A stretch of DNA of 64,000 nt, taken from Flavobacteriaceae bacterium (GTDB lineage: Bacteria > Bacteroidota > Bacteroidia > Flavobacteriales > Flavobacteriaceae). The notes below the pieces were generated by a model. It did no database searches and was not told where the DNA came from. It saw only the letters and a program-made list of their open reading frames with translations. The translations under genes were made by a program, and so were the position numbers. The stretch is from positions 1 to 64,000 of the forward strand of contig CANFNV010000001.1 in assembly GCA_947448525.1 (NCBI GenBank), given 5' to 3'. Below, piece after piece: positions 1 to 64,000 of this stretch (within the stretch, counting starts at the first letter, position 1; each line of letters starts with the position of its first letter).

Positions 1-3000
1 AAAGTTGATGAAACCGCAGGTACGGTAGCAGTTAATGCTAATGTTTTAGCAGTAGCCGATGAACCAACACCATTTTTAGCTTTGACACTTATTGAACAAG
101 GTCCAGAAACGCCCTCAAAATTTACAGATATTATTCTATCTGTTGCAGAGTTGCCTGAAACAACATTAACTCCAGTTGGCAATGTCCATTCATAAGAAGT
201 TGCTAATGCAGAAACTCCAGCTGTCAATGTAAATGCTGTACTTGTTCCTGCATATTTACTAATATTTGTAATTGCTGTAGCTGAAACTCCATCAGTCATA
301 ACTAATGTAGTTGGTACAGCAGGCAAAGCTTTTGTAAGTGCTAATGATTTAGCTACACTATTACATCCATTTAAATTTACCGATTGAACTGTTATAGATC
401 CAATAGTTCCTGCGCCTGAAGCTACATTGTTAAAGTCAACAACAACACTTGAAGTACCTTGACCAGAAACAATATTTACACCTGTTGGAACAGTCCATAA
501 ATAAGAAGCAGCACCAACGACATCAGCTGTAGAATAAGTAGCTGTTGTTGTTGTTCCAACTAAAGCACCTTGAGCAGCAGTACCTGTTAATGTAGTAGGA
601 GTGGTTGGTAAAGCAAGTACATTAACTGTAATTTTTGCTTTTGCACTTTCAGTACCATTTGAATAAACTTCAGAAACAGCATAAACTTTAGAAGGGGAAG
701 CAACAGTTGTTGTAGCAGGACTTGGAGCACCAGTAGTAATAAGTGTATATGTTGGAACTGCAGTAGTACCTCCAACAGTAAACCATTTTAAAGTATTACC
801 AGCATGAACTGAAGCTGTTAATGGAGTTGCAGTTGCACCTTTACATAAATTCACTACAGCTGTTACCGTTGGGGCAACAACAGTAGGAGTAGGTTTTGTA
901 AAGTAAATATTGTCAAGATAAACAACACTTCCTGAAGGAGAACCAACAAGTTTAAATTGTTGAACAGCAGTTAAGGCAAGTGTATTGTATGATGACATTG
1001 GAATATTAACAGAATTCCATCCATTTTGAGTTAGAGAAACTGAAACAGCTTGCTCAGCTGGTGGAACTCCAACTGGTGCAGAATCTATTAAATAAAATTC
1101 TAATGTTGTACAATTTGGTGTCCAAATATCAGCATGCAAAGTAGTCATTGCTGAAACATTAATATTACTTGCTAATTGAACTCCTTGATATGATAAATTA
1201 GCAACCTTCAAAGTATTATTTCCTGGAGTTCCTATTTGCACTATAGTTGGAGCTATATATCCTCCTGGTTGTCCCCAATATGGATAAGAAGCACCACCTT
1301 CATTTGTATAGGCATCACTAAATACAGATAAAACTCTATCTGCAGGAACTGTTGGTGTTGGAGCGGCTGTTGCAGGAGGTGGGAAAGAAACCACAAAAGT
1401 TGTAGCGATAACCCCTGAACCGTATGCACCAGCAGCAGCTTGAGTTGCTGTAATGGTTGTGCTTCCTCCTCCCACAATAGTAACTGTGTTTCCGCTAATA
1501 GTAGCTACTGCTGTATTACTACTTGTATAGGTAAAAGCACCAGTACTATTACTCGTTGGAGCTGTTAAAGCAAAATCTGCATCCCCTAAAACTTTGTTAG
1601 GTACAGTAAAGTTTGTAATGGTTGGAGAAGGTTGAGCAGTAGTTGGTCTCCAAAAATAGATATTATCAAAATATATTGAATTTGATTCACCATGATAAAC
1701 AAATCCTGGTTTTTCAAATTTCATTTGTCTTACAGTAGCTAAATTTCTTGCAGGAAAATCAGTACTTAAAGTAATATCATAACTATTCCATCCTGAAAGT
1801 GTTGGAGTAAGAGTAATATTATTTTCACCTGTAGCATCAATAATCGAAAATAAGAAAGGAGAAACATTTGGTGTCCAAACATCAATGTGTAATTTAGTCA
1901 TACCCAAAACACTTGTACCAGGAATATCTCCATTAGGAACTAAATTTAAACCTTCATAATCTAAATTAGTATATTTGATTGTATTATCTGCACTTGTGCC
2001 AAGTTGTACTTCATTAAAAAGTGTTCCTTGACCCCAACCAGGATATAATTCTACTCCAGATAAAGCGGAACTTGAATAAGCGCCAGTGTAAACCGCTTTT
2101 ACATCCCATGCATTTCTACTAGGAGGTGTTGGAGCAGCTGTAGTTGGAGCTTGTGCTATAGGAGCAGTAACTACAAAACTAGTAGTAATTGTTCCACTTA
2201 AATAATTCCCTGAAGCAGCTTGAGTAGCTGTTATAGTAGTAGATCCTTGACCTACAATATGAATAGTACTTCCGCTAATTGTTGCAACACTTGTATTGCT
2301 ACTTGTGTATGTAAAAGCCCCTGGGCTGTTTGTAGTTGGTGCAGTAATTGTAAAATCAGAACTTCCTTCTTGTTTTGAAGCTATAGAAAAGTTAGACAAT
2401 GCAGGAGCAACAGCTATTACTTGATTACCAAAATACATATTATCTATGTAAGCCGTTCCATTATTATTTCCTACAAGAATAATTTGTGCAATGTGCGCTC
2501 TTGTAGTCAATCCTGTAAAATCAGACAATAATAAATTATAACTATTCCAACCATTTTGTGTGGGAGTTAAATTAATCTGATGTTCCCTATCATCTCCACC
2601 ACCATAGGCACCATCAGCGCCAAAGTCAACTAATTTAACACCGAAAGAGGTCATATTTGGAGTAAACATATCAACATGAAACAAGTTCATTACAGATGCA
2701 TTAATAGGGCTTGAAACCATTTCAATACCTACAAAAGTTAGATTAGAATACTTGAGAGTGTTATTCGATCCAATAACTATAGGCGTTAATGTTGCAGCCG
2801 ACCAACCTGTTGCAAAAGTATCTACAGTTGTAAAAACATCGTATGCTTGATACGAATCTGTATACAATGCGATAAGATTGTTACTAGATATTGTAGGGTT
2901 TGGAGCCGCTGGAGGAGTTACTTCAAGTGTAGCTGAAATAGTTCCTGAACCATACGAACCAGATGCTGCTTGAGTAGCAGTAATAACTGTTGATCCAATT

Positions 3001-3689
3001 CCAATAATGGTTACAGTACTTCCAGAAACTGTTGCTACACTAGTATTACTACTTGTATATGAGAAAGAACCTGAACTGTTACTAGTGGGTGCTGTTAAAC
3101 TAAAAGGCGCAGACGTAGACGTTTTATTTGCAATAGAAAAATCACTTAAGGTTGGAACATTTGCTGGTTTCCAAAAATAAATATTATCTAAATATATTGA
3201 ATTTGATTCAGCATGATATGCAAAACCTGGTTTCTCAAATTTAAATTGAATAATATTATTCAAAGTTCTTCCAGCACTAGAATATTGAGTTAAATCAATA
3301 TCAAAACTATTCCAACCTGATAAAGTTGGAGTTAATGTTACAGCACTTTCACCGCCTGCTATTAAATAAACATTAAATGGAGAAACATTGGGTGTCCAAA
3401 CGTCAATATGCAATTTGGTCATTGTTGAAGCATTGATAGGCGAGTTAAATTGAACTCCTTGATAATCTAAGTTAGAATAATGCAAGGCAGTGTCTCCATC
3501 AAGGGTTACTTGCTCAAAAGTAGTTCCTTGTCCCCAATCCGGGAAGAAGTTGGCGCCTACATCACTGTAAGCTCCGCAGAAAACCGATATTACATCGGAA
3601 GCATTTCGAGTTGGTGCTGTTGGTGCAGCTCCTTGTGAAAATCCTAATGAAGTAGTAATTAAGATTAACAACAAAATAATTTTCTTCAT
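1..3689 (-). CDS. Large secreted modular surface protein (partial; C-terminus lies off the left edge), with alternating carbohydrate-binding-like jelly-roll and Ig-like (BIg2-like) modules
   Basis: Open frame from ATG at 3689 (complement) to base 1. Signal peptide MKKIILLLILITTSLGFSQG. Four copies of a motif like '..TLKYSNLDYQGVQ..INASTMTKLHIDVWTPN..ITLTPTLSGWNSYDI..IYLDNIYFWKP', separated by 'FTYTSSNTSVATISGSTVTIVG.GSTTITATQAASG.YGSGTI' modules. Absent from the ORF track because it runs off the edge. Confidence 0.85.
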   Translation of the reverse strand, partial: MKKIILLLILITTSLGFSQGAAPTAPTRNASDVISVFCGAYSDVGANFFPDWGQGTTFEQVTLDGDTALHYSNLDYQGVQFNSPINASTMTKLHIDVWTPNVSPFNVYLIAGGESAVTLTPTLSGWNSFDIDLTQYSSAGRTLNNIIQFKFEKPGFAYHAESNSIYLDNIYFWKPANVPTLSDFSIANKTSTSAPFSLTAPTSNSSGSFSYTSSNTSVATVSGSTVTIIGIGSTVITATQAASGSYGSGTISATLEVTPPAAPNPTISSNNLIALYTDSYQAYDVFTTVDTFATGWSAATLTPIVIGSNNTLKYSNLTFVGIEMVSSPINASVMNLFHVDMFTPNMTSFGVKLVDFGADGAYGGGDDREHQINLTPTQNGWNSYNLLLSDFTGLTTRAHIAQIILVGNNNGTAYIDNMYFGNQVIAVAPALSNFSIASKQEGSSDFTITAPTTNSPGAFTYTSSNTSVATISGSTIHIVGQGSTTITATQAASGNYLSGTITTSFVVTAPIAQAPTTAAPTPPSRNAWDVKAVYTGAYSSSALSGVELYPGWGQGTLFNEVQLGTSADNTIKYTNLDYEGLNLVPNGDIPGTSVLGMTKLHIDVWTPNVSPFLFSIIDATGENNITLTPTLSGWNSYDITLSTDFPARNLATVRQMKFEKPGFVYHGESNSIYFDNIYFWRPTTAQPSPTITNFTVPNKVLGDADFALTAPTSNSTGAFTYTSSNTAVATISGNTVTIVGGGSTTITATQAAAGAYGSGVIATTFVVSFPPPATAAPTPTVPADRVLSVFSDAYTNEGGASYPYWGQPGGYIAPTIVQIGTPGNNTLKVANLSYQGVQLASNINVSAMTTLHADIWTPNCTTLEFYLIDSAPVGVPPAEQAVSVSLTQNGWNSVNIPMSSYNTLALTAVQQFKLVGSPSGSVVYLDNIYFTKPTPTVVAPTVTAVVNLCKGATATPLTASVHAGNTLKWFTVGGTTAVPTYTLITTGAPSPATTTVASPSKVYAVSEVYSNGTESAKAKITVNVLALPTTPTTLTGTAAQGALVGTTTTATYSTADVVGAASYLWTVPTGVNIVSGQGTSSVVVDFNNVASGAGTIGSITVQSVNLNGCNSVAKSLALTKALPAVPTTLVMTDGVSATAITNISKYAGTSTAFTLTAGVSALATSYEWTLPTGVNVVSGNSATDRIISVNFEGVSGPCSISVKAKNGVGSSATAKTLALTATVPAVSST

Positions 3690-3710
3690 AATTTTTATGA
3701 TTTAAAAGTT

Positions 3711-3742
3711 GAAATGTAAACTTATACAATTTACTCAGCCAA
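3711..3742 (-). promoter_or_regulatory. Candidate Bacteroidota promoter: TTG (-33) N21 TACATTTC (-7-like) for the 1..3689 gene
   Basis: Complement reads TTG at 3742-3740, a 21 nt gap, then TACATTTC at 3718-3711, 7/8 match to TAnnTTTG. Confidence 0.45.
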
Positions 3743-3743
3743 C

Positions 3744-3757
3744 CGAAAACGTTTGCG
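3744..3757. promoter_or_regulatory. Candidate LacI-family operator palindrome CGAAAACGTTTGCG
   Basis: Near-perfect 14 bp inverted repeat with a central CG (one mismatch between arms), directly upstream of the candidate -33 TTG. Confidence 0.5.
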
Positions 3758-4093
3758 TATACAAAAACTATACATTGTAGATTTTATTTTTTACACAATA
3801 AAATCATCCTTTTAAAGTAAATGAAGAGTTAATTTTAATTCAATGTTTTCTAAATGATAAGTTAATGTTAAGGTGTTGTGGATATAATTTAGTTGTATTT
3901 AATAGTATCAAACCGACTAAATATACTTTTTTTTATATTAAAATTTATGAATACTAAAAAAAAGAGCATAATAAAATTAATTTATGATAATTATTAGAAT
4001 AAGACAAATTAAACAAAAACATTGAATTATTAGTAAAAGTTAAAACTAAACATAATTCAATTAAGAAGATAATTTAAACTAAAATCATAAATA

Positions 4094-5287
4094 TTAATCA
4101 ATTAGTATTTTTTTAGTTACTCTTTTATTTGAAGTTTGTAAAACGCCTAAATAAATTCCTTTTGGCAAACTCGAAATTGAAACAGATTCGATTAGCTTAG
4201 CATTTGAAACAGGAAATTTCAAAACTTCTTTTCCCTCAATATTAATAATAGAAAAAGTGTATTCTCTTTCAGTTAAAGAACCCATATTAATATTCAAACT
4301 GTCTTTTGATGGGTTCGGAAAAAAACTAACATTAAAATCCGATTCATTTTTTGGACTTGACAATGTGTTGGCTTGAGAAAAATGTAAAGTTGCACCAATG
4401 GTAGCCTTAGCCACATTATAATTATAAACTGTATCCATATTAATTAAAAAATCGGAGTTGGTATGTTTGTGAGTTGTTTCATTAGTTTCGAAAAAACCAG
4501 TTATGATTTCATCATTGCTTTGAAATGGCATATAATCCGAAGAATAGGCCCTATCTAAAAAAGTATTTAGCGGAGAGTATAATGTTACACAATTCATCAA
4601 CTGAGTTGTCATAGTTGATGATGCAGCATTATTGGTAGATGGATTGGCACTCATATCTCTTTCACAAGTAATTGTGTTATTAGTCATTCCAGCCACACCA
4701 CCAACTTCATCTAAATTAAATACCAATCTAATATTCATCTTGGGATTAGTCCCATTTACTACAGACGAAACATAATGTTGACTTCCGAACAATCCATCTT
4801 CTTCTCCACTAAAATTTATAAATTTAATAGAATACTCTGTTGGGATATTAGCCAACAAACGAGCCGTTTCTAAAATACAAGCGACACCACTTCCGTTATC
4901 ATTTGTTCCAGTTCCTCCTATTGAATCGTAATGTCCGCAAACAATTACATAAATATTTGGATAAAGCGTCCCGATTTTGGTTACAACCAAATTTTTTACA
5001 ACATCTGAAGCTCCTGCATAAGTATATGGATCCTCTTGGATTTGATTTATTGTATACCCATAACTCAAATAGTTACTTTTTAACCAATTCAACGTATTTT
5101 GTAACTGAACGGTTCCTCTTCTTTTCATACCAAATGCCTCAAATTCGGTTAAATTATTTGTAATATTTGTCTGTGAACATTGATTAACCACATCGGCATA
5201 TGCTTGAACAAAATTCTGGCCAAAAGATTGATTAGCAATCGATAATATAAAGAGTAAAAAAAATAATGTTTTCGTATTGAAATTCAT
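4094..5287 (-). CDS. M28 family metallopeptidase with T9SS type A C-terminal sorting domain
   Basis: Signal peptide; 'VIVCGHYDSIGGTGTNDNGSGVACILETARLL' and 'INFSGEEDGLFGSQHY' M28 zinc-ligand motifs; C-terminal 'FFPNPSKDSLNI...LPKGIYLGVL..NKRVTKKILID'. Confidence 0.9.
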   Translation of the reverse strand: MNFNTKTLFFLLFILSIANQSFGQNFVQAYADVVNQCSQTNITNNLTEFEAFGMKRRGTVQLQNTLNWLKSNYLSYGYTINQIQEDPYTYAGASDVVKNLVVTKIGTLYPNIYVIVCGHYDSIGGTGTNDNGSGVACILETARLLANIPTEYSIKFINFSGEEDGLFGSQHYVSSVVNGTNPKMNIRLVFNLDEVGGVAGMTNNTITCERDMSANPSTNNAASSTMTTQLMNCVTLYSPLNTFLDRAYSSDYMPFQSNDEIITGFFETNETTHKHTNSDFLINMDTVYNYNVAKATIGATLHFSQANTLSSPKNESDFNVSFFPNPSKDSLNINMGSLTEREYTFSIINIEGKEVLKFPVSNAKLIESVSISSLPKGIYLGVLQTSNKRVTKKILID

Positions 5288-5308
5288 ATAAAGTATGTTT
5301 TAAATTAA

Positions 5309-6808
5309 TTATTTAATAAGTTTCAATTTCTTTAAAACAGAATTTGATACTTGATTAAATTCTTCAGAAATAGCAAGCTTATAATTTACAAACAAGTAAA
5401 AGATGGTAATTAAAATGGATTTTAAAATAATATTAATGATCGGTGAAATGGCGATTGTTCCAAAAAAAAATCCATCTAAAGTAAAATCCCAAAAGTAAAA
5501 AATTAAAAAACAAACTGCTAAAATCCCTAAAGAATAAATTGTTTTGATTGTAAATGGATATAAATTCATCTTCTTAACCACAAAAATCAATTTAATTGTA
5601 TTGTAAATAGCTACCGTAATCAAGGTTGCCAATGCAGAACCAAAAATTCCATACCTAGGAATCAATATCATATTCAATCCAATCATTAAGAAAACCGTAA
5701 CAACACCAAATAACAATACGGACTTGTAATGTTTTGTATTTACAATTATCGAGTTATTATTTCCTAAAAGTACATCATAAAACTTGGATAATCCAATCAT
5801 AAAAACGACACTTATACCACCGCTGTAATTATTAGGAATTAAAAGATATAATTGCTTGATATTTAAGAAAATTAATAGCATCAAAAAACCTCCAATCAAT
5901 TGAAGATTAATTGCACTTTTTTTATACAAATCGTTTAACTCGTCGTATTTATTTTCTACGATTAATTTTGCTGTAATAGGCGCCACAATTTGAGTCATGG
6001 CCCTACTTGGAACCGCAATTACAGTTGCAATAAATATCGCTACAGCATACAACGCATTTTGACTAATTTCTTTGTAGAGTGGAATCATCACTTTATCAAA
6101 ATCGACTAACATTACTGCTACTCCACCCGACACTATAATAAAAAAAGAATAGTGAACGATTTCTTTCAAATTTTCTGGAACCACAAATCTAAAAACAGGC
6201 CTTTTCACTGAAAAAGCATACCATTTCATTCCAATAAGTTGTGCCAAATACGATAATGCTATTCCATAAACACAAGTATTTTTGGTAATCCAATCCAAAT
6301 GAACTGCTATAAGCAAAATCATAATTATCAGTCGGTACAGTACTTCACTAATTAAGTTTCCAACCACCGATTTCATATGAACTTTTACCCAAGCATAAAA
6401 GACCTCAAAATACGCCATAAATAATCCAACTACAGGAATCAACCAAAAGAACGGTTTTAATGATGGATTTTCGATTACCCAACCGTTTGAAATTGGAGAA
6501 TAAAAAAAGTAAAACAATAAACTAATTGGAACTATTAAGAAAAAAGGAAAAAATAACATAAAAGTTAGAAATTCCTCTCTTTTTTGTTCTGTTTTATAAT
6601 GTGAGAAGAATCGTAACAAGGTACTTTGAGCACCAAACGCCATAAAAGGCATCATTAAATTGGCGCCCGAAAGAATAGTTGACACAATTCCGTAGTGCAT
6701 TTTACCAAGAAAATTAGTGTATAAAAACAATGCATTAATAGCTCCAATACCAAATCCGAAGAAGGTGATAAAGGTGTTTTTAATTGATTGTGATTGTACG
6801 ATTCCCAT
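5309..6808 (-). CDS. Oligosaccharide flippase / polysaccharide biosynthesis (MATE/Wzx-like) membrane protein
   Basis: About 500 aa with many TM segments; N-terminal 'SIKNTFITFFGFGIGAINALFLYTNFL' typical of flippases. Confidence 0.8.
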   Translation of the reverse strand: MGIVQSQSIKNTFITFFGFGIGAINALFLYTNFLGKMHYGIVSTILSGANLMMPFMAFGAQSTLLRFFSHYKTEQKREEFLTFMLFFPFFLIVPISLLFYFFYSPISNGWVIENPSLKPFFWLIPVVGLFMAYFEVFYAWVKVHMKSVVGNLISEVLYRLIIMILLIAVHLDWITKNTCVYGIALSYLAQLIGMKWYAFSVKRPVFRFVVPENLKEIVHYSFFIIVSGGVAVMLVDFDKVMIPLYKEISQNALYAVAIFIATVIAVPSRAMTQIVAPITAKLIVENKYDELNDLYKKSAINLQLIGGFLMLLIFLNIKQLYLLIPNNYSGGISVVFMIGLSKFYDVLLGNNNSIIVNTKHYKSVLLFGVVTVFLMIGLNMILIPRYGIFGSALATLITVAIYNTIKLIFVVKKMNLYPFTIKTIYSLGILAVCFLIFYFWDFTLDGFFFGTIAISPIINIILKSILITIFYLFVNYKLAISEEFNQVSNSVLKKLKLIK

Positions 6809-6820
6809 TTTTTTTTTAAG

Positions 6821-8119
6821 TTATGAGTTATGAGTTATGAGTTTTGATAACTTCTCCGTTAAACTCTTTCGAGAATACTGTTGCAAACCTACTGGATGAA
6901 TGTGTAATTTTCTCTCTAAATAAAATTCAAAATAAGAAACAATAGTGTTTTTCAAACGCTCTTTTTCAACATAAGTAAAGAAATTACCTGTATTGGTAGA
7001 TGAAATAATTTCGGCAAAATCAGAATCTTTGGGTCCAATAGCTATAATGGGTCTTTCAGAAACCATATACTCAAACAATTTACCAGGAATAATACTTTTC
7101 GTTTCAGGCGAATCGATTTCAATTAAAAGTAATACTTGCGATTTTCTTTGTTCTACAATTGCTTCAGAATGTGAAATATACCCAAGATTATTGCAATACG
7201 TTTCTAATTGAAATTTTCTAAGACTATCTAAAATTTCTTGACTTATTTTTCCGATTAATTTCAACTGGAAATGTGCTGCGAATAATGAATTTTCACTAAT
7301 TAATTCCCGCAAGACTTCCCACAAAACTTTTGGATTTCTATCGGATAAAAACGAACCAATATGAGCCATTGTAAACTTTTCGTCCAATGATTGTTTGGCT
7401 GCATTTTCAAAATCATAACCGTTAGTAATCACTTCTATCGGTGTATGTGTGAATAACATGAATTCCGCTTTGGTGGTTTTACTTGTCACTATAATCATAT
7501 CAGCCGAATTCAGAACATTTCTTTCTAATTGCATGTGTTTTTTTTTGGCATACGAAGACAATTTTAATGCTTTGTGGTAGCCAATAGTTGTCCAAGGATC
7601 TCGAAAATCAGCAAACCATTTTACATTCAAATCTTGTTTTAATTTTAAACCAATTAAATGCAATGAATGAGGAGGTCCCGAAGTAACAACAGTATCAATA
7701 TTGTTTTCTTGAATGTATTTAGAAAGAAATTTCACCGAGGGATTTATCCAATATTTTCGTGCATCAGGTATAAATAAATTTCCTCTAATCCAGAGCATTG
7801 CTTTTTCTAAAAATGATTGCTTTTTCTTGTTTGGAATTATTCCGGAGCTTATTTTTTTTGTTTTATTTTTAGATAAAAATCCAGCTAAATGATACGGTTC
7901 AAATATTTTGTTTTTAAGGATAATTGCTTTATCGGAAACCTCATTAATCAAATCTTCATCTACAATTGGATAAGTTGGATTTTCAGGAACATAAACAATA
8001 GGTTGAATATTAAAATCAGGTAAATACTTTACAAACTTTAACCAACGTTGCACTCCTGGTCCGCCTGCTGGTGGCCAATAGTAAGTAATGATTAGGAGTT
8101 TTTTTGGTTCGGTTTTCAA
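6821..8119 (-). CDS. Glycosyltransferase family 4 (GT-B fold)
   Basis: N-term 'KKLLIITYYWPPAGGPGVQRWLKFVKYLPDFNIQPIVYVPENPTYPIVDEDL'; C-term 'GKLFEYMVSERPIIAIGPKDSDFAEII'. Confidence 0.85.
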   Translation of the reverse strand: MKTEPKKLLIITYYWPPAGGPGVQRWLKFVKYLPDFNIQPIVYVPENPTYPIVDEDLINEVSDKAIILKNKIFEPYHLAGFLSKNKTKKISSGIIPNKKKQSFLEKAMLWIRGNLFIPDARKYWINPSVKFLSKYIQENNIDTVVTSGPPHSLHLIGLKLKQDLNVKWFADFRDPWTTIGYHKALKLSSYAKKKHMQLERNVLNSADMIIVTSKTTKAEFMLFTHTPIEVITNGYDFENAAKQSLDEKFTMAHIGSFLSDRNPKVLWEVLRELISENSLFAAHFQLKLIGKISQEILDSLRKFQLETYCNNLGYISHSEAIVEQRKSQVLLLIEIDSPETKSIIPGKLFEYMVSERPIIAIGPKDSDFAEIISSTNTGNFFTYVEKERLKNTIVSYFEFYLERKLHIHPVGLQQYSRKSLTEKLSKLITHNS

Positions 8120-8121
8120 AT

Positions 8122-8589
8122 TTAGTAGTTAGATTTTTTATTAATTTTTTCTAACTCTTCAATATCCAATTGATCTTTTGGTCTGTTAGATGCTTTTTTG
8201 GCAATAATTAAATTATCATAATCTAAAAAGTAAACTGGAACACCATTAATTTCAGTAACGTATGCTTTTTCTAGAAGTTCTTGAAAATTATTGTTTTCTA
8301 GACCTTTAACGGAAGTCATTATATCTAATCGCAAATTAAAATTCAACGTAATATCCGTCCAACCTGGAATGAATTGCATTGTTTTAATATTTTCAAAATC
8401 TCCTATTCCTAATTGTTTTAATGCTTCTCTTAAATTTTCTCGATTCTCAATGGAATCTTCAATAAAAATATCAATATCACCAGTATTTCGACCATAGCCA
8501 TATATATTGACAGCAAAGCCTCCAATAGTCAAGTATTTGACTTTATTCAAAGAAAAGTACTTCCAAATTTTAATTATTTGACTATTCAT
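8122..8589 (-). CDS. Nucleotidyltransferase-fold protein (MNT/DUF6036-like)
   Basis: 'YLTIGGFAVNIYGYGRNTGDIDIFIED' matches the GG..x..DxD core of NTase-fold proteins. Confidence 0.75.
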   Translation of the reverse strand: MNSQIIKIWKYFSLNKVKYLTIGGFAVNIYGYGRNTGDIDIFIEDSIENRENLREALKQLGIGDFENIKTMQFIPGWTDITLNFNLRLDIMTSVKGLENNNFQELLEKAYVTEINGVPVYFLDYDNLIIAKKASNRPKDQLDIEELEKINKKSNY

Positions 8590-8593
8590 TTAA

Positions 8594-8752
8594 TTATTTT
8601 GATATTTTTTTTGCTGTTTTCAAAAGATAGGAAATTTCAATAATAGCCATCAGTTTTTCAAAGCGCTGTTGTGGCGTCATCTTTCTTACTTCTTCAATGT
8701 ATCGTGCTTCCATTAATTTTGGATGCTCATGATTTAGCGTGGTTGGCTTCAT
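8594..8752 (-). CDS. Small 52 aa protein upstream of the nucleotidyltransferase
   Basis: ATG at 8752 (complement): MKPTTLNHEHPKLMEARYIEEVRKMTPQQRFEKLMAIIEISYLLKTAKKISK*. Ends 5 nt before the NTase start. Below the ORF-track length cut-off. Confidence 0.65.
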   Translation of the reverse strand: MKPTTLNHEHPKLMEARYIEEVRKMTPQQRFEKLMAIIEISYLLKTAKKISK

Positions 8753-8786
8753 ATAAATTAAAAATAATAAGTCAAATTTACGAAAT

Positions 8787-11234
8787 TTACTTTAATGATT
8801 TTTTCTGCTTTTTGTTTTCAAAGTAAATTCCGCCAACCAATAACAACAACATTCCAATTGAACTTACTAAAGCAATTGTGCTTCCAGTTTTGACAACTTG
8901 TGGTTCAAATTTAAATTCTATGATATGTTTTCCTGCTGGTATTGGCATTCCTCTCAAAGCAAAATCTACTTTTAGATAACCCGCTTTTTTCCCATCTATG
9001 TAGGCATTCCAACCATCTTTATAATACATTTCAGAAAACACTGCAAAACCATTGTTTTTATTATTAGAAGTGTATTTTAAATAATTTGGTTTATTATAAA
9101 TTAGTTTTATTGTTGCGGTAGAATCAACTTTGTAAGGTTTGTCAATGCTAACTTTTCGTAAATCATCTTGAAAAACAGCTGTAATTTTAGTATCCAATTT
9201 ATTCAACGCTTTCATTTCATCATCATTCGATTTTACAGCTTTTAATTTGGTGATGAACCAAGCATTTCCATTAGCGGTTGGATTTACAATTTCCACTTCT
9301 TCGCGTTTATCATTTTGTTGGATAATGTATTTCACATTCAACATATCCAACACTTCTTTGTTGTTTTTTGCAATTTGATAATCAAATAGCTCTTGCATTT
9401 TTCTTGGTCGCACAGCCGAATAACCTCCAATAGATTTATGGAAGTAAGATGCTTTTGCATTTAAAAAACCTTCCACATCTAAAACACGGAAATTAGTGGT
9501 GTCTTGCATAATTTGCATATCAGTTTGTGATGGTTCAAAAGGAACATCTACTTCATGCGCACTTACAAAATCTTTATTGCTTACATAGTTTTTATCAACA
9601 AATACCAAATCAGAAACCATAAACAATCCTACCAAAATAACAGCTGTTTGTTGAGCTAATTTATTATTAATATGCATATAAAGTACCAAAGCCGAAATTG
9701 CAATAAAGAACCCTGAACGCAACAAATCGGATGCATACAAACTTCTTCTGTCGTCTTTTAAAGCATCAATAAATCCAACTCCAAATGATTTGTCTTGACT
9801 TTGACTGAACATTTGACGTAATTGTCCGTCCATAGAACCTACAAAATCAAACATATTTCTACATAAAAACAACAAAGCAATTAATCCTAAGGAAGTAGCT
9901 GCAGCTTTCCATAAACTGTTCCATTGTTTCTCTTTATCATTTGTGAAAAAGGAATGAAATCCTATAATAGCTAATACTGGCAAGCATAATTCTAATACCA
10001 CTTGAATAGAAGAAACAGCTCTAAACTTGTCGTATAGCGGAACGAAATCAATACAGAAATCGGTCAAGACCGAAAAGTTTTTCCCCCAAGAAAGTACTAA
10101 CGAAAGTAAAGCTCCGATTAAAAATACGTATTTTATTTTGCGCTTATCATGGTACAATCCTAAAACACACAAGAAGAAAACCACCGCACCAATATAAGCT
10201 GGAGCCGCAACAATAGGTTGTTCTCCCCAATAGGTTGGCGCATATGAATCAGTAAACTGACGCGCTTCTGCTTCGGAAGCGCCATACTTCAACATATAAT
10301 CATATACTGCTGAATCGTCGCTTAGTTTTTCGCCATTACCACCACCAAAAAGTCTTGGTGCAATAAGGTTCAAACTTTCGGCAACACCGTAACTGTATTC
10401 TGTAATGTAGCTTCTATCCAATGTTGATCCATCGGTTTTCTTAGTTCCATCTGGATTAAAACTCAAATCGCTTTTGCCACGAATACTATAATCTGTAAAT
10501 TCTTTAGTGGCTAATAAACTCGTGGCATTAGCTCCTATCGCAAAGAGTAAAGCAACCGCAAAAGTTCCTCCAACCAATAGCAATTCTTTGAATTCTTTGT
10601 TTTTAATGAATTTGTAGGCATAATAAATTCCTAAAACCAATAGCAAAAACAACAAATAATACGTCATTTGAAAATGATTAGCATTGATTTCTAAAGCCAC
10701 AGCAAGCATAGTGAGCAACCCACCAACAGCATACTTTTTCCTGAAAACCATGATTATTCCAGCAAGCACCAAAGGCATGTAAGCAATGGCATGAGCTTTG
10801 GCGTTATGCCCAACTCCCAAAATAACAATCATATAGGTAGAAAAACCAAAGGCTAATGCACCGAAAAATGCTTTTAACGGGTCAATTTTAAGTACTAAAA
10901 GCAATCCATAAAACCCGAAAAAGTATAGAAACAAATAATCGGCAGGTCTTGGCAGAAAACGCAACATATCATCTAATATACCTATGAAATCATTTGGATA
11001 TTTTGCTCCCAATTGATAGGTTGGCATTCCACCAAAAGCAGAATTCGTCCAATACGGTTCAGCATGTTCAGTAGCTCTAAAATCGTTTTGTTCTTTCGCC
11101 ATTGCTGTATATTGAACAATATCCGATTGATAGATTTTCTTTCCTTGTAAAACAGGTAAAAAGTAAATTAAGGCAATAAAAACAAAGCCAATAATGGCTA
11201 ATGCATGAGGATATAACTTTTGAATTTGCTTCAT
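8787..11234 (-). CDS. YfhO family membrane protein
   Basis: Multi-TM ~815 aa protein with YfhO-type N-terminus 'YQSDIVQYTAMAKEQNDFRATEHAEPYWTNSAFGGMPTYQ' and C-terminal 'FSEMYYKDGWNAYIDGKKAGYLKVDFALRGMPIPAGKHIIEFKFEP'. Start moved from the track's TTG to ATG (MKQIQK..). Confidence 0.85.
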   Translation of the reverse strand: MKQIQKLYPHALAIIGFVFIALIYFLPVLQGKKIYQSDIVQYTAMAKEQNDFRATEHAEPYWTNSAFGGMPTYQLGAKYPNDFIGILDDMLRFLPRPADYLFLYFFGFYGLLLVLKIDPLKAFFGALAFGFSTYMIVILGVGHNAKAHAIAYMPLVLAGIIMVFRKKYAVGGLLTMLAVALEINANHFQMTYYLLFLLLVLGIYYAYKFIKNKEFKELLLVGGTFAVALLFAIGANATSLLATKEFTDYSIRGKSDLSFNPDGTKKTDGSTLDRSYITEYSYGVAESLNLIAPRLFGGGNGEKLSDDSAVYDYMLKYGASEAEARQFTDSYAPTYWGEQPIVAAPAYIGAVVFFLCVLGLYHDKRKIKYVFLIGALLSLVLSWGKNFSVLTDFCIDFVPLYDKFRAVSSIQVVLELCLPVLAIIGFHSFFTNDKEKQWNSLWKAAATSLGLIALLFLCRNMFDFVGSMDGQLRQMFSQSQDKSFGVGFIDALKDDRRSLYASDLLRSGFFIAISALVLYMHINNKLAQQTAVILVGLFMVSDLVFVDKNYVSNKDFVSAHEVDVPFEPSQTDMQIMQDTTNFRVLDVEGFLNAKASYFHKSIGGYSAVRPRKMQELFDYQIAKNNKEVLDMLNVKYIIQQNDKREEVEIVNPTANGNAWFITKLKAVKSNDDEMKALNKLDTKITAVFQDDLRKVSIDKPYKVDSTATIKLIYNKPNYLKYTSNNKNNGFAVFSEMYYKDGWNAYIDGKKAGYLKVDFALRGMPIPAGKHIIEFKFEPQVVKTGSTIALVSSIGMLLLLVGGIYFENKKQKKSLK

Positions 11235-11285
11235 TTTAAATTTTTGGATTAATAAGACTTTAAACAAAATTAAACATTTAAACTT

Positions 11286-11579
11286 TTACTCAATCTCCTC
11301 ATAGTCAATATAATCACCTACTTTTTTAGTTTCTTGAGGTTTATCGCTTTTGGGAGTTGGAGTTTGTTGAGCGTTATTTTGATATTGATTCTGCTGTTTT
11401 TGAAATTGCTCACTTGCTTTTTCAACTACTTTTTTGGCTATTACGGGTAAAAATAAACGCATTAAAAACTTAATTACATAATAGATAATGAAAAAAATAA
11501 TAATGTCTTCGATCAAACCTTGAAAAGATGCCTCTTGCATAAACTGATAATTTTTGTCAAAAATACTAAATAACCACAT
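11286..11579 (-). CDS. DUF4834 family protein
   Basis: 97 aa, one TM segment, Gln/Asn-rich C-terminal region ending 'GDYIDYEEIE'. Confidence 0.65.
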   Translation of the reverse strand: MWLFSIFDKNYQFMQEASFQGLIEDIIIFFIIYYVIKFLMRLFLPVIAKKVVEKASEQFQKQQNQYQNNAQQTPTPKSDKPQETKKVGDYIDYEEIE

Positions 11580-11661
11580 TCAAAATTAACATAACTTCTT
11601 AAATAAATAATAAAATATAGTACATTTGAACTTCTAATTTAGAATTCTTACTATCACTATT

Positions 11662-12651
11662 ATGAAATTTAAACTTGTAGCACTTTTTTTTGGTCTTTTT
11701 ATAGTTGAAAATAATTTCGCTCAATATACGGATGTCATTAATTCCAATAGACCTGGTAATTCAATGTCGGCTTTTTCAGTAGGAAAAACGGTTATTCAAG
11801 GGGAAACGGGTTTTAATTATATTAATGAGCAACACCAATTACTTGACTATACTGTTAAAGGCTTTGCCACTGATTTTACAATTCGATATGGATTTTACAA
11901 AGAAGAATTGGAGGGATTAATAAACATCAACTATCAGAACGACCACTACACTTCCGATTATTTTGACGTTCATAGAAATACCATAAAAACAACCTCTATC
12001 GGTTTAAAATATTTATTTTTTGACCCCGATAAAAACTATGAAAAACCAGTTGATTTTAAGAGTTGGAAAGCCAATCACAAATACAGTTGGCACAAATTAA
12101 TTCCGGCACTCTCTGGATTTGCCGGATTTAATTACAATTCTGGTATTAGTTCATTTTTTAGAGGAGATGAACCTGTTAAAAAACTTACTCCAAAAATCTA
12201 TTTAATTACTCAAAATCAACTTCCTGGGTCTTGGGTATTTGTTACTAATATTTTTTTAGATCAAATAGCATCACCCTATCGTTCCATGGGATATGTAGTA
12301 ACGCTCACCAAAGGTTTTAATGACCAATGGTCTGGATTTATAGAAAATAAAGGAATAAAAGGCACCTACTATTCTGATGGAATTTTTACTGCTGGTGCGG
12401 CCTTTTTGTTTGCCAAAAATTTCCAATTGGATGCTTCAATTAGCCATAATTATAAAAATACACCTAAAATATTAAATGCTGGTATTGGTTTTTCATGGCG
12501 TTTTGACGACAATTATGAAGATGTATTGTTGAGAGCTCCAAAAAAAGACGATAAGAAAAAAGATAAGAGTAAAAAAGATAAAAGCATCAAAGGTAAAGAC
12601 AAAGAAAAAGCCAAAAAACGTTTGGATGAATTTCAAGTTGAAAAGCCCTAA
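11662..12651 (+). CDS. Outer-membrane 'transporter' family protein with a Lys-rich C-terminal tail
   Basis: Signal peptide; 'DVINSNRPGNSMSAFSVGKTVIQGETGF' beta-barrel-like; tail 'KKDDKKKDKSKKDKSIKGKDKEKAKK'. Confidence 0.65.
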   Translation: MKFKLVALFFGLFIVENNFAQYTDVINSNRPGNSMSAFSVGKTVIQGETGFNYINEQHQLLDYTVKGFATDFTIRYGFYKEELEGLININYQNDHYTSDYFDVHRNTIKTTSIGLKYLFFDPDKNYEKPVDFKSWKANHKYSWHKLIPALSGFAGFNYNSGISSFFRGDEPVKKLTPKIYLITQNQLPGSWVFVTNIFLDQIASPYRSMGYVVTLTKGFNDQWSGFIENKGIKGTYYSDGIFTAGAAFLFAKNFQLDASISHNYKNTPKILNAGIGFSWRFDDNYEDVLLRAPKKDDKKKDKSKKDKSIKGKDKEKAKKRLDEFQVEKP

Positions 12652-12657
12652 GACAAT

Positions 12658-13776
12658 ATGATTACAATAAAAGAAGTCACCACAAAATTTTTATTAAAAG
12701 AATACGTTAAATTTCCATTTGACTTATACAAAAGCCATCCCTATTGGGTTCCTCCTTTAATTTCAGACGAGTTAGAAACATTTGATAAAACCCAAAATCC
12801 AGCATTTAAAAGTGCCGAAGCTTATTTTTATTTGGCTTATAAAGACCTTAAAATAGTAGGGCGAATTAGTGCTATCATTAATTGGAATGAAGTAAATAAC
12901 CAACAAAAAAAGAAAGTGCGATTTGGCTGGTGGGATGTTATTGACGATGTTGAAGTAACTAAAGCACTGCTCGAAAAAGTATATGAATTAGGAAAAAAAC
13001 ACCAATTAGAATATGTTGAAGGTCCAATGGGGTTTTCAAATTTAGACAAAGTGGGGGTACTTACTGAAGGTTTTGACGAATTGGGGTCGATGATTACATG
13101 GTATAATTTTCCCTATTACAAAAAACATTTGGAAGAATTGGGTTATGTAAAAGAGAAAGAATATTTAGAAAATAAATTTCCGTTCGCTAATGTAAAAACC
13201 GATTCTTTTGAGAAGGTTGTTCCGTTAATTAAGAAACGCTACCAGTTACATGAGTTGAACTTTACAGACACTAAATCAATCCTGCCTTATGTTGATAAAA
13301 TGTTCGATTTATTTAATGCATCTTATGCTAATTTATCATCGTTCGTAGCCATAACCGATGTTCAAAAAGAGTATTTCAAAAAGAAATACATCAGTTTTAT
13401 CAATCCAGAGTACATCAAATTTGTGCTGGATAAAGACAATAACATGGTCGCTTTTAGTATTGTGATGCCCAGTTTATCAAGAGCGTTACAAAAAGCGAAA
13501 GGCAAATTATTTCCCTTTGGATTTTATCATTTATTAAAAGCAAAAAAAGAAAGTAAAGAAGTATTATTTTACTTAATTGGCGTCGCTCCCGAATATCAAA
13601 GCAAAGGCGTTACAGCAATTATTTTTGAGGAATACTTTAAAACCTTTACCGAAAAAGGCATCAAAGATTGCATCAGAACTCCAGAGCTAGAAGACAATAT
13701 TGCTATTCATCAATTATGGAAACATTTTGATCCCGAAATATTTAGACGAAGACGAACATATCGAAAAGAAATATAA
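12658..13776 (+). CDS. GNAT-fold acyltransferase-like protein
   Basis: 372 aa; 'LIGVAPEYQSKGVTAIIFEEYFKTFTEKGIKDC' resembles the GNAT acetyl-CoA site. 7 nt after the preceding gene. Confidence 0.65.
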   Translation: MITIKEVTTKFLLKEYVKFPFDLYKSHPYWVPPLISDELETFDKTQNPAFKSAEAYFYLAYKDLKIVGRISAIINWNEVNNQQKKKVRFGWWDVIDDVEVTKALLEKVYELGKKHQLEYVEGPMGFSNLDKVGVLTEGFDELGSMITWYNFPYYKKHLEELGYVKEKEYLENKFPFANVKTDSFEKVVPLIKKRYQLHELNFTDTKSILPYVDKMFDLFNASYANLSSFVAITDVQKEYFKKKYISFINPEYIKFVLDKDNNMVAFSIVMPSLSRALQKAKGKLFPFGFYHLLKAKKESKEVLFYLIGVAPEYQSKGVTAIIFEEYFKTFTEKGIKDCIRTPELEDNIAIHQLWKHFDPEIFRRRRTYRKEI

Positions 13777-13780
13777 ACAA

Positions 13781-13808
13781 AAAATCCATTCAAAACGGAA
13801 TGGATTTT
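13781..13808. terminator. Bidirectional intrinsic terminator between convergent genes
   Basis: AAAATCCATTC-aaaacg-GAATGGATTTT, perfect 11 bp stem. Confidence 0.8.
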
Positions 13809-13828
13809 AAAATCTATGGTCAAATTTT

Positions 13829-15091
13829 TTAAGCATCTAAATCTACAGTAGTAGCATCAGCAATTTTCTTATAAGTACCGTTAACCAATTTCTCACGGAT
13901 AATTTCAAAAGCAGTTAAGGTTTCCTCTATATCGGATAAAGAATGTGAAGCAGTTGGAATCATTCTTAATAAAATAATCCCTTTTGGAATTACTGGATAA
14001 ATAACAATGGATAAGAAAATACCGTAGTTTTCTCTTAAATCATTCACCATAACCATCGCTTCTGGCACACTTCCTTCAAGATAAACTGGTGTTACACAAG
14101 TGTTTGTATCGCCAATATTAAATCCTCTAGCTTTCAATCCGCCTTGAAGTGCATTTACATTTTCCCAAAGCTTGTCTTTTAGTTCCGGGTGATTGCGCAA
14201 CAACTCTAAACGTTTTAATGCCCCAACAGTTTGAATCATCGGCAACGATTTAGCAAACATTTGAGAACGTAAATTGTATTTTAAATAGTCAATAATATCT
14301 TTATCGGCAGCAATAAAAGCTCCAATACTAGCCATTGATTTGGCAAAAGTTGAAAAATACACATCAATTCCGTCTTGACAACCTTGCTCCTCGCCTGCCC
14401 CTGCTCCTGTTTTTCCTAAAGTCCCAAAACCGTGAGCATCATCAACCAATAAACGAAACTTGTATTTCTTTTTCATTTCAACGATTTCTTTCAACTTTCC
14501 TTGTTGACCTCGCATACCGAAAACTCCTTCAGTAATGAATAAAATTCCACCTCCAGTTTCTTCAGCCAATTTTGTAGCACGCTGAAGGTTTTTTTCCATA
14601 CTTTCCAAATCATTATGACGGTAAGTAAAGCGTTTTCCCATATGCAAACGAACTCCGTCAATGATACACGCGTGCGCGTCCACATCATATACAATTACAT
14701 CGTTTTTAGTTACCAAAGCATCTATAGTAGATAGAATTCCTTGATAACCAAAATTTAATAAATAAGCAGATTCTTTCATAACAAAAGCTGCCAATTCATT
14801 TTCTAATTGTTCATGCATATCAGTATGACCACTCATCATACGAGCACCCATAGGGTAAGCTGCGCCATATTGAAGTGCTGCATACGCATCCGCTTGACGC
14901 ACTTCTGGATGATTGGCAAGGCCTAAATAATCATTTAAACTCCAGTTTAAAATATCTTTTCCTTGAAATTGCATTCTCGGACCTAATTCGCCTTCCAGTT
15001 TAGGAAAAACAAAATATCCTTCTGCTTGTGAAGCCCATTTTCCTAATGGTCCCTTATTGTTTTGTATTCTTTCAAATAAATCTTTTACCAT
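13829..15091 (-). CDS. Alpha-oxoamine synthase family PLP enzyme (serine palmitoyltransferase-like / cysteate acyltransferase-like)
   Basis: 'NYLGLANHPEVRQADAYAALQYGAAYPMGARMMSGHTDMHEQLENELAAF', 'LLVDDAHGFGTLGKTGAGAGEEQG', 'YFSTFAKSMASIGAFIA' Lys-PLP region. Confidence 0.85.
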   Translation of the reverse strand: MVKDLFERIQNNKGPLGKWASQAEGYFVFPKLEGELGPRMQFQGKDILNWSLNDYLGLANHPEVRQADAYAALQYGAAYPMGARMMSGHTDMHEQLENELAAFVMKESAYLLNFGYQGILSTIDALVTKNDVIVYDVDAHACIIDGVRLHMGKRFTYRHNDLESMEKNLQRATKLAEETGGGILFITEGVFGMRGQQGKLKEIVEMKKKYKFRLLVDDAHGFGTLGKTGAGAGEEQGCQDGIDVYFSTFAKSMASIGAFIAADKDIIDYLKYNLRSQMFAKSLPMIQTVGALKRLELLRNHPELKDKLWENVNALQGGLKARGFNIGDTNTCVTPVYLEGSVPEAMVMVNDLRENYGIFLSIVIYPVIPKGIILLRMIPTASHSLSDIEETLTAFEIIREKLVNGTYKKIADATTVDLDA

Positions 15092-15117
15092 GATGAATAA
15101 GTTGTTAAAAAACGTTG

Positions 15118-15125
15118 CAAAAGTA
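15118..15125 (-). promoter_or_regulatory. Candidate -7 promoter element TACTTTTG for the 13829..15091 gene
   Basis: CAAAAGTA on + strand, 27 nt upstream of the ATG. No clear -33 TTG. Confidence 0.35.
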
Positions 15126-15230
15126 GTAATAAAAAATGTTTTATAGAATAATTTTGATGCTATAACTAATCTACATTTATTAAAATCTAGATTTAAGTAA
15201 TAATTAAGTGCAATTAAACTTAAATAGTTT

Positions 15231-15238
15231 TATTTTTG
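15231..15238 (+). promoter_or_regulatory. Candidate -7 promoter element TATTTTTG
   Basis: Matches TAnnTTTG 33 nt upstream of the ATG at 15272. Confidence 0.4.
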
Positions 15239-15271
15239 TTGGCTGTTTTAAATTTTAAAAAATAAAAATTT

Positions 15272-16531
15272 ATGAAATTCAAATTATTCAAAAGTGTTCT
15301 GATACTTTTACTTTTTAGTAATTTTCAATTATTGGCTCAAAACAAAATTCTTTTTGATGCTACAAAAGCTGAAATGGCTGGAAATGCAGATTGGATAGTT
15401 GATGCCGATGCTCATAATATCTATTTTAACAGCACAACACATTTACCTTACGCAAGTACTGGAAGTACTGGTGCTTCTAACCCACAAAGAATTCCAACAC
15501 CCGCACAATCAGGAATAACAATATCTACCACAGAAGACTTTTGGCAAGGAGCTATTTCCTATTGGGCTGTTGATTGTGCAAAGAAAGGATATATAGTAGA
15601 AACATTGCCATTCAATGGTGCTATTACTTATGGAAACACAAGTAACCTACAAGATTTAAGCAATTATAAAGCTTTTATAGTTACCGAACCTAACATGCTT
15701 TTCACTGCTTCAGAAAAAACGGCTATTATAAACTATGTCGCTGCAGGTGGAAGTTTGTTTATGATTGCTGACCATGATGTTTCGGATAGAAATAATGATG
15801 GTTTTGATTCGCCTCACATTTGGAATGATTTATTAGGTAGCAATTCCGTAGCACAAGATCCATTTGGAATTTCTTTTGATTATGTTGATATTACAGGTAC
15901 GTATTCGAATGTAGCTAACCTACCAACAGATCCAATTCTTCACGGTACTGCTGGAAATGTGACTAAAGTTCAATGGAGTGGTGGAACCACAATGACTTTA
16001 AACACAACGAGTAATCCGAGTGTTAAGGGTGTGGTTTTTAAAACAAGTACTTCCGGTTCTACAAATGTTTTGTGCGCTTATGCAACATACGGTATTGGAA
16101 AAGTAGCTGCTATTGGCGATAGCTCTATAGCAGATGACGGAACAGGAGATACTGGCGATACTTTGTATGATGGTTATATAACTGACGCTGCTGGAAATCA
16201 TCAAAAACTTCTGATGAATATTACAATTTGGTTAATGACTCCAACGCTAAGTTCTGCAGGCTATCAAATGGATAAAACTGGTTTTACGATTGCTCCTAAT
16301 CCAACTAATAACAAGCAAATTCAACTTTCTTTCACTTTAGAAGAAACTCAAAATGCTACGATTACCATTTATGATAGTCTTGGAAGAACCATTAAAGAAG
16401 TTGAAATGAACGAATTGAATTCGGGTTTAAACTACCAAACAATTGATGCTTCTAACTTAAATTCTGGAATGTATTTCTGTAAACTTTCAACTCCTAATGG
16501 AAATAAAAGTTTGCGCGTTACTATTAAATAA
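15272..16531 (+). CDS. Secreted protein with GATase1/DUF4350-like domain and T9SS type A sorting domain
   Basis: Signal peptide; 'AFIVTEPNMLFTASEKTAIINYVAAGGSLFMIADHD'; C-term 'FTIAPNPTNNKQIQLSF...LNSGMYFCKLSTPNGNKSLRVTIK'. Confidence 0.75.
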   Translation: MKFKLFKSVLILLLFSNFQLLAQNKILFDATKAEMAGNADWIVDADAHNIYFNSTTHLPYASTGSTGASNPQRIPTPAQSGITISTTEDFWQGAISYWAVDCAKKGYIVETLPFNGAITYGNTSNLQDLSNYKAFIVTEPNMLFTASEKTAIINYVAAGGSLFMIADHDVSDRNNDGFDSPHIWNDLLGSNSVAQDPFGISFDYVDITGTYSNVANLPTDPILHGTAGNVTKVQWSGGTTMTLNTTSNPSVKGVVFKTSTSGSTNVLCAYATYGIGKVAAIGDSSIADDGTGDTGDTLYDGYITDAAGNHQKLLMNITIWLMTPTLSSAGYQMDKTGFTIAPNPTNNKQIQLSFTLEETQNATITIYDSLGRTIKEVEMNELNSGLNYQTIDASNLNSGMYFCKLSTPNGNKSLRVTIK

Positions 16532-16554
16532 AATCAGCACCATTTATCATTGTT

Positions 16555-17130
16555 ATGAAACTAGTATTTGCTTCCAAAAACCCTAACAAAATTAAGGAAA
16601 TACAACTATTGGCACCTTCTATTATTCAAATTATAAGCTTAGAAGATATTGGTTGCACCGAAGAAATTCCAGAAACTGCTTCAACAATTGAAGGAAATGC
16701 AATCTTGAAAGCCAATTATATATCAGAAAAATATGGATACCCTTGTTTTGCGGATGATTCTGGATTGGAAGTTGAAGTTTTAAATGGTGAACCTGGAGTT
16801 TATTCTGCAAGATATGCTGGCGAACCAAAGAGCGATGATAACAATATAAATAAATTGTTATTAAATCTAAAAGATAAAACCAATAAAAAAGCCAATTTTA
16901 AAACGGTAATTTGTTTGAATTTAAACGGTGAACAGCATCTTTTTACTGGCATTATTTACGGAAAAATTACCGATAAAAAAGTTGGTGAAAATGGCTTTGG
17001 TTATGACCCCGTTTTTATTGCAGACGGCTATACCAAAACCTTTGGAGAACTTTCAACGGAAGAAAAATCAAGCATCAGCCACAGAGGGCAAGCAGTAAAA
17101 AAATTAGTCACATTTTGCAAAAAATTATAA
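16555..17130 (+). CDS. rdgB: Non-canonical purine NTP pyrophosphatase (RdgB/HAM1 family)
   Basis: 'MKLVFASKNPNKIKEIQLL', 'CFADDSGLEVEVLNGEPGVYSARYAG', 'GENGFGYDPVFIADGYTKTFGELSTEEKSSISHRGQA'. Confidence 0.95.
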   Translation: MKLVFASKNPNKIKEIQLLAPSIIQIISLEDIGCTEEIPETASTIEGNAILKANYISEKYGYPCFADDSGLEVEVLNGEPGVYSARYAGEPKSDDNNINKLLLNLKDKTNKKANFKTVICLNLNGEQHLFTGIIYGKITDKKVGENGFGYDPVFIADGYTKTFGELSTEEKSSISHRGQAVKKLVTFCKKL

Positions 17131-17237
17131 CCACAAAATCATTTCTTAATATTTTTATACTGTCAATCATCAATTCATAATTCACAACTTGCTGAAAATC
17201 AAAAAACAACAAATTAGTTAATATAGTATTTAAAGAC

Positions 17238-17245
17238 TACCTTTG
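17238..17245 (+). promoter_or_regulatory. Candidate -7 element TACCTTTG for the DEAD-box helicase gene
   Basis: TAnnTTTG match 21 nt upstream of ATG 17267. The track's TTG 'start' at 17243 lies inside it. Confidence 0.55.
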
Positions 17246-17266
17246 CACCAAATTTTAAAATACAAT

Positions 17267-19186
17267 ATGAATAAATTTGAACAATTAGGTCTGAATGAAT
17301 CGTTACTGCTGGCGATCAAAGATCTAGGATTTGAGAATCCGTCAGAAGTGCAAGAAAAAGCGATTCCAGTCTTATTGGAAAAAAACACAGACTTAGTAGC
17401 TTTAGCACAAACAGGTACAGGAAAAACAGCAGCTTTCGGTTTTCCGCTAATACAAAAAATTGATGCTGAAGACAGAAGTACACAAGCATTAATTTTATCA
17501 CCAACGCGTGAGCTCTGCTTACAAATCACCAACGAGATTAAACAATACTCAAAATATGTAAAGGGTTTACATACAGTGGCAGTTTATGGTGGTGCAAGCA
17601 TTACAGAACAAGCTAGAGAAATTAAACGTGGAGCACAAATTATTGTGGCAACTCCCGGTAGAATGCAAGACATGATTAATCGTGGTCTTGTAAACATTAA
17701 AAACATCAACTTCTGTATTCTTGATGAAGCAGATGAGATGTTAAACATGGGGTTTTATGAAGACATCGTATCGATTTTATCCGACACTCCAGACGAGAAA
17801 AACACATGGTTATTCTCAGCAACTATGCCTGCAGAAGTAGCTCGAATTGCAAAAAAATTCATGCATAATCCTGCTGAAGTTACTGTGGGAAGCAAAAACT
17901 CCGGTTCGGCTACAGTATCTCACGAATTTTATTGTGTGAATGCTCGTGACCGTTACGAAGCTTTAAAACGTTTAGCAGATGCTAATCCAGACATATTTTC
18001 TGTAGTTTTTTGTAGAACAAAACGCGATACACAAGCTGTTGCAGAGAAATTAATTGAAGATGGTTACAGTGCCGCTGCTTTACACGGAGATTTATCTCAG
18101 GCGCAACGTGATGGCGTTATGAAATCGTTCAGAGGTCGTCAAATTCAAATGCTAGTAGCTACAGATGTTGCTGCCCGTGGAATTGACGTTGAAAATATTA
18201 CTCACGTAGTAAATTATCAATTACCTGATGAAATTGAAACGTACAACCACCGTTCGGGAAGAACCGGTCGTGCTGGTAAATTAGGAACTTCTATCGTAAT
18301 TATTACTAAAAGTGAGATTCGTAAGATTTCATCTATTGAAAGAATCATCCAACAAAAATTTCAAGAAAAAACAATTCCTTCTGGAATGGAAATTTGCGAA
18401 ATTCAATTGTTACACTTAGCTAATAAAATTAAAGATACCGAAGTTGACCACGAAATAGACAATTATCTTCCAGCAATCAACGAAGTTCTTGATGGGTTAA
18501 CTAAAGAAGAACTAATCAAGAAAATGGTTTCTGTAGAATTCAACAGATTTATCAATTATTACAAAAAGAAACGCGATTTATCGGGAGAAAAAGGCAGTGA
18601 AAGAAGCGAAAGAAGCTCTGAACCAAGAGAAATTAGAGCAGGTGACCCCGTTCGTTATTTTGTAAATATTGGTTCGAGAGATGATTTTGACTGGATGCAA
18701 TTAAAAGATTTCTTGAAAGAAACTCTCGATTTGGGTCGTGACGACGTTTTCAAAGTAGATGTCAAAGAAGGATTCTCTTTCTTCAACACCGACGGAGAAC
18801 ATACTGATAAAGTGATGTCTGTTCTTAACGGATTTGACCTTAACGGAAGAAGAATCAACGTTGAAATTTCTAAAAACGACGGCGGAAGTCGCGAAAGACG
18901 TGACCATAATGGAAGAAGTGGTGGCGGATTTAGTGGCGGAAGAAGCTCAGGTGGTTTTAGAAGTGATAGAAATTCAGGTGGAGATAGAAGAAGTTCGGGA
19001 AGTTTCGGACCAAGAAGTGGTGGAGATAGAAGTTCGGCTCCAAAACGTGAAGGTGGATTTAGAAGCGAAAGAAGTACTTCAGCTCCGAGAAAAGAACCTG
19101 GTTCATCTCAAAGAGAAGGAGGTTCTGAAAGACCAGCTAGTCGTTCGTTTGACGATGCTAAAACAAGAAGACCAAGAAGAAGTTAA
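17267..19186 (+). CDS. DEAD/DEAH-box RNA helicase with RGG/GRS-rich C-terminal tail (DeaD/CsdA-like)
   Basis: Q-motif region; 'ALAQTGTGKTAAFGFP', 'LDEADEMLNMGF', 'SATMP', 'HRSGRTGRAG'; low-complexity 'GGGFSGGRSSGGFRSDRNSGGDRR' tail. Confidence 0.95.
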   Translation: MNKFEQLGLNESLLLAIKDLGFENPSEVQEKAIPVLLEKNTDLVALAQTGTGKTAAFGFPLIQKIDAEDRSTQALILSPTRELCLQITNEIKQYSKYVKGLHTVAVYGGASITEQAREIKRGAQIIVATPGRMQDMINRGLVNIKNINFCILDEADEMLNMGFYEDIVSILSDTPDEKNTWLFSATMPAEVARIAKKFMHNPAEVTVGSKNSGSATVSHEFYCVNARDRYEALKRLADANPDIFSVVFCRTKRDTQAVAEKLIEDGYSAAALHGDLSQAQRDGVMKSFRGRQIQMLVATDVAARGIDVENITHVVNYQLPDEIETYNHRSGRTGRAGKLGTSIVIITKSEIRKISSIERIIQQKFQEKTIPSGMEICEIQLLHLANKIKDTEVDHEIDNYLPAINEVLDGLTKEELIKKMVSVEFNRFINYYKKKRDLSGEKGSERSERSSEPREIRAGDPVRYFVNIGSRDDFDWMQLKDFLKETLDLGRDDVFKVDVKEGFSFFNTDGEHTDKVMSVLNGFDLNGRRINVEISKNDGGSRERRDHNGRSGGGFSGGRSSGGFRSDRNSGGDRRSSGSFGPRSGGDRSSAPKREGGFRSERSTSAPRKEPGSSQREGGSERPASRSFDDAKTRRPRRS

Positions 19187-19213
19187 CAATTTAATTTTGT
19201 ATACATAAGTAAG

Positions 19214-19248
19214 CTCCAATATTGAAAAATCAATGTTGGAGTTTTTTT
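19214..19248 (+). terminator. Intrinsic terminator after the helicase gene
   Basis: CTCCAATATTG-aaaaat-CAATGTTGGAG followed by TTTTTTT. Confidence 0.85.
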
Positions 19249-19340
19249 ATCATCCATGTTTGTTAATTTTCTTATAATAATTCACTTAAGCTATAAAATA
19301 TATTCAATAGTTTTATACTTTTAAACCTTCAAACCTTAAC

Positions 19341-20105
19341 ATGAGATATTTTGTAGCTTTTTTAATTCTTTTTACTTCAATAACTGGATTTTCTCAGCAA
19401 ACATTAGTACAAAAGAAAATCTTTGGTACAATTATAAATGGTTCAACAACCTTTCCTTTATCAAATGTTAATATCATCAATATCAATAAGGTTAAAGGGA
19501 CTATTTCTTCCGGGCGCGGTACATTTGAAATTGATGCTGATGTAAATGATACTCTACATATCTCAATGATTGGATTTCAATCGTTAAGAGTCAGAGTGAC
19601 CAATGATTGGGTTAAAAATGGAAATGCCAAAATAGAATTATCTGAAAAAGCTACAGCACTTGAAGAAGTTGACATAAAAAAATACAATCTTACAGGTTAT
19701 CTAGAAGTTGATACCAAACTAATTCCAGATCAAGAAAATTACCGATACAGTATTTCTGGCTTACCGCAGGGTTATGAAGCCGGAGAATATTCGCCAAAAG
19801 CATTTTCTCGTGTTATGAATTCTATTTTTAATCCTGCCGATATGCTTTATAATTTCTTTGGAAACAAACCCAAAGAACTTCGAAAATTAAAGCAAATGAA
19901 AAAAGATAACACTGTAAAAGCACTTCTCGAAACAAAATTCGATAGAGAAACCATAGCCATTCTATTAGGTATTGACAAAAAAGATATTCCAGAGATTTTA
20001 CAACATTGCAATTATTCGGAAGCGTTTATTCATACTGCAAATGACTTACAAATTTTAGATGCCATAAGTCAATGTTATGAACAATATAAGGTTTTAAAAA
20101 AATAA
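19341..20105 (+). CDS. Carboxypeptidase-like regulatory domain (CarboxypepD_reg-like) exported protein
   Basis: Signal peptide; 'KKIFGTIINGSTTFPLSNVNIININKVKGTISSGRGTFEIDADVNDTLHISMIGFQSLRVRV'. Confidence 0.8.
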   Translation: MRYFVAFLILFTSITGFSQQTLVQKKIFGTIINGSTTFPLSNVNIININKVKGTISSGRGTFEIDADVNDTLHISMIGFQSLRVRVTNDWVKNGNAKIELSEKATALEEVDIKKYNLTGYLEVDTKLIPDQENYRYSISGLPQGYEAGEYSPKAFSRVMNSIFNPADMLYNFFGNKPKELRKLKQMKKDNTVKALLETKFDRETIAILLGIDKKDIPEILQHCNYSEAFIHTANDLQILDAISQCYEQYKVLKK

Positions 20106-20107
20106 TA

Positions 20108-20767
20108 TTATTGGTGTTCCAAATAATATCTTTCTTCTATACGCTTTATATCTTTAATTGTATTTTTTGCCCAAATCAATCGCTTTTCAAGAATTTCTTC
20201 ATCAGACAATTGCCAATTCACATTCGATTGACGCAATCTATTGGTCAAATCTTGAATAATTATTGCAGCTGAGACTGATATATTCAAACTCTCAGTAAAA
20301 CCAACCATCGGAATTTTCAAATATCCGTCTGCTTGTTGCATGACTTCCTCAGAAAGTCCTTCTTTTTCAGTACCAAAAAACAAAGCGCTTTTTTTAGTGA
20401 AATCAAATTCATGTAGCAAACAGGAATCATTGTGGGGTGTAGTTGCAATAATTTGATATCCTTTAGCACGCATATTATCAATACAATTTCCAATAGTTTC
20501 AAACTTATTTATATCAACCCATTTCTGAGCTCCCATGGCAATTTCTTTGTCAATGTTTTTTCCAAATCGTTGTTCCACGATATTCAATTCCTGAATTCCA
20601 AAAACTTCGCAACTTCGCATCACCGCACTCGTATTATGAAACTGAAAAACATCTTCGACAGCAACGGTTAAATGATTAGTCCTGTTTTTTAAAACTTCTA
20701 AAAAACGTACTTTTCGATTGTCTGTCAAAAATCCTTCAAGATAATTTAGTAAATCTAAATCGACCAT
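20108..20767 (-). CDS. TrmH-like SpoU-family RNA 2'-O-methyltransferase
   Basis: 'NRTNHLTVAVEDVFQFHNTSAVMRSCEVFGI', 'ALFFGTEKEGLSEEVMQQADGYLKIPMVGFTESLNISVSAAI'. Confidence 0.92.
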   Translation of the reverse strand: MVDLDLLNYLEGFLTDNRKVRFLEVLKNRTNHLTVAVEDVFQFHNTSAVMRSCEVFGIQELNIVEQRFGKNIDKEIAMGAQKWVDINKFETIGNCIDNMRAKGYQIIATTPHNDSCLLHEFDFTKKSALFFGTEKEGLSEEVMQQADGYLKIPMVGFTESLNISVSAAIIIQDLTNRLRQSNVNWQLSDEEILEKRLIWAKNTIKDIKRIEERYYLEHQ

Positions 20768-20817
20768 TTTATAAATATTATTTTGGCAAAAATAGTAAAA
20801 TTGATTAGTTTTAACCG

Positions 20818-21510
20818 ATGAAGAAATTAGTAGTTTTAACTGGTGCTGGAATTTCTGCTGAAAGTGGACTCAAAACTTTTAGAGATTCTGAAGGTCTTTG
20901 GCAAGGCCACGATATTATGGAAGTGGCAACTCCACAAGGTTGGCGTAAAAATCAAGAATTGGTGTTGGATTTTTACAATCAAAGACGAAGACAATTGCAT
21001 AAAGTCCAACCTAATAGAGGGCATAAAACACTTTACGAATTAGAAAATAATTTTGATGTTTATATCATCACCCAAAATGTTGATAATTTACATGAAAAAG
21101 CTGGAAGTTCAAACATAATACATCTTCATGGAGAATTACTTAAAGTAAGAAGTGTAAAAGATAAAAATTACATTTTACATTGGGAAACTGATTTACGTAA
21201 AACCGATATTGATAAAAATGGATTTCAGTTGCGACCCCACATTGTATGGTTTGGAGAAGATGTTCCTGCGCTAGAAGAAGCTATAGAAATTACTCAAAAA
21301 GCGGACTATTTTGTGGTAATTGGAACTTCACTTCAAGTATATCCAGCAGCAGGATTAATTGAGTATATAAAGCCAAAAATTCCAATTTATTACATTGATC
21401 CAAATCCAATAAGCATTCGTAATCTATCCAATACAATTGAAATAATTCCCATGAATGCAAGTGATGGGGTTCCTTTACTGAAAACTAAATTAATTTCGTT
21501 AAATAATTAA
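20818..21510 (+). CDS. cobB: NAD-dependent protein deacylase, Sir2 family
   Basis: 'VVLTGAGISAESGLKTFRDSEGLW', 'YIITQNVDNLHEKAGSSNIIHLHGEL', 'IGTSLQVYPAAGLI'. Confidence 0.93.
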   Translation: MKKLVVLTGAGISAESGLKTFRDSEGLWQGHDIMEVATPQGWRKNQELVLDFYNQRRRQLHKVQPNRGHKTLYELENNFDVYIITQNVDNLHEKAGSSNIIHLHGELLKVRSVKDKNYILHWETDLRKTDIDKNGFQLRPHIVWFGEDVPALEEAIEITQKADYFVVIGTSLQVYPAAGLIEYIKPKIPIYYIDPNPISIRNLSNTIEIIPMNASDGVPLLKTKLISLNN

Positions 21511-21632
21511 GTAATGTATTGAATATGCTAATCTAATTGTAAGTGCAATAACGCATATATTAGTTGCTTATTTTTATATAATTTTCACGAAAATTTACCA
21601 TTTGTCTACTTAAATAACACTTCATTATTCTT

Positions 21633-21640
21633 TACTTTTG
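21633..21640 (+). promoter_or_regulatory. Candidate -7 element TACTTTTG
   Basis: TAnnTTTG match 16 nt upstream of the ATG at 21657. Confidence 0.45.
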
Positions 21641-21656
21641 CATAAAATAAAAAGAA

Positions 21657-23444
21657 ATGGCTCGATTTGAAGAAAATAACCTACCCAAAGCAAAAATCAA
21701 TGCAAGTTCATTAAGCAAAGCACTACTAATATTCAAATATGCTGACAATCATAAATGGAAGTTCTATTTGGGATTAATTTTTCTTTTATTAACAGGCGGA
21801 ACTGCTCTAGCGTTTCCTAAATTATTGGGAATGTTAGTAGATTGTGTTAATGCAAAAGATTTGGTTAAAGCCAAAAACATTGCATTAGGATTGATGGGGA
21901 TTTTAATGCTTCAATCGTTTTTCTCTTTTTTTAGATTATCATTGTTCATCAATTTTACTGAAAATACGCTTGCTAACATCCGATTGGCCTTATATAGCAA
22001 TTTGATAAAGTTACCGATGACCTTCTTTTCACAAAAAAGAGTGGGCGAATTAAACAGTAGAATTAGTTCTGATATTACTCAAATTCAAGATACTTTAACA
22101 TCTACAATTGCTGAATTTTTACGCCAATTTATTTTGATTATTGGTGGTGTGATTTTTTTGGCAACTATTAGTCCGAAGCTAACATTAATGATGCTTTCTA
22201 TTGTTCCAGTTGTAGCAGTAGCAGCAGTTATTTTTGGGAGATTTATTAGAAAATACTCGAAAAAAGTTCAAGATCATGTGGCCGAAAGTCAAGTTGTTGT
22301 AGAAGAAACTTTGCAAGGAATTACCAATGTGAAAGCTTTCGCAAATGAATGGTATGAAATTGAAAGATATAAAAGTAAAATTCAAGAAATTGTAAAAATT
22401 GCTATCAAAGGGGGCAAATATAGAGGATATTTTGCTTCTTTTATCATATTTTGTTTATTCGGAGCTATTGTTGCTGTGGTTTGGTTTGGAGTAAATTTAT
22501 GCATTAAAGGCGAAATTAAGGGTGTTGGCGAGTTGATTTCGTTTGTTTTGTATTCGACATTTATTGGAGCTTCGTTTGGTGGAATTGCCGAATTGTATGC
22601 TCAAATCCAAAAAGCCGTTGGAGCGACAGAACGGGTATTTGAACTGTTAGACGAAACTCCAGAACAAATCAATTCCATTCAAAACACATCAATAGAAAAA
22701 ATTAAAGGAAATGTAACCTTTAAAAATGTACAATTTAGTTATCCATCTCGACCTGAAATTCAAGTATTAAAAGGGGTGAATTTTAATGCTAATTTTGGTC
22801 AGAAGATTGCAATTGTTGGTCCGAGTGGCGCTGGAAAATCTACTATATCTTCTCTACTATTGCGATTTTATGATATTGAAGGCGGACAAATTTTAATTGA
22901 CGACAAAAACATTTATGACTATAACTTAGAGAACCTTCGCGGTAATATGAGTATTGTTCCGCAAGATGTTATTTTATTTGGTGGAACAATACGTGAAAAC
23001 ATTGCTTACGGAAAACCAAATGCTACCGAAGAAGAAATTTTATTAGCAGCCAAACAAGCTAACGCATTGGATTTTGTAAACGGATTTCCTGAAAAATTTG
23101 ATACTTTAGTTGGTGAACGCGGCATAAAACTTTCTGGTGGACAACGCCAAAGAATAGCAATTGCTCGCGCATTACTCAAAAATCCAAGTATTTTAATTTT
23201 GGATGAAGCTACTTCATCATTAGATAGTGAAAGTGAAAAATTAGTACAACAAGCTTTAGAAACTTTGATGGAAGGAAGAACGAGCATTATTATTGCACAT
23301 CGACTTTCCACAATTAGAAGTGCCGATGCGATTTTAGTTCTAAACGAAGGAAAAATTGTAGAAAAAGGAACCCACAAAGAACTATTAGGAATCGAAAATG
23401 GAATTTATAAGAATTTGAGTAATTTGCAATTTAGTGAACATTAA
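21657..23444 (+). CDS. ABC exporter (TM domain fused to ATPase)
   Basis: TM region; Walker A 'GPSGAGKST'; signature 'LSGGQRQRIAIARALLKNPSILILDEATSSLD'. Confidence 0.93.
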   Translation: MARFEENNLPKAKINASSLSKALLIFKYADNHKWKFYLGLIFLLLTGGTALAFPKLLGMLVDCVNAKDLVKAKNIALGLMGILMLQSFFSFFRLSLFINFTENTLANIRLALYSNLIKLPMTFFSQKRVGELNSRISSDITQIQDTLTSTIAEFLRQFILIIGGVIFLATISPKLTLMMLSIVPVVAVAAVIFGRFIRKYSKKVQDHVAESQVVVEETLQGITNVKAFANEWYEIERYKSKIQEIVKIAIKGGKYRGYFASFIIFCLFGAIVAVVWFGVNLCIKGEIKGVGELISFVLYSTFIGASFGGIAELYAQIQKAVGATERVFELLDETPEQINSIQNTSIEKIKGNVTFKNVQFSYPSRPEIQVLKGVNFNANFGQKIAIVGPSGAGKSTISSLLLRFYDIEGGQILIDDKNIYDYNLENLRGNMSIVPQDVILFGGTIRENIAYGKPNATEEEILLAAKQANALDFVNGFPEKFDTLVGERGIKLSGGQRQRIAIARALLKNPSILILDEATSSLDSESEKLVQQALETLMEGRTSIIIAHRLSTIRSADAILVLNEGKIVEKGTHKELLGIENGIYKNLSNLQFSEH

Positions 23445-23474
23445 TAAATTTAATGCAGTTGGAAACTATATCAT

Positions 23475-24800
23475 TTAAAGATATTCACCATGTTGAGTAA
23501 TGTCTAAACCAAGCTCTTCTTTATCTTCACTTACTCTTAAAGGAGTGATTTTATTTACAACAAAAAATAAAGCATAGGATACGATAAAAGCAAAAATAGA
23601 TACAAGAACTAATGCTTTTAACTGAATCAAAAACAAAGTGGTATCTCCATATATTAATCCTTGATTTTTACCTACAATTGGATTAACTGATTTTGAAGCA
23701 AAAACTCCAGTTAATACCATTCCAACCATTCCGCCAACGCCATGACAGGCAAATACATCTAAAGCATCATCGACTTTACCTTTAGGGAATTTACTTACAA
23801 CAAGATTACTTATAAAACTTGCAATAAAACCAATTGCTAATGCCGAAGGAATTGTCACAAAACCTGCAGCTGGTGTAATCGCAACTAAGCCAACAACTGC
23901 TCCAATAGAAGCTCCCATTGCAGAAAGTTTGTGTCCTAGTATTTTATCTAGAAATACCCATCCCATAGCCGCAGCCGCAGCCGCAACTGTTGTTGTACCT
24001 ATAGCTTGTGCCGCTAATACGTTAGATCCTAAAGCTGAACCAGCATTAAAACCAAACCAACCAAACCACAATAAACCAGTTCCTAATAATACATAAGTAA
24101 TTCGTGCAGGAGTTGATTTTTGAACTTTCCTTTTTCCTAAGAATATAGCTCCAGCCAATGCAGCCCATCCTGCGCTCATATGGACTACTGTTCCTCCTGC
24201 AAAATCCAAAACGCCCCATCCAAAGAACAACCCATCAGGATGCCAAGTCATGTGACATAATGGAGCATATACAAAAACCATAAATAAAACCATAAATAAT
24301 AAGTAAGCCCAAAAACGAATCCGTTCAGCAAATGCACCCGTTATTAAAGCAGGGGTAATAATTGCAAATTTTGCTTGAAATAAAGCAAAAAGAATAAAAG
24401 GGATTGTAGGCGCTAACTCCCAGGCCGTATTTGCACTTACACCATTAAAAAATAAATTGGAAGAAGGATTGCCAACAAAACCACCTATTGAAGGTCCAAA
24501 ACACAAACCAAATCCAACTACTACCCAAAGTACAGATACGATAACCATAGCCATAAAACTTTGCAATACTGTACTAATGACATTTTTTTTTCCTACCATT
24601 CCTCCGTAAAAGAAACCTAATCCTGGAGTCATGATTAAAACTAAACCTGTAGCCGTAAGCATCCAAGCAGTATCTCCTGTATCTAACTTAAGTGGAACAA
24701 CATGATTGGATAGTATTTTATTTTCAGGAAATAGATAAATTGAAAAAATGGATAACACCAAAATTGTGATTAAAATCACACTTAAAATAATTTTTCTCAT
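23475..24800 (-). CDS. Ammonium transporter (Amt family)
   Basis: 'DTAWMLTATGLVLIMTPGLGFFYGGMVGKKNVISTVLQSF', 'DFAGGTVVHMSAGWAALAGA', 'DVFACHGVGGMVG'. Start placed at MRKIILS. Confidence 0.93.
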   Translation of the reverse strand: MRKIILSVILITILVLSIFSIYLFPENKILSNHVVPLKLDTGDTAWMLTATGLVLIMTPGLGFFYGGMVGKKNVISTVLQSFMAMVIVSVLWVVVGFGLCFGPSIGGFVGNPSSNLFFNGVSANTAWELAPTIPFILFALFQAKFAIITPALITGAFAERIRFWAYLLFMVLFMVFVYAPLCHMTWHPDGLFFGWGVLDFAGGTVVHMSAGWAALAGAIFLGKRKVQKSTPARITYVLLGTGLLWFGWFGFNAGSALGSNVLAAQAIGTTTVAAAAAAMGWVFLDKILGHKLSAMGASIGAVVGLVAITPAAGFVTIPSALAIGFIASFISNLVVSKFPKGKVDDALDVFACHGVGGMVGMVLTGVFASKSVNPIVGKNQGLIYGDTTLFLIQLKALVLVSIFAFIVSYALFFVVNKITPLRVSEDKEELGLDITQHGEYL

Positions 24801-25173
24801 TTTTATACTTAAATTTGGAATAAATATAAAAAAATCAAATAGCACCCCCAATTATAATATAATAAAAAATATATTTTTATTGATTTACTATTATTTACTA
24901 TATAATTTTAGGGGTACTTCAAAAAATAAAATAAATAATATAAATTTAATAATGCAATATGTATTCAAATAAAGAGAAATATTAACAACTAAACAAACTG
25001 ATAAATACTAAATATTAACTTTTGTAAAGCGTTATTTTTTTTATATCATTTATTTAAAAAAAAGTATACTAAATTAGATTTTGAATATTATAAATGAAAC
25101 AAAACTTTTAATCAAGTTGGATTAAAAAAAATAAATAATATTTATTACATTCCATTTGAGTGCACAAAAAATA

Positions 25174-26343
25174 TTATTTTGATTTTCTTCTTACTCGTTC
25201 TGATTTTAATAAATTCAATTCTCTACTAGTTTGTCCAGCAACCGAAGTGTTTTCTTGAGCACGACGAATCAAGTATGGCATCACATCACGAACAGGGCCA
25301 AAAGGGAGGTATTTAGCAACATTATAACCATTTACCGCTAAATTATAACTGATATTATCACTCATTCCATATAATTGTCCAAACCAAATTCTCGGGTCGT
25401 TTTTAGTAATTCCATTAAATACTTGCATTCCCAAAAGTTTATATGAACTTTCTTCATTGTGTGTACCAGCAAAAATTGCCATTTTATCAATATGTTGCAT
25501 CATATACTCAACCGCAGTATTATAATTATCATCTGTTGCTTGTTTAGATGAACATATTGGAGTTTGATATCCGTTTTCTTGAGCGCGTTTGTGTTCTTTT
25601 TCCATATAAGCACCGCGAACTAATTTCATTCCAATATGGAAATCAGCTGCTTTTGCACGTTCATGTAATCCCTTTAAATAATTCATTCTGTCCCAACGAT
25701 ACATTTGTAAGGTGTTGAAAACAATAACTTGTTCTTTGTTGTATTTGCGCATCATTTCTTCTACCAAATCATCAGCAGCATCTTGCATCCAACTTTCTTC
25801 AGCATCAATCAATAGGGCAACATTTTTAGAATGTGCTGTTTTGCAAATGATATCAAAACGTTCTTTAACTCGATTCCATTCCGCTTGTTCAATATCTGAA
25901 AGCTGGAGCTTCTCGCCTATTTTAGTATATAAATCCAATCGACCAATTCCAGTGGGCTTGAATACTGCAAAAGGAATAGCATCTCTTTCTTTAGCAAATT
26001 CGACTGTTTTTAAAGTCATGTCTAAAACAGCATCAAATTGTGATTCATCTTCTTTCCCTTCTACAGAATAATCCAAAACCGATGAAACGCCTTTAGCATA
26101 CATATTATCAACAACTTTCAGACAATCCATTTCATTAATACCTCCGCAAAAGTGGTCAAAAACTGTAGCACGAATCAATCCTTCAACGGGTAAGTGAGCT
26201 TTTAATGCCAAATTAGTCAGTGTTGTTCCTATTCGAACCAACGACTCATTGGAAATCATTTTAAATAAAAAATAAGCTCTATCCAATTCGGAATCACTTT
26301 TTAAACCAAAAGCAACTTCGGTATTGTTGAAAATTGTATCCAT
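25174..26343 (-). CDS. Proline dehydrogenase family protein
   Basis: PRODH barrel motifs 'KLVRGAYMEKEHKRAQENGYQTPI', 'AIFAGTHNEESSYKL', 'FGQLYGMSDNISYNLA'. Confidence 0.9.
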   Translation of the reverse strand: MDTIFNNTEVAFGLKSDSELDRAYFLFKMISNESLVRIGTTLTNLALKAHLPVEGLIRATVFDHFCGGINEMDCLKVVDNMYAKGVSSVLDYSVEGKEDESQFDAVLDMTLKTVEFAKERDAIPFAVFKPTGIGRLDLYTKIGEKLQLSDIEQAEWNRVKERFDIICKTAHSKNVALLIDAEESWMQDAADDLVEEMMRKYNKEQVIVFNTLQMYRWDRMNYLKGLHERAKAADFHIGMKLVRGAYMEKEHKRAQENGYQTPICSSKQATDDNYNTAVEYMMQHIDKMAIFAGTHNEESSYKLLGMQVFNGITKNDPRIWFGQLYGMSDNISYNLAVNGYNVAKYLPFGPVRDVMPYLIRRAQENTSVAGQTSRELNLLKSERVRRKSK

Positions 26344-26391
26344 CGAAACTTTATTAATTATGCAAATATAATTAGAGTTTTAGAATATTTT

Positions 26392-27684
26392 TTATGATTT
26401 CAGCCATAAATTCCTATACTTTTTATCTTTATCATAATCAGCTGCTTGTTTATCGATATTAAAATAACGATTACCTCTTGGGTCATTGCCTACTCCAGCT
26501 AAATAAGCCCAATTCCCCCAATTGCTAGAAACATCATAATCAATAAGTTGTTGTTCAAAATAAGCCGCGCCAAAACGCCAATCGAGTCTCAAATCATTAC
26601 ACAAATAACTCGCGACATTTTGCCTACCGCGATTACTCATAAATCCTGTAAGCTTCAATTCGACCATATTGGCATCTACAAAATTTACTCCAGTCTCACC
26701 ATTTATCCATTTTTGAAGTTCCTGGTTGTTAAGTTTATTAATTGGAATTTCTTTATCTTGAATTCCAGCTTGTTGAAAGAATTTAATATTGTGTTTTTTC
26801 ATCATAAATCTAAAATAATCACGCCATAATAATTCAAAGATCAACCAATAGGTCGATTTATTAGCTCCAAATTGCAATTCATATTTTTTTAGTTCGTCAT
26901 AAATAAATCTTGGCGAAATGCAACCTAAAGCCAACCAAGTCGAAAATTTAGAAGAATAATCGGCACCAACCAAGCCGTTTCGAGTTTCTTTAAAATTTGA
27001 AATGCATTTGAATTCAAAAAAATAATAATTCAATCGTTTTATTGCATGTGTTTCGCCACCTTTAAAAAGTAAAGCAGTTCTAGAATCTATAGGTTTATAT
27101 TCTAAATCTAATTCTTCCAATGTTGGCAATTTTATTACTGGAATTTCGGGTGATTTAATCTGATTTGGTATATCAAATGCCGGTCTAATTAACGCGTCTT
27201 TCTCTGTTTTCTTTCTAAAATTGGAAAATACATCGGGAATATCTTTTATAGAAAAAGGCAAATCCTGGGCATGATATAACGTGCTCGTGCTGTATGTTTT
27301 GAGTTCACATTTTAACTTAAATAATACTTCTCGAAGTTTTGTCTCGGTAAATATTTCTTCATAAGAAACTTCTTTTTTAGAAAAAACTTTAGTTGCCTTG
27401 TACAGTTGAACAATATTTGGAATTTCAATTTCAGGTTTTCCCTTTAAAATCAACAATCCAGAACCTAATTCGCGCAAATTTTTATCCAAATCGATTAATG
27501 ATTCTAATAAAAATTGCGCTCTAAAACTTCCTGTTTTTTTAAATCCAAATTCAGTGGTAATAAATTGAGCTTCATCAAAACAATAGACCGGAATGATTTG
27601 ATCACTTTGTGCAATAGCTTTGATTATTGTTTCGTTATCATTTAATCGCAAATCGGTTTTAAACCAAACAATTGTAGTTCTCAT
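26392..27684 (-). CDS. DASH-type cryptochrome/photolyase
   Basis: N-term 'TTIVWFKTDLRLNDNETIIKAIAQSDQIIPVYCFDE'; 'WLALGCISPRFIYDELKKY'; 'MSNRGRQNVASYLCNDLRLDWRFGAAYFEQQLIDYDVSSNWGNWAYLAGVGNDPR'. Confidence 0.88.
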   Translation of the reverse strand: MRTTIVWFKTDLRLNDNETIIKAIAQSDQIIPVYCFDEAQFITTEFGFKKTGSFRAQFLLESLIDLDKNLRELGSGLLILKGKPEIEIPNIVQLYKATKVFSKKEVSYEEIFTETKLREVLFKLKCELKTYSTSTLYHAQDLPFSIKDIPDVFSNFRKKTEKDALIRPAFDIPNQIKSPEIPVIKLPTLEELDLEYKPIDSRTALLFKGGETHAIKRLNYYFFEFKCISNFKETRNGLVGADYSSKFSTWLALGCISPRFIYDELKKYELQFGANKSTYWLIFELLWRDYFRFMMKKHNIKFFQQAGIQDKEIPINKLNNQELQKWINGETGVNFVDANMVELKLTGFMSNRGRQNVASYLCNDLRLDWRFGAAYFEQQLIDYDVSSNWGNWAYLAGVGNDPRGNRYFNIDKQAADYDKDKKYRNLWLKS

Positions 27685-29216
27685 ATGTCATTTATATTTT
27701 TCAAATAATAATCTGCTTGTTCTAACAAAGCCGATTTGTCTTCAGGTTTCATCTTTCTCCAAACATTATACATCATACCTATTCTAGGGTTTTTACTTAA
27801 TTGATCTTCATTTCTGTCATAAAAGTTCCAATACAAACTATTAAACGGACAGGATTTATCTCCTGTTTTTAATGATTTTTTATAAAAACAACTTCCACAA
27901 TAATGGCTCATTTTATCAATATATGATGCCGAACTCACATACGGTTTGGTGCCAACAATACCACCATCTGCAAACTGACTCATGCCACGAGTATTAGTAA
28001 TTTCAACCCATTCAAATGCATCAATATAAATTCCTAGATACCACGCGTCAATTTCGTCTGGATGGATTCCTGCCAAAAGAGAAAAATTACACGTAATCAT
28101 TAACCGCTGAATGTGATGCGCATAAGCATGATTTAAGGACTGATTTATAGCATCTTTCATGCAATTCATTTTGGTTTTTCCTGTCCAAAACCAATCAGGC
28201 AATTTTTCTTGATTGTTGAAAAAATTCATATTTGCGTATTCCGGCATTTTATTCCAATAAATGCCACGCATGTATTCGCGCCAACCAATTATCTGACGAA
28301 CAAAACCTTCCAATTGGTTGAATTCTATTTCATTAGGCCGTTTGATCCATTCTTCAATGCACCTTTCAATAACTTCTTGAGGCGAAATCATTTTTACATT
28401 CAATGAAAATGAAATGCGAGAATGATACAATGACCATTCATTAGGCATCATTGCATCTTGATAACTTCCAAATAACGGTAAACATTCTGTAGCAAAAAAG
28501 TCTAATAATTCTATAGATTGCGCTCTATTTATAGGCCAAACAAAATTTTTAGCATCAATAATTCCGATAGTTTCAATATCTGTTTTTAAAATTTCTTCAT
28601 AAATAGTTGAAACATCATTATTAAAAACAAAAGGCGCAATTGCTTTATGATTTTTGGGTAATTTTTTTCTGTTTTCCCCGTCATAATTCCATTGTCCCGT
28701 ATACGGTTTATCGCCGTCCATCATAATATTGTGCTTTTTTCTCATGGCTCGATAAAAACTCTCCATCAAATACATTTTCTTACCTTCAAAGAAATCGCCA
28801 AGTTCGTTTCGAGTGGTATAAAAATGTTCTGAATCAACTGCAGCACTAGAAATTGAAATAGCGTTACAAAGTTTTTTCAAATCCAAATCCACTCGATATT
28901 CATCGGGCAATTGGTATTCAAAATGGGTAAAATTATGCTCTGAAATTAAATTTTTAATATTATTTTGAAAGGATTTTAAGTTATTATTATCATTTAAGTA
29001 AATATATATAACTATATGATTTTTAGAAATTAAAATATCATTAAAATAACGCATTGCGGAAAAAATTCCTGTTACTTTTTGAATATGGTGTTTTACATAA
29101 TCGGTTTCGGAACGAATTTCCATCATAACATAAGTAACCGAATCGTCGACAGTTTTAAACCATGAATGATTGCTATTTAATTGATCTCCTAGAATTAATC
29201 GTAACGTTTTTGACAT
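27681..29216 (-). CDS. Cryptochrome/photolyase family protein, iron-sulfur bacterial type (PhrB/FeS-BCP-like)
   Basis: 'LRLILGDQLNSNHSWF' N-term; 'HHIQRLMITCNFSLLAGIHPDEIDAWYLGIYIDAFEWVEITNTRGMSQFADGG'; Cys motif 'MSHYCGSCFYKKSLKTGDKSCPFNSLYW'. 4 nt overlap with the next gene. Confidence 0.9.
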   Translation of the reverse strand: MSKTLRLILGDQLNSNHSWFKTVDDSVTYVMMEIRSETDYVKHHIQKVTGIFSAMRYFNDILISKNHIVIYIYLNDNNNLKSFQNNIKNLISEHNFTHFEYQLPDEYRVDLDLKKLCNAISISSAAVDSEHFYTTRNELGDFFEGKKMYLMESFYRAMRKKHNIMMDGDKPYTGQWNYDGENRKKLPKNHKAIAPFVFNNDVSTIYEEILKTDIETIGIIDAKNFVWPINRAQSIELLDFFATECLPLFGSYQDAMMPNEWSLYHSRISFSLNVKMISPQEVIERCIEEWIKRPNEIEFNQLEGFVRQIIGWREYMRGIYWNKMPEYANMNFFNNQEKLPDWFWTGKTKMNCMKDAINQSLNHAYAHHIQRLMITCNFSLLAGIHPDEIDAWYLGIYIDAFEWVEITNTRGMSQFADGGIVGTKPYVSSASYIDKMSHYCGSCFYKKSLKTGDKSCPFNSLYWNFYDRNEDQLSKNPRIGMMYNVWRKMKPEDKSALLEQADYYLKNINDI

Positions 29217-29264
29217 ATATATTTGAACTATTAAACCAATAAGTTATATTAATTTATTTACTAT

Positions 29265-29402
29265 TCACTTATTCCCTCTGCATTTATCACTACAATATTT
29301 TACTTCATCCCAAGCTTTTTCCCATTTTTTGCGCCAAGAAAATGGTTTCTGGCAAAGAACACAGATCTTACTGGGAAGGTTTTGTTTTTTTACTCCTCTC
29401 AT
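29265..29402 (-). CDS. DUF2256 domain small Cys-rich protein (45 aa)
   Basis: [45 protein letters not shown]. CxxC...CxxxC pattern; 4 nt overlap with the upstream photolyase. Not in the ORF track. Confidence 0.85.
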
Positions 29403-30877
29403 TTTTTTGATTTATTTGGATTAGTTACGTGCTTTTTTAAAATTCGTTTTCCTTCTTCTTTAACATCATCTTTCTTTCTAAAACTCCACACAATATCACT
29501 AGCTTGTTTTCGGGTTTCATCAATATCTACAATAGGAAACGGATAATCTTTCCCAATTTCACAGTTGTAAAATTGTTGTTCTATAGTATTCAATTTCCAA
29601 GGTTCATGAATTAATTCCACTGGTATTTGATCTAATTCGGGTATCCATTTTTTGATGAAAATCCCCTCTGAATCGTGCTCTTCGGAATTTTTAATTGGAT
29701 TATAAATTCTGATGGTATTAATTCCGGTAGTACCCGATTGCATTTGTATCTGCGGGTAATGAATACCGGGTTCATAATCTAAAAATTGTCGCGCTAAAAA
29801 ATGTAATTCGCGCCAATCTTGCCATAAATTGAACGTAAAAAAGGAAACCACCATAGCTCGCATTCTAAAATTGATGTAACCCGTTGTAGCCAAACATCGC
29901 ATACACGCATCCACAATAGGAACTCCCGTTTTACCTTCTTGCCACGCTTTTATATAGGTTTCATTTTTGGGTTTAATCAAAGAATCATAAGCTCGATTTG
30001 CATTTTCAAATTCCATTCGGCATTCGTCTTCAAATTTTTGTATAAAATGACAATGCCAATGCAGTCTTGAGACAAAATTCAATAGCGCTCTTTTGTTTTT
30101 GGAAGTTTCATAATGCTGATTAGTGTATTGATAAATCATTCGCATACTAATATTTCCGTAAGTTAAATAAGGAGATAATCGGCTGCAACCGGTTCGACTT
30201 AAATTTGGTTTTGAAATGTGCTTGCTGTAATTAACGTGACGTTCTTTTACAAAACTATTTAAATAACGCCAAGCCCAATATTCGCCACCTTGTTGGAAGT
30301 TTTTATTGCGGGTTGTAATTACTTCAGGAAGCGAATTTCCTTTTAATTTTGAATACAAATTTGAGTCTAAATTTTCAAATTGAAACGAATTCAATTCAAT
30401 AATTTTAGGTTCGGAACGCATCACTTGCTCCCATCGTTTATCCCAATTGCTTCTGGATTTTAGTTTTCTAACAACACCGTGCATTTGTGATTGGCTCCAG
30501 CGAATTTTATGAAAATCAAAAAAAGATTGCATTGCAACATCTCTATCAAAAGTGATTTTATTTCCAATTTCTTGATGAGAAAAAACCGATTTTATATCAT
30601 ATATTTTTTGAATTTCTTCAAAAACTGTTGCAACTTCACTATTAAAAAAAAAGATTTCACAGGATATTGTCTTCAATTTAGATTGCATTTCTTGGATGGA
30701 TTCATAAATAAACCTCCAATGACGCACATCGGAATCATCATAACTCATTACAGATGGCTCAAAAAAATACACTAATAAAACGGAAACACCCTCTTGTTGC
30801 GCCAAATAAAGTGGTTCGTGATCTGTAAAACGTAAATCACGTTTGAACCAAACAATATTTATAGATTTTTTATTCAA
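29399..30877 (-). CDS. Deoxyribodipyrimidine photolyase/cryptochrome
   Basis: '[39 protein letters not shown]'; '[20 protein letters not shown]'; '[77 protein letters not shown]'. Confidence 0.9.
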
Positions 30878-30879
30878 TT

Positions 30880-31521
30880 TTAAAGTAACGAAGTAATTTC
30901 TTTATCGGGTTTTGCGTAGCTTAATCGGTCTAATTGTATCGTTTTATGATAACTATCTAAACCTGAACAAGTGATGGTATTGGCTTTTTCTAAATCGATA
31001 AATCCATCATCGTGCAAACAATTTTCAGGTATATATATTTGAATAATTTCTCCAATAACTAGTATTGTGTTATTGATTAAAATATCCATTTTGTCTTTAA
31101 ATTCAACACCTAACTGAACATTACATGATGAAACAAAAGGTGCAATAAAATCATCTTTATATTCTGATTTCAAATTAGTTACTTCAAATTCAGAAACTGA
31201 AGAGTTATATCGAGCAGAAGTTTGATGGGCTTGTTTATAAATAGATTCATTGATATGATTTATTGTATAAAACCCTGTTTGAAGTATATTGTGAAGCGTA
31301 TCTCGTTCAGGTGGACTTGGACGAAATACCATTCCTATCAATGGGGGATTAGCTCCAATATGAAAAAAAGAACTGAATATTGCAAGATTTTCATTTCCGT
31401 TTTTATCAGCGGTTCCCACCAAGGCAACGCTTTTAAATCCGCCTAAACTATTAATTAAGTGAACTCGTTTTTGTTTTTCTAATTGCTCGATCTGAATTTT
31501 AGTAATATGTATTTTAGACAT
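30880..31521 (-). CDS. Flavin reductase family protein (FMN-binding split barrel)
   Basis: '[65 protein letters not shown]'. Confidence 0.88.
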
Positions 31522-31533
31522 TATCAATCGAAA

Positions 31534-31932
31534 TTATAATAAATGAATCCACTTTTTTTCACTGTTTAATTTGAACGTTCCAATGTGCTCTTTGTTCCAT
31601 TCGTTGGGCGCAATTAATGAAAGGGAATTAGTTCCATCTTCGTTTGTATACAAATGATAGATTTCACCAATTACGGGTTCAAATGAGAATTTAGAATTAT
31701 AAACCAATTCGTTCCATTCAAATTCTTTTATCAAATTTTCATATTGAATTTTAAGCTCATTAAACTTATTTTCAAACTCTTTATTGACATTCGTAATTCC
31801 CCTACTTTTCCATGAAATTACATCATCAACTCTAATTACAGGCGCGCCAACACTAGTTGAATAGGACAATGAACTGGCGTTATACCCATCTTTCTCAGTA
31901 AAAACAACGTTATCTGGTTTTTTACTTTCCAT
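31534..31932 (-). CDS. DUF2452 domain-containing protein
   Basis: 'NPDNVVFTEKDG'-type N-terminus; 'FEPVIGEIYHLYTNEDGTNSLSLIAPNEW'. Confidence 0.7.
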   Translation of the reverse strand: MESKKPDNVVFTEKDGYNASSLSYSTSVGAPVIRVDDVISWKSRGITNVNKEFENKFNELKIQYENLIKEFEWNELVYNSKFSFEPVIGEIYHLYTNEDGTNSLSLIAPNEWNKEHIGTFKLNSEKKWIHLL

Positions 31933-31934
31933 TT

Positions 31935-32261
31935 TTAGCGTTTAGAAATTTTATTATTCGAAATGGAACGTTGTAAATTGCATTTGAATCGATCAATTCC
32001 TTCCACTCGTTTAGAAACATGTTTTGTTTTGCAACTTTCAACCCGTTCGCGCCACAATTTGTAACTGCTAAATTTCAATTCTTTTTTCATTAAAGCTTTT
32101 ACTTCAGCTTCGCTTAATCCAAATTGAAATTTTATGGCATCAAATGGAGTTCGGTCTTCCCAAGCCATCTCAATGATTCTATCAATATGAATATCGGATA
32201 GTTTTTCTTTTTCTACGGGTGCAATAATGGATTTCAAAATATATTGTTTAATATTTATCAT
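31935..32261 (-). CDS. TIGR03643 family protein
   Basis: 'IDRIIEMAWEDRTPFDAIKFQFGLSEAEVKALMKKELKFSSYKLWRERV' is characteristic. Confidence 0.8.
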   Translation of the reverse strand: MINIKQYILKSIIAPVEKEKLSDIHIDRIIEMAWEDRTPFDAIKFQFGLSEAEVKALMKKELKFSSYKLWRERVESCKTKHVSKRVEGIDRFKCNLQRSISNNKISKR

Positions 32262-32358
32262 AATTAATTAAACAAAAGTAACGATTTTTAATCATTAATT
32301 CCGATTTAAAATAAAAAAATAAGTTAAATTGGAGTAAAATGAGATGAAATAATATCCT

Positions 32359-32366
32359 TATTTTTG
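32359..32366 (+). promoter_or_regulatory. Candidate -7 element TATTTTTG for aroB
   Basis: TAnnTTTG match 18 nt upstream of ATG 32385. The track's TTG start at 32364 falls inside it. Confidence 0.55.
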
Positions 32367-32384
32367 CAGAATATAACAAACAAT

Positions 32385-33446
32385 ATGCAATCAATTGAAG
32401 CAAACGGATATTCTATATATTTTAATAAAAAAGGATATGAAGCAATCAACCAAATACTAATTGATAATAAATACTCCACTATTTTTATTTTAGTAGACGA
32501 ACATACCAACGACTTTTGCTTGCCTAAATTTCTTTCAAATTTAGCTACTGAAATTGCCATTGAAATTATAGAAATTGAATCTGGTGAAGATGTTAAAAAC
32601 ATTACAACTTGCGTCGAAATATGGTCAATTTTATCGGAACTTGGTGCTGATAGAAAAAGTGTAATAATCAATCTGGGCGGGGGCGTAATTACTGATATTG
32701 GCGGATTTGTAGCTTCTACGTTTAAAAGAGGGATTGATTTTATTAATATTCCAACTACTTTATTAGGAATGGTTGATGCGTCAATTGGCGGTAAAAATGG
32801 TGTTGATTTAGGGAATTTAAAAAATCAAATCGGAATTATTAATGTACCGAAATTATTACTAATAGACCCTTCCTTTTTAGAAACATTATCGCAAAAAGAA
32901 ATGCGTTCTGGTTTGGCAGAAATGCTAAAACACGGTTTGATTTACGACAAAAAATATTGGAAACAATTTTTAGTTTTATCGAATATTGATTTTGCCGATT
33001 TTGATGCATTAATTTATCGTTCAATAGCAATTAAAAATGAAATAGTAAAACAAGATCCAACCGAAAACGGAATTAGAAAAGCATTAAATTTTGGCCACAC
33101 TTTGGGTCATGCCATAGAAAGTCATTTTTTAAAATCTGCAACCCCTTTACTTCATGGTGAAGCCATTGCTATTGGAATGATTTTAGAAAGTTATATTTCT
33201 AAAGAAAAAGGATTGTTATCGATTGATGAATTTCATCAAATAAAATATACTTTAACTGATATTTTTGAAAAACATAATTTTACAAAAAACGACATAGAAT
33301 TGATTCAAGATTTACTCATTCACGATAAAAAAAATGAGTATGGAAAAGTGCAATTTGCATTGATTAATGGTATAGGAAAAATAATTATCAATCAATCAGT
33401 TGAAAATCAATTAATTATAAAAAGTTTTGAGGAATATAAATCTTAA
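32385..33446 (+). CDS. aroB: 3-dehydroquinate synthase
   Basis: 'INLGGGVITDIGGFVASTFKRGIDFINIPTTLLGMVDASIGGKNGVDLGNLKNQIG', 'ALNFGHTLGHAIESH..PLLHGEAIAIGMILES'. Confidence 0.95.
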   Translation: MQSIEANGYSIYFNKKGYEAINQILIDNKYSTIFILVDEHTNDFCLPKFLSNLATEIAIEIIEIESGEDVKNITTCVEIWSILSELGADRKSVIINLGGGVITDIGGFVASTFKRGIDFINIPTTLLGMVDASIGGKNGVDLGNLKNQIGIINVPKLLLIDPSFLETLSQKEMRSGLAEMLKHGLIYDKKYWKQFLVLSNIDFADFDALIYRSIAIKNEIVKQDPTENGIRKALNFGHTLGHAIESHFLKSATPLLHGEAIAIGMILESYISKEKGLLSIDEFHQIKYTLTDIFEKHNFTKNDIELIQDLLIHDKKNEYGKVQFALINGIGKIIINQSVENQLIIKSFEEYKS

Positions 33447-33466
33447 TATTTTTTTTATAATTAATT

Positions 33467-33498
33467 TTGCAATTCGCTTATTTTATTTTTTACATTTG
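33467..33498 (+). promoter_or_regulatory. Candidate promoter TTG-N21-TACATTTG for the arginine decarboxylase leader
   Basis: TTG 33467-33469, TACATTTG 33491-33498. Confidence 0.5.
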
Positions 33499-33503
33499 CG
33501 GGG

Positions 33504-33683
33504 ATGATTAATAACAATAACACTAATACGAATAGCACTTTCACACTAAAAACCAATACTGGTTTTCAAGTTTTGTGTGTTGTTTTTTTGACATCAATTA
33601 GAACTATTTTAGGGCTTTTTTTAGAGATTATTAAATCGGAAACTGAAAAATTACCCATTGTGTATGCAAATATTAGAGTTTGA
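33504..33683 (+). CDS. Candidate 59 aa leader ORF upstream of arginine decarboxylase
   Basis: ATG..TGA: MINNNNTNTNSTFTLKTNTGFQVLCVVFLTSIRTILGLFLEIIKSETEKLPIVYANIRV. One residue short of the shortest ORF in the track. May instead be non-coding leader. Confidence 0.35.
   Translation: MINNNNTNTNSTFTLKTNTGFQVLCVVFLTSIRTILGLFLEIIKSETEKLPIVYANIRV
33542..33589 (+). promoter_or_regulatory. Nested hairpin plus T-tract in the speA-like leader (possible attenuator)
   Basis: CACAC-(TA)-AAAACCA-ATAC-TGGTTTT-(CAAGTTTT)-GTGTG, then TTGTTTTTTT. Confidence 0.45.
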
Positions 33684-33736
33684 ATTAAAGATTAATTTAA
33701 CTTCATTATTAATCCTTTTAAACTTTGCAAATAAAA

Positions 33737-35146
33737 ATGAACACAAAATACTTCGACTTAATCAACCAGACCTATTACTTTCCTCAAGAAGAATTTACTT
33801 TAAACAAAGAAAATGCGCTTCAATTTCATAACATTGATTTAATAAAATTAGTTGAACAATATGGAACTCCTTTAAAATTCACCTATTTACCTCAAATTTC
33901 CAACAACATTAAAAGAGCCAAAAACTGGTTTAGAAATGCTATGGAAAAAAACAAATATGAAGGAAAATATTATTATTGTTATTGCACCAAAAGCTCCCAT
34001 TTTGAATACATTATGAATGAAGCTTTTAAAAACAACATTCACATTGAAACTTCTTCGGCGTTCGACATAAATATTGTTGAAAATTTATTGGAAAACGGAA
34101 AAATAAATAAAAGTACTTATATTATTTGTAATGGTTTTAAAAGAGATCAATATATTACAAACATTGCGCGTTTGATTAACAAAGGACATAAAAATACCAT
34201 TCCAATCATTGATAATTATGAAGAATTGGATTTGCTTCAAGCCCAAATAAAAAGTAAATTTAAAATTGGCATTCGAATTGCAGCCGAAGAAGAACCAAAA
34301 TTTGAATTTTATACCTCCCGCTTGGGAATCGGATATAAAAACATTGTGGCATTTTACAAAAAACAAATTCAAGATAATGATAATCTAGAATTGAAAATGT
34401 TGCATTTTTTCATCAATACTGGAATTAACGATAATGCCTATTATTGGAATGAATTGGTAAAATGTATTAAAGTATATATTGCACTTAAAAAAGAGTGTCC
34501 AACATTAGATGGATTGAACATTGGAGGTGGTTTTCCTATCAAAAATTCATTAGCTTTTGAATATGATTACCAATACATGATTGACGAAATTATCAATCAA
34601 ATTAAAATTGCCTGTGACGAAGCCGAAGTAGATGTGCCTAATATTTTTACCGAATTTGGATCGTTTACTGTGGGAGAATCAGGTGGCGCTATTTATCAAG
34701 TTTTGTATCAAAAACAGCAAAACGATAGAGAAGCTTGGAATATGATTGATTCCTCATTCATTACTACTTTGCCCGACACTTGGGCAATTAACAAACGATT
34801 TATTATGTTGGCTATAAACCGTTGGAATGACACTTACGAAAGAGTTTTGTTGGGTGGAATGACTTGTGATAGTGATGACTATTACAACTCTGAACAAAAT
34901 ATGAACGCCATATATTTACCAAAATACAATAAAGAAAAACCGCTATATATAGGATTTTTCAATACTGGTGCTTATCAAGAAACCATTGGAGGTTATGGAG
35001 GACTGCACCACTGTTTGATACCGCAACCCAAACATATATTGATTGACAAAGATGAAAATGGCATCATTGCTACCGAAGTTTTCTCTGAACAACAAACGGC
35101 AGAAGATGTTTTGAAAATTTTAGGATATTCAAAAAAAGAGAAGTGA
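33737..35146 (+). CDS. speA: Arginine decarboxylase (PLP, alanine-racemase-fold)
   Basis: 'YYYCYCTKSSHFEYIMNEAFKNNIHIETSSAFDINIVENLL', 'LDGLNIGGGFPI', 'EFGSFTVGESGGAIYQVLYQKQ'. Start at ATG 33737 rather than the track's TTG 33725. Confidence 0.85.
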   Translation: MNTKYFDLINQTYYFPQEEFTLNKENALQFHNIDLIKLVEQYGTPLKFTYLPQISNNIKRAKNWFRNAMEKNKYEGKYYYCYCTKSSHFEYIMNEAFKNNIHIETSSAFDINIVENLLENGKINKSTYIICNGFKRDQYITNIARLINKGHKNTIPIIDNYEELDLLQAQIKSKFKIGIRIAAEEEPKFEFYTSRLGIGYKNIVAFYKKQIQDNDNLELKMLHFFINTGINDNAYYWNELVKCIKVYIALKKECPTLDGLNIGGGFPIKNSLAFEYDYQYMIDEIINQIKIACDEAEVDVPNIFTEFGSFTVGESGGAIYQVLYQKQQNDREAWNMIDSSFITTLPDTWAINKRFIMLAINRWNDTYERVLLGGMTCDSDDYYNSEQNMNAIYLPKYNKEKPLYIGFFNTGAYQETIGGYGGLHHCLIPQPKHILIDKDENGIIATEVFSEQQTAEDVLKILGYSKKEK

Positions 35147-35232
35147 AAAAAAATAAAATCTATTTGAAGTTTTAAAAAAAATAGTTTTTCTTTGAATTTC
35201 AAACCAAACATCATTAAAATAAAAATTAACAG

Positions 35233-35253
35233 AATCTGAAATAAATTCAGATT
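35233..35253 (+). promoter_or_regulatory. Perfect 8 bp hairpin just upstream of the deoxyhypusine synthase-like start codon
   Basis: AATCTGAA-ATAAA-TTCAGATT, 12 nt before ATG 35266. Confidence 0.5.
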
Positions 35254-35265
35254 AAAACAAAAAAA

Positions 35266-36240
35266 ATGAGCAAAGGACCAATAAGTCAGTTTATTGAGAA
35301 GCATTATCTTCATTTCAATTCAGCTGCTTTAGTAGATGCAGCCAAAGGATATGAGCAACATTTATTGGAAAACGGAAAAATGATGATCACCCTTGCTGGG
35401 GCGATGAGTACAGCCGAATTAGGTAAATCATTGGCCGAAATGATTCGTCAAGACAAAGTACATATTATTTCTTGTACAGGCGCCAATCTTGAAGAAGACA
35501 TTATGAATCTAGTAGCTCATAATTCTTATAAGAGAGTTCCAAATTACAGAGATTTAAGTCCGCAAGATGAATGGGATTTACTTGAAAATCATTACAATAG
35601 AGTTACCGATACATGCATACCTGAAGAGGAAGCTTTTAGAAGATTACAAAAACATATTCATCATATTTGGAAAGATGCAAATGATAAAGGAATTAGCTTT
35701 TTTCCACATGAATTTATGTATCAAATGTTGAATTCAGGAGTATTAGAACAATACTACGAAATTGATCCAAAAGATTCTTGGATGTTGGCTGCTGCCGAAA
35801 AAAACTTACCAATTGTAGTTCCTGGATGGGAAGACAGTACAATGGGAAATATTTTTGCATCCTATTGTATTAAAGGTGAATTTAAACCAACAACCATGAA
35901 AAGTGGTATTGAATACATGATGTGGTTGGCCGATTGGTATCCGAAAAATTCGGAAGGTAAAGGCGTTGGCTTCTTTCAAATTGGAGGTGGAATTGCCGGA
36001 GATTTCCCTATTTGCGTGGTACCAATGTTATATCAAGACATGGAAATGCACGATGTTCCTTTTTGGAGTTATTTCTGCCAAATTTCCGATTCAACAACAA
36101 GTTATGGTTCTTATTCTGGTGCGGTTCCAAATGAAAAAATTACTTGGGGTAAATTAGACATCCATACTCCAAAGTTCATAATTGAATCTGACGCAACTAT
36201 TGTTGCTCCACTAATTTTTGCTTATTTATTAGACCAATAA
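35266..36240 (+). CDS. Deoxyhypusine synthase-like family protein
   Basis: 'GKMMITLAGAMSTAELGKSLAEMIRQDKVHIISCTGANLEEDIMNLVAH', 'GVGFFQIGGGIAGDFPICVVPML', 'SYGSYSGAVPNEKITWGKLD'. Confidence 0.9.
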   Translation: MSKGPISQFIEKHYLHFNSAALVDAAKGYEQHLLENGKMMITLAGAMSTAELGKSLAEMIRQDKVHIISCTGANLEEDIMNLVAHNSYKRVPNYRDLSPQDEWDLLENHYNRVTDTCIPEEEAFRRLQKHIHHIWKDANDKGISFFPHEFMYQMLNSGVLEQYYEIDPKDSWMLAAAEKNLPIVVPGWEDSTMGNIFASYCIKGEFKPTTMKSGIEYMMWLADWYPKNSEGKGVGFFQIGGGIAGDFPICVVPMLYQDMEMHDVPFWSYFCQISDSTTSYGSYSGAVPNEKITWGKLDIHTPKFIIESDATIVAPLIFAYLLDQ

Positions 36241-36249
36241 AATAGATTT

Positions 36250-36618
36250 ATGAGAAGAGTTATTGTTGATTATGCAAAGCTAACAGGCGATATACTAAAC
36301 TTATTAGTTGATAAATTTCCTGAAGGTTATGACGATTCGGACATCATCCGTTTTAGAAATGCTCAAAATGAACTTATTGAAGCCGTTGAAGTACGAACCG
36401 ACGACACCGTTTATTTGGTAAAAGTGAGTACTAAATTGGCAAGCCGGATGGAAAAATTTGAAGAAGAAGATGATTTAGATGCTGTCATTGAACCCATCAT
36501 TCCTGTAGTTGGATTAGATGTTGAAGATGATGATTCAGAAGATGAAGAAACTTCAGATGATGATTTACTAAAAGACAAAGACGATGATGATGATGATGAA
36601 GAGGATAATGATGAATAA
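36250..36618 (+). CDS. Small protein with strongly acidic C-terminal tail
   Basis: '..VGLDVEDDDSEDEETSDDDLLKDKDDDDDDEEDNDE', 122 aa. 9 nt after the previous gene. Confidence 0.75.
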   Translation: MRRVIVDYAKLTGDILNLLVDKFPEGYDDSDIIRFRNAQNELIEAVEVRTDDTVYLVKVSTKLASRMEKFEEEDDLDAVIEPIIPVVGLDVEDDDSEDEETSDDDLLKDKDDDDDDEEDNDE

Positions 36619-36670
36619 AAAAAGTAAGCAGTAAAGATTCTAACAATTAATTAGTTTATACTATTATACA

Positions 36671-36714
36671 AAAAAAGTGTGAAAGTTAACTTATATAAAC
36701 TTACACACTTTTTT
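36671..36714. terminator. Bidirectional intrinsic terminator between convergent genes
   Basis: AAAAAAGTGTG-a-AAGTT ... AACTT-a-CACACTTTTTT. Confidence 0.85.
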
Positions 36715-36722
36715 ATTAAAGA

Positions 36723-37427
36723 TTATTTTTTTACCACTAATCGAAATCCTTCACCGTGAATATTTAAAATTTCAACCCCAGGATCTTCTTTTAGGTATTT
36801 CCTTAATTTAGCAATATAAACGTCCATGCTTCTAGATGTAAAATAGTTATCATCTCTCCATATTTTGGTTAAAGCTAATTCTCTGGGCATTAAATCTTCC
36901 ACATAAATTGCTAACATTTTTAACAATTCATTTTCTTTTGGTGACAATTTTATTGGCTCATTACCAGGTAATGTTAAAAAACGTAACTTAGAATTTAAAT
37001 GAAATTTTCCAATTTGGAACTCAAATTGAATATTTTCAGCTTTAGTTTCGGAAGATTTTCTTTGCATAATAGCTTTTATCTTCATCAATAAAACTTCCGA
37101 ATCAAAAGGTTTATTTAGATAATCGTCTGCTCCTACTTTGTATCCTTTCAAAACATCTTCTTTCATAGTCTTAGCAGTTAAGAAAACGATAGGCACATCC
37201 TTATTTTTCTCCCGTATTTCTTTAGCCAAAGTATAACCATCTTTGTAAGGCATCATTACATCTAAAATACACAAATCATAAGTGTCTTTTTTGAATTTTT
37301 CAAAACCTTCCATACCATTCTTAGCCAAAACAACATCAAAATCGTTTAGCATTAAATAGTCTTTAAGAATCGCACCAAAGTTTTGGTCGTCTTCTACTAA
37401 TAATATTTTTTTGTTTTCTTTTTCCAT
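36723..37427 (-). CDS. OmpR-family response regulator (RprY-like)
   Basis: 'KILLVEDDQNFGAILKDYLMLNDFDVVLAKNG...LCILDVMMPYKDGYTLAKEIR...VFLTAK...GADDYLNKPFD'; winged-helix C-term. Confidence 0.93.
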   Translation of the reverse strand: MEKENKKILLVEDDQNFGAILKDYLMLNDFDVVLAKNGMEGFEKFKKDTYDLCILDVMMPYKDGYTLAKEIREKNKDVPIVFLTAKTMKEDVLKGYKVGADDYLNKPFDSEVLLMKIKAIMQRKSSETKAENIQFEFQIGKFHLNSKLRFLTLPGNEPIKLSPKENELLKMLAIYVEDLMPRELALTKIWRDDNYFTSRSMDVYIAKLRKYLKEDPGVEILNIHGEGFRLVVKK

Positions 37428-37432
37428 AATTT

Positions 37433-39019
37433 TTAATTTATCAATGGTAATTTTATAATAAATATACTTCCTTTTCCCTTTTCACTTTCTACGAATACCT
37501 GACCATTATGGTCTTCGACAATTCTTTTAACATAAGCTAAACCTAAACCATGTCCTTTTACATTGTGTAAATCACCGGTATGTTCACGATAAAATTTTTC
37601 AAATATTCTTTTTTGTGCTGCTTTTGTCATCCCCAAACCTTGATCTTTTATTTTTATTATTACAAAATCTTTAATGTTTTCTGTATATATATCAATAACG
37701 GGTAGTTCAGGAGAATATTTTATGGCATTATCTAAAATATTTACAATTACATTTGTAAAATGCACGTCATTTAATAATACGGTGTTTCTATTTGCATCAA
37801 AATGTTTTGTAATAGTTCCATGTCTATCCTCAATAATTAAGTGAACATGATCAATTGCATCTTCAATAATCTCTATCACATTTTGAGATTTTTTAGAAAT
37901 ATCGAGTTCTTTTTTCTCTAACTTTGATATCCTAAGAACATTTTCAACTTGAGCATGCATTCGTTTGTTTTCCTCTCGAATCATTTTAAGATATCGAAAT
38001 ATTTTTTCTTTATCGTCTATAACCTTTGGATTCTTAATAGCGTCTAAAGCCAAATTTATAGTTGCTATGGGCGTTTTAAACTCATGTGTCATATTATTAA
38101 TAAAATCTGTTTTGATTTCAGAAATTTGACGTTGCTTAATCAATTGATGTAAGGCATTTGAATAGGCGATAATAATAATTAAGGTAAAGATTATTGATAA
38201 TATGGTAATTGCTAAAATATCTGAAAAAAGAAATCTTTTCTTCTGTGGAAACGAAATCAGTAATGAATATTTATTATTTCCGTCGTTATCTATAAATATA
38301 GGAATAGAATATGTGTCATATTTATCATAAATGAAATGTTCAGATTTAATTTTAGTAGCCAAACCATTACTATAAATATTGAATTCAAAAGGGGTTTTAA
38401 CACCATATTCATTCAATTCATTCGTCAACGTAGCATTCAATTTTTCTCTTGAAATTCTATCATAAATAGAATAATTGGCAACAATATCTTTGTATGCTAT
38501 ATCAAATTGAGCATTTTCTAAAAGCTTTAGTTTTCCAGCTTTTTCAATAGTAATATCTGGAGTTAATTTATTCTCAATTCCTAAATTATCAAAAGAATTT
38601 TTATTAAAAATTTCTGTTTTTCGTTTGGCCGTATAGGTTTTTATTTTAGAATTATCAGATTTTTTTTTGTCAAAGAGCGTAGAAAATATATCGTAATCTT
38701 CAGAAATTATACTGTTTGAATAAATAATAGTTTCATTTGTTTTCTTGTTTCTTTGGTAGTATTTATATTCCATCAAATCTTCATTTTTTGGAACGGAACC
38801 AATACTATCTTTTAACTTATTGTATCTATTATAAAATGTGTATTTTTCTTGTTCCCCGAGTTTTCTTGATACATTACCCAAAACTTGCTTTATATGAAAC
38901 TTGAATTGTTCTTCACTTTTTTCTAACGAAGTATTGAACCAATATACTTGAATCAATATTATTCCCAACAAGGAAATGCTCATTAACAATACCAAAAGCC
39001 GAAAAACAAACTTATTCAT
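37433..39019 (-). CDS. Sensor histidine kinase (RprX-like)
   Basis: Two TM segments; 'DFINNMTHEFKTPIATINLALDAI' H-box; 'NVIVNILDNAIKYSPELP'; 'IKDQGLGMTKAAQKRIFEKFYREHTGDLHNVKGHGLGLAYVKRIVEDH'. Confidence 0.93.
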   Translation of the reverse strand: MNKFVFRLLVLLMSISLLGIILIQVYWFNTSLEKSEEQFKFHIKQVLGNVSRKLGEQEKYTFYNRYNKLKDSIGSVPKNEDLMEYKYYQRNKKTNETIIYSNSIISEDYDIFSTLFDKKKSDNSKIKTYTAKRKTEIFNKNSFDNLGIENKLTPDITIEKAGKLKLLENAQFDIAYKDIVANYSIYDRISREKLNATLTNELNEYGVKTPFEFNIYSNGLATKIKSEHFIYDKYDTYSIPIFIDNDGNNKYSLLISFPQKKRFLFSDILAITILSIIFTLIIIIAYSNALHQLIKQRQISEIKTDFINNMTHEFKTPIATINLALDAIKNPKVIDDKEKIFRYLKMIREENKRMHAQVENVLRISKLEKKELDISKKSQNVIEIIEDAIDHVHLIIEDRHGTITKHFDANRNTVLLNDVHFTNVIVNILDNAIKYSPELPVIDIYTENIKDFVIIKIKDQGLGMTKAAQKRIFEKFYREHTGDLHNVKGHGLGLAYVKRIVEDHNGQVFVESEKGKGSIFIIKLPLIN

Positions 39020-39090
39020 CAAAACAAATTTAGTATTTTAACATATAATCTGTTAATGTATTAACCAAACATTAACATTGAAGTAGTTTT

Positions 39091-40812
39091 TTATTTATTT
39101 TTCAATGAATTCAATATTTCATCGATTTGTATTTTTGTTTCATCAAAATTTACATTTTTGACAACAAATTGACTTCTTTCAATGCGCTCTTCATCAGATA
39201 GTTGATTATTAATTCTCTGGATAATTTTTTCTCTAGTAGTTTTATCTCTTTCCAGCACTCTTTGAATTCTAGTCTCTAATGGTGCCGAAACTGTGATAAT
39301 ACTATCACAATCTTTATAACTTCCACTTTCAAATAAAATTGCGGCTTCTTTAATAATTACAGGAAATTTATTATGTTCAATAATCCAAAAATCAAAATGC
39401 TTCTTTACCGCAGGATGAACAATTGCATTAAGTTGTTTTAATTTCTCAGGTTCGTTAAAAACAATAGACGCTAGTTTATCCCTGTTTAAAGTATTGTTTG
39501 CTTCTATAATTTCTGTTCCAAATGTAGCGACAATTTGAGAAATAATATCGGGGAAATCCATAACTTTTTTAGCTTCTACATCAGAAATATAAACCGGAAT
39601 TCCTTTTGATTGTATATAATTAGCAACCGCAGTTTTACCACTTCCAATTCCACCTGTTAATCCAATTATTTTTGATTTAACCGCAACCGGTTCCACTAAT
39701 TTTTGTAATGGATTTATTATTTTATCAATTGCTTTTTCAACAGATTTATGAATTGGTGCATTTTTCTTATTATTGATATTAAACATACTTCTTTCAAAAT
39801 TATCTTCCACATCAGTTACTTTAAAAAAAAGTTCGGGAAAAGCTTCTTGAGGTTTTTTGCCAAGTACACTTATTTTATAAAACGAGGTCATAAAACCAAT
39901 TCCGTATCCAAAAAATTGCTTACAAACAGCAACAATTGATAAATACCCAATGACTGGACTTCTATTTTGAATACTTGAAGTAACGAATAAAATTATAAAA
40001 TACAAAAAATACATTTTTAAAGCCCAATCCAATAATACAAATACTAGAGCAAATGAGATTACAAATCCAATTATAAAAATAGAAGGAAACCAATAGGTTA
40101 TTTTTTTATATTCTGGATACCAAGAGTTTAATATTGGTCTAGCTTTTCCAAATTTTGAAACTTGAATACTAAATTTTTCCCAATCGATTCTTCTTTTGTG
40201 ATATACAAAAGCAGAGGGAAACAATCGTGTTTCAAAATCTAATTTCCATAATCTAATAGACAAGTCTGGATCTTCACCAGGATGTATGTTTCCGTATCCT
40301 TTAGATGCTTCAAATGCTTTTTTAGAAATACCCATATTGAAACTTCTGGGTTGAAATTTGTCAATTTTTTCTGAACCTCCTCTAATTCCTCCCGTTGTAA
40401 GAAAGGAAGTCATCGCAAAATTTATTGCTTTTTGAATATTAGAGAATGATTCCATTGCTTTGTCAGGTCCTCCAAAACAATCTACATAATCAAATTTTAA
40501 TTCCTTTTCAACTTCTGACAAATATTGCTTGGGAATGATGCAATCAGAATCGAAAATAATATAATAATCTCCTTTAGCTTTCTTCATGCCAAAATTTCTG
40601 GAATCTCCAGGTCCTGAGTTGGGTTTAAAATAATAGGATATTGAAAGTAAGTCTGAAAATTTTTGAACTACATTTTCACAAGTAATAGTTGAACCATCTT
40701 CAACAATTACAATCTCAAAGTTGATTTTGTAAGTTGATTGAACCAAACTTTCAAGTAATTCGTTAATTTCGTCGGGACGGTTATAGACAGGAATGATAAT
40801 TGAAAAATACAT
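39091..40812 (-). CDS. coaE: Fusion protein: N-terminal family 2 glycosyltransferase plus C-terminal dephospho-CoA kinase
   Basis: N-term 'MYFSIIIPVYNRPDEINELLESLVQSTYKINFEIVIVEDGST...YYIIFDSDCIIP' (GT2) plus TM segments; C-term 'KIIGLTGGIGSGKTAVANYIQSKGIPVYISDVEAKKVM...IVHPAVKKHF...AAILFESGSYKDCDSIITVSAPLETRIQRVLERD' (CoaE). One continuous 573 aa frame. Confidence 0.9.
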   Translation of the reverse strand: MYFSIIIPVYNRPDEINELLESLVQSTYKINFEIVIVEDGSTITCENVVQKFSDLLSISYYFKPNSGPGDSRNFGMKKAKGDYYIIFDSDCIIPKQYLSEVEKELKFDYVDCFGGPDKAMESFSNIQKAINFAMTSFLTTGGIRGGSEKIDKFQPRSFNMGISKKAFEASKGYGNIHPGEDPDLSIRLWKLDFETRLFPSAFVYHKRRIDWEKFSIQVSKFGKARPILNSWYPEYKKITYWFPSIFIIGFVISFALVFVLLDWALKMYFLYFIILFVTSSIQNRSPVIGYLSIVAVCKQFFGYGIGFMTSFYKISVLGKKPQEAFPELFFKVTDVEDNFERSMFNINNKKNAPIHKSVEKAIDKIINPLQKLVEPVAVKSKIIGLTGGIGSGKTAVANYIQSKGIPVYISDVEAKKVMDFPDIISQIVATFGTEIIEANNTLNRDKLASIVFNEPEKLKQLNAIVHPAVKKHFDFWIIEHNKFPVIIKEAAILFESGSYKDCDSIITVSAPLETRIQRVLERDKTTREKIIQRINNQLSDEERIERSQFVVKNVNFDETKIQIDEILNSLKNK

Positions 40813-40849
40813 TCTAAAAAAATTTTAACAAATATACAATTTATGTAAA

Positions 40850-40879
40850 AAAAAAGTCCCACCGAAGCAGGACTTTTTT
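40850..40879 (-). terminator. Intrinsic terminator downstream of the 40903..43071 gene
   Basis: AAAAAAGTCC-caccgaagca-GGACTTTTTT. Confidence 0.8.
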
Positions 40880-40902
40880 ATGTTTTATAAAATAATTAAA
40901 AT

Positions 40903-43071
40903 TTATTCTTTAATAATTTTAATCGTTTTAATTTGATCGTCAGAAGTTAATTTAACTAAATAAGTACCAGCACCAAGCTGAGACATGTCTATTTGTCCTT
41001 GAGTATCATTCATTGATTTCACAATCATTTCTTGTCCTAAAAGATTAACTACTTGAACTTTATAAATTGTAGTTGCATTAGAAATGTTCAACACATTTTT
41101 TACTGGATTTGGATAAAACGTGAAATTTGAGTTTGAAAAGGTATTGCTAGTCAAAGAAGCGTCATATGCTGACAATTGAAAATCACCATCAATACCACCA
41201 CCACTAAAACTATATGTCCAAACCCCAATATACAAGGTAGAACCTGGTGTCAATGCAGATAAAACAACTTTAGAAAAATTTCCATTACCAGCATCATCAT
41301 CACATCCAACTTCTGTTAAAGAACCACAGGTTCCTGTAAATACTGATAATACAGAGTCCGTCATTGTTGTTCCCGGTGTAGTATCCGTTTCAACAGTTAA
41401 AGACCCTGAAGCAGGAACAACCACGCTATACCAAACATCATTTTTTCTGTTAGTCTGACATGCAAAGGTCAATCCAGTAGTTGAAGTCCCACCAACGGTA
41501 GTACCTATAACAGGGGAATCAGTAAAAACCCCACCTGGAGTTATTGAAATTGCATTCATACAATCATCATTTGCAGGAGGAGTAGGTAATGTTGTAAAGC
41601 TTACCATTGCGCTCCATTCTGATGAATCTGAAATACTACAAACAGAACGAACCCATACGTAATAAGTTGTAAATGGTGTTAAACCAGTTAAATTAACAGT
41701 TGTAATACCGGCTATAACACCATCAGTTGCTAAATCAGTTGGTAGCGGAGAAGAATTAGTTGTTGATAAATAATATTCATATCCACTAGCAGGAGCATTA
41801 GCAGGAGCTGTCCAAGAGATTGTAGCTCCAGTATTTGTTGGTAAAGTAGCAACTACAGCAAAAGGAATTGAACAAGAAGGGGTAGTAACAATTTTAATGT
41901 CGTCTACATATAAAGAGAATTGATTAGCTATTGAATAGGCATTAAATCCAAAGTAATAAACGCCAGAAGTCGTTGGAGTAAAAGAAACAATATTTTGTTG
42001 AACCACTCCTCCACTAAATACTCCTCCCGTTATAGTAGGATGATCTGCTAAAATATCGGTCATATCAGCTGAAGTGGGTGAAATTCCATAAGCAACTTTC
42101 ATGCTTTCAGTATAAAAGGTAGAATTATTACCATAGTTATAAGAAATATCGTAAGATACTCCTGCATCTAATGCAATGCCTTGTGTGTAAAACCAAGTAT
42201 CTGCTGGATTGAAAAAATCATAGGTATATCTTAATGTATTACTTGAAAATCCATAACCAGGATTGCTTGCTGTTGTCCAATTATATCCTAAACCAACATT
42301 TTCATTAGAAGTACAAATTGGTAAAGCAGGGACTACTGCAGATTCAAAGTCTTGAATATAAGGAACAGTAGTGGCTTCGCACAAAGTAGCAAATGTACCC
42401 ATTACACTCCAATAAGAAGAATCAGTATTACTACAAACAGAACGTACCCAAATGTAATAATTTGTTCCGGAAGTTAAACCCGTAAAATCGAAAGAAGTTA
42501 TTCCAGCTACAACTCCATCTGTTGCAGCATCTGTAGTTGCTGGCGCCGTGTTAGCTGTTGAAAAATAAAATTCATAACCATTTGCAGGATCTGTTACGGA
42601 AGTAGTCCATGAAACCGTTGCCGTTGTTGTAGTTATGTTTGATGAAACTAGTCCAGTTGGAGCTATGCAAGTAGGAGGAATTCCACAAATTACGTATCTA
42701 TTTCTGGAAGTATTTTGGGTGCCGCAACCCGCTAAATTAGTATAGAATTTTATATCCCCAGATATTGTAGCTACCCAAGAAACAGAGCCAGTACCAAAAG
42801 TATCAGCAGTAGTTCCACCATCAGAGCTAATTGTTATAATATCGGAAGCAACTGAACTTCCAAAAGTATAAGTTTCCCCAAGAGTTACACTAACAAGTGA
42901 ATACTCCCCTGCGTAACCAGCAGTTGTAATTATGTTTTGAGTTAATCCATCACAAACTGGAATAGTATATGATGCACCAAAAGGATATTGAGTAGTTGAT
43001 GTTAAACACTGAGCAGATAAACCAAAGGAATATCCAAAAATCAGGATTAGTAATAAAGTAATTTTTTTCAT
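40903..43071 (-). CDS. Secreted multi-domain protein with fibronectin type III domains and T9SS type A sorting domain
   Basis: Signal peptide; two FN3-like repeats 'GYEFYFSTANTAPATTDAATDGVVAGITSFDFTGLTSGTNYYIWVRSVCS'; C-term 'FTFYPNPVKNVLNISNATTIYKVQVVNLLGQEM...LGAGTYLVKLTSDDQIKTIKIIKE'. Confidence 0.9.
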   Translation of the reverse strand: MKKITLLLILIFGYSFGLSAQCLTSTTQYPFGASYTIPVCDGLTQNIITTAGYAGEYSLVSVTLGETYTFGSSVASDIITISSDGGTTADTFGTGSVSWVATISGDIKFYTNLAGCGTQNTSRNRYVICGIPPTCIAPTGLVSSNITTTTATVSWTTSVTDPANGYEFYFSTANTAPATTDAATDGVVAGITSFDFTGLTSGTNYYIWVRSVCSNTDSSYWSVMGTFATLCEATTVPYIQDFESAVVPALPICTSNENVGLGYNWTTASNPGYGFSSNTLRYTYDFFNPADTWFYTQGIALDAGVSYDISYNYGNNSTFYTESMKVAYGISPTSADMTDILADHPTITGGVFSGGVVQQNIVSFTPTTSGVYYFGFNAYSIANQFSLYVDDIKIVTTPSCSIPFAVVATLPTNTGATISWTAPANAPASGYEYYLSTTNSSPLPTDLATDGVIAGITTVNLTGLTPFTTYYVWVRSVCSISDSSEWSAMVSFTTLPTPPANDDCMNAISITPGGVFTDSPVIGTTVGGTSTTGLTFACQTNRKNDVWYSVVVPASGSLTVETDTTPGTTMTDSVLSVFTGTCGSLTEVGCDDDAGNGNFSKVVLSALTPGSTLYIGVWTYSFSGGGIDGDFQLSAYDASLTSNTFSNSNFTFYPNPVKNVLNISNATTIYKVQVVNLLGQEMIVKSMNDTQGQIDMSQLGAGTYLVKLTSDDQIKTIKIIKE

Positions 43072-43184
43072 ATAAATAAATTTTAAATATAAATTAATGG
43101 ATATAAAAGTAAGCTAAAAAGCTCTAAATACAAAATTTAAAGCTTATTTTTAAATATGATTTAATTCAAATGATAATAACCTAC

Positions 43185-44375
43185 TTATTTTATGCTTGAA
43201 ACCATAACCATTTCATTGGCATCTGCGTCATAATCTACACCCTCAAATCCGAAACCAAATAAATTCAAGAAGTCTTGTTTATAGCCGGCTAAGTCTCCAA
43301 TTTCTGGCAACGATTCTGTTGTGGATTCTATCCATAATTTAGCAACTTGAGCTTGAACATCATCGCGCATTTCCCAATCATCAATTCGTATTCTTCCGTT
43401 TGAATCTGTAGGGATTTCCTTTCCTGTATATAATCGCTCAGCAAATAATCGCTGAATTTGTTCAATACAACCTTCATGAATTCCATCGGCTTTCATAATT
43501 TTATACAACAATGATATGTATAAAGGAATAACTGGAATTGCAGAACTTGCTTGAGTAACCAATGCTTTATTTACAGAAACATAAGCTTTTCCATTAATAT
43601 CTTTTAAACTATCTGTAATTGAAAATGCCGAAGCTTCCAAATGATCTTTAGCTCTCCCGATAGTTCCTTTTCTATAAACCGCTTCCGTAACTGATGGTCC
43701 TATATAAGAATAAGCAATTGTTGTTGCTCCTGGAGCTAATAAATTGGCATCTTTTAAATCTTGTATCCACATAACCCAATCTTCACCTCCCATAACCACA
43801 ACGGTATTGTCAATATCTTCTTGATTTGCTGGTTCGATAGAAACTTGTGTTATATTTCCGGTATGAAAATCAACAGTTTTGTTTGTAAATGTATTTCCAA
43901 TAGGTTTTAGTGAGGAACGATGTAATACCCCGGTATCAGGATGTAATCTTACAGGCGATGCCAAACTATAAATTATTAAATCAATTTGGCCTAAATCTGC
44001 CTTAATCATATCGATTGTTTGCTTTTTTATTTCTTTAGAAAAGGCATCACCATTAATACTTTTAGCATACAAACCGGCTTTTATTGCTTCGTTTTCAAAT
44101 GCTGCCGAATTATACCAACCTGGTGAAGCAGTTTTTCCTTCAGTTGGAGGCTTTTCAAAGAAAACACCAATAGTTGCAGCGTCACAACCAAAGGCACTAG
44201 AAATTCTAGATGCTAAACCAAATCCAGTTGAGGCACCAATTACTAAAACACGCTTTGCACCATCTATTTTACCTTTAGATTTTACGTATTCCATTTGATT
44301 TTTTATGTTTTGTTCGCAACCTTTTGGATGAGCTGTCAAACAAATAAAGCCACGCATTCTAGGTTCTATAATCAT
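43185..44375 (-). CDS. fabV: FabV-type enoyl-[ACP] reductase / trans-2-enoyl-CoA reductase
   Basis: 'MIIEPRMRGFICLTAHPKGCEQNIKNQMEYVKSKG', 'VLVIGASTGFGLASRISSAFGCDAATIGVFFEKP', 'ALVTQASSAIPVIPLYISLLYKIMK'. Confidence 0.95.
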   Translation of the reverse strand: MIIEPRMRGFICLTAHPKGCEQNIKNQMEYVKSKGKIDGAKRVLVIGASTGFGLASRISSAFGCDAATIGVFFEKPPTEGKTASPGWYNSAAFENEAIKAGLYAKSINGDAFSKEIKKQTIDMIKADLGQIDLIIYSLASPVRLHPDTGVLHRSSLKPIGNTFTNKTVDFHTGNITQVSIEPANQEDIDNTVVVMGGEDWVMWIQDLKDANLLAPGATTIAYSYIGPSVTEAVYRKGTIGRAKDHLEASAFSITDSLKDINGKAYVSVNKALVTQASSAIPVIPLYISLLYKIMKADGIHEGCIEQIQRLFAERLYTGKEIPTDSNGRIRIDDWEMRDDVQAQVAKLWIESTTESLPEIGDLAGYKQDFLNLFGFGFEGVDYDADANEMVMVSSIK

Positions 44376-44440
44376 AATCTTATTATTGTATTTCTATTTT
44401 GAAGTTTAAATTTCAAATCAGGCAAATATAATTGATTTTT

Positions 44441-46093
44441 TTAGTTGAGCAATTCCTTCGCGTGAATTAAAGCTGAATCAGAAATCGAAGAACCAGAAAG
44501 CATTTGAGCAATTTCTATAACGCGCTCCTCTTTTGACAATATCTTTAATTCTGATTGGGTGTGATTGTCTTTTATTACCTTATAAACCTTGAAGTGTTCA
44601 TTTCCTTTTCCCGCAATTTGAGGTAAATGAGTTATGGCAAAAACCTGCATATTTTCACTCATAGATTTCATTATTTCGCCCATTTTATGTGCAATTTCTC
44701 CAGAAACTCCGGTATCTATTTCATCAAAAATAATGCTCGGAAGTTTAGAATAATTAGATAAAACCGATTTTACAGCCAACATAATTCTAGACATTTCTCC
44801 ACCCGAAGCCACCTTCTTTAACAATCCGAAATTGGAACCTTTATTGGCTGAAAACAAAAACTGAATTTCATCTTTACCATTAAAATAAAATTCTTCTTTT
44901 GAAATTAATTCGATATTAAAACGAGCATTTTCCATTCCTAATTGCTCTAAAATTAAAGCTAATTTAGCTATTAGAATCGGAATTGCTTCTACTCTATTAT
45001 TATGAATTTCAATAGCTAATTTATTCAGCTGATTTTCTATCAATACAATTTGTTTTTCTATTGCATTGATTTGTGATTCTAATGTTGTAACTGAAACTAC
45101 TTTTGTGTCTAAATCATCTTGTATTTGCAGCAATTCTTCTACCGAATTAACTTGATGTTTCTTTTCAAGAGCATAAATCAACTGTAATTTATCATTAATT
45201 ATTTGTAATTCATCTGGATTAGAAAAAACGGTTTCAGACAACTGCTCTAATTCTTTTTCTATATCATAAAATTCAATTAAAACACTATTAATTCGCTCAT
45301 ATACAGCATTATATTCTGAAGAAAAACCAGCAATTTTTTGAAAACACAATTTGACTTCTTTTAAATTTTGCAGAACTCCAAACTGCTCTTCATTGATAAT
45401 GGATAATGATTTTATTACATTTTCTTTTATAAATTCGACGTTATTTAACTTTTCAAAATGAATTTCAATCGCTTCTTTTTCTCCAGATTTTAAATTAGCC
45501 GACAACAATTCATCAAGTAAAAAAGTATTGTAATCTTGTTCTTTTAAAACAGAATGAAGCAATTCGGTATTGGATTTTAAATCCGATTTATTTTTTTTGT
45601 ATTCTTTTAATTGTATAGCATATTCGTTTATCAAACTGAAATTTAATCCAACAGAATCAATAATTTGAAATTGCACCGTTTCATCTGAAAGCTCTTGGGT
45701 TTGATGTTGCGAATGAATATCTATAAGAAAAGTACTCATTTCTTGTAATTCGTTAAGATTAACAGGAGTATCGTTTATAAAAGCCCGGGATTTTCCAGAG
45801 GGTAAAATTTCTCTTCTAATGATAGTTTCCTCTTCATAATCCAAATCATTGGCTTCAAAAAATGGCTCTAGATTGTAATTTTTAATTTGAAAATGCCCTT
45901 CAATTACACATTTTTCTTCTTTATTTTTTAAAGAAGTTAAATCGGCTCTTTTTCCTAAAACTAAACCCAAGGCACCTAATAGAATTGATTTTCCTGCCCC
46001 TGTTTCACCCGTAATGACAGAAAATCCATCAGTAAATTTTACTGATAATTTCTCTATCAATGCATAGTTTTCAATAGATAAGGAAGTGATCAT
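44441..46093 (-). CDS. recN: DNA repair ATPase RecN
   Basis: 'MITSLSIENYALIEKLSVKFTDGFSVITGETGAGKSILLGALGLVLGKRAD', 'IDIHSQHQTQEL', 'VASGGEMSRIMLAVKSVL', 'IIFDEIDTGVSGEIAHKMGEIMK'. Confidence 0.95.
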   Translation of the reverse strand: MITSLSIENYALIEKLSVKFTDGFSVITGETGAGKSILLGALGLVLGKRADLTSLKNKEEKCVIEGHFQIKNYNLEPFFEANDLDYEEETIIRREILPSGKSRAFINDTPVNLNELQEMSTFLIDIHSQHQTQELSDETVQFQIIDSVGLNFSLINEYAIQLKEYKKNKSDLKSNTELLHSVLKEQDYNTFLLDELLSANLKSGEKEAIEIHFEKLNNVEFIKENVIKSLSIINEEQFGVLQNLKEVKLCFQKIAGFSSEYNAVYERINSVLIEFYDIEKELEQLSETVFSNPDELQIINDKLQLIYALEKKHQVNSVEELLQIQDDLDTKVVSVTTLESQINAIEKQIVLIENQLNKLAIEIHNNRVEAIPILIAKLALILEQLGMENARFNIELISKEEFYFNGKDEIQFLFSANKGSNFGLLKKVASGGEMSRIMLAVKSVLSNYSKLPSIIFDEIDTGVSGEIAHKMGEIMKSMSENMQVFAITHLPQIAGKGNEHFKVYKVIKDNHTQSELKILSKEERVIEIAQMLSGSSISDSALIHAKELLN

Positions 46094-46114
46094 GTAGTTA
46101 AAGTTTATTTAGAA

Positions 46115-47005
46115 TTAAAACTTTATACCTACCCATTTTGCAGCATTTGTAGGCGATATTCTGGATAATTTATCAACCAAACCCTCTATATTTACACTCG
46201 GACCTCCTGAGAATATAGAAACAATTTCATCTGATTTGGCATCAAAAAATATCCTTGTTAGATAAGCGTTAGGTTTGGCTTCATATAGAGCTGAAAGTGT
46301 GTTGATCGAATTATTAATAGCTTCTTTAGAAGACTTAATATCCTTATACATTCCATCTAAACCGTTAAAGTGATATTGAAACATGGCCTCTCTATATGGT
46401 CTGTAAGTAGCCGACATCAAATCATTAACTAAATAATAGCGATTTTGAGTTTTGTCGGTTTGAGACCATCCTTTTCCACCAGATGGCGCTGCCAAACTGA
46501 CAATTTCTTGTGCCGATTGAAAGTAACTCGCACCACTATCTAACTTAAAAGTTTCCGCATCAATACCCAATATAATATACGAATAAAAAGCAATTGTAGA
46601 AATTAAATTCGAATCATAACTACTTGGATTATAAAATAAATTCTGAAATTCAATGTATTGAAAATTGAAATCTTTATCATTAATATTAATTATAGGAGAA
46701 GAAAAACTTGAATTGTATGTTGGTCTTGAAGCTTGAATTTGGATGCTACCCTCAAAATTATTTGAATCATAAGAGTTCAACGTTATAAACATTGTACAAC
46801 TTATTTTTTCGTTATCTTTGAATGTTTTCTCCGTCCAAGCGGTTTTGTTTACAAACTCATTCAATGATGTCTCTAGACTTTTAAAAATCTGATTATTGGC
46901 ATTTGTAATTTTATCATAATTCACAATAACCTTACAATTTAGCTCTTGTGCTTGAATGTTGGCAAAAAAACAAATTAAAAATAAATTAAAAAATTTACGC
47001 ATCAT
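46115..47005 (-). CDS. DUF4835 family / PorD-like protein
   Basis: 'AQELNCKVIVNYDKITNANNQIFKSLETSLNEFVNKTAWTEKTFKDNEKISCTMFI'. Confidence 0.85.
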   Translation of the reverse strand: MMRKFFNLFLICFFANIQAQELNCKVIVNYDKITNANNQIFKSLETSLNEFVNKTAWTEKTFKDNEKISCTMFITLNSYDSNNFEGSIQIQASRPTYNSSFSSPIININDKDFNFQYIEFQNLFYNPSSYDSNLISTIAFYSYIILGIDAETFKLDSGASYFQSAQEIVSLAAPSGGKGWSQTDKTQNRYYLVNDLMSATYRPYREAMFQYHFNGLDGMYKDIKSSKEAINNSINTLSALYEAKPNAYLTRIFFDAKSDEIVSIFSGGPSVNIEGLVDKLSRISPTNAAKWVGIKF

Positions 47006-48236
47006 AATGAGTTATTACTTTATTTAAAATATCCACTGCTACTTCTTCTTTCGATTTTAATTCTATTAATTCAATAGTAAAATTCTTGTCAATGAATGTA
47101 ACCTTGTTGGTTGGTCCTCCAAAACCTGCTCCTTTATCTTGAAGCGAATTTAAAACTATCAAATCTAAGTTTTTTTTGTGAATTTTCAACTTAGCGTTTT
47201 CAATTTCATTTTCAGTTTCTAATGCAAAACCAATTAAAAACTGTTCTTTCTTTATTTCACCCAAAGATGCTAAAATATCTTTAGTTTTTTCTAATTCAAT
47301 AGAAAAATCAGCATCATTTTTTTTAATCTTATTTATAGATACGGCTTTTGGTTTATAATCGGCAACCGCAGCTGCTGCGATTGCAACATCAACATCGCTA
47401 TAAAACTCATGACAAGCATTATACATTTCTAAAGCTGAAACAACTTTAATTACTTTTATAGTGTTATTTTCTACTTTCAAATGCGTGGGTCCCGAAACCA
47501 AAATGACTTCTGCACCCAAATTTGCTGCTTGATTGGCAATATCAAATCCCATTTTACCAGAAGAATGATTTCCTATAAAACGCACAGGGTCTATAGATTC
47601 GTATGTTGGACCTGCAGTAACGAGTATTTTTTTTCCCATTAGTGGTAATTTACTCAGCAAATCAGCTTCCAAAAAAGTAATTATGTTTTCTGGCTCTGCC
47701 ATTCTTCCTTCGCCTGAGAGTCCACTAGCTAATTCTCCTGATTCTGCAGGAATTATACAATTCCCAAATTGTCGTAATGTGGTAAAAGAAGCAATTGTAG
47801 AGGGATGTTTATACATATCCAAATCCATTGCTGGAGCAAAATAAACAGGACATTTGGCCGATAAATAAGTTGCAATTAGAAGATTATCGCAATTCCCATT
47901 AGCCATTTTAGACAATGTATTGGCTGTTGCAGGAGCAATAATCATTAAATCTGCCCATAGACCAAATTCAACATGATTATTCCATTGGGCATTTTGTTTG
48001 GCTTGTTCACCTTTTTGACTAGAGTCATCATCTTCATTATAAAATGTAGAGTGAACTGGATTTTTAGATAATGTAGCTAAGGTTAATGGAGTTACAAAAT
48101 CTTTAGAAGCAGGAGTCATAATCACTTGGACATGGGCACCTGCTTTTATAAATAGTCGAACTAATGATGCGGTTTTGTATGCGGCAATTCCACCAGAAAC
48201 TCCTAGTATTATTTTTTTACCACTTAAAACTGACAT
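46995..48236 (-). CDS. coaBC: Bifunctional phosphopantothenoylcysteine decarboxylase / phosphopantothenate-cysteine ligase
   Basis: 'GKKIILGVSGGIAAYKTASLVRLF', 'PAMDLDMYKHPST', 'GKKILVTAGPTYESIDPVRFIGNHSSGKMGFDIANQAANLGAEVILVSGP'. Confidence 0.95.
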   Translation of the reverse strand: MSVLSGKKIILGVSGGIAAYKTASLVRLFIKAGAHVQVIMTPASKDFVTPLTLATLSKNPVHSTFYNEDDDSSQKGEQAKQNAQWNNHVEFGLWADLMIIAPATANTLSKMANGNCDNLLIATYLSAKCPVYFAPAMDLDMYKHPSTIASFTTLRQFGNCIIPAESGELASGLSGEGRMAEPENIITFLEADLLSKLPLMGKKILVTAGPTYESIDPVRFIGNHSSGKMGFDIANQAANLGAEVILVSGPTHLKVENNTIKVIKVVSALEMYNACHEFYSDVDVAIAAAAVADYKPKAVSINKIKKNDADFSIELEKTKDILASLGEIKKEQFLIGFALETENEIENAKLKIHKKNLDLIVLNSLQDKGAGFGGPTNKVTFIDKNFTIELIELKSKEEVAVDILNKVITHYDA

Positions 48237-48245
48237 TTTTCGGTA

Positions 48246-48563
48246 TTATTTTTGTGTGTCTTTATGATAAATCTTACCATCCATCCACTCTTGAACTGCA
48301 AGAGCATGTGGTTTAGGAAGTTTTTCATAAAATTTAGAAACTTCAATTTGTTCTTTGTTTTCAAAGACTTCTTCTAAGCTATCATTATAAGTTGCAAATT
48401 CTTCTAACTTTTCAATCAATTCTTTTTTGATTTCAGTGTTAATTTGATTTGCTCTTTTAGCCATAATAGTTATTGCTTCATAAACATTTCCGGTAGGTTC
48501 CTCAATAACCGTTTTGTTATACGTTATTGTGTTTACTGGCGCATTGGTCTTTTTTAAATCCAT
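48246..48563 (-). CDS. RNA polymerase omega subunit (Bacteroidota type)
   Basis: 'GNVYEAITIMAKRANQINTEIKKELIEKLEEF', located between coaBC and bamD as is typical. Confidence 0.8.
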   Translation of the reverse strand: MDLKKTNAPVNTITYNKTVIEEPTGNVYEAITIMAKRANQINTEIKKELIEKLEEFATYNDSLEEVFENKEQIEVSKFYEKLPKPHALAVQEWMDGKIYHKDTQK

Positions 48564-48571
48564 GACTTTTT

Positions 48572-49366
48572 TTATTTAGAAAATTGTTGTAAATCTTTAT
48601 CAATCTTAGCTAACATTTGGTCGGCTTTTGCTTTATATTTTGAATCTGCTTTGTATTTTATCAATCCATTGTATGCCGTTTTCGCATAATTCAATCGTTC
48701 TTCCATCTTTAGAACCACACTATTAACAGCTAGTTTATAGGCCGAATCTAATTTTAAAAACAAAGCATCTTCTTTAAATGTTGTTCCAGGAAAATCTGAA
48801 ATAAAATTATCGAATGCTATTTGAGAAGCTCTGTAATCTGAAATTGTATTGTATTGCTTGGCGTTTTCAAAAGCTTTTTTCTCAATTTTATATTTTAGTC
48901 CTTTTACAATAGCATTGGCTTGAGGCAAATAGGTTGAATTTGGATACGTATCGATAAAATTCTGTAATTTGTCCAATGCTTTATCAGTATCAACTTGATC
49001 TAAACTATACACTGGAGAAAGCTTTGAATAACATTGCGCACCCAAGAAAGAGGACTCTTCTACTTTTTCACTTTTTGGATAACTTGAAGCAAAATTTTCA
49101 AATTGGTAGCCCGCTAAATAAAATTGTTTGGTTTTATAATAAGATTGTGAAAACATATAAAACAACTTTTCTGCTTGCGGTTTTCCTTTATAGGAAGGGG
49201 CAATTTGTTCAAATAATCGAATCGCTTTTTCATATTTCCCTTTATCATACATTTTTGAAGAAACATCATATTTAAAAGCAACATCTTCCGACTTCAATGC
49301 TTTTTGGTATTCGCTACAAGACGAAAAAAGAACTATCAATGTTAAAAGTGAAACTATTTTCTTCAT
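48572..49366 (-). CDS. bamD: Outer membrane protein assembly factor BamD-like lipoprotein
   Basis: Lipobox 'LFSSCSEYQK'; TPR-like 'KYEKAIRLFEQIAPSYKGKPQAEKLFYMFSQSYYKTKQFYLAGYQFENFASSYPKS'. Confidence 0.9.
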   Translation of the reverse strand: MKKIVSLLTLIVLFSSCSEYQKALKSEDVAFKYDVSSKMYDKGKYEKAIRLFEQIAPSYKGKPQAEKLFYMFSQSYYKTKQFYLAGYQFENFASSYPKSEKVEESSFLGAQCYSKLSPVYSLDQVDTDKALDKLQNFIDTYPNSTYLPQANAIVKGLKYKIEKKAFENAKQYNTISDYRASQIAFDNFISDFPGTTFKEDALFLKLDSAYKLAVNSVVLKMEERLNYAKTAYNGLIKYKADSKYKAKADQMLAKIDKDLQQFSK

Positions 49367-49475
49367 TTTTGTTTTTGTAAATGCAGTTTTTCAAGGAATA
49401 TTAGATTCTGAAAAATCGAACTGCAAAATTAGTTAATAATTAGATACTATGAAACATTTTTTTTATTTTAAATAA

Positions 49476-50351
49476 CTACAAGCTTTTTACAAATTTTAAA
49501 AGCCTATCGGCTAAATCGTGATCTACATTTACTAGCGGAAGTCGAACAGTATTTTCTGACAACCCCAGGATTTTATGCACTTCTTTAATTCCAGCTGGAT
49601 TTCCTTGTTCAAAAATCATATCGATTACATCCGTTAAAAGGTAATGTAATTTATAGGCCTCATTTACTTTTCGATTCAAACCTAAACGTACCATATCCGA
49701 AAATTGTTTTGGAAAACCTTCGCCAATAACAGAAATAACACCGCTTCCACCTGCTAAAACCATTGGCAAGGCAACCATATCATCTCCGGAGATCACATGA
49801 AAACCTTCGGGTTTATTTTGAATTAATTTCATTGCTTGTACGATATCACCAGCGGCTTCTTTAATAGCAACGATGTTTTTAAAATCAGTTGCCAATCGTA
49901 AAACTGTTGAAGGCAACATGTTGACTCCTGTTCTACTCGGTACATTATATAAAATTACTGGAATCGGCGAAGCATCTGCAATGGCTTTAAAATGTTGATA
50001 GATTCCTTCTTGGTTTGGTTTGTTATAATAAGGCGATACTGAAAGAATAGCCATAAAATTTGACAAATCTCTTTCATTTAATTCTTTTACAATTTCTGCC
50101 GTATTATTTCCACCAACTCCAAGAACCAAAGGCAACCTTCCTTTATTGGCTTCTATAATAGTTTGGATAACTAATTCTTTTTCCGTTTGATTTAAAGTCG
50201 AATTTTCGGCTGTGGTTCCAAGAATAACCAAATAATCAATTCCATTATCAATTTGAAAATTGACTACTCGAGTTAATGCTTCTGTATCTATAGAAAAATC
50301 TTTTTTGAATGGGGTAACTAACGCAACTCCGGTTCCTATCAATGATTGCAT
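49476..50351 (-). CDS. dapA: 4-hydroxy-tetrahydrodipicolinate synthase
   Basis: '[48 protein letters not shown]', '[11 protein letters not shown]', '[10 protein letters not shown]', '[11 protein letters not shown]'. Confidence 0.95.
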
Positions 50352-50352
50352 G

Positions 50353-50871
50353 TTATAATTTGTTTAGTATTTTCAAATATTTGAACAATTCTGACATAAA
50401 AGCTTTGTAATTTTCAGCATTGGTATCAATCATAAAATGATGCAATCGTTTATCAATCGATGCAAATCCGACTTTAAAACTGGCTTTAGAAAGATGTGTA
50501 GTTAACAAAAGAGGCGCTTTTTCTATATCATAATAGCTAATCAATATATCAAAATCCGAATTCACAAAATCTTTAAATTCCGGAACATCAATTGAAGCCG
50601 TCCAACTTATATTTTTATAACTAAAAACAGGATAATCGAAAGTTTCGTTCTTTTTAATCGTATTTTTAAAAACTAAAATCTGAATATTTTCATTTTTAAT
50701 TCCTAGTTGGATAAGCTCTTTTAGCAATTCTTCTCTTTCATAAAAATAACTTTCGTCAAAAACTATCCCCACTTTTTGAACAGAACTATCTGAATTTATT
50801 AACCTTACATTAGATAACCTTTTCTTAACTATCCTTTTTGTCCAAAAATCCTTAATTTTATTTAAAAACAT
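50353..50871 (-). CDS. DUF6913-like hypothetical protein
   Basis: 172 aa, 1 nt from dapA; '[63 protein letters not shown]'. Confidence 0.65.
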
Positions 50872-50949
50872 AGTACTTTTACTTGGTTACAAATTTAACT
50901 AAATTTAGTCAAAAATATGTGGGTAAAAATAAAAAACTATAACGTTGTA

Positions 50950-51696
50950 ATGAAACATTTTGTTTTATTATTAACATTTATAAGTTTAATCTCTTGTTCA
51001 AGTCATCAGTATTATGTTTCGAAAATTGAAGGCAAGAAGATTGCAATCAATGAAAAGCTGACTGAAGTTTCTGAAATTGAAAATTACATCAAACCTTACA
51101 AAGAAAATATCAACAAAGATTTGAATGAAATATTGGCTTATTGCCCAATTACTTTAGATAAAACTGGAGAATGGCAAACTAATATCGGTTGTTTTCTTGC
51201 GGATATCACATTAGAAAAAAGCACACCTATTTTCTTGAAACGGGAGCAAAAATCAATTGATGTTTGTTTGTTAAATCACGGTGGCATTAGAACCATTATT
51301 CCAGAAGGTAGTGTGACGGCACGAAATGCTTATGAAGTGATGCCTTTCGAAAATAGTGCAGTAGTTATCGGTCTAAAAGGAGATTTGTTAGTTGAAATTG
51401 CCAATTTTATTGTCTCTGAGAAGAAACCGCATCCGTTATCTGGAATGACTTTTACGATTTCTAAAGATAATTCCGTAAAAAACATTCAAGTGCAAGGAAA
51501 ACCTTTAGAATTAAACAAAATATATTATGTAGTCACGTCCGATTATTTGTCTAATGGTGGTGACAATATGAATTTCTTTAAGAAAGGGATTAATAGAATG
51601 GATACCGACTATAAACTTCGTAACATCATGATTGATTATTTTAAAGAGGTTGATACCTTGAGAGTGAATACTGATACTAGAATTATAAAAGAATAA
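50950..51696 (+). CDS. 5'-nucleotidase C-terminal domain lipoprotein
   Basis: Lipobox 'FISLISCSSHQ'; 'CLLNHGGIRTIIPEGSVTARNAYEVMPFENSAVVIGLKGDLLVEI', 'YYVVTSDYLSNGGDNM'. Confidence 0.85.
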   Translation: MKHFVLLLTFISLISCSSHQYYVSKIEGKKIAINEKLTEVSEIENYIKPYKENINKDLNEILAYCPITLDKTGEWQTNIGCFLADITLEKSTPIFLKREQKSIDVCLLNHGGIRTIIPEGSVTARNAYEVMPFENSAVVIGLKGDLLVEIANFIVSEKKPHPLSGMTFTISKDNSVKNIQVQGKPLELNKIYYVVTSDYLSNGGDNMNFFKKGINRMDTDYKLRNIMIDYFKEVDTLRVNTDTRIIKE

Positions 51697-51719
51697 TAAC
51701 GGAACTTAATTAAGCAAAA

Positions 51720-52631
51720 ATGAAAAGAAGAGATTTTATCAAAAATACCGCTGCAAGTTCAGCATTATTAACCCTTACCGGATTGTCTTTAAGTAGTTTT
51801 AAAAGTGAAACTGTAAAACACATCACGATTCTTCATACCAATGATGTTCACAGTTATATTGATCCGTTTCCGCCCAATCATCCAAAAAATCCGAATATGG
51901 GTGGTGTAGCTCGTCGTGCGGCACTAATAGAAACTATTAGACAAGAAAACCCAAATGTGCTTTTGCTTGATGCGGGCGATATTTTTCAAGGAACACCTTA
52001 TTTTAATTACTATGGTGGCGAATTGGAATTCAAATTAATGAACATGATGGGATATGAAATTGTAACACTTGGAAATCACGATTTTGACAACGGAATAGAT
52101 GGATTGTTAGCACAAATGCCCAATGCTAACTTTGAATTTGTTTCCAACTATGGCTTCCAAAATACCGTTTTAGATGGTCATGTAAAACCTTACAAAATCA
52201 AAAATGTTGATGGTATTAAAATTGGCATCTTCGGATTGGGAGTAGAATTGCAAGGCTTAGTTGATAAGAAAAATTGCAAAGAAACGGTTTATCATGAACC
52301 CATAGAATCAGCAACCGATATGGCTCGAATTCTAAAACACGAACAAAAATGTGACCTCGTTATTTGTTTATCGCACATTGGATATGAATATAAAGAAGAT
52401 CCTAATAAAGTTTGTGATTTACTTCTAGCTAAAAAAACTAAAGATATCGATTTAATTATTGGTGGCCACACCCATACTTTTCTTAATAAACCCGTAATTG
52501 AAAAAAACTTGGATGGAAAAGATGTCTTAATCAATCAAGTGGGTTGCTACGGATTAAATTTAGGGAGAATTGATTTCTATTTAACCTCAGACCGTCAAAT
52601 TGCCAGCAAAGGAAAGTCAATCATTGTTTAA
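51720..52631 (+). CDS. Metallophosphoesterase (5'-nucleotidase N-terminal-type) with Tat-like signal
   Basis: 'MKRRDFIKNTAASSALLTLTGLSLSSF'; 'ITILHTNDVHSYIDP', 'LLDAGDIFQGTPYFNYYGGE', 'TLGNHDFDNG', 'LIIGGHTHTFL'. Confidence 0.9.
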   Translation: MKRRDFIKNTAASSALLTLTGLSLSSFKSETVKHITILHTNDVHSYIDPFPPNHPKNPNMGGVARRAALIETIRQENPNVLLLDAGDIFQGTPYFNYYGGELEFKLMNMMGYEIVTLGNHDFDNGIDGLLAQMPNANFEFVSNYGFQNTVLDGHVKPYKIKNVDGIKIGIFGLGVELQGLVDKKNCKETVYHEPIESATDMARILKHEQKCDLVICLSHIGYEYKEDPNKVCDLLLAKKTKDIDLIIGGHTHTFLNKPVIEKNLDGKDVLINQVGCYGLNLGRIDFYLTSDRQIASKGKSIIV

Positions 52632-52726
52632 CTTTTAAGTAAGTATCAAAGTAACCTAAATTTAATCACATCATCTCCTACTTAATAATTCCTAAATCTT
52701 AAATCCTACTTCCAATCTTCCCGCTT

Positions 52727-53263
52727 TCACTCAAACATCTCCAACAATTTATTGACCGTATTCCAATTGCGTATGGTAGCCACTACATTCAATTTCTTCT
52801 CAATATATTTCTGATCCAAACGAGTTTTGCCAGCACCAATATGGTATTTAATGAAAATTCTGTTGCCGTCCATCACCGCTTCATCCGGCTTGAATTGACT
52901 GATTTTTAACTCATTGATCGCGTTACTGTTCAACTCTTTAGATAAAAAACCTACATACAACTTCTTTGTGTCAACATCTTTCTCTTTCAAAAAAGGATTA
53001 TTGGTTAAGCACAATTCTAAGTCTTGTTTTCCGATTACAATTACCGGAACTTCGTACCCAAAGGTCTTATAAATCTCTTGTTTGATTTTGAATCCTACAC
53101 TAAAGCTACTTTCTAAATCAGCTTCTACAAAGACATTCCCTGATTGGATGTAGGTTTCCACATTAGTAAACCAAATGGCTTCTATAGCAGTTTTTAAATC
53201 CTCCATTTTAATCATGTTGTGCCCCGAGACGTTGACGCCTCTCAAAAGTGCTAAATATTTCAT
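52727..53263 (-). CDS. DUF1697 family protein
   Basis: 'YLALLRGVNVSGHNMIKMEDLKTAIEAIWFTNVETYIQSGNVFVEA'. Confidence 0.9.
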   Translation of the reverse strand: MKYLALLRGVNVSGHNMIKMEDLKTAIEAIWFTNVETYIQSGNVFVEADLESSFSVGFKIKQEIYKTFGYEVPVIVIGKQDLELCLTNNPFLKEKDVDTKKLYVGFLSKELNSNAINELKISQFKPDEAVMDGNRIFIKYHIGAGKTRLDQKYIEKKLNVVATIRNWNTVNKLLEMFE

Positions 53264-53309
53264 TAATTCACTAATTTCTGGCTAAATTATATTTTTTTAT
53301 CAAACGTTC

Positions 53310-53338
53310 TTGTAAAACATTTCAATAGTTTATTTTTG
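53310..53338 (+). promoter_or_regulatory. Candidate promoter TTG-N18-TATTTTTG, only 4 nt before the ATG of rlmD
   Basis: TTG 53310-53312, TATTTTTG 53331-53338, ATG 53343. Confidence 0.55.
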
Positions 53339-53342
53339 CCTC

Positions 53343-54758
53343 ATGGGAAAAAAGAAAACAGACAAAGTTATTTTTGAAAACGTAACCGTGCTGGATGCTG
53401 GTGCCAAAGGTGTTTCGGTGGCTAAAGCGCCTGAAGGACAAGTAATATTCATACCAAATGTAGTACCCGGCGATGTGGTGGATGTGCAAACATTAAAAAA
53501 ACGCAAATCGTACTACGAAGGAAGAGCTATTAAATTTCACTCGTTTTCTAAAAATAGAGTCGAACCCGTATGTAAACATTTTGGGGCTTGTGGTGGTTGT
53601 AAATGGCAAAACATGAAGTATGAACAACAGCTTTATTACAAAAATAACGAAGTTTTTAATAACCTCAAACGAATTGGTAAAATTGATTTGCCCGTCTTCG
53701 AACCGATAATGGGTTCTGAAAAACAATTCTTTTACCGTAATAAAATGGAGTTTGGTTTTTCCGACACGCGTTGGTTGAGCGAAACCGAAATACAATCGGA
53801 AGATACTACTTTGAGTAAAAAACCTGCTTTGGGATTTCATATTCCAAGAATGTGGGATAAGATTTTGGATATTGAAAAATGCCATTTGCAGGAAGATCCA
53901 TCGAATGCGATTCGTAATGCCGTAAAAGAATTTGCTTCAGAAAAAGGTATGACGTTCTTTAATGCGCGTAATCACGAAGGTTTGTTGCGTACTTTAATGC
54001 TACGCACGGCTTCAACTGGCGAAATAATGGTGCTGATTCAATTCTTTGAAGACGATAAAGCCAATCGGGAACTGTTGTTGGATTATATCTATGAGCAATT
54101 TCCGCAAATCACGTCGTTGCAATATGTTATTAACAGCAAAGCAAACGACACCCTTTATGACCAAGACATTAAATTATATAAAGGAAGAAACTACATTCTA
54201 GAAGAAATGGAAGGATTGCATTTTAGCATCAACGCTAAATCGTTCTACCAAACGAATTCCGACCAAGCGTATGAATTGTATAAAATTACTCGTGAGTTTG
54301 CAGGATTGAAAGGCAACGAAGTGGTGTATGATTTATATACCGGAACCGGAACTATTGCACAATTCGTTTCTAAAAAAGCGAAGAGAGTAATTGGTGTAGA
54401 GGCCGTTCCAGAAGCGATTGCAGATGCTAAAGAAAATGCAAAACGCAATGAAATTACCAATTGTGAGTTTTATGTAGGAGATATGAAAAACGTTTTTAAT
54501 GACGAATTCATCAACCAACATGGAAAACCGGATGTGATCATTACCGATCCGCCACGAGACGGAATGCACAAAGATGTAGTGGAAATGTTATTGAAAACGG
54601 GGGCTCCAAAAATTGTATATGTCAGTTGTAACTCGGCTACTCAAGCGAGAGATTTGGCCTTGATGGACGAAAAATACAAAGTAACGCGTGTGCGACCAGT
54701 GGATATGTTTCCGCAGACGCATCATGTGGAAAATGTTGTACTTTTGGAACTTAAGTAA
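53343..54758 (+). CDS. rlmD: 23S rRNA (uracil-C5)-methyltransferase, RlmD/TrmA family
   Basis: TRAM-like N-term; Fe-S 'CKHFGACGGCKWQNMKYEQQL'; 'VVYDLYTGTGTIAQFVS'; 'IITDPPRDGMHKDVVEMLL', 'IVYVSCNSATQARDLALM'. Confidence 0.93.
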   Translation: MGKKKTDKVIFENVTVLDAGAKGVSVAKAPEGQVIFIPNVVPGDVVDVQTLKKRKSYYEGRAIKFHSFSKNRVEPVCKHFGACGGCKWQNMKYEQQLYYKNNEVFNNLKRIGKIDLPVFEPIMGSEKQFFYRNKMEFGFSDTRWLSETEIQSEDTTLSKKPALGFHIPRMWDKILDIEKCHLQEDPSNAIRNAVKEFASEKGMTFFNARNHEGLLRTLMLRTASTGEIMVLIQFFEDDKANRELLLDYIYEQFPQITSLQYVINSKANDTLYDQDIKLYKGRNYILEEMEGLHFSINAKSFYQTNSDQAYELYKITREFAGLKGNEVVYDLYTGTGTIAQFVSKKAKRVIGVEAVPEAIADAKENAKRNEITNCEFYVGDMKNVFNDEFINQHGKPDVIITDPPRDGMHKDVVEMLLKTGAPKIVYVSCNSATQARDLALMDEKYKVTRVRPVDMFPQTHHVENVVLLELK

Positions 54759-54773
54759 GTAATAGTGAAAATT

Positions 54774-55265
54774 ATGAAAAAGATATTTTTGTTATTGGTT
54801 GTTGTATTTTCTTTATCGGGCTGTGAGAAGGATGACATTTGTGATGCGTCAACTTCTACCACTCCGCGACTGGTGATACAATTTTATGAATCGGCTGCAC
54901 CAACCCCTGTATTAAAATCGGTAACTGCTTTAGGAGTTATCGTACCCGGATATACAACTATGAGTTTTAATGGTAGTAAGATAATGATTCCTTTGCAGAC
55001 AAATGACGATTCTACTATTTTTCGTTTTATACAAAATGGATCAGATAGCGATTTGACCAATGACAATGAAGATATTTTAACTTTGAATTACACTCGAAAA
55101 ACGGTCTATGTTTCAAGAGCTTGCGGCTACAAAATGCTATTCAACTTGACGAACACCAATACCAACATCCTAACACCCGATAGTGATAATTGGATTAAAA
55201 ACATAATTATTGTAAAACCTAATCTTGAAAACGAAAATGAGGTCCATGTTCAAATATATTATTAG
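54774..55265 (+). CDS. DUF6452-like lipoprotein
   Basis: Lipobox 'VFSLSGCEKDDICDASTSTTPRLVIQFYE'. Confidence 0.75.
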   Translation: MKKIFLLLVVVFSLSGCEKDDICDASTSTTPRLVIQFYESAAPTPVLKSVTALGVIVPGYTTMSFNGSKIMIPLQTNDDSTIFRFIQNGSDSDLTNDNEDILTLNYTRKTVYVSRACGYKMLFNLTNTNTNILTPDSDNWIKNIIIVKPNLENENEVHVQIYY

Positions 55266-55992
55266 TTTATGGTTTGTTTTGGCCACATTTTTAGGACATG
55301 CCCAAGCTCAACAATCAAAAGACACAATTGCATCTGAAAAAAAAGACAGCATCAAACCCAAAACCGAACGTTATGGATTGCGTTTGGGAATTGATTTATT
55401 CAAATTAACCCGCTCATTTTCAGAAAAAAACTACAAAGGATTAGAACTTGTAGGCGATTTTAAATTCACCAGAAAACATTATTTAGCAGGTGAAATAGGA
55501 AACGAAAACAAAACCGTACAAGACGATCATTTGAATTTTACCACAAAAGGCACGTATATTAAAGCTGGTTTTGATTACAACACTTATGAAAACTGGTTTG
55601 GTATGCATAACATGATTTATGTTGGATTGCGCTATGGTGTTAGTACTTTTAGCCAAACATTAAACAGTTATACCGTTTACAATCCATATCCCTATTTTGG
55701 ACAAAGTCCGGTAACCGTTGATGGCACAAAATACGATGGATTATCGGCACAATGGATAGAAGTTGTTGCGGGAGTAAAAGCAGAGTTATTTAATAATTTG
55801 TATATTGGATTCAGCGTTAGGATGAATAATTTAATCTCCAATAAAGTTCCAGATAATTTTGACAACCTATACATTCCTGGATTTAACAGAACTTATGGCG
55901 GTAAATTTGGAGCAGGATTTAATTACACTATCTCCTATTTTGTACCTTTATTTAAAACCATTTTGAAACCGAAAGAGAAGAAAAAGGATTAG
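55246..55992 (+). CDS. DUF6048-like outer membrane protein
   Basis: Signal peptide; 'RYGLRLGIDLFKLTRSFSEKNYKGLELVGDFKFTRKHYLAGEIG'. Overlaps the end of the previous gene. Confidence 0.75.
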   Translation: MFKYIISLWFVLATFLGHAQAQQSKDTIASEKKDSIKPKTERYGLRLGIDLFKLTRSFSEKNYKGLELVGDFKFTRKHYLAGEIGNENKTVQDDHLNFTTKGTYIKAGFDYNTYENWFGMHNMIYVGLRYGVSTFSQTLNSYTVYNPYPYFGQSPVTVDGTKYDGLSAQWIEVVAGVKAELFNNLYIGFSVRMNNLISNKVPDNFDNLYIPGFNRTYGGKFGAGFNYTISYFVPLFKTILKPKEKKKD

Positions 55993-56002
55993 TAATTCCT
56001 AA

Positions 56003-56245
56003 TTAATCAATTTCTTTAACCCCTTTTACAAAAAGCCATTTCATAAAAAGCTTCTCGCCATCTTTTGATTTAACAGCTTGAAACTTTGGTGCCAAGACAG
56101 TCCCAATAACAAAAGCTGTAATCGGAATCCAAATTCCATTTAGATTAGTAAAATAAGACACCGCCACCTGAAGCGGTAAAAAGAAAGCGGCAAAACTTAG
56201 AAGATTATAAACGAATGATTTTATTCTTTTTGACATTGTTACCAT
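56003..56245 (-). CDS. Small two-TM membrane protein
   Basis: 80 aa; 'FAAFFLPLQVAVSYFTNLNGIWIPITAFVIGTVLAPKFQAV'. Confidence 0.6.
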   Translation of the reverse strand: MVTMSKRIKSFVYNLLSFAAFFLPLQVAVSYFTNLNGIWIPITAFVIGTVLAPKFQAVKSKDGEKLFMKWLFVKGVKEID

Positions 56246-56342
56246 TTTAATTCATTTCAAAAATAGCTTCTTTTTTTGTTTTAAAATAGAAGTCTTATAA
56301 ACTATTTTGAAAACAGCAAAAAAGTTTACTACTTCATAAAAA

Positions 56343-56366
56343 AAGGTTGCCATTTCTGACAACCTT
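56343..56366 (-). terminator. Intrinsic terminator for the 56392..58833 gene
   Basis: Complement reads AAGGTTG-tcagaaatgg-CAACCTT followed by a T-run. Confidence 0.8.
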
Positions 56367-56391
56367 ATAAAAAGTAAACTTTTTAGGATTA

Positions 56392-58833
56392 CTATTTCTT
56401 AACCACTTTTACTGTTTTTTCATTTCCCTCAGAAACTACTTTCACAAAATAAGTAGCACTTGGAAGATTACTTAAATCAATTTGTACATTGCTACTATTA
56501 GTTTTAGTTTCCAAAACAACTTGCCCAATGGAGCTTATTACACTAACCTCAGATATGTTATTAGAATAAGAGATATTCAAAATAGTAGAGGTTGGATTTG
56601 GATAAAAATTGAAATTTAAGTTATCGAAACCAACACTTGAAAGAGTTGTAGTTATAGTTACTGCAAAAGGGGTACTAGGACATAGTCCATCAACATTTAC
56701 AGCATAATAAGTTGCACCATTTATAACCATTGTAGAAGATGATAATGGATTTGTTCCAGCTAATGCATCAGCTAAAGAGGAATACCATAAAACTGTACTA
56801 GGACTTACTACAATAGTTGAAATAGTATCTGTATCTAATAAGGTTTGTGCAGCATTTCCTGAGACAGGTAATGAAGGTACATTTATAGTCAAGTCTAAAA
56901 CCTCTGTATTACAACCATTTACATATGTATAAGTTCCTGATGCTGAATAGGTAGTACCATTAACAGACCAAGTATAATTCCCACAGGAAGTTGCTATAGT
57001 TGTATTAGTGGTGCTTGGCGTAATAGTTAAATGTAACGTAGCTAAATTATCACATCCTAAGCTATTAGTGCTTGTATAAGTATAATCACCACTTGTTGTA
57101 TAATTAGCTCCATTCCATGTAAAATTATCGCAAGCTACCTGAGTTTCTTCCGATGTTGAGCTATTGTTAATGGTTAAATTCAATATTTGAGTATCGCAAC
57201 CATTGACAATGGTATAAATTCCAGAAATCGTATGAGTAATACCATCTAATGACCAAGTGTAACTTTCACAAGCGGTTGCTGTTGTAGTATTTGTAGTGCC
57301 TGGAGTTATTATTAAATCCAATATTTCTGTAACACAATCATTTACATAAGTGTACGTTCCTGAGTTAGTATAAGTGGTACCATTAACAGCCCAAGTATAT
57401 GTGTCACATACATTAGCTGTAGTTGTATTTGAAATAACCCCTGTAATGGTCAAATCTAAATATCGAGTAGTACAACCATTCTCATAGGTATATAAGCCAG
57501 AATCAGTATAGGTGGTATTATTTACAGACCAAAAATAAGTAGTACAAGCAGAAGCTGTAGTTGTAGTTGTTATTAATGGAACAATTGTTAAATTCAGTAT
57601 TTGAGTATCGCAACCGTCTATATAAAGATATGTTCCGCTTGTTGAATAAGTAATATTGTTAACCGCCCATGTAAAAGAATCACACGATGTAAGTGTTGTT
57701 GTATTTGTAGTGTAAGGTGTAATAGTCAAATTCAAAGTTTTAGTATCACATCCATTTACATAAGTGTACGTTCCAGAGTTAGTGTAAGTGGCACCATTTA
57801 ATGACCAAGTATAACTAGCACAAGCGGTTATATTTGAAGTGCTTGAGGTATTTGGATTAATTGTAAGATTTAAAGTTTTATTTACACAACCACTCAAATA
57901 TGTATAAATTCCAGAGGTAGTATAAGTAGTCCCGTTTTCCGACCAGGTATAACTAGCACATGCTGATATAGTTGTTGTCTCACTTGTAAGTGGATTAACA
58001 ACAACAGTTGCGGTAGTTGGAGTACTAGAGCTACTAGAATTTGTTGCAACAAAAGAAAACGTTACAGTTATAGGACTACTTGTTGTGTTGGTTAAAGACC
58101 CAGTTACATTACCTGAACCACTTGCTGCAATTCCGGTTACTAAAACAGTATTGTTTCTTGTCCATGTGAAATTCGTTTTTGGAGTCATAACAACATCATC
58201 TATATGCATATTTGTTGCACCTCCTGCATTGTCACCACGCACCAAAAACTTTACTCTAATTGTCTGGCCTACATAGGATGACAAATCATAAGTTACTTGA
58301 GTCCAAGTTTGACTATTACTACAAACATGCATAATTGTAGCCAAAACAGCATCACTTGAATTAGTAATATAAGCATCCTGCCAATCAAAATCTATAGTAT
58401 CTTCACTGTAAGGTTTATACCAATAACTTAAAGTCGCGCCACCTGAAGGAACAAAAAAAGTTTGATAAAAAGAGGAATTTCCAAACAATTGTGCATCTGT
58501 CATACCCGCTATACCGCCTATTCTAGCAGAATAACTTCCAGTTCGGCTAACTGTTGAACTAATCACTGGAGAAGGACTCACCGAATTAATATTCCATGGA
58601 CTGAAAGTACCAGTTTCAAAATCTCCATTAGAAATACCATCTCCATTTCCATTGGTTATGTTTATAGAAGATATTGCATTTCCAGAGCAAATTGTTTGTG
58701 ATGTTGGACTAATTACTGGAGCAACGGGAGGAAGTACTAAAAAAGAATGGGACTGACTTGAAGTTAAAAGAGCGCTTTGAGCATTCAAATATGTACTAGC
58801 TAATAATAGTAATAACAAAGTAATTTTTTTCAT
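56392..58833 (-). CDS. Secreted protein with N-terminal MAM/CBM-like domain, eight ~46 aa tandem repeats and T9SS type A sorting domain
   Basis: Signal peptide; 'NGDFETGTFSPWNINSVSPSP..' jelly-roll-like; repeats of 'TTTATACxSYTWSVNGTTYTNSGTYTYVNGCDTxxLNLTI'; C-term 'LNFNFYPNPTSTILNIS...LPSATYFVKVVSEGNEKTVKVVKK'. Confidence 0.92.
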   Translation of the reverse strand: MKKITLLLLLLASTYLNAQSALLTSSQSHSFLVLPPVAPVISPTSQTICSGNAISSINITNGNGDGISNGDFETGTFSPWNINSVSPSPVISSTVSRTGSYSARIGGIAGMTDAQLFGNSSFYQTFFVPSGGATLSYWYKPYSEDTIDFDWQDAYITNSSDAVLATIMHVCSNSQTWTQVTYDLSSYVGQTIRVKFLVRGDNAGGATNMHIDDVVMTPKTNFTWTRNNTVLVTGIAASGSGNVTGSLTNTTSSPITVTFSFVATNSSSSSTPTTATVVVNPLTSETTTISACASYTWSENGTTYTTSGIYTYLSGCVNKTLNLTINPNTSSTSNITACASYTWSLNGATYTNSGTYTYVNGCDTKTLNLTITPYTTNTTTLTSCDSFTWAVNNITYSTSGTYLYIDGCDTQILNLTIVPLITTTTTASACTTYFWSVNNTTYTDSGLYTYENGCTTRYLDLTITGVISNTTTANVCDTYTWAVNGTTYTNSGTYTYVNDCVTEILDLIITPGTTNTTTATACESYTWSLDGITHTISGIYTIVNGCDTQILNLTINNSSTSEETQVACDNFTWNGANYTTSGDYTYTSTNSLGCDNLATLHLTITPSTTNTTIATSCGNYTWSVNGTTYSASGTYTYVNGCNTEVLDLTINVPSLPVSGNAAQTLLDTDTISTIVVSPSTVLWYSSLADALAGTNPLSSSTMVINGATYYAVNVDGLCPSTPFAVTITTTLSSVGFDNLNFNFYPNPTSTILNISYSNNISEVSVISSIGQVVLETKTNSSNVQIDLSNLPSATYFVKVVSEGNEKTVKVVKK
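56880..57985 (-). repeat. Eight tandem ~138 bp coding repeats
   Basis: Aligned by reading the translation of 56392..58833; boundaries approximate. Confidence 0.85.
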
Positions 58834-59021
58834 GTAAGTTTTTTTTTAAAAATTTGATGACTACAAATATACCGATAATATCTAACTATACAAAATTATT
58901 TTAATTTGTATAAATTAAATTATAATTTTTTGATTATTAATATTTTATGATATTTTATTTAATCAAAATGTTTTTTCTAATCATCTGTTTTTAAATTAAT
59001 TTTTGGTTACAAAATTAATAA

Positions 59022-60182
59022 TTAATCATTGAATTGAAATTTAGTTCTCTTGCTTCCTTCATACATTTCGTATTTCACAAAACGAGCTTCTAAACTTCCG
59101 TTAAACAATTTAATTTTTCTGGACGGCTTCAATCCTACAAATTTTAATGCTTCCAAATTAGCAGTAATAAACCATGCCTGAGTTCCAGGATAATGTTGCT
59201 TCATGGTATCTCCCATTTCTCTGTAAAAACGTTCTAAATCTATATCTAATCGTTCCCCATAGGGGGGATTAAAAACCATTTGCAACGGCCCCGAAGTTTC
59301 TTTTTGAGTATCAAAGAAATTCTTTTGGTCAATGGTTATAAAATCGTCTAGATTAGCGTTTTTAATATTGGCTCTCGCTTTTTCTACAGCACTTGGCGCT
59401 TTATCAAATCCTATTATAGTAAAGTGAAATTCTCGAGTACGTTTCATTAAAGCATCTATAATTTGATCAAATAAATCATTATCCCAGTCGTTCCATTTTT
59501 CAAATGCAAATTCTTTTCTGTTAATATTGGCCGGAATATTACACGCAATCATAGCAGCTTCTGCCAAAATTGTTCCAGAACCACACATTGGATCTATCAA
59601 ATCGGTTTTCCCTTCCCAACCAGAGAGTAGTAACATTCCTGCTGCCAAAACTTCGTTTATTGGTGCGATATTGGTAGCTGATCTATACCCTCTATGATGC
59701 AACGAAGCGCCCGACGTATCCAATGCCACTGAAACTTGATCTTTATCGATGTGAATATTAATTCTTAAATCGGGAAAATCTTTATCTACACTCGGTCGAA
59801 TTCCCGTTTTTTCACGAAATTGGTCAACAATTGCATCTTTGGCTTTTTGCGAAACAAATTGCGAATGTTTAAAGTTTTCAGAGTGAATAGTGGTATCAAT
59901 CACAAAGGTTTGATTGGCATTCAAATACTTGCTCCAATCAATTCCTTGAATACCTTTATATAATAAGGCATCCGTTTTTGCTCTGAAATAATAAATGGGT
60001 TTCAATATTTTTAAAGCAGTTCGCAGCGATAAATTGACTTTATACATAAACCCTTTATCCCCTTTAAAACTAACCATTCTAGTTCCAATTTCTACTTCTT
60101 GAGCGCCGAGTTGTTGTAACTCTTTGGCTAATATTTCTTCAAAACCAAAAAAGGTTTTGGCAATCATTTTAAAATTTTCCAT
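59022..60182 (-). CDS. THUMP-domain class I SAM-dependent RNA methyltransferase (RlmL/Trm14-like)
   Basis: 'KTFFGFEEILAKELQQLGAQEVEIGTRMVSFKGDKGFMYKVNLSLRTALKIL'; 'LIDPMCGSGTILAEAAMIACNIP'; 'MVFNPPYGERL'. Confidence 0.92.
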   Translation of the reverse strand: MENFKMIAKTFFGFEEILAKELQQLGAQEVEIGTRMVSFKGDKGFMYKVNLSLRTALKILKPIYYFRAKTDALLYKGIQGIDWSKYLNANQTFVIDTTIHSENFKHSQFVSQKAKDAIVDQFREKTGIRPSVDKDFPDLRINIHIDKDQVSVALDTSGASLHHRGYRSATNIAPINEVLAAGMLLLSGWEGKTDLIDPMCGSGTILAEAAMIACNIPANINRKEFAFEKWNDWDNDLFDQIIDALMKRTREFHFTIIGFDKAPSAVEKARANIKNANLDDFITIDQKNFFDTQKETSGPLQMVFNPPYGERLDIDLERFYREMGDTMKQHYPGTQAWFITANLEALKFVGLKPSRKIKLFNGSLEARFVKYEMYEGSKRTKFQFND

Positions 60183-60257
60183 TTTTAATATCAATGTCAA
60201 TCTATATTGCAAAGATGAATTGCAAAGTAAATTTCAATAATTAACTAAATCCCTTTC

Positions 60258-60291
60258 TTGGGATAATTTCTGCAAAAATACACTAAATTTG
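60258..60291 (+). promoter_or_regulatory. Candidate promoter TTG-N23-TAAATTTG
   Basis: TTG 60258-60260, TAAATTTG 60284-60291, ATG 60320. Confidence 0.4.
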
Positions 60292-60319
60292 CACGGTAAG
60301 AATTCATTTGAAAAGATAA

Positions 60320-61084
60320 ATGTCAAAAACAGAAAATCTCAAATCTCAAATCTCAAATGCTGAATCAAATAATTGGTTTGCCTCTTGGTTTGATACAACT
60401 TATTATCACATCTTATATAAAGACCGAAATTATCGTGAAGCTCAAATTTTTATGGATAATTTGACACATTACCTCAACTTACCCGAACACGCTAAAGTAT
60501 TGGATTTAGCTTGCGGAAAAGGGCGTCATTCTATTTATTTAAATCAATTGGGTTTTACTGTTTTAGGAGTTGATTTATCTGAAAACAGCATTGAAATTGC
60601 TAACAAAAACGCAAATGAAACTTTAGTCTTCAAGGTTCACGACATGCGAGAATCTTTAGAAGACAAGTATGATGCTATTTTTAATTTGTTTACCAGCTTT
60701 GGATATTTTGATAAGGAAGAAGATAATTTAAAAACCTTAATTGCCATTAAAGAAAACCTTTCGGAATATGGATTTGCTGTAATAGACTTTATGAACGTAC
60801 CTTTCGTATTGGAGAATTTAGTAGCTGAGGAAACCAAAACAGTAGATGCAATTGATTTTCATTTGAAACGTTATTTTCTTGATGGTTATATTATCAAGGA
60901 AATTGATTTTGAAGATGATGGGCAAAAATTTCATTTTGAAGAAAAAGTAAAAGCTTTGACTTTGGATGATTTTACTAAAATGATGGAAGAAGCAGGCATT
61001 TATCTATTAGATACTTTTGGCGACTACAAATTAAAAAAATACCATAAAAAAGACAGCGAACGATTAATTATGATTTTTAAATAA
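60320..61084 (+). CDS. Class I SAM-dependent methyltransferase
   Basis: 'HAKVLDLACGKGRHSIYLNQLGFTVLGVDLSENSIEIA'; 'YDAIFNLFTSFGYF'. Confidence 0.9.
   Translation: MSKTENLKSQISNAESNNWFASWFDTTYYHILYKDRNYREAQIFMDNLTHYLNLPEHAKVLDLACGKGRHSIYLNQLGFTVLGVDLSENSIEIANKNANETLVFKVHDMRESLEDKYDAIFNLFTSFGYFDKEEDNLKTLIAIKENLSEYGFAVIDFMNVPFVLENLVAEETKTVDAIDFHLKRYFLDGYIIKEIDFEDDGQKFHFEEKVKALTLDDFTKMMEEAGIYLLDTFGDYKLKKYHKKDSERLIMIFK
60334..60354 (+). repeat. 7 bp tandem repeat (AAATCTC)x3 within the 5' end of the methyltransferase ORF
   Basis: Read directly: AAATCTCAAATCTCAAATCTC. Confidence 0.9.
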
Positions 61085-61138
61085 ATCCTTCGTAAAGCTC
61101 AGGATGAGTTATAGAATATAGAGAATATACTTTACAAA

Positions 61139-61807
61139 ATGAATTACATATTACCTTTATTATCAGTACTACTTGGATTTTCTATTGCGCTTTGGCTCGA
61201 ACCAAAAGACAAGAAAAATTTAAAATTATTATTAGCATTCAGTGGCTCTTTTTTGCTTTCATTAACAGTGATGCACTTGCTTCCGGATGTTTATAATAGT
61301 GGAAACACAAGAGTCGGATTTTTTATTATGATTGGAATTTTGTTTCAAATAATATTAGAGTTTTTCTCCAAAGGCGCCGAACACGGGCATGTGCATGGGC
61401 ATGATAAAATGATTCAAATGCCCTGGTTACTATTTATAAGTTTGTGTATTCATGCTTTGTTAGAAGGTTTTCCTGTAAGCAAACATCACGATTTGGCCTT
61501 GGGAATTGCCATTCACCATTTACCCATTGCAATTATCTTAACGAACTTTTTCATTCGTGCAAAATTGAATAAAACTGCCTTGTTTTTATTCATGTTGACT
61601 TTTGCATTAATGACGCCGTTAGGAACTTTGGTTTCAGATAATTTCCCGATTTTAAATAAATATTATACAGAAATTACTGCGGTTGTAATTGGAATATTAT
61701 TTCATATTTCTTCCACAATTATTTTTGAAAGTAGCGAAGGACATAAATTCAACATCGCCAAAATATCTATGATTGTATTAGGAATTGTATTATCTTGTTT
61801 TATTTAA
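61139..61807 (+). CDS. ZIP family metal transporter
   Basis: Multi-TM; His-rich 'GAEHGHVHGHDK'; 'CIHALLEGFPVSKHHDLALGIAIHHLPIAIIL'. Confidence 0.88.
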   Translation: MNYILPLLSVLLGFSIALWLEPKDKKNLKLLLAFSGSFLLSLTVMHLLPDVYNSGNTRVGFFIMIGILFQIILEFFSKGAEHGHVHGHDKMIQMPWLLFISLCIHALLEGFPVSKHHDLALGIAIHHLPIAIILTNFFIRAKLNKTALFLFMLTFALMTPLGTLVSDNFPILNKYYTEITAVVIGILFHISSTIIFESSEGHKFNIAKISMIVLGIVLSCFI

Positions 61808-61841
61808 TGTAATAGGATTTAAGCTATAGGCGGAAAGCGAA

Positions 61842-61881
61842 AAACTTTGTAACTTTGTAACTTTGAAACTCTGAAACTTTG
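61842..61881 (+). repeat. 8 bp tandem repeat, ~5 copies of (A/T)AACTTTG
   Basis: AAACTTTG TAACTTTG TAACTTTG AAACTCTG AAACTTTG, upstream of murQ. Confidence 0.9.
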
Positions 61882-61894
61882 CCACTCAAAAAAA

Positions 61895-62710
61895 ATGAAC
61901 TTCACCAAAACCACCGAACAATCCTCCAAATACGAACATTTAGAACAAATGTCGGTTGCTGATTTATTGCAAAACATTAACAGCGAAGACAAAACCGTTC
62001 CTTTGGCTGTTGAAAAATCACTGTCACAAATAGAATCATTAGTTTCAAAAGTTGTAGGAAAAATGAAACTTGGTGGAAGACTTTTTTATATCGGAGCTGG
62101 TACATCAGGAAGATTAGGTATTGTTGACGCATCAGAATGTCCTCCTACCTTTGGAGTTCCATTTGATTTAGTAAACGGAATTATTGCTGGTGGCGACAAT
62201 GCCATTCGTAGAGCAGTGGAAAATGCCGAAGACAATACAACGCAAGCCTGGATTGATTTGCAAGAGCAGAATATTGGAGAAAATGATGTTGTGATTGGTA
62301 TTGCCGCATCAGGCACAACTCCTTATGTAATTGAAGGTTTAAAAAAATGCAATGAAAATAATATTACAACTGGTTGTGTTACATGTAATGAAGGTAGTCC
62401 GTTAGCACTTACTGCAAAATTTCCGGTGGAAGTTGTTGTTGGTCCAGAATTCGTAACAGGAAGTTCAAGAATGAAAGCGGGTACGGCTCAGAAATTGGTT
62501 CTAAATATGATTTCAACGGCAACCATGATACAACTTGGAAAAGTAAAAGGCAATAAGATGGTTGATATGCAATTGAGCAACGACAAATTAGTAGATCGAG
62601 GCGTGAAAATGATTATGGGAGAAATTCCTGTAAATTACGAAAAAGCGTGTGAATTATTAAAGAAATTTGGTAGCGTTCGAAAAGCAGTGGAAAATTACAA
62701 TTCAAATTAA
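61895..62710 (+). CDS. murQ: N-acetylmuramic acid 6-phosphate etherase
   Basis: 'GGRLFYIGAGTSGRLGIVDASECPPTFGVP', 'VVIGIAASGTTPYVIEGL', 'TGSSRMKAGTAQKLVLNMIST'. Confidence 0.95.
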   Translation: MNFTKTTEQSSKYEHLEQMSVADLLQNINSEDKTVPLAVEKSLSQIESLVSKVVGKMKLGGRLFYIGAGTSGRLGIVDASECPPTFGVPFDLVNGIIAGGDNAIRRAVENAEDNTTQAWIDLQEQNIGENDVVIGIAASGTTPYVIEGLKKCNENNITTGCVTCNEGSPLALTAKFPVEVVVGPEFVTGSSRMKAGTAQKLVLNMISTATMIQLGKVKGNKMVDMQLSNDKLVDRGVKMIMGEIPVNYEKACELLKKFGSVRKAVENYNSN

Positions 62711-62715
62711 ATCAC

Positions 62716-62940
62716 ATGGCAACCAACAAAGAACTTTTAGCAAAAGGTATAAAATATTTATTCGGAGCTTTACCATTAATGTTCATTGGTCCGAGTGTGA
62801 TGTATAATGCGTTTATGAATAAACAAAATAATTGGCATTATTTAGTTTTAGTTATTGGATGTTCTCTTTGTATCACTTCTGTTTTTCTTGCGTTCAAAGG
62901 ATTGAAAACAATGACAGATGCACTTTTTAATGATAAATAA
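62716..62940 (+). CDS. DUF6095-like small membrane protein
   Basis: 74 aa; two TM segments; 6 nt after murQ. Confidence 0.65.
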   Translation: MATNKELLAKGIKYLFGALPLMFIGPSVMYNAFMNKQNNWHYLVLVIGCSLCITSVFLAFKGLKTMTDALFNDK

Positions 62941-62941
62941 A

Positions 62942-63328
62942 ATGGCTAAAACAATTTATAAATTAAAATATATTCTTTTTTCTTTTGTGCTTTTCTCCTG
63001 CCAAAAACAACTAGAATGCAATCCGAAAAGGTTTAAAACTGGCAAATTTGAATTTATTCAAGAAGTTAATGGTGCAAAAGAAACTACTACATTTGAAAGA
63101 ACGGATAAATTACAAATCGAAACTTACAAAGGAAGAACCGATACCGCTTCTGTTCGTTGGGTAAATGATTACGAGTTCATTATTCAAAAATTACATCCAA
63201 GAAATATGGCCGAAGAAAAAGCCCTTTCCATGCGCATTATTTCTACTAAAGGTAGAACCTATGCTTTTGAATATTCAATAGTAGGAGAAGCAAAAAAACA
63301 AATTGGAACTGTAACAAAAATCAATTAG
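62942..63328 (+). CDS. Small lipoprotein of unknown function
   Basis: 'MAKTIYKLKYILFSFVLFSCQKQLECNPKRFKTGKFEF'. ATG start after the track's upstream in-frame start. Confidence 0.75.
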   Translation: MAKTIYKLKYILFSFVLFSCQKQLECNPKRFKTGKFEFIQEVNGAKETTTFERTDKLQIETYKGRTDTASVRWVNDYEFIIQKLHPRNMAEEKALSMRIISTKGRTYAFEYSIVGEAKKQIGTVTKIN

Positions 63329-63368
63329 TTACGTAAAACTATTTTATAAATTAAAATTCACAAAACTA

Positions 63369-64000
63369 ATGATGGAATTAATCTCTAATCCAAATGCTTG
63401 GATTGCACTTGTGACATTGACTTTTTTAGAAATCATTTTAGGAATTGACAACATCGTTTTCTTATCAATAGTTTCTGGAAAATTACCAGAGAAAGAACAA
63501 CCTAAAGCACGTAGAATAGGTTTAACGCTCGCAATGGCTTTTCGAATCATTTTACTTTTCGGAATCACATGGGTTTTGAGTTTACAAAAAACTTTACTCA
63601 GTTTAAATTGGGGATTTTTTGAAGCACAAATCACAGGGCAAAGCATAATCATTTTTGGGGGTGGATTATTTCTTTTGTATAAATCGGTCTCAGAAATTCA
63701 TCACAAAATGGAGGGTGAAGAAGAAAATAGCGATGCAAAATCTGCTTCCAAATTAACAACCGCAATATTTCAAATTGCTTTATTAAACATCGTTTTTTCG
63801 TTTGATAGTATCCTTACTGCAATTGGAATGATTAGTATGAAAACCCCAGTAGAAGGAGGATTTGGTTTTGAAGGGGCTATTTTAATCATGATTTTATCAA
63901 TAGTAATTTCCATTGGAATCATGATGATTTTTGCAGGAACGGTTTCTAAATTAGTAAACGAACATCCCACCATTCAAATACTAGGATTATCCTTTTTAAT
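63369..64000 (+). CDS. TerC family integral membrane protein (partial, runs off the right edge)
   Basis: 'MMELISNPNAWIALVTLTFLEIILGIDNIVFLSIVSGKLPEKEQPKARRIGLTLAMAFRIILLF...IALLNIVFSFDSILTAIGMI'. Open frame to base 64000; absent from the ORF track. Confidence 0.92.
   Translation, partial: MMELISNPNAWIALVTLTFLEIILGIDNIVFLSIVSGKLPEKEQPKARRIGLTLAMAFRIILLFGITWVLSLQKTLLSLNWGFFEAQITGQSIIIFGGGLFLLYKSVSEIHHKMEGEEENSDAKSASKLTTAIFQIALLNIVFSFDSILTAIGMISMKTPVEGGFGFEGAILIMILSIVISIGIMMIFAGTVSKLVNEHPTIQILGLSFL

Follow-up and report, generated by a model that had tools for sequence, protein, structure and literature searches.

A conserved inverted repeat points to a probable CarH-controlled light regulon, including a seven-gene photolyase operon, in Flavobacteriia

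A seven-gene photolyase operon in a Flavobacteriaceae bacterium is preceded by a perfect 30-bp inverted repeat, TGTTTAA-N16-TTAAACA, and this candidate operator is shared by several unlinked light-related operons, as expected for members of a LitR-type regulon. We propose, with a probability of about 0.7, that the operon is part of a scattered flavobacterial light regulon repressed by CarH. The inverted repeat was found by aligning the regions upstream of TIGR03643 in relatives, where it is conserved. One exact copy is present in the window (the whole 64-kb stretch of DNA that was analyzed) and four in the genome, located before the seven-gene operon, TetR-ABC1, folE, and an SRPBCC-SDR-CPD photolyase locus. 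Neither the operator nor a candidate photosensor was part of the initial annotation, which had assigned the operon a role in the light response; this role is supported by inference from the data below. The features of the region are as follows.

32273..32280, minus strand: putative Bacteroidota -7 element TACTTTTG (TAnnTTTG), overlapping the left arm of the operator
32245..32274: candidate operator, perfect inverted repeat TGTTTAA-N16-TTAAACA, 30 bp
31935..32237, minus strand: TIGR03643/DUF2805 small basic protein (PF10985 116 bits, TIGR03643 110 bits)
31534..31932, minus strand: DUF2452 protein (PF10504 41 bits, cut-off 25)
30880..31521, minus strand: flavin reductase-like split-barrel protein (PF01613, Flavin_Reduct, 64 bits; 3fge_A 227 bits)
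29399..30877, minus strand: P3, a photolyase/cryptochrome whose clade stands apart and whose active site is altered (PF00875 and PF03441)
29265..29402, minus strand: DUF2256 protein, 45 aa (PF10013 80 bits)
27681..29216, minus strand: FeS-type (6-4) photolyase, predicted, PhrB/CryB group (PF04244, DPRP, 242 bits)
26392..27684, minus strand: DASH-type cryptochrome (TIGR02765 551 bits, cut-off 317)

All seven open reading frames of the initial annotation are present on the minus strand in the order it gave (TIGR03643 - DUF2452 - flavin reductase - P3 - DUF2256 - FeS 6-4 photolyase - cry-DASH), and Pfam and NCBIfam profile scores bear out the families it named, except for the class of the middle photolyase, P3. 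The successive junctions (2 nt, about 6-12 nt, 2 nt, a 4-nt overlap, 48 nt, and a 4-nt overlap) are compatible with one transcript, in support of the single transcription unit that had been suggested. Two start codons were reconsidered. The TIGR03643 start previously placed at 32261, to which the open frame extends, falls within the operator; alignment with relatives indicates that TTG 32237 is the likely start (ATG in the relative L126). For the flavin reductase, ATG 31521 is the probable start codon, the first in-frame start being at 31527. Upstream of the operon lies the divergent aroB. A proline dehydrogenase gene starts 48 nt past the DASH gene (window position 26343); we rejected it as an eighth operon gene given that it has its own -7-like element, TATATTTG, and is not a neighbor in the other Flavobacterium copies examined. 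Read-through into this gene is possible but not needed. No Rfam elements were detected in 24000-34000, an E. coli-type promoter scan returned fewer promoter-like sites than in shuffled sequence, and an E. coli-type scan found terminators at chance level.

The full seven-gene order is repeated in other Flavobacterium genomes (L124, L125, L127, L128, and L139), in some cases followed by an epimerase-DUF2867 gene, and thus the arrangement is not due to chance. Elsewhere in the class, the same genes are found in shuffled form, as in the order SRPBCC-SDR-CPD photolyase-DUF2256-DASH-FeS-P3-TIGR03643 of L154, L175, and L199. The lack of a recurrent neighborhood had been named beforehand as grounds for abandoning the proposed light-response island; instead, the neighborhood recurs across genomes.

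The operator is strongly enriched near light genes. In 2.3 Mb of light-module loci, which were chosen for their light genes such that the count reflects enrichment there and not specificity, 51 sites with spacers of 8-24 were found compared to 0.8 expected from first-order Markov shuffles. The spacer is exactly 16 in 45 of these 51 sites. A genome-wide scan detected 98 sites, distributed over 36 of 198 genomes, versus 12 for a reversed control pattern. Nearly all of the sites are in Flavobacteriia, and they are nearly absent outside this class even though the genes are present there; thus, other groups must use another form of control. Upstream of TIGR03643, a TAnTTTTG element is retained in most of the aligned relatives, TAnnTTTG being the Bacteroidota -7 consensus, and no clear -33 element was seen upstream of the operon. 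However, a strict TAnnTTTG box abuts an operator arm at only 32 of 106 sites, such that promoter overlap is not general.

Among 54 sites retrieved from the genome-wide list that have a gene nearby, 22 are located before core light genes, 12 before other module genes, 11 before fasciclins, and 9 before others. The first two groups, 34 sites in all, lead into genes of the photolyase module, carotenoid genes, rhodopsin, blh, queD-folE, carH, ECF sigma genes, or TetR-ABC1. The same palindrome is found at the promoters of rhodopsin genes (L249, L251, L258, and L078), which are accompanied by blh (retinal synthesis) or crtY genes at some of these loci. Fasciclin-domain genes follow the palindrome at L242, L246, L248, L255, L256, L278, L282, L284, L289, L291, and other loci, a recurrence that suggests light-controlled surface proteins.

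Among the operator targets is the gene for a MerR-B12 (CarH/LitR-like) protein itself. This gene is present in 34 of the 36 motif genomes (Fisher 4e-25) and, within the class, the presence of CarH is associated with that of the motif (table 33/1/9/6, p=0.002, for 49 genomes with shared ancestry ignored). A site is located no more than 330 bp from carH at 13 of 14 places compared, a descriptive figure rather than a test, as these are places where site and carH are close on one contig. Two genomes, G012 and G095, have kept TetR-ABC1-DUF2256-DASH-FeS-TIGR03643 without CarH, and no site could be found at their operon loci even with 2 mismatches. The operator is associated with CarH rather than with TetR. 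The candidate CarH of the genome studied here (G000:C16, L299), which is followed by crtI, has the hallmarks of a class I CarH/LitR photoreceptor (MerR HTH, B12-binding domains, Wx9EH, and [DE]xHxxG) in the form of a MerR domain (PF13411), a B12-binding_2 domain (PF02607), and the motifs Wx9EH and ExHxxG. The second B12 domain (PF02310) had no Pfam match in this protein, and the motifs were seen by eye. Just upstream of this carH is an imperfect site with a spacer of 17 and 2 mismatches.

Two other explanations of the palindrome deserve mention. The ABC1-linked TetR-family protein could bind it, in which case the regulon would answer redox or membrane stress and not adenosylcobalamin photolysis. 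In favor of this, many genomes, among them the one studied here, have the site immediately before TetR-ABC1, and palindromes of similar length are bound by TetR proteins. However, the TetR gene is found in 24 of the 36 motif genomes and is absent from the other 12, its association with the motif at the class level is not significant (table 24/10/7/8, p=0.10), and G012 and G095 possess TetR and the same operon with no site within 2 mismatches, making this assignment improbable. We give even less credence to a reading in which the palindrome serves an ECF sigma factor, as a conserved part of its promoter or as an RNA stem, instead of being a repressor operator. While an ECF sigma gene heads several crt operons behind the site, and one arm overlaps the -7 box in TIGR03643 operons, few sites have the box on a constant side, palindromes are not a feature of ECF promoters, there is no Rfam match in 24000-34000, and two conserved, symmetric arms held 16 bp apart suit binding by a protein dimer.

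A further explanation, which we regard as the least probable of the three, is that the genes are together by chance or vertical inheritance, and that the small proteins have no joint function. The shuffled neighborhoods and the confinement of DUF2452 linkage to Flavobacterium and close relatives would be compatible with this. Against it stands very strong co-occurrence among 198 genomes of the phylum, in tests that treat genomes as independent despite their shared ancestry: 58 genomes have both the FeS photolyase (65 genomes) and DUF2256 (63 genomes; 6e-36), and 48 have both TIGR03643 (53 genomes) and the FeS photolyase (1e-25). The FeS photolyase is present in 27 of 27 P3 genomes and DUF2256 in 26 of 27, and the flavin reductase also co-occurs with the FeS photolyase across the 198 genomes; many of the co-occurring pairs are found at separate loci rather than adjacent. 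The same gene pairs are moreover found on Pseudomonadota plasmids, with P3-DUF2256 in Tritonibacter and Salinivibrio, P3-flavin reductase in Vibrio fortis, and TIGR03643 and DUF2256-FeS in Acinetobacter.

In the CarH model that we favor, where light induction, CarH binding, repression, and the activity of each protein are all deduced from sequence, a CarH/LitR-type MerR-B12 repressor would bind TGTTTAA-N16-TTAAACA over the promoter in the dark and block transcription, and adenosylcobalamin photolysis would release the repressor in the light. The seven-gene operon would be co-expressed with folE and with the operons of TetR-ABC1 and of the class I CPD photolyase. The FeS enzyme would repair 6-4 photoproducts and the DASH protein would repair lesions in single-stranded DNA, and P3 may act on some lesion or state that its active site does not reveal. 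Reduced flavin is probably supplied or maintained by the flavin reductase. The probable role of DUF2256 is that of a small zinc-binding accessory to P3, the FeS enzyme, or both, and that of TIGR03643 is to act as a small basic accessory that binds nucleic acid. The cofactor-loading, antenna, or redox roles that the initial annotation suggested for the small proteins are conjectural.

Regulation of this type has precedents. The Pseudomonas LitR proteins (PplR/PmlR) repress phrB, SDR, cryB, and folE in the dark via T(G/A)TACA-N12-TGTA(C/T)A (PMC9758184). The proposed flavobacterial regulon resembles this system in that a MerR-type light repressor is placed over a photolyase, an SDR protein, an FeS cryptochrome (CryB), and folE, and in that the site is two-armed with TGT...ACA ends (PMC9758184). 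In contrast, and as a point against the model, the flavobacterial operator, TGTTTAA-N16-TTAAACA, differs in sequence from the Pseudomonas LitR consensus TGTACA-N12-TGTACA (PMC9758184) and has a longer spacing. The flavobacterial regulator also retains AdoCbl motifs reportedly missing from class II LitRs. The flavobacterial targets also extend beyond those of Pseudomonas LitR to P3, DUF2256, TIGR03643, DUF2452, rhodopsin/blh, crt, and fasciclin genes. The UV-B-inducible operon of Synechococcus PCC 7335 likewise has more than one photolyase gene and overlapping frames, but its two photolyases are of other subgroups, small partner genes are missing, and no operator of the TGTTTAA-N16-TTAAACA kind was reported (PMC9649867). 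A photolyase gene-proximity cluster was described for proteorhodopsin-bearing marine Flavobacteriia in a 2018 ISME J paper, in which we noted no operator, regulator, or analysis of the P3 active site (PMC5932025). In Vibrio cholerae, the blue-light response is governed by MerR and ChrR (PMC5241685). For Chryseobacterium, carotenoids were found to be light induced with no car/lit genes detected, and the regulator was asked for (PMC7064467); the CarH candidate is present elsewhere in the class. Thus the LitR-type principle is known, while the flavobacterial operator and target list appear to be new within the open-access literature. If the model is correct, the light regulon of one major class of aquatic bacteria could be predicted from a 30-bp sequence alone. 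This regulon would tie DNA repair to carotenoids, rhodopsin and retinal synthesis, and pterin/folate supply, with CarH as the named candidate photosensor.

P3, which the initial annotation took to be class-I-like, does not belong with the class I photolyases. Its clade stands apart with support of 100/100 in a tree that has long branches and from which class III, 6-4, and plant groups were left out, and no NCBIfam subgroup model scored P3 above its cut-off. The AF2 model (pLDDT 91) is about equally similar to class III, 6-4, DASH, and class I structures (TM about 0.8, 18-25% identity). In an alignment with E. coli PhrB, numbered with the initial Met and hence one higher than in the literature, the clade has E274 replaced by R, N341 by F, M345 by A, N378 by H, W382 by I/L/F/V, and W384 by M, with W277 retained. 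Class I CPD photolyases are characterized by E274, N341, M345, N378, and W382, residues connected with CPD repair and flavin photoreduction; P3 and its relatives in Vibrio, Tritonibacter, and Deinococcus have R, F, A, H, and I/L in their place. By comparison, the class I CPD-type enzyme encoded at another locus of the genome (G000:C11), where it shares a copy of the operator with SRPBCC and SDR genes, retains E, N, M, N, and W at these positions. P3 thus represents a clade of photolyases in which the active site departs from the known repair residues, a pattern that appears to be new as far as the open-access literature shows. It is tempting to go further and see a new chemistry, with His placed at the flavin-N5 position and Arg replacing the CPD-binding Glu, that acts on a lesion outside the known classes and has DUF2256 as a dedicated zinc partner, though we consider this doubtful. 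A P3 domain fused to a UDG-superfamily domain (PF03167) is encoded on a Deinococcus radiophilus plasmid (L307:6998-9280); the fusion is annotated solely as a uracil-DNA glycosylase, and the same annotation is found under P3 matches on other Deinococcus plasmids. Were the new-chemistry reading true, this fusion would suggest a role in the repair of damaged bases, perhaps cytosine-derived photoproducts. A second candidate family, "P3b", proved to be DASH by residues and tree.

The other two photolyases were assigned to their subgroups as before, and the idea of three different subgroups is supported in part, with P3 outside class I. The FeS enzyme has the DPRP domain and the Cys motif noted earlier, with four cluster-type cysteines (C352, C440, C443, and C456) that we assign to the FeS cluster from the known family. 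Its closest solved relatives are PDB 7ykn/8a1h (549 bits) and PhrB 4dja (413 bits), and it is a predicted 6-4 photolyase of the PhrB/CryB group. The DASH protein, whose closest solved relatives are PDB 6kii (479 bits) and 1np7, scores above the TIGR02765 cut-off and has M345 replaced by Q and N378 retained. The flavin reductase matches a putative flavin reductase, PDB 3fge, a structural-genomics entry, across 201 residues (227 bits).

Three families of unknown function, DUF2256, TIGR03643, and DUF2452, are now placed in a defined setting. DUF2256 and TIGR03643 are linked to photolyases across phyla by co-occurrence and neighborhood. DUF2452 is usually not linked to photolyase genes, and lone DUF2452 genes in two other genomes (G068 and G142; L114 and L244) have their own operator copy upstream; thus, as judged from these sequences, DUF2452 belongs to the regulon without being an obligate partner. 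The DUF2256 protein has a zinc-finger-like CxxC...CxxxC pattern, and searches of DUF2256 and DUF2452 against PDB sequences gave nothing credible. The AF2 model of TIGR03643 is helical (pLDDT 78). A recognizable HTH was considered for this protein and rejected, as the model has no significant match among PDB folds and the profile matched no PDB sequence. We found no paper naming TIGR03643 in the open-access literature. A divergent TIGR03643 paralogue of 91 aa is encoded outside the light module (G000:C7, about 4670-4945, L275) and is also present in other genomes of the genus. Weak TIGR03643 matches are in tandem with the main copy at L148, L150, L153, L162, and L184, and short photolyase-like proteins with the FAD domain only adjoin TIGR03643 at L157, L176, L183, L186, L196, and the c7 cluster loci.
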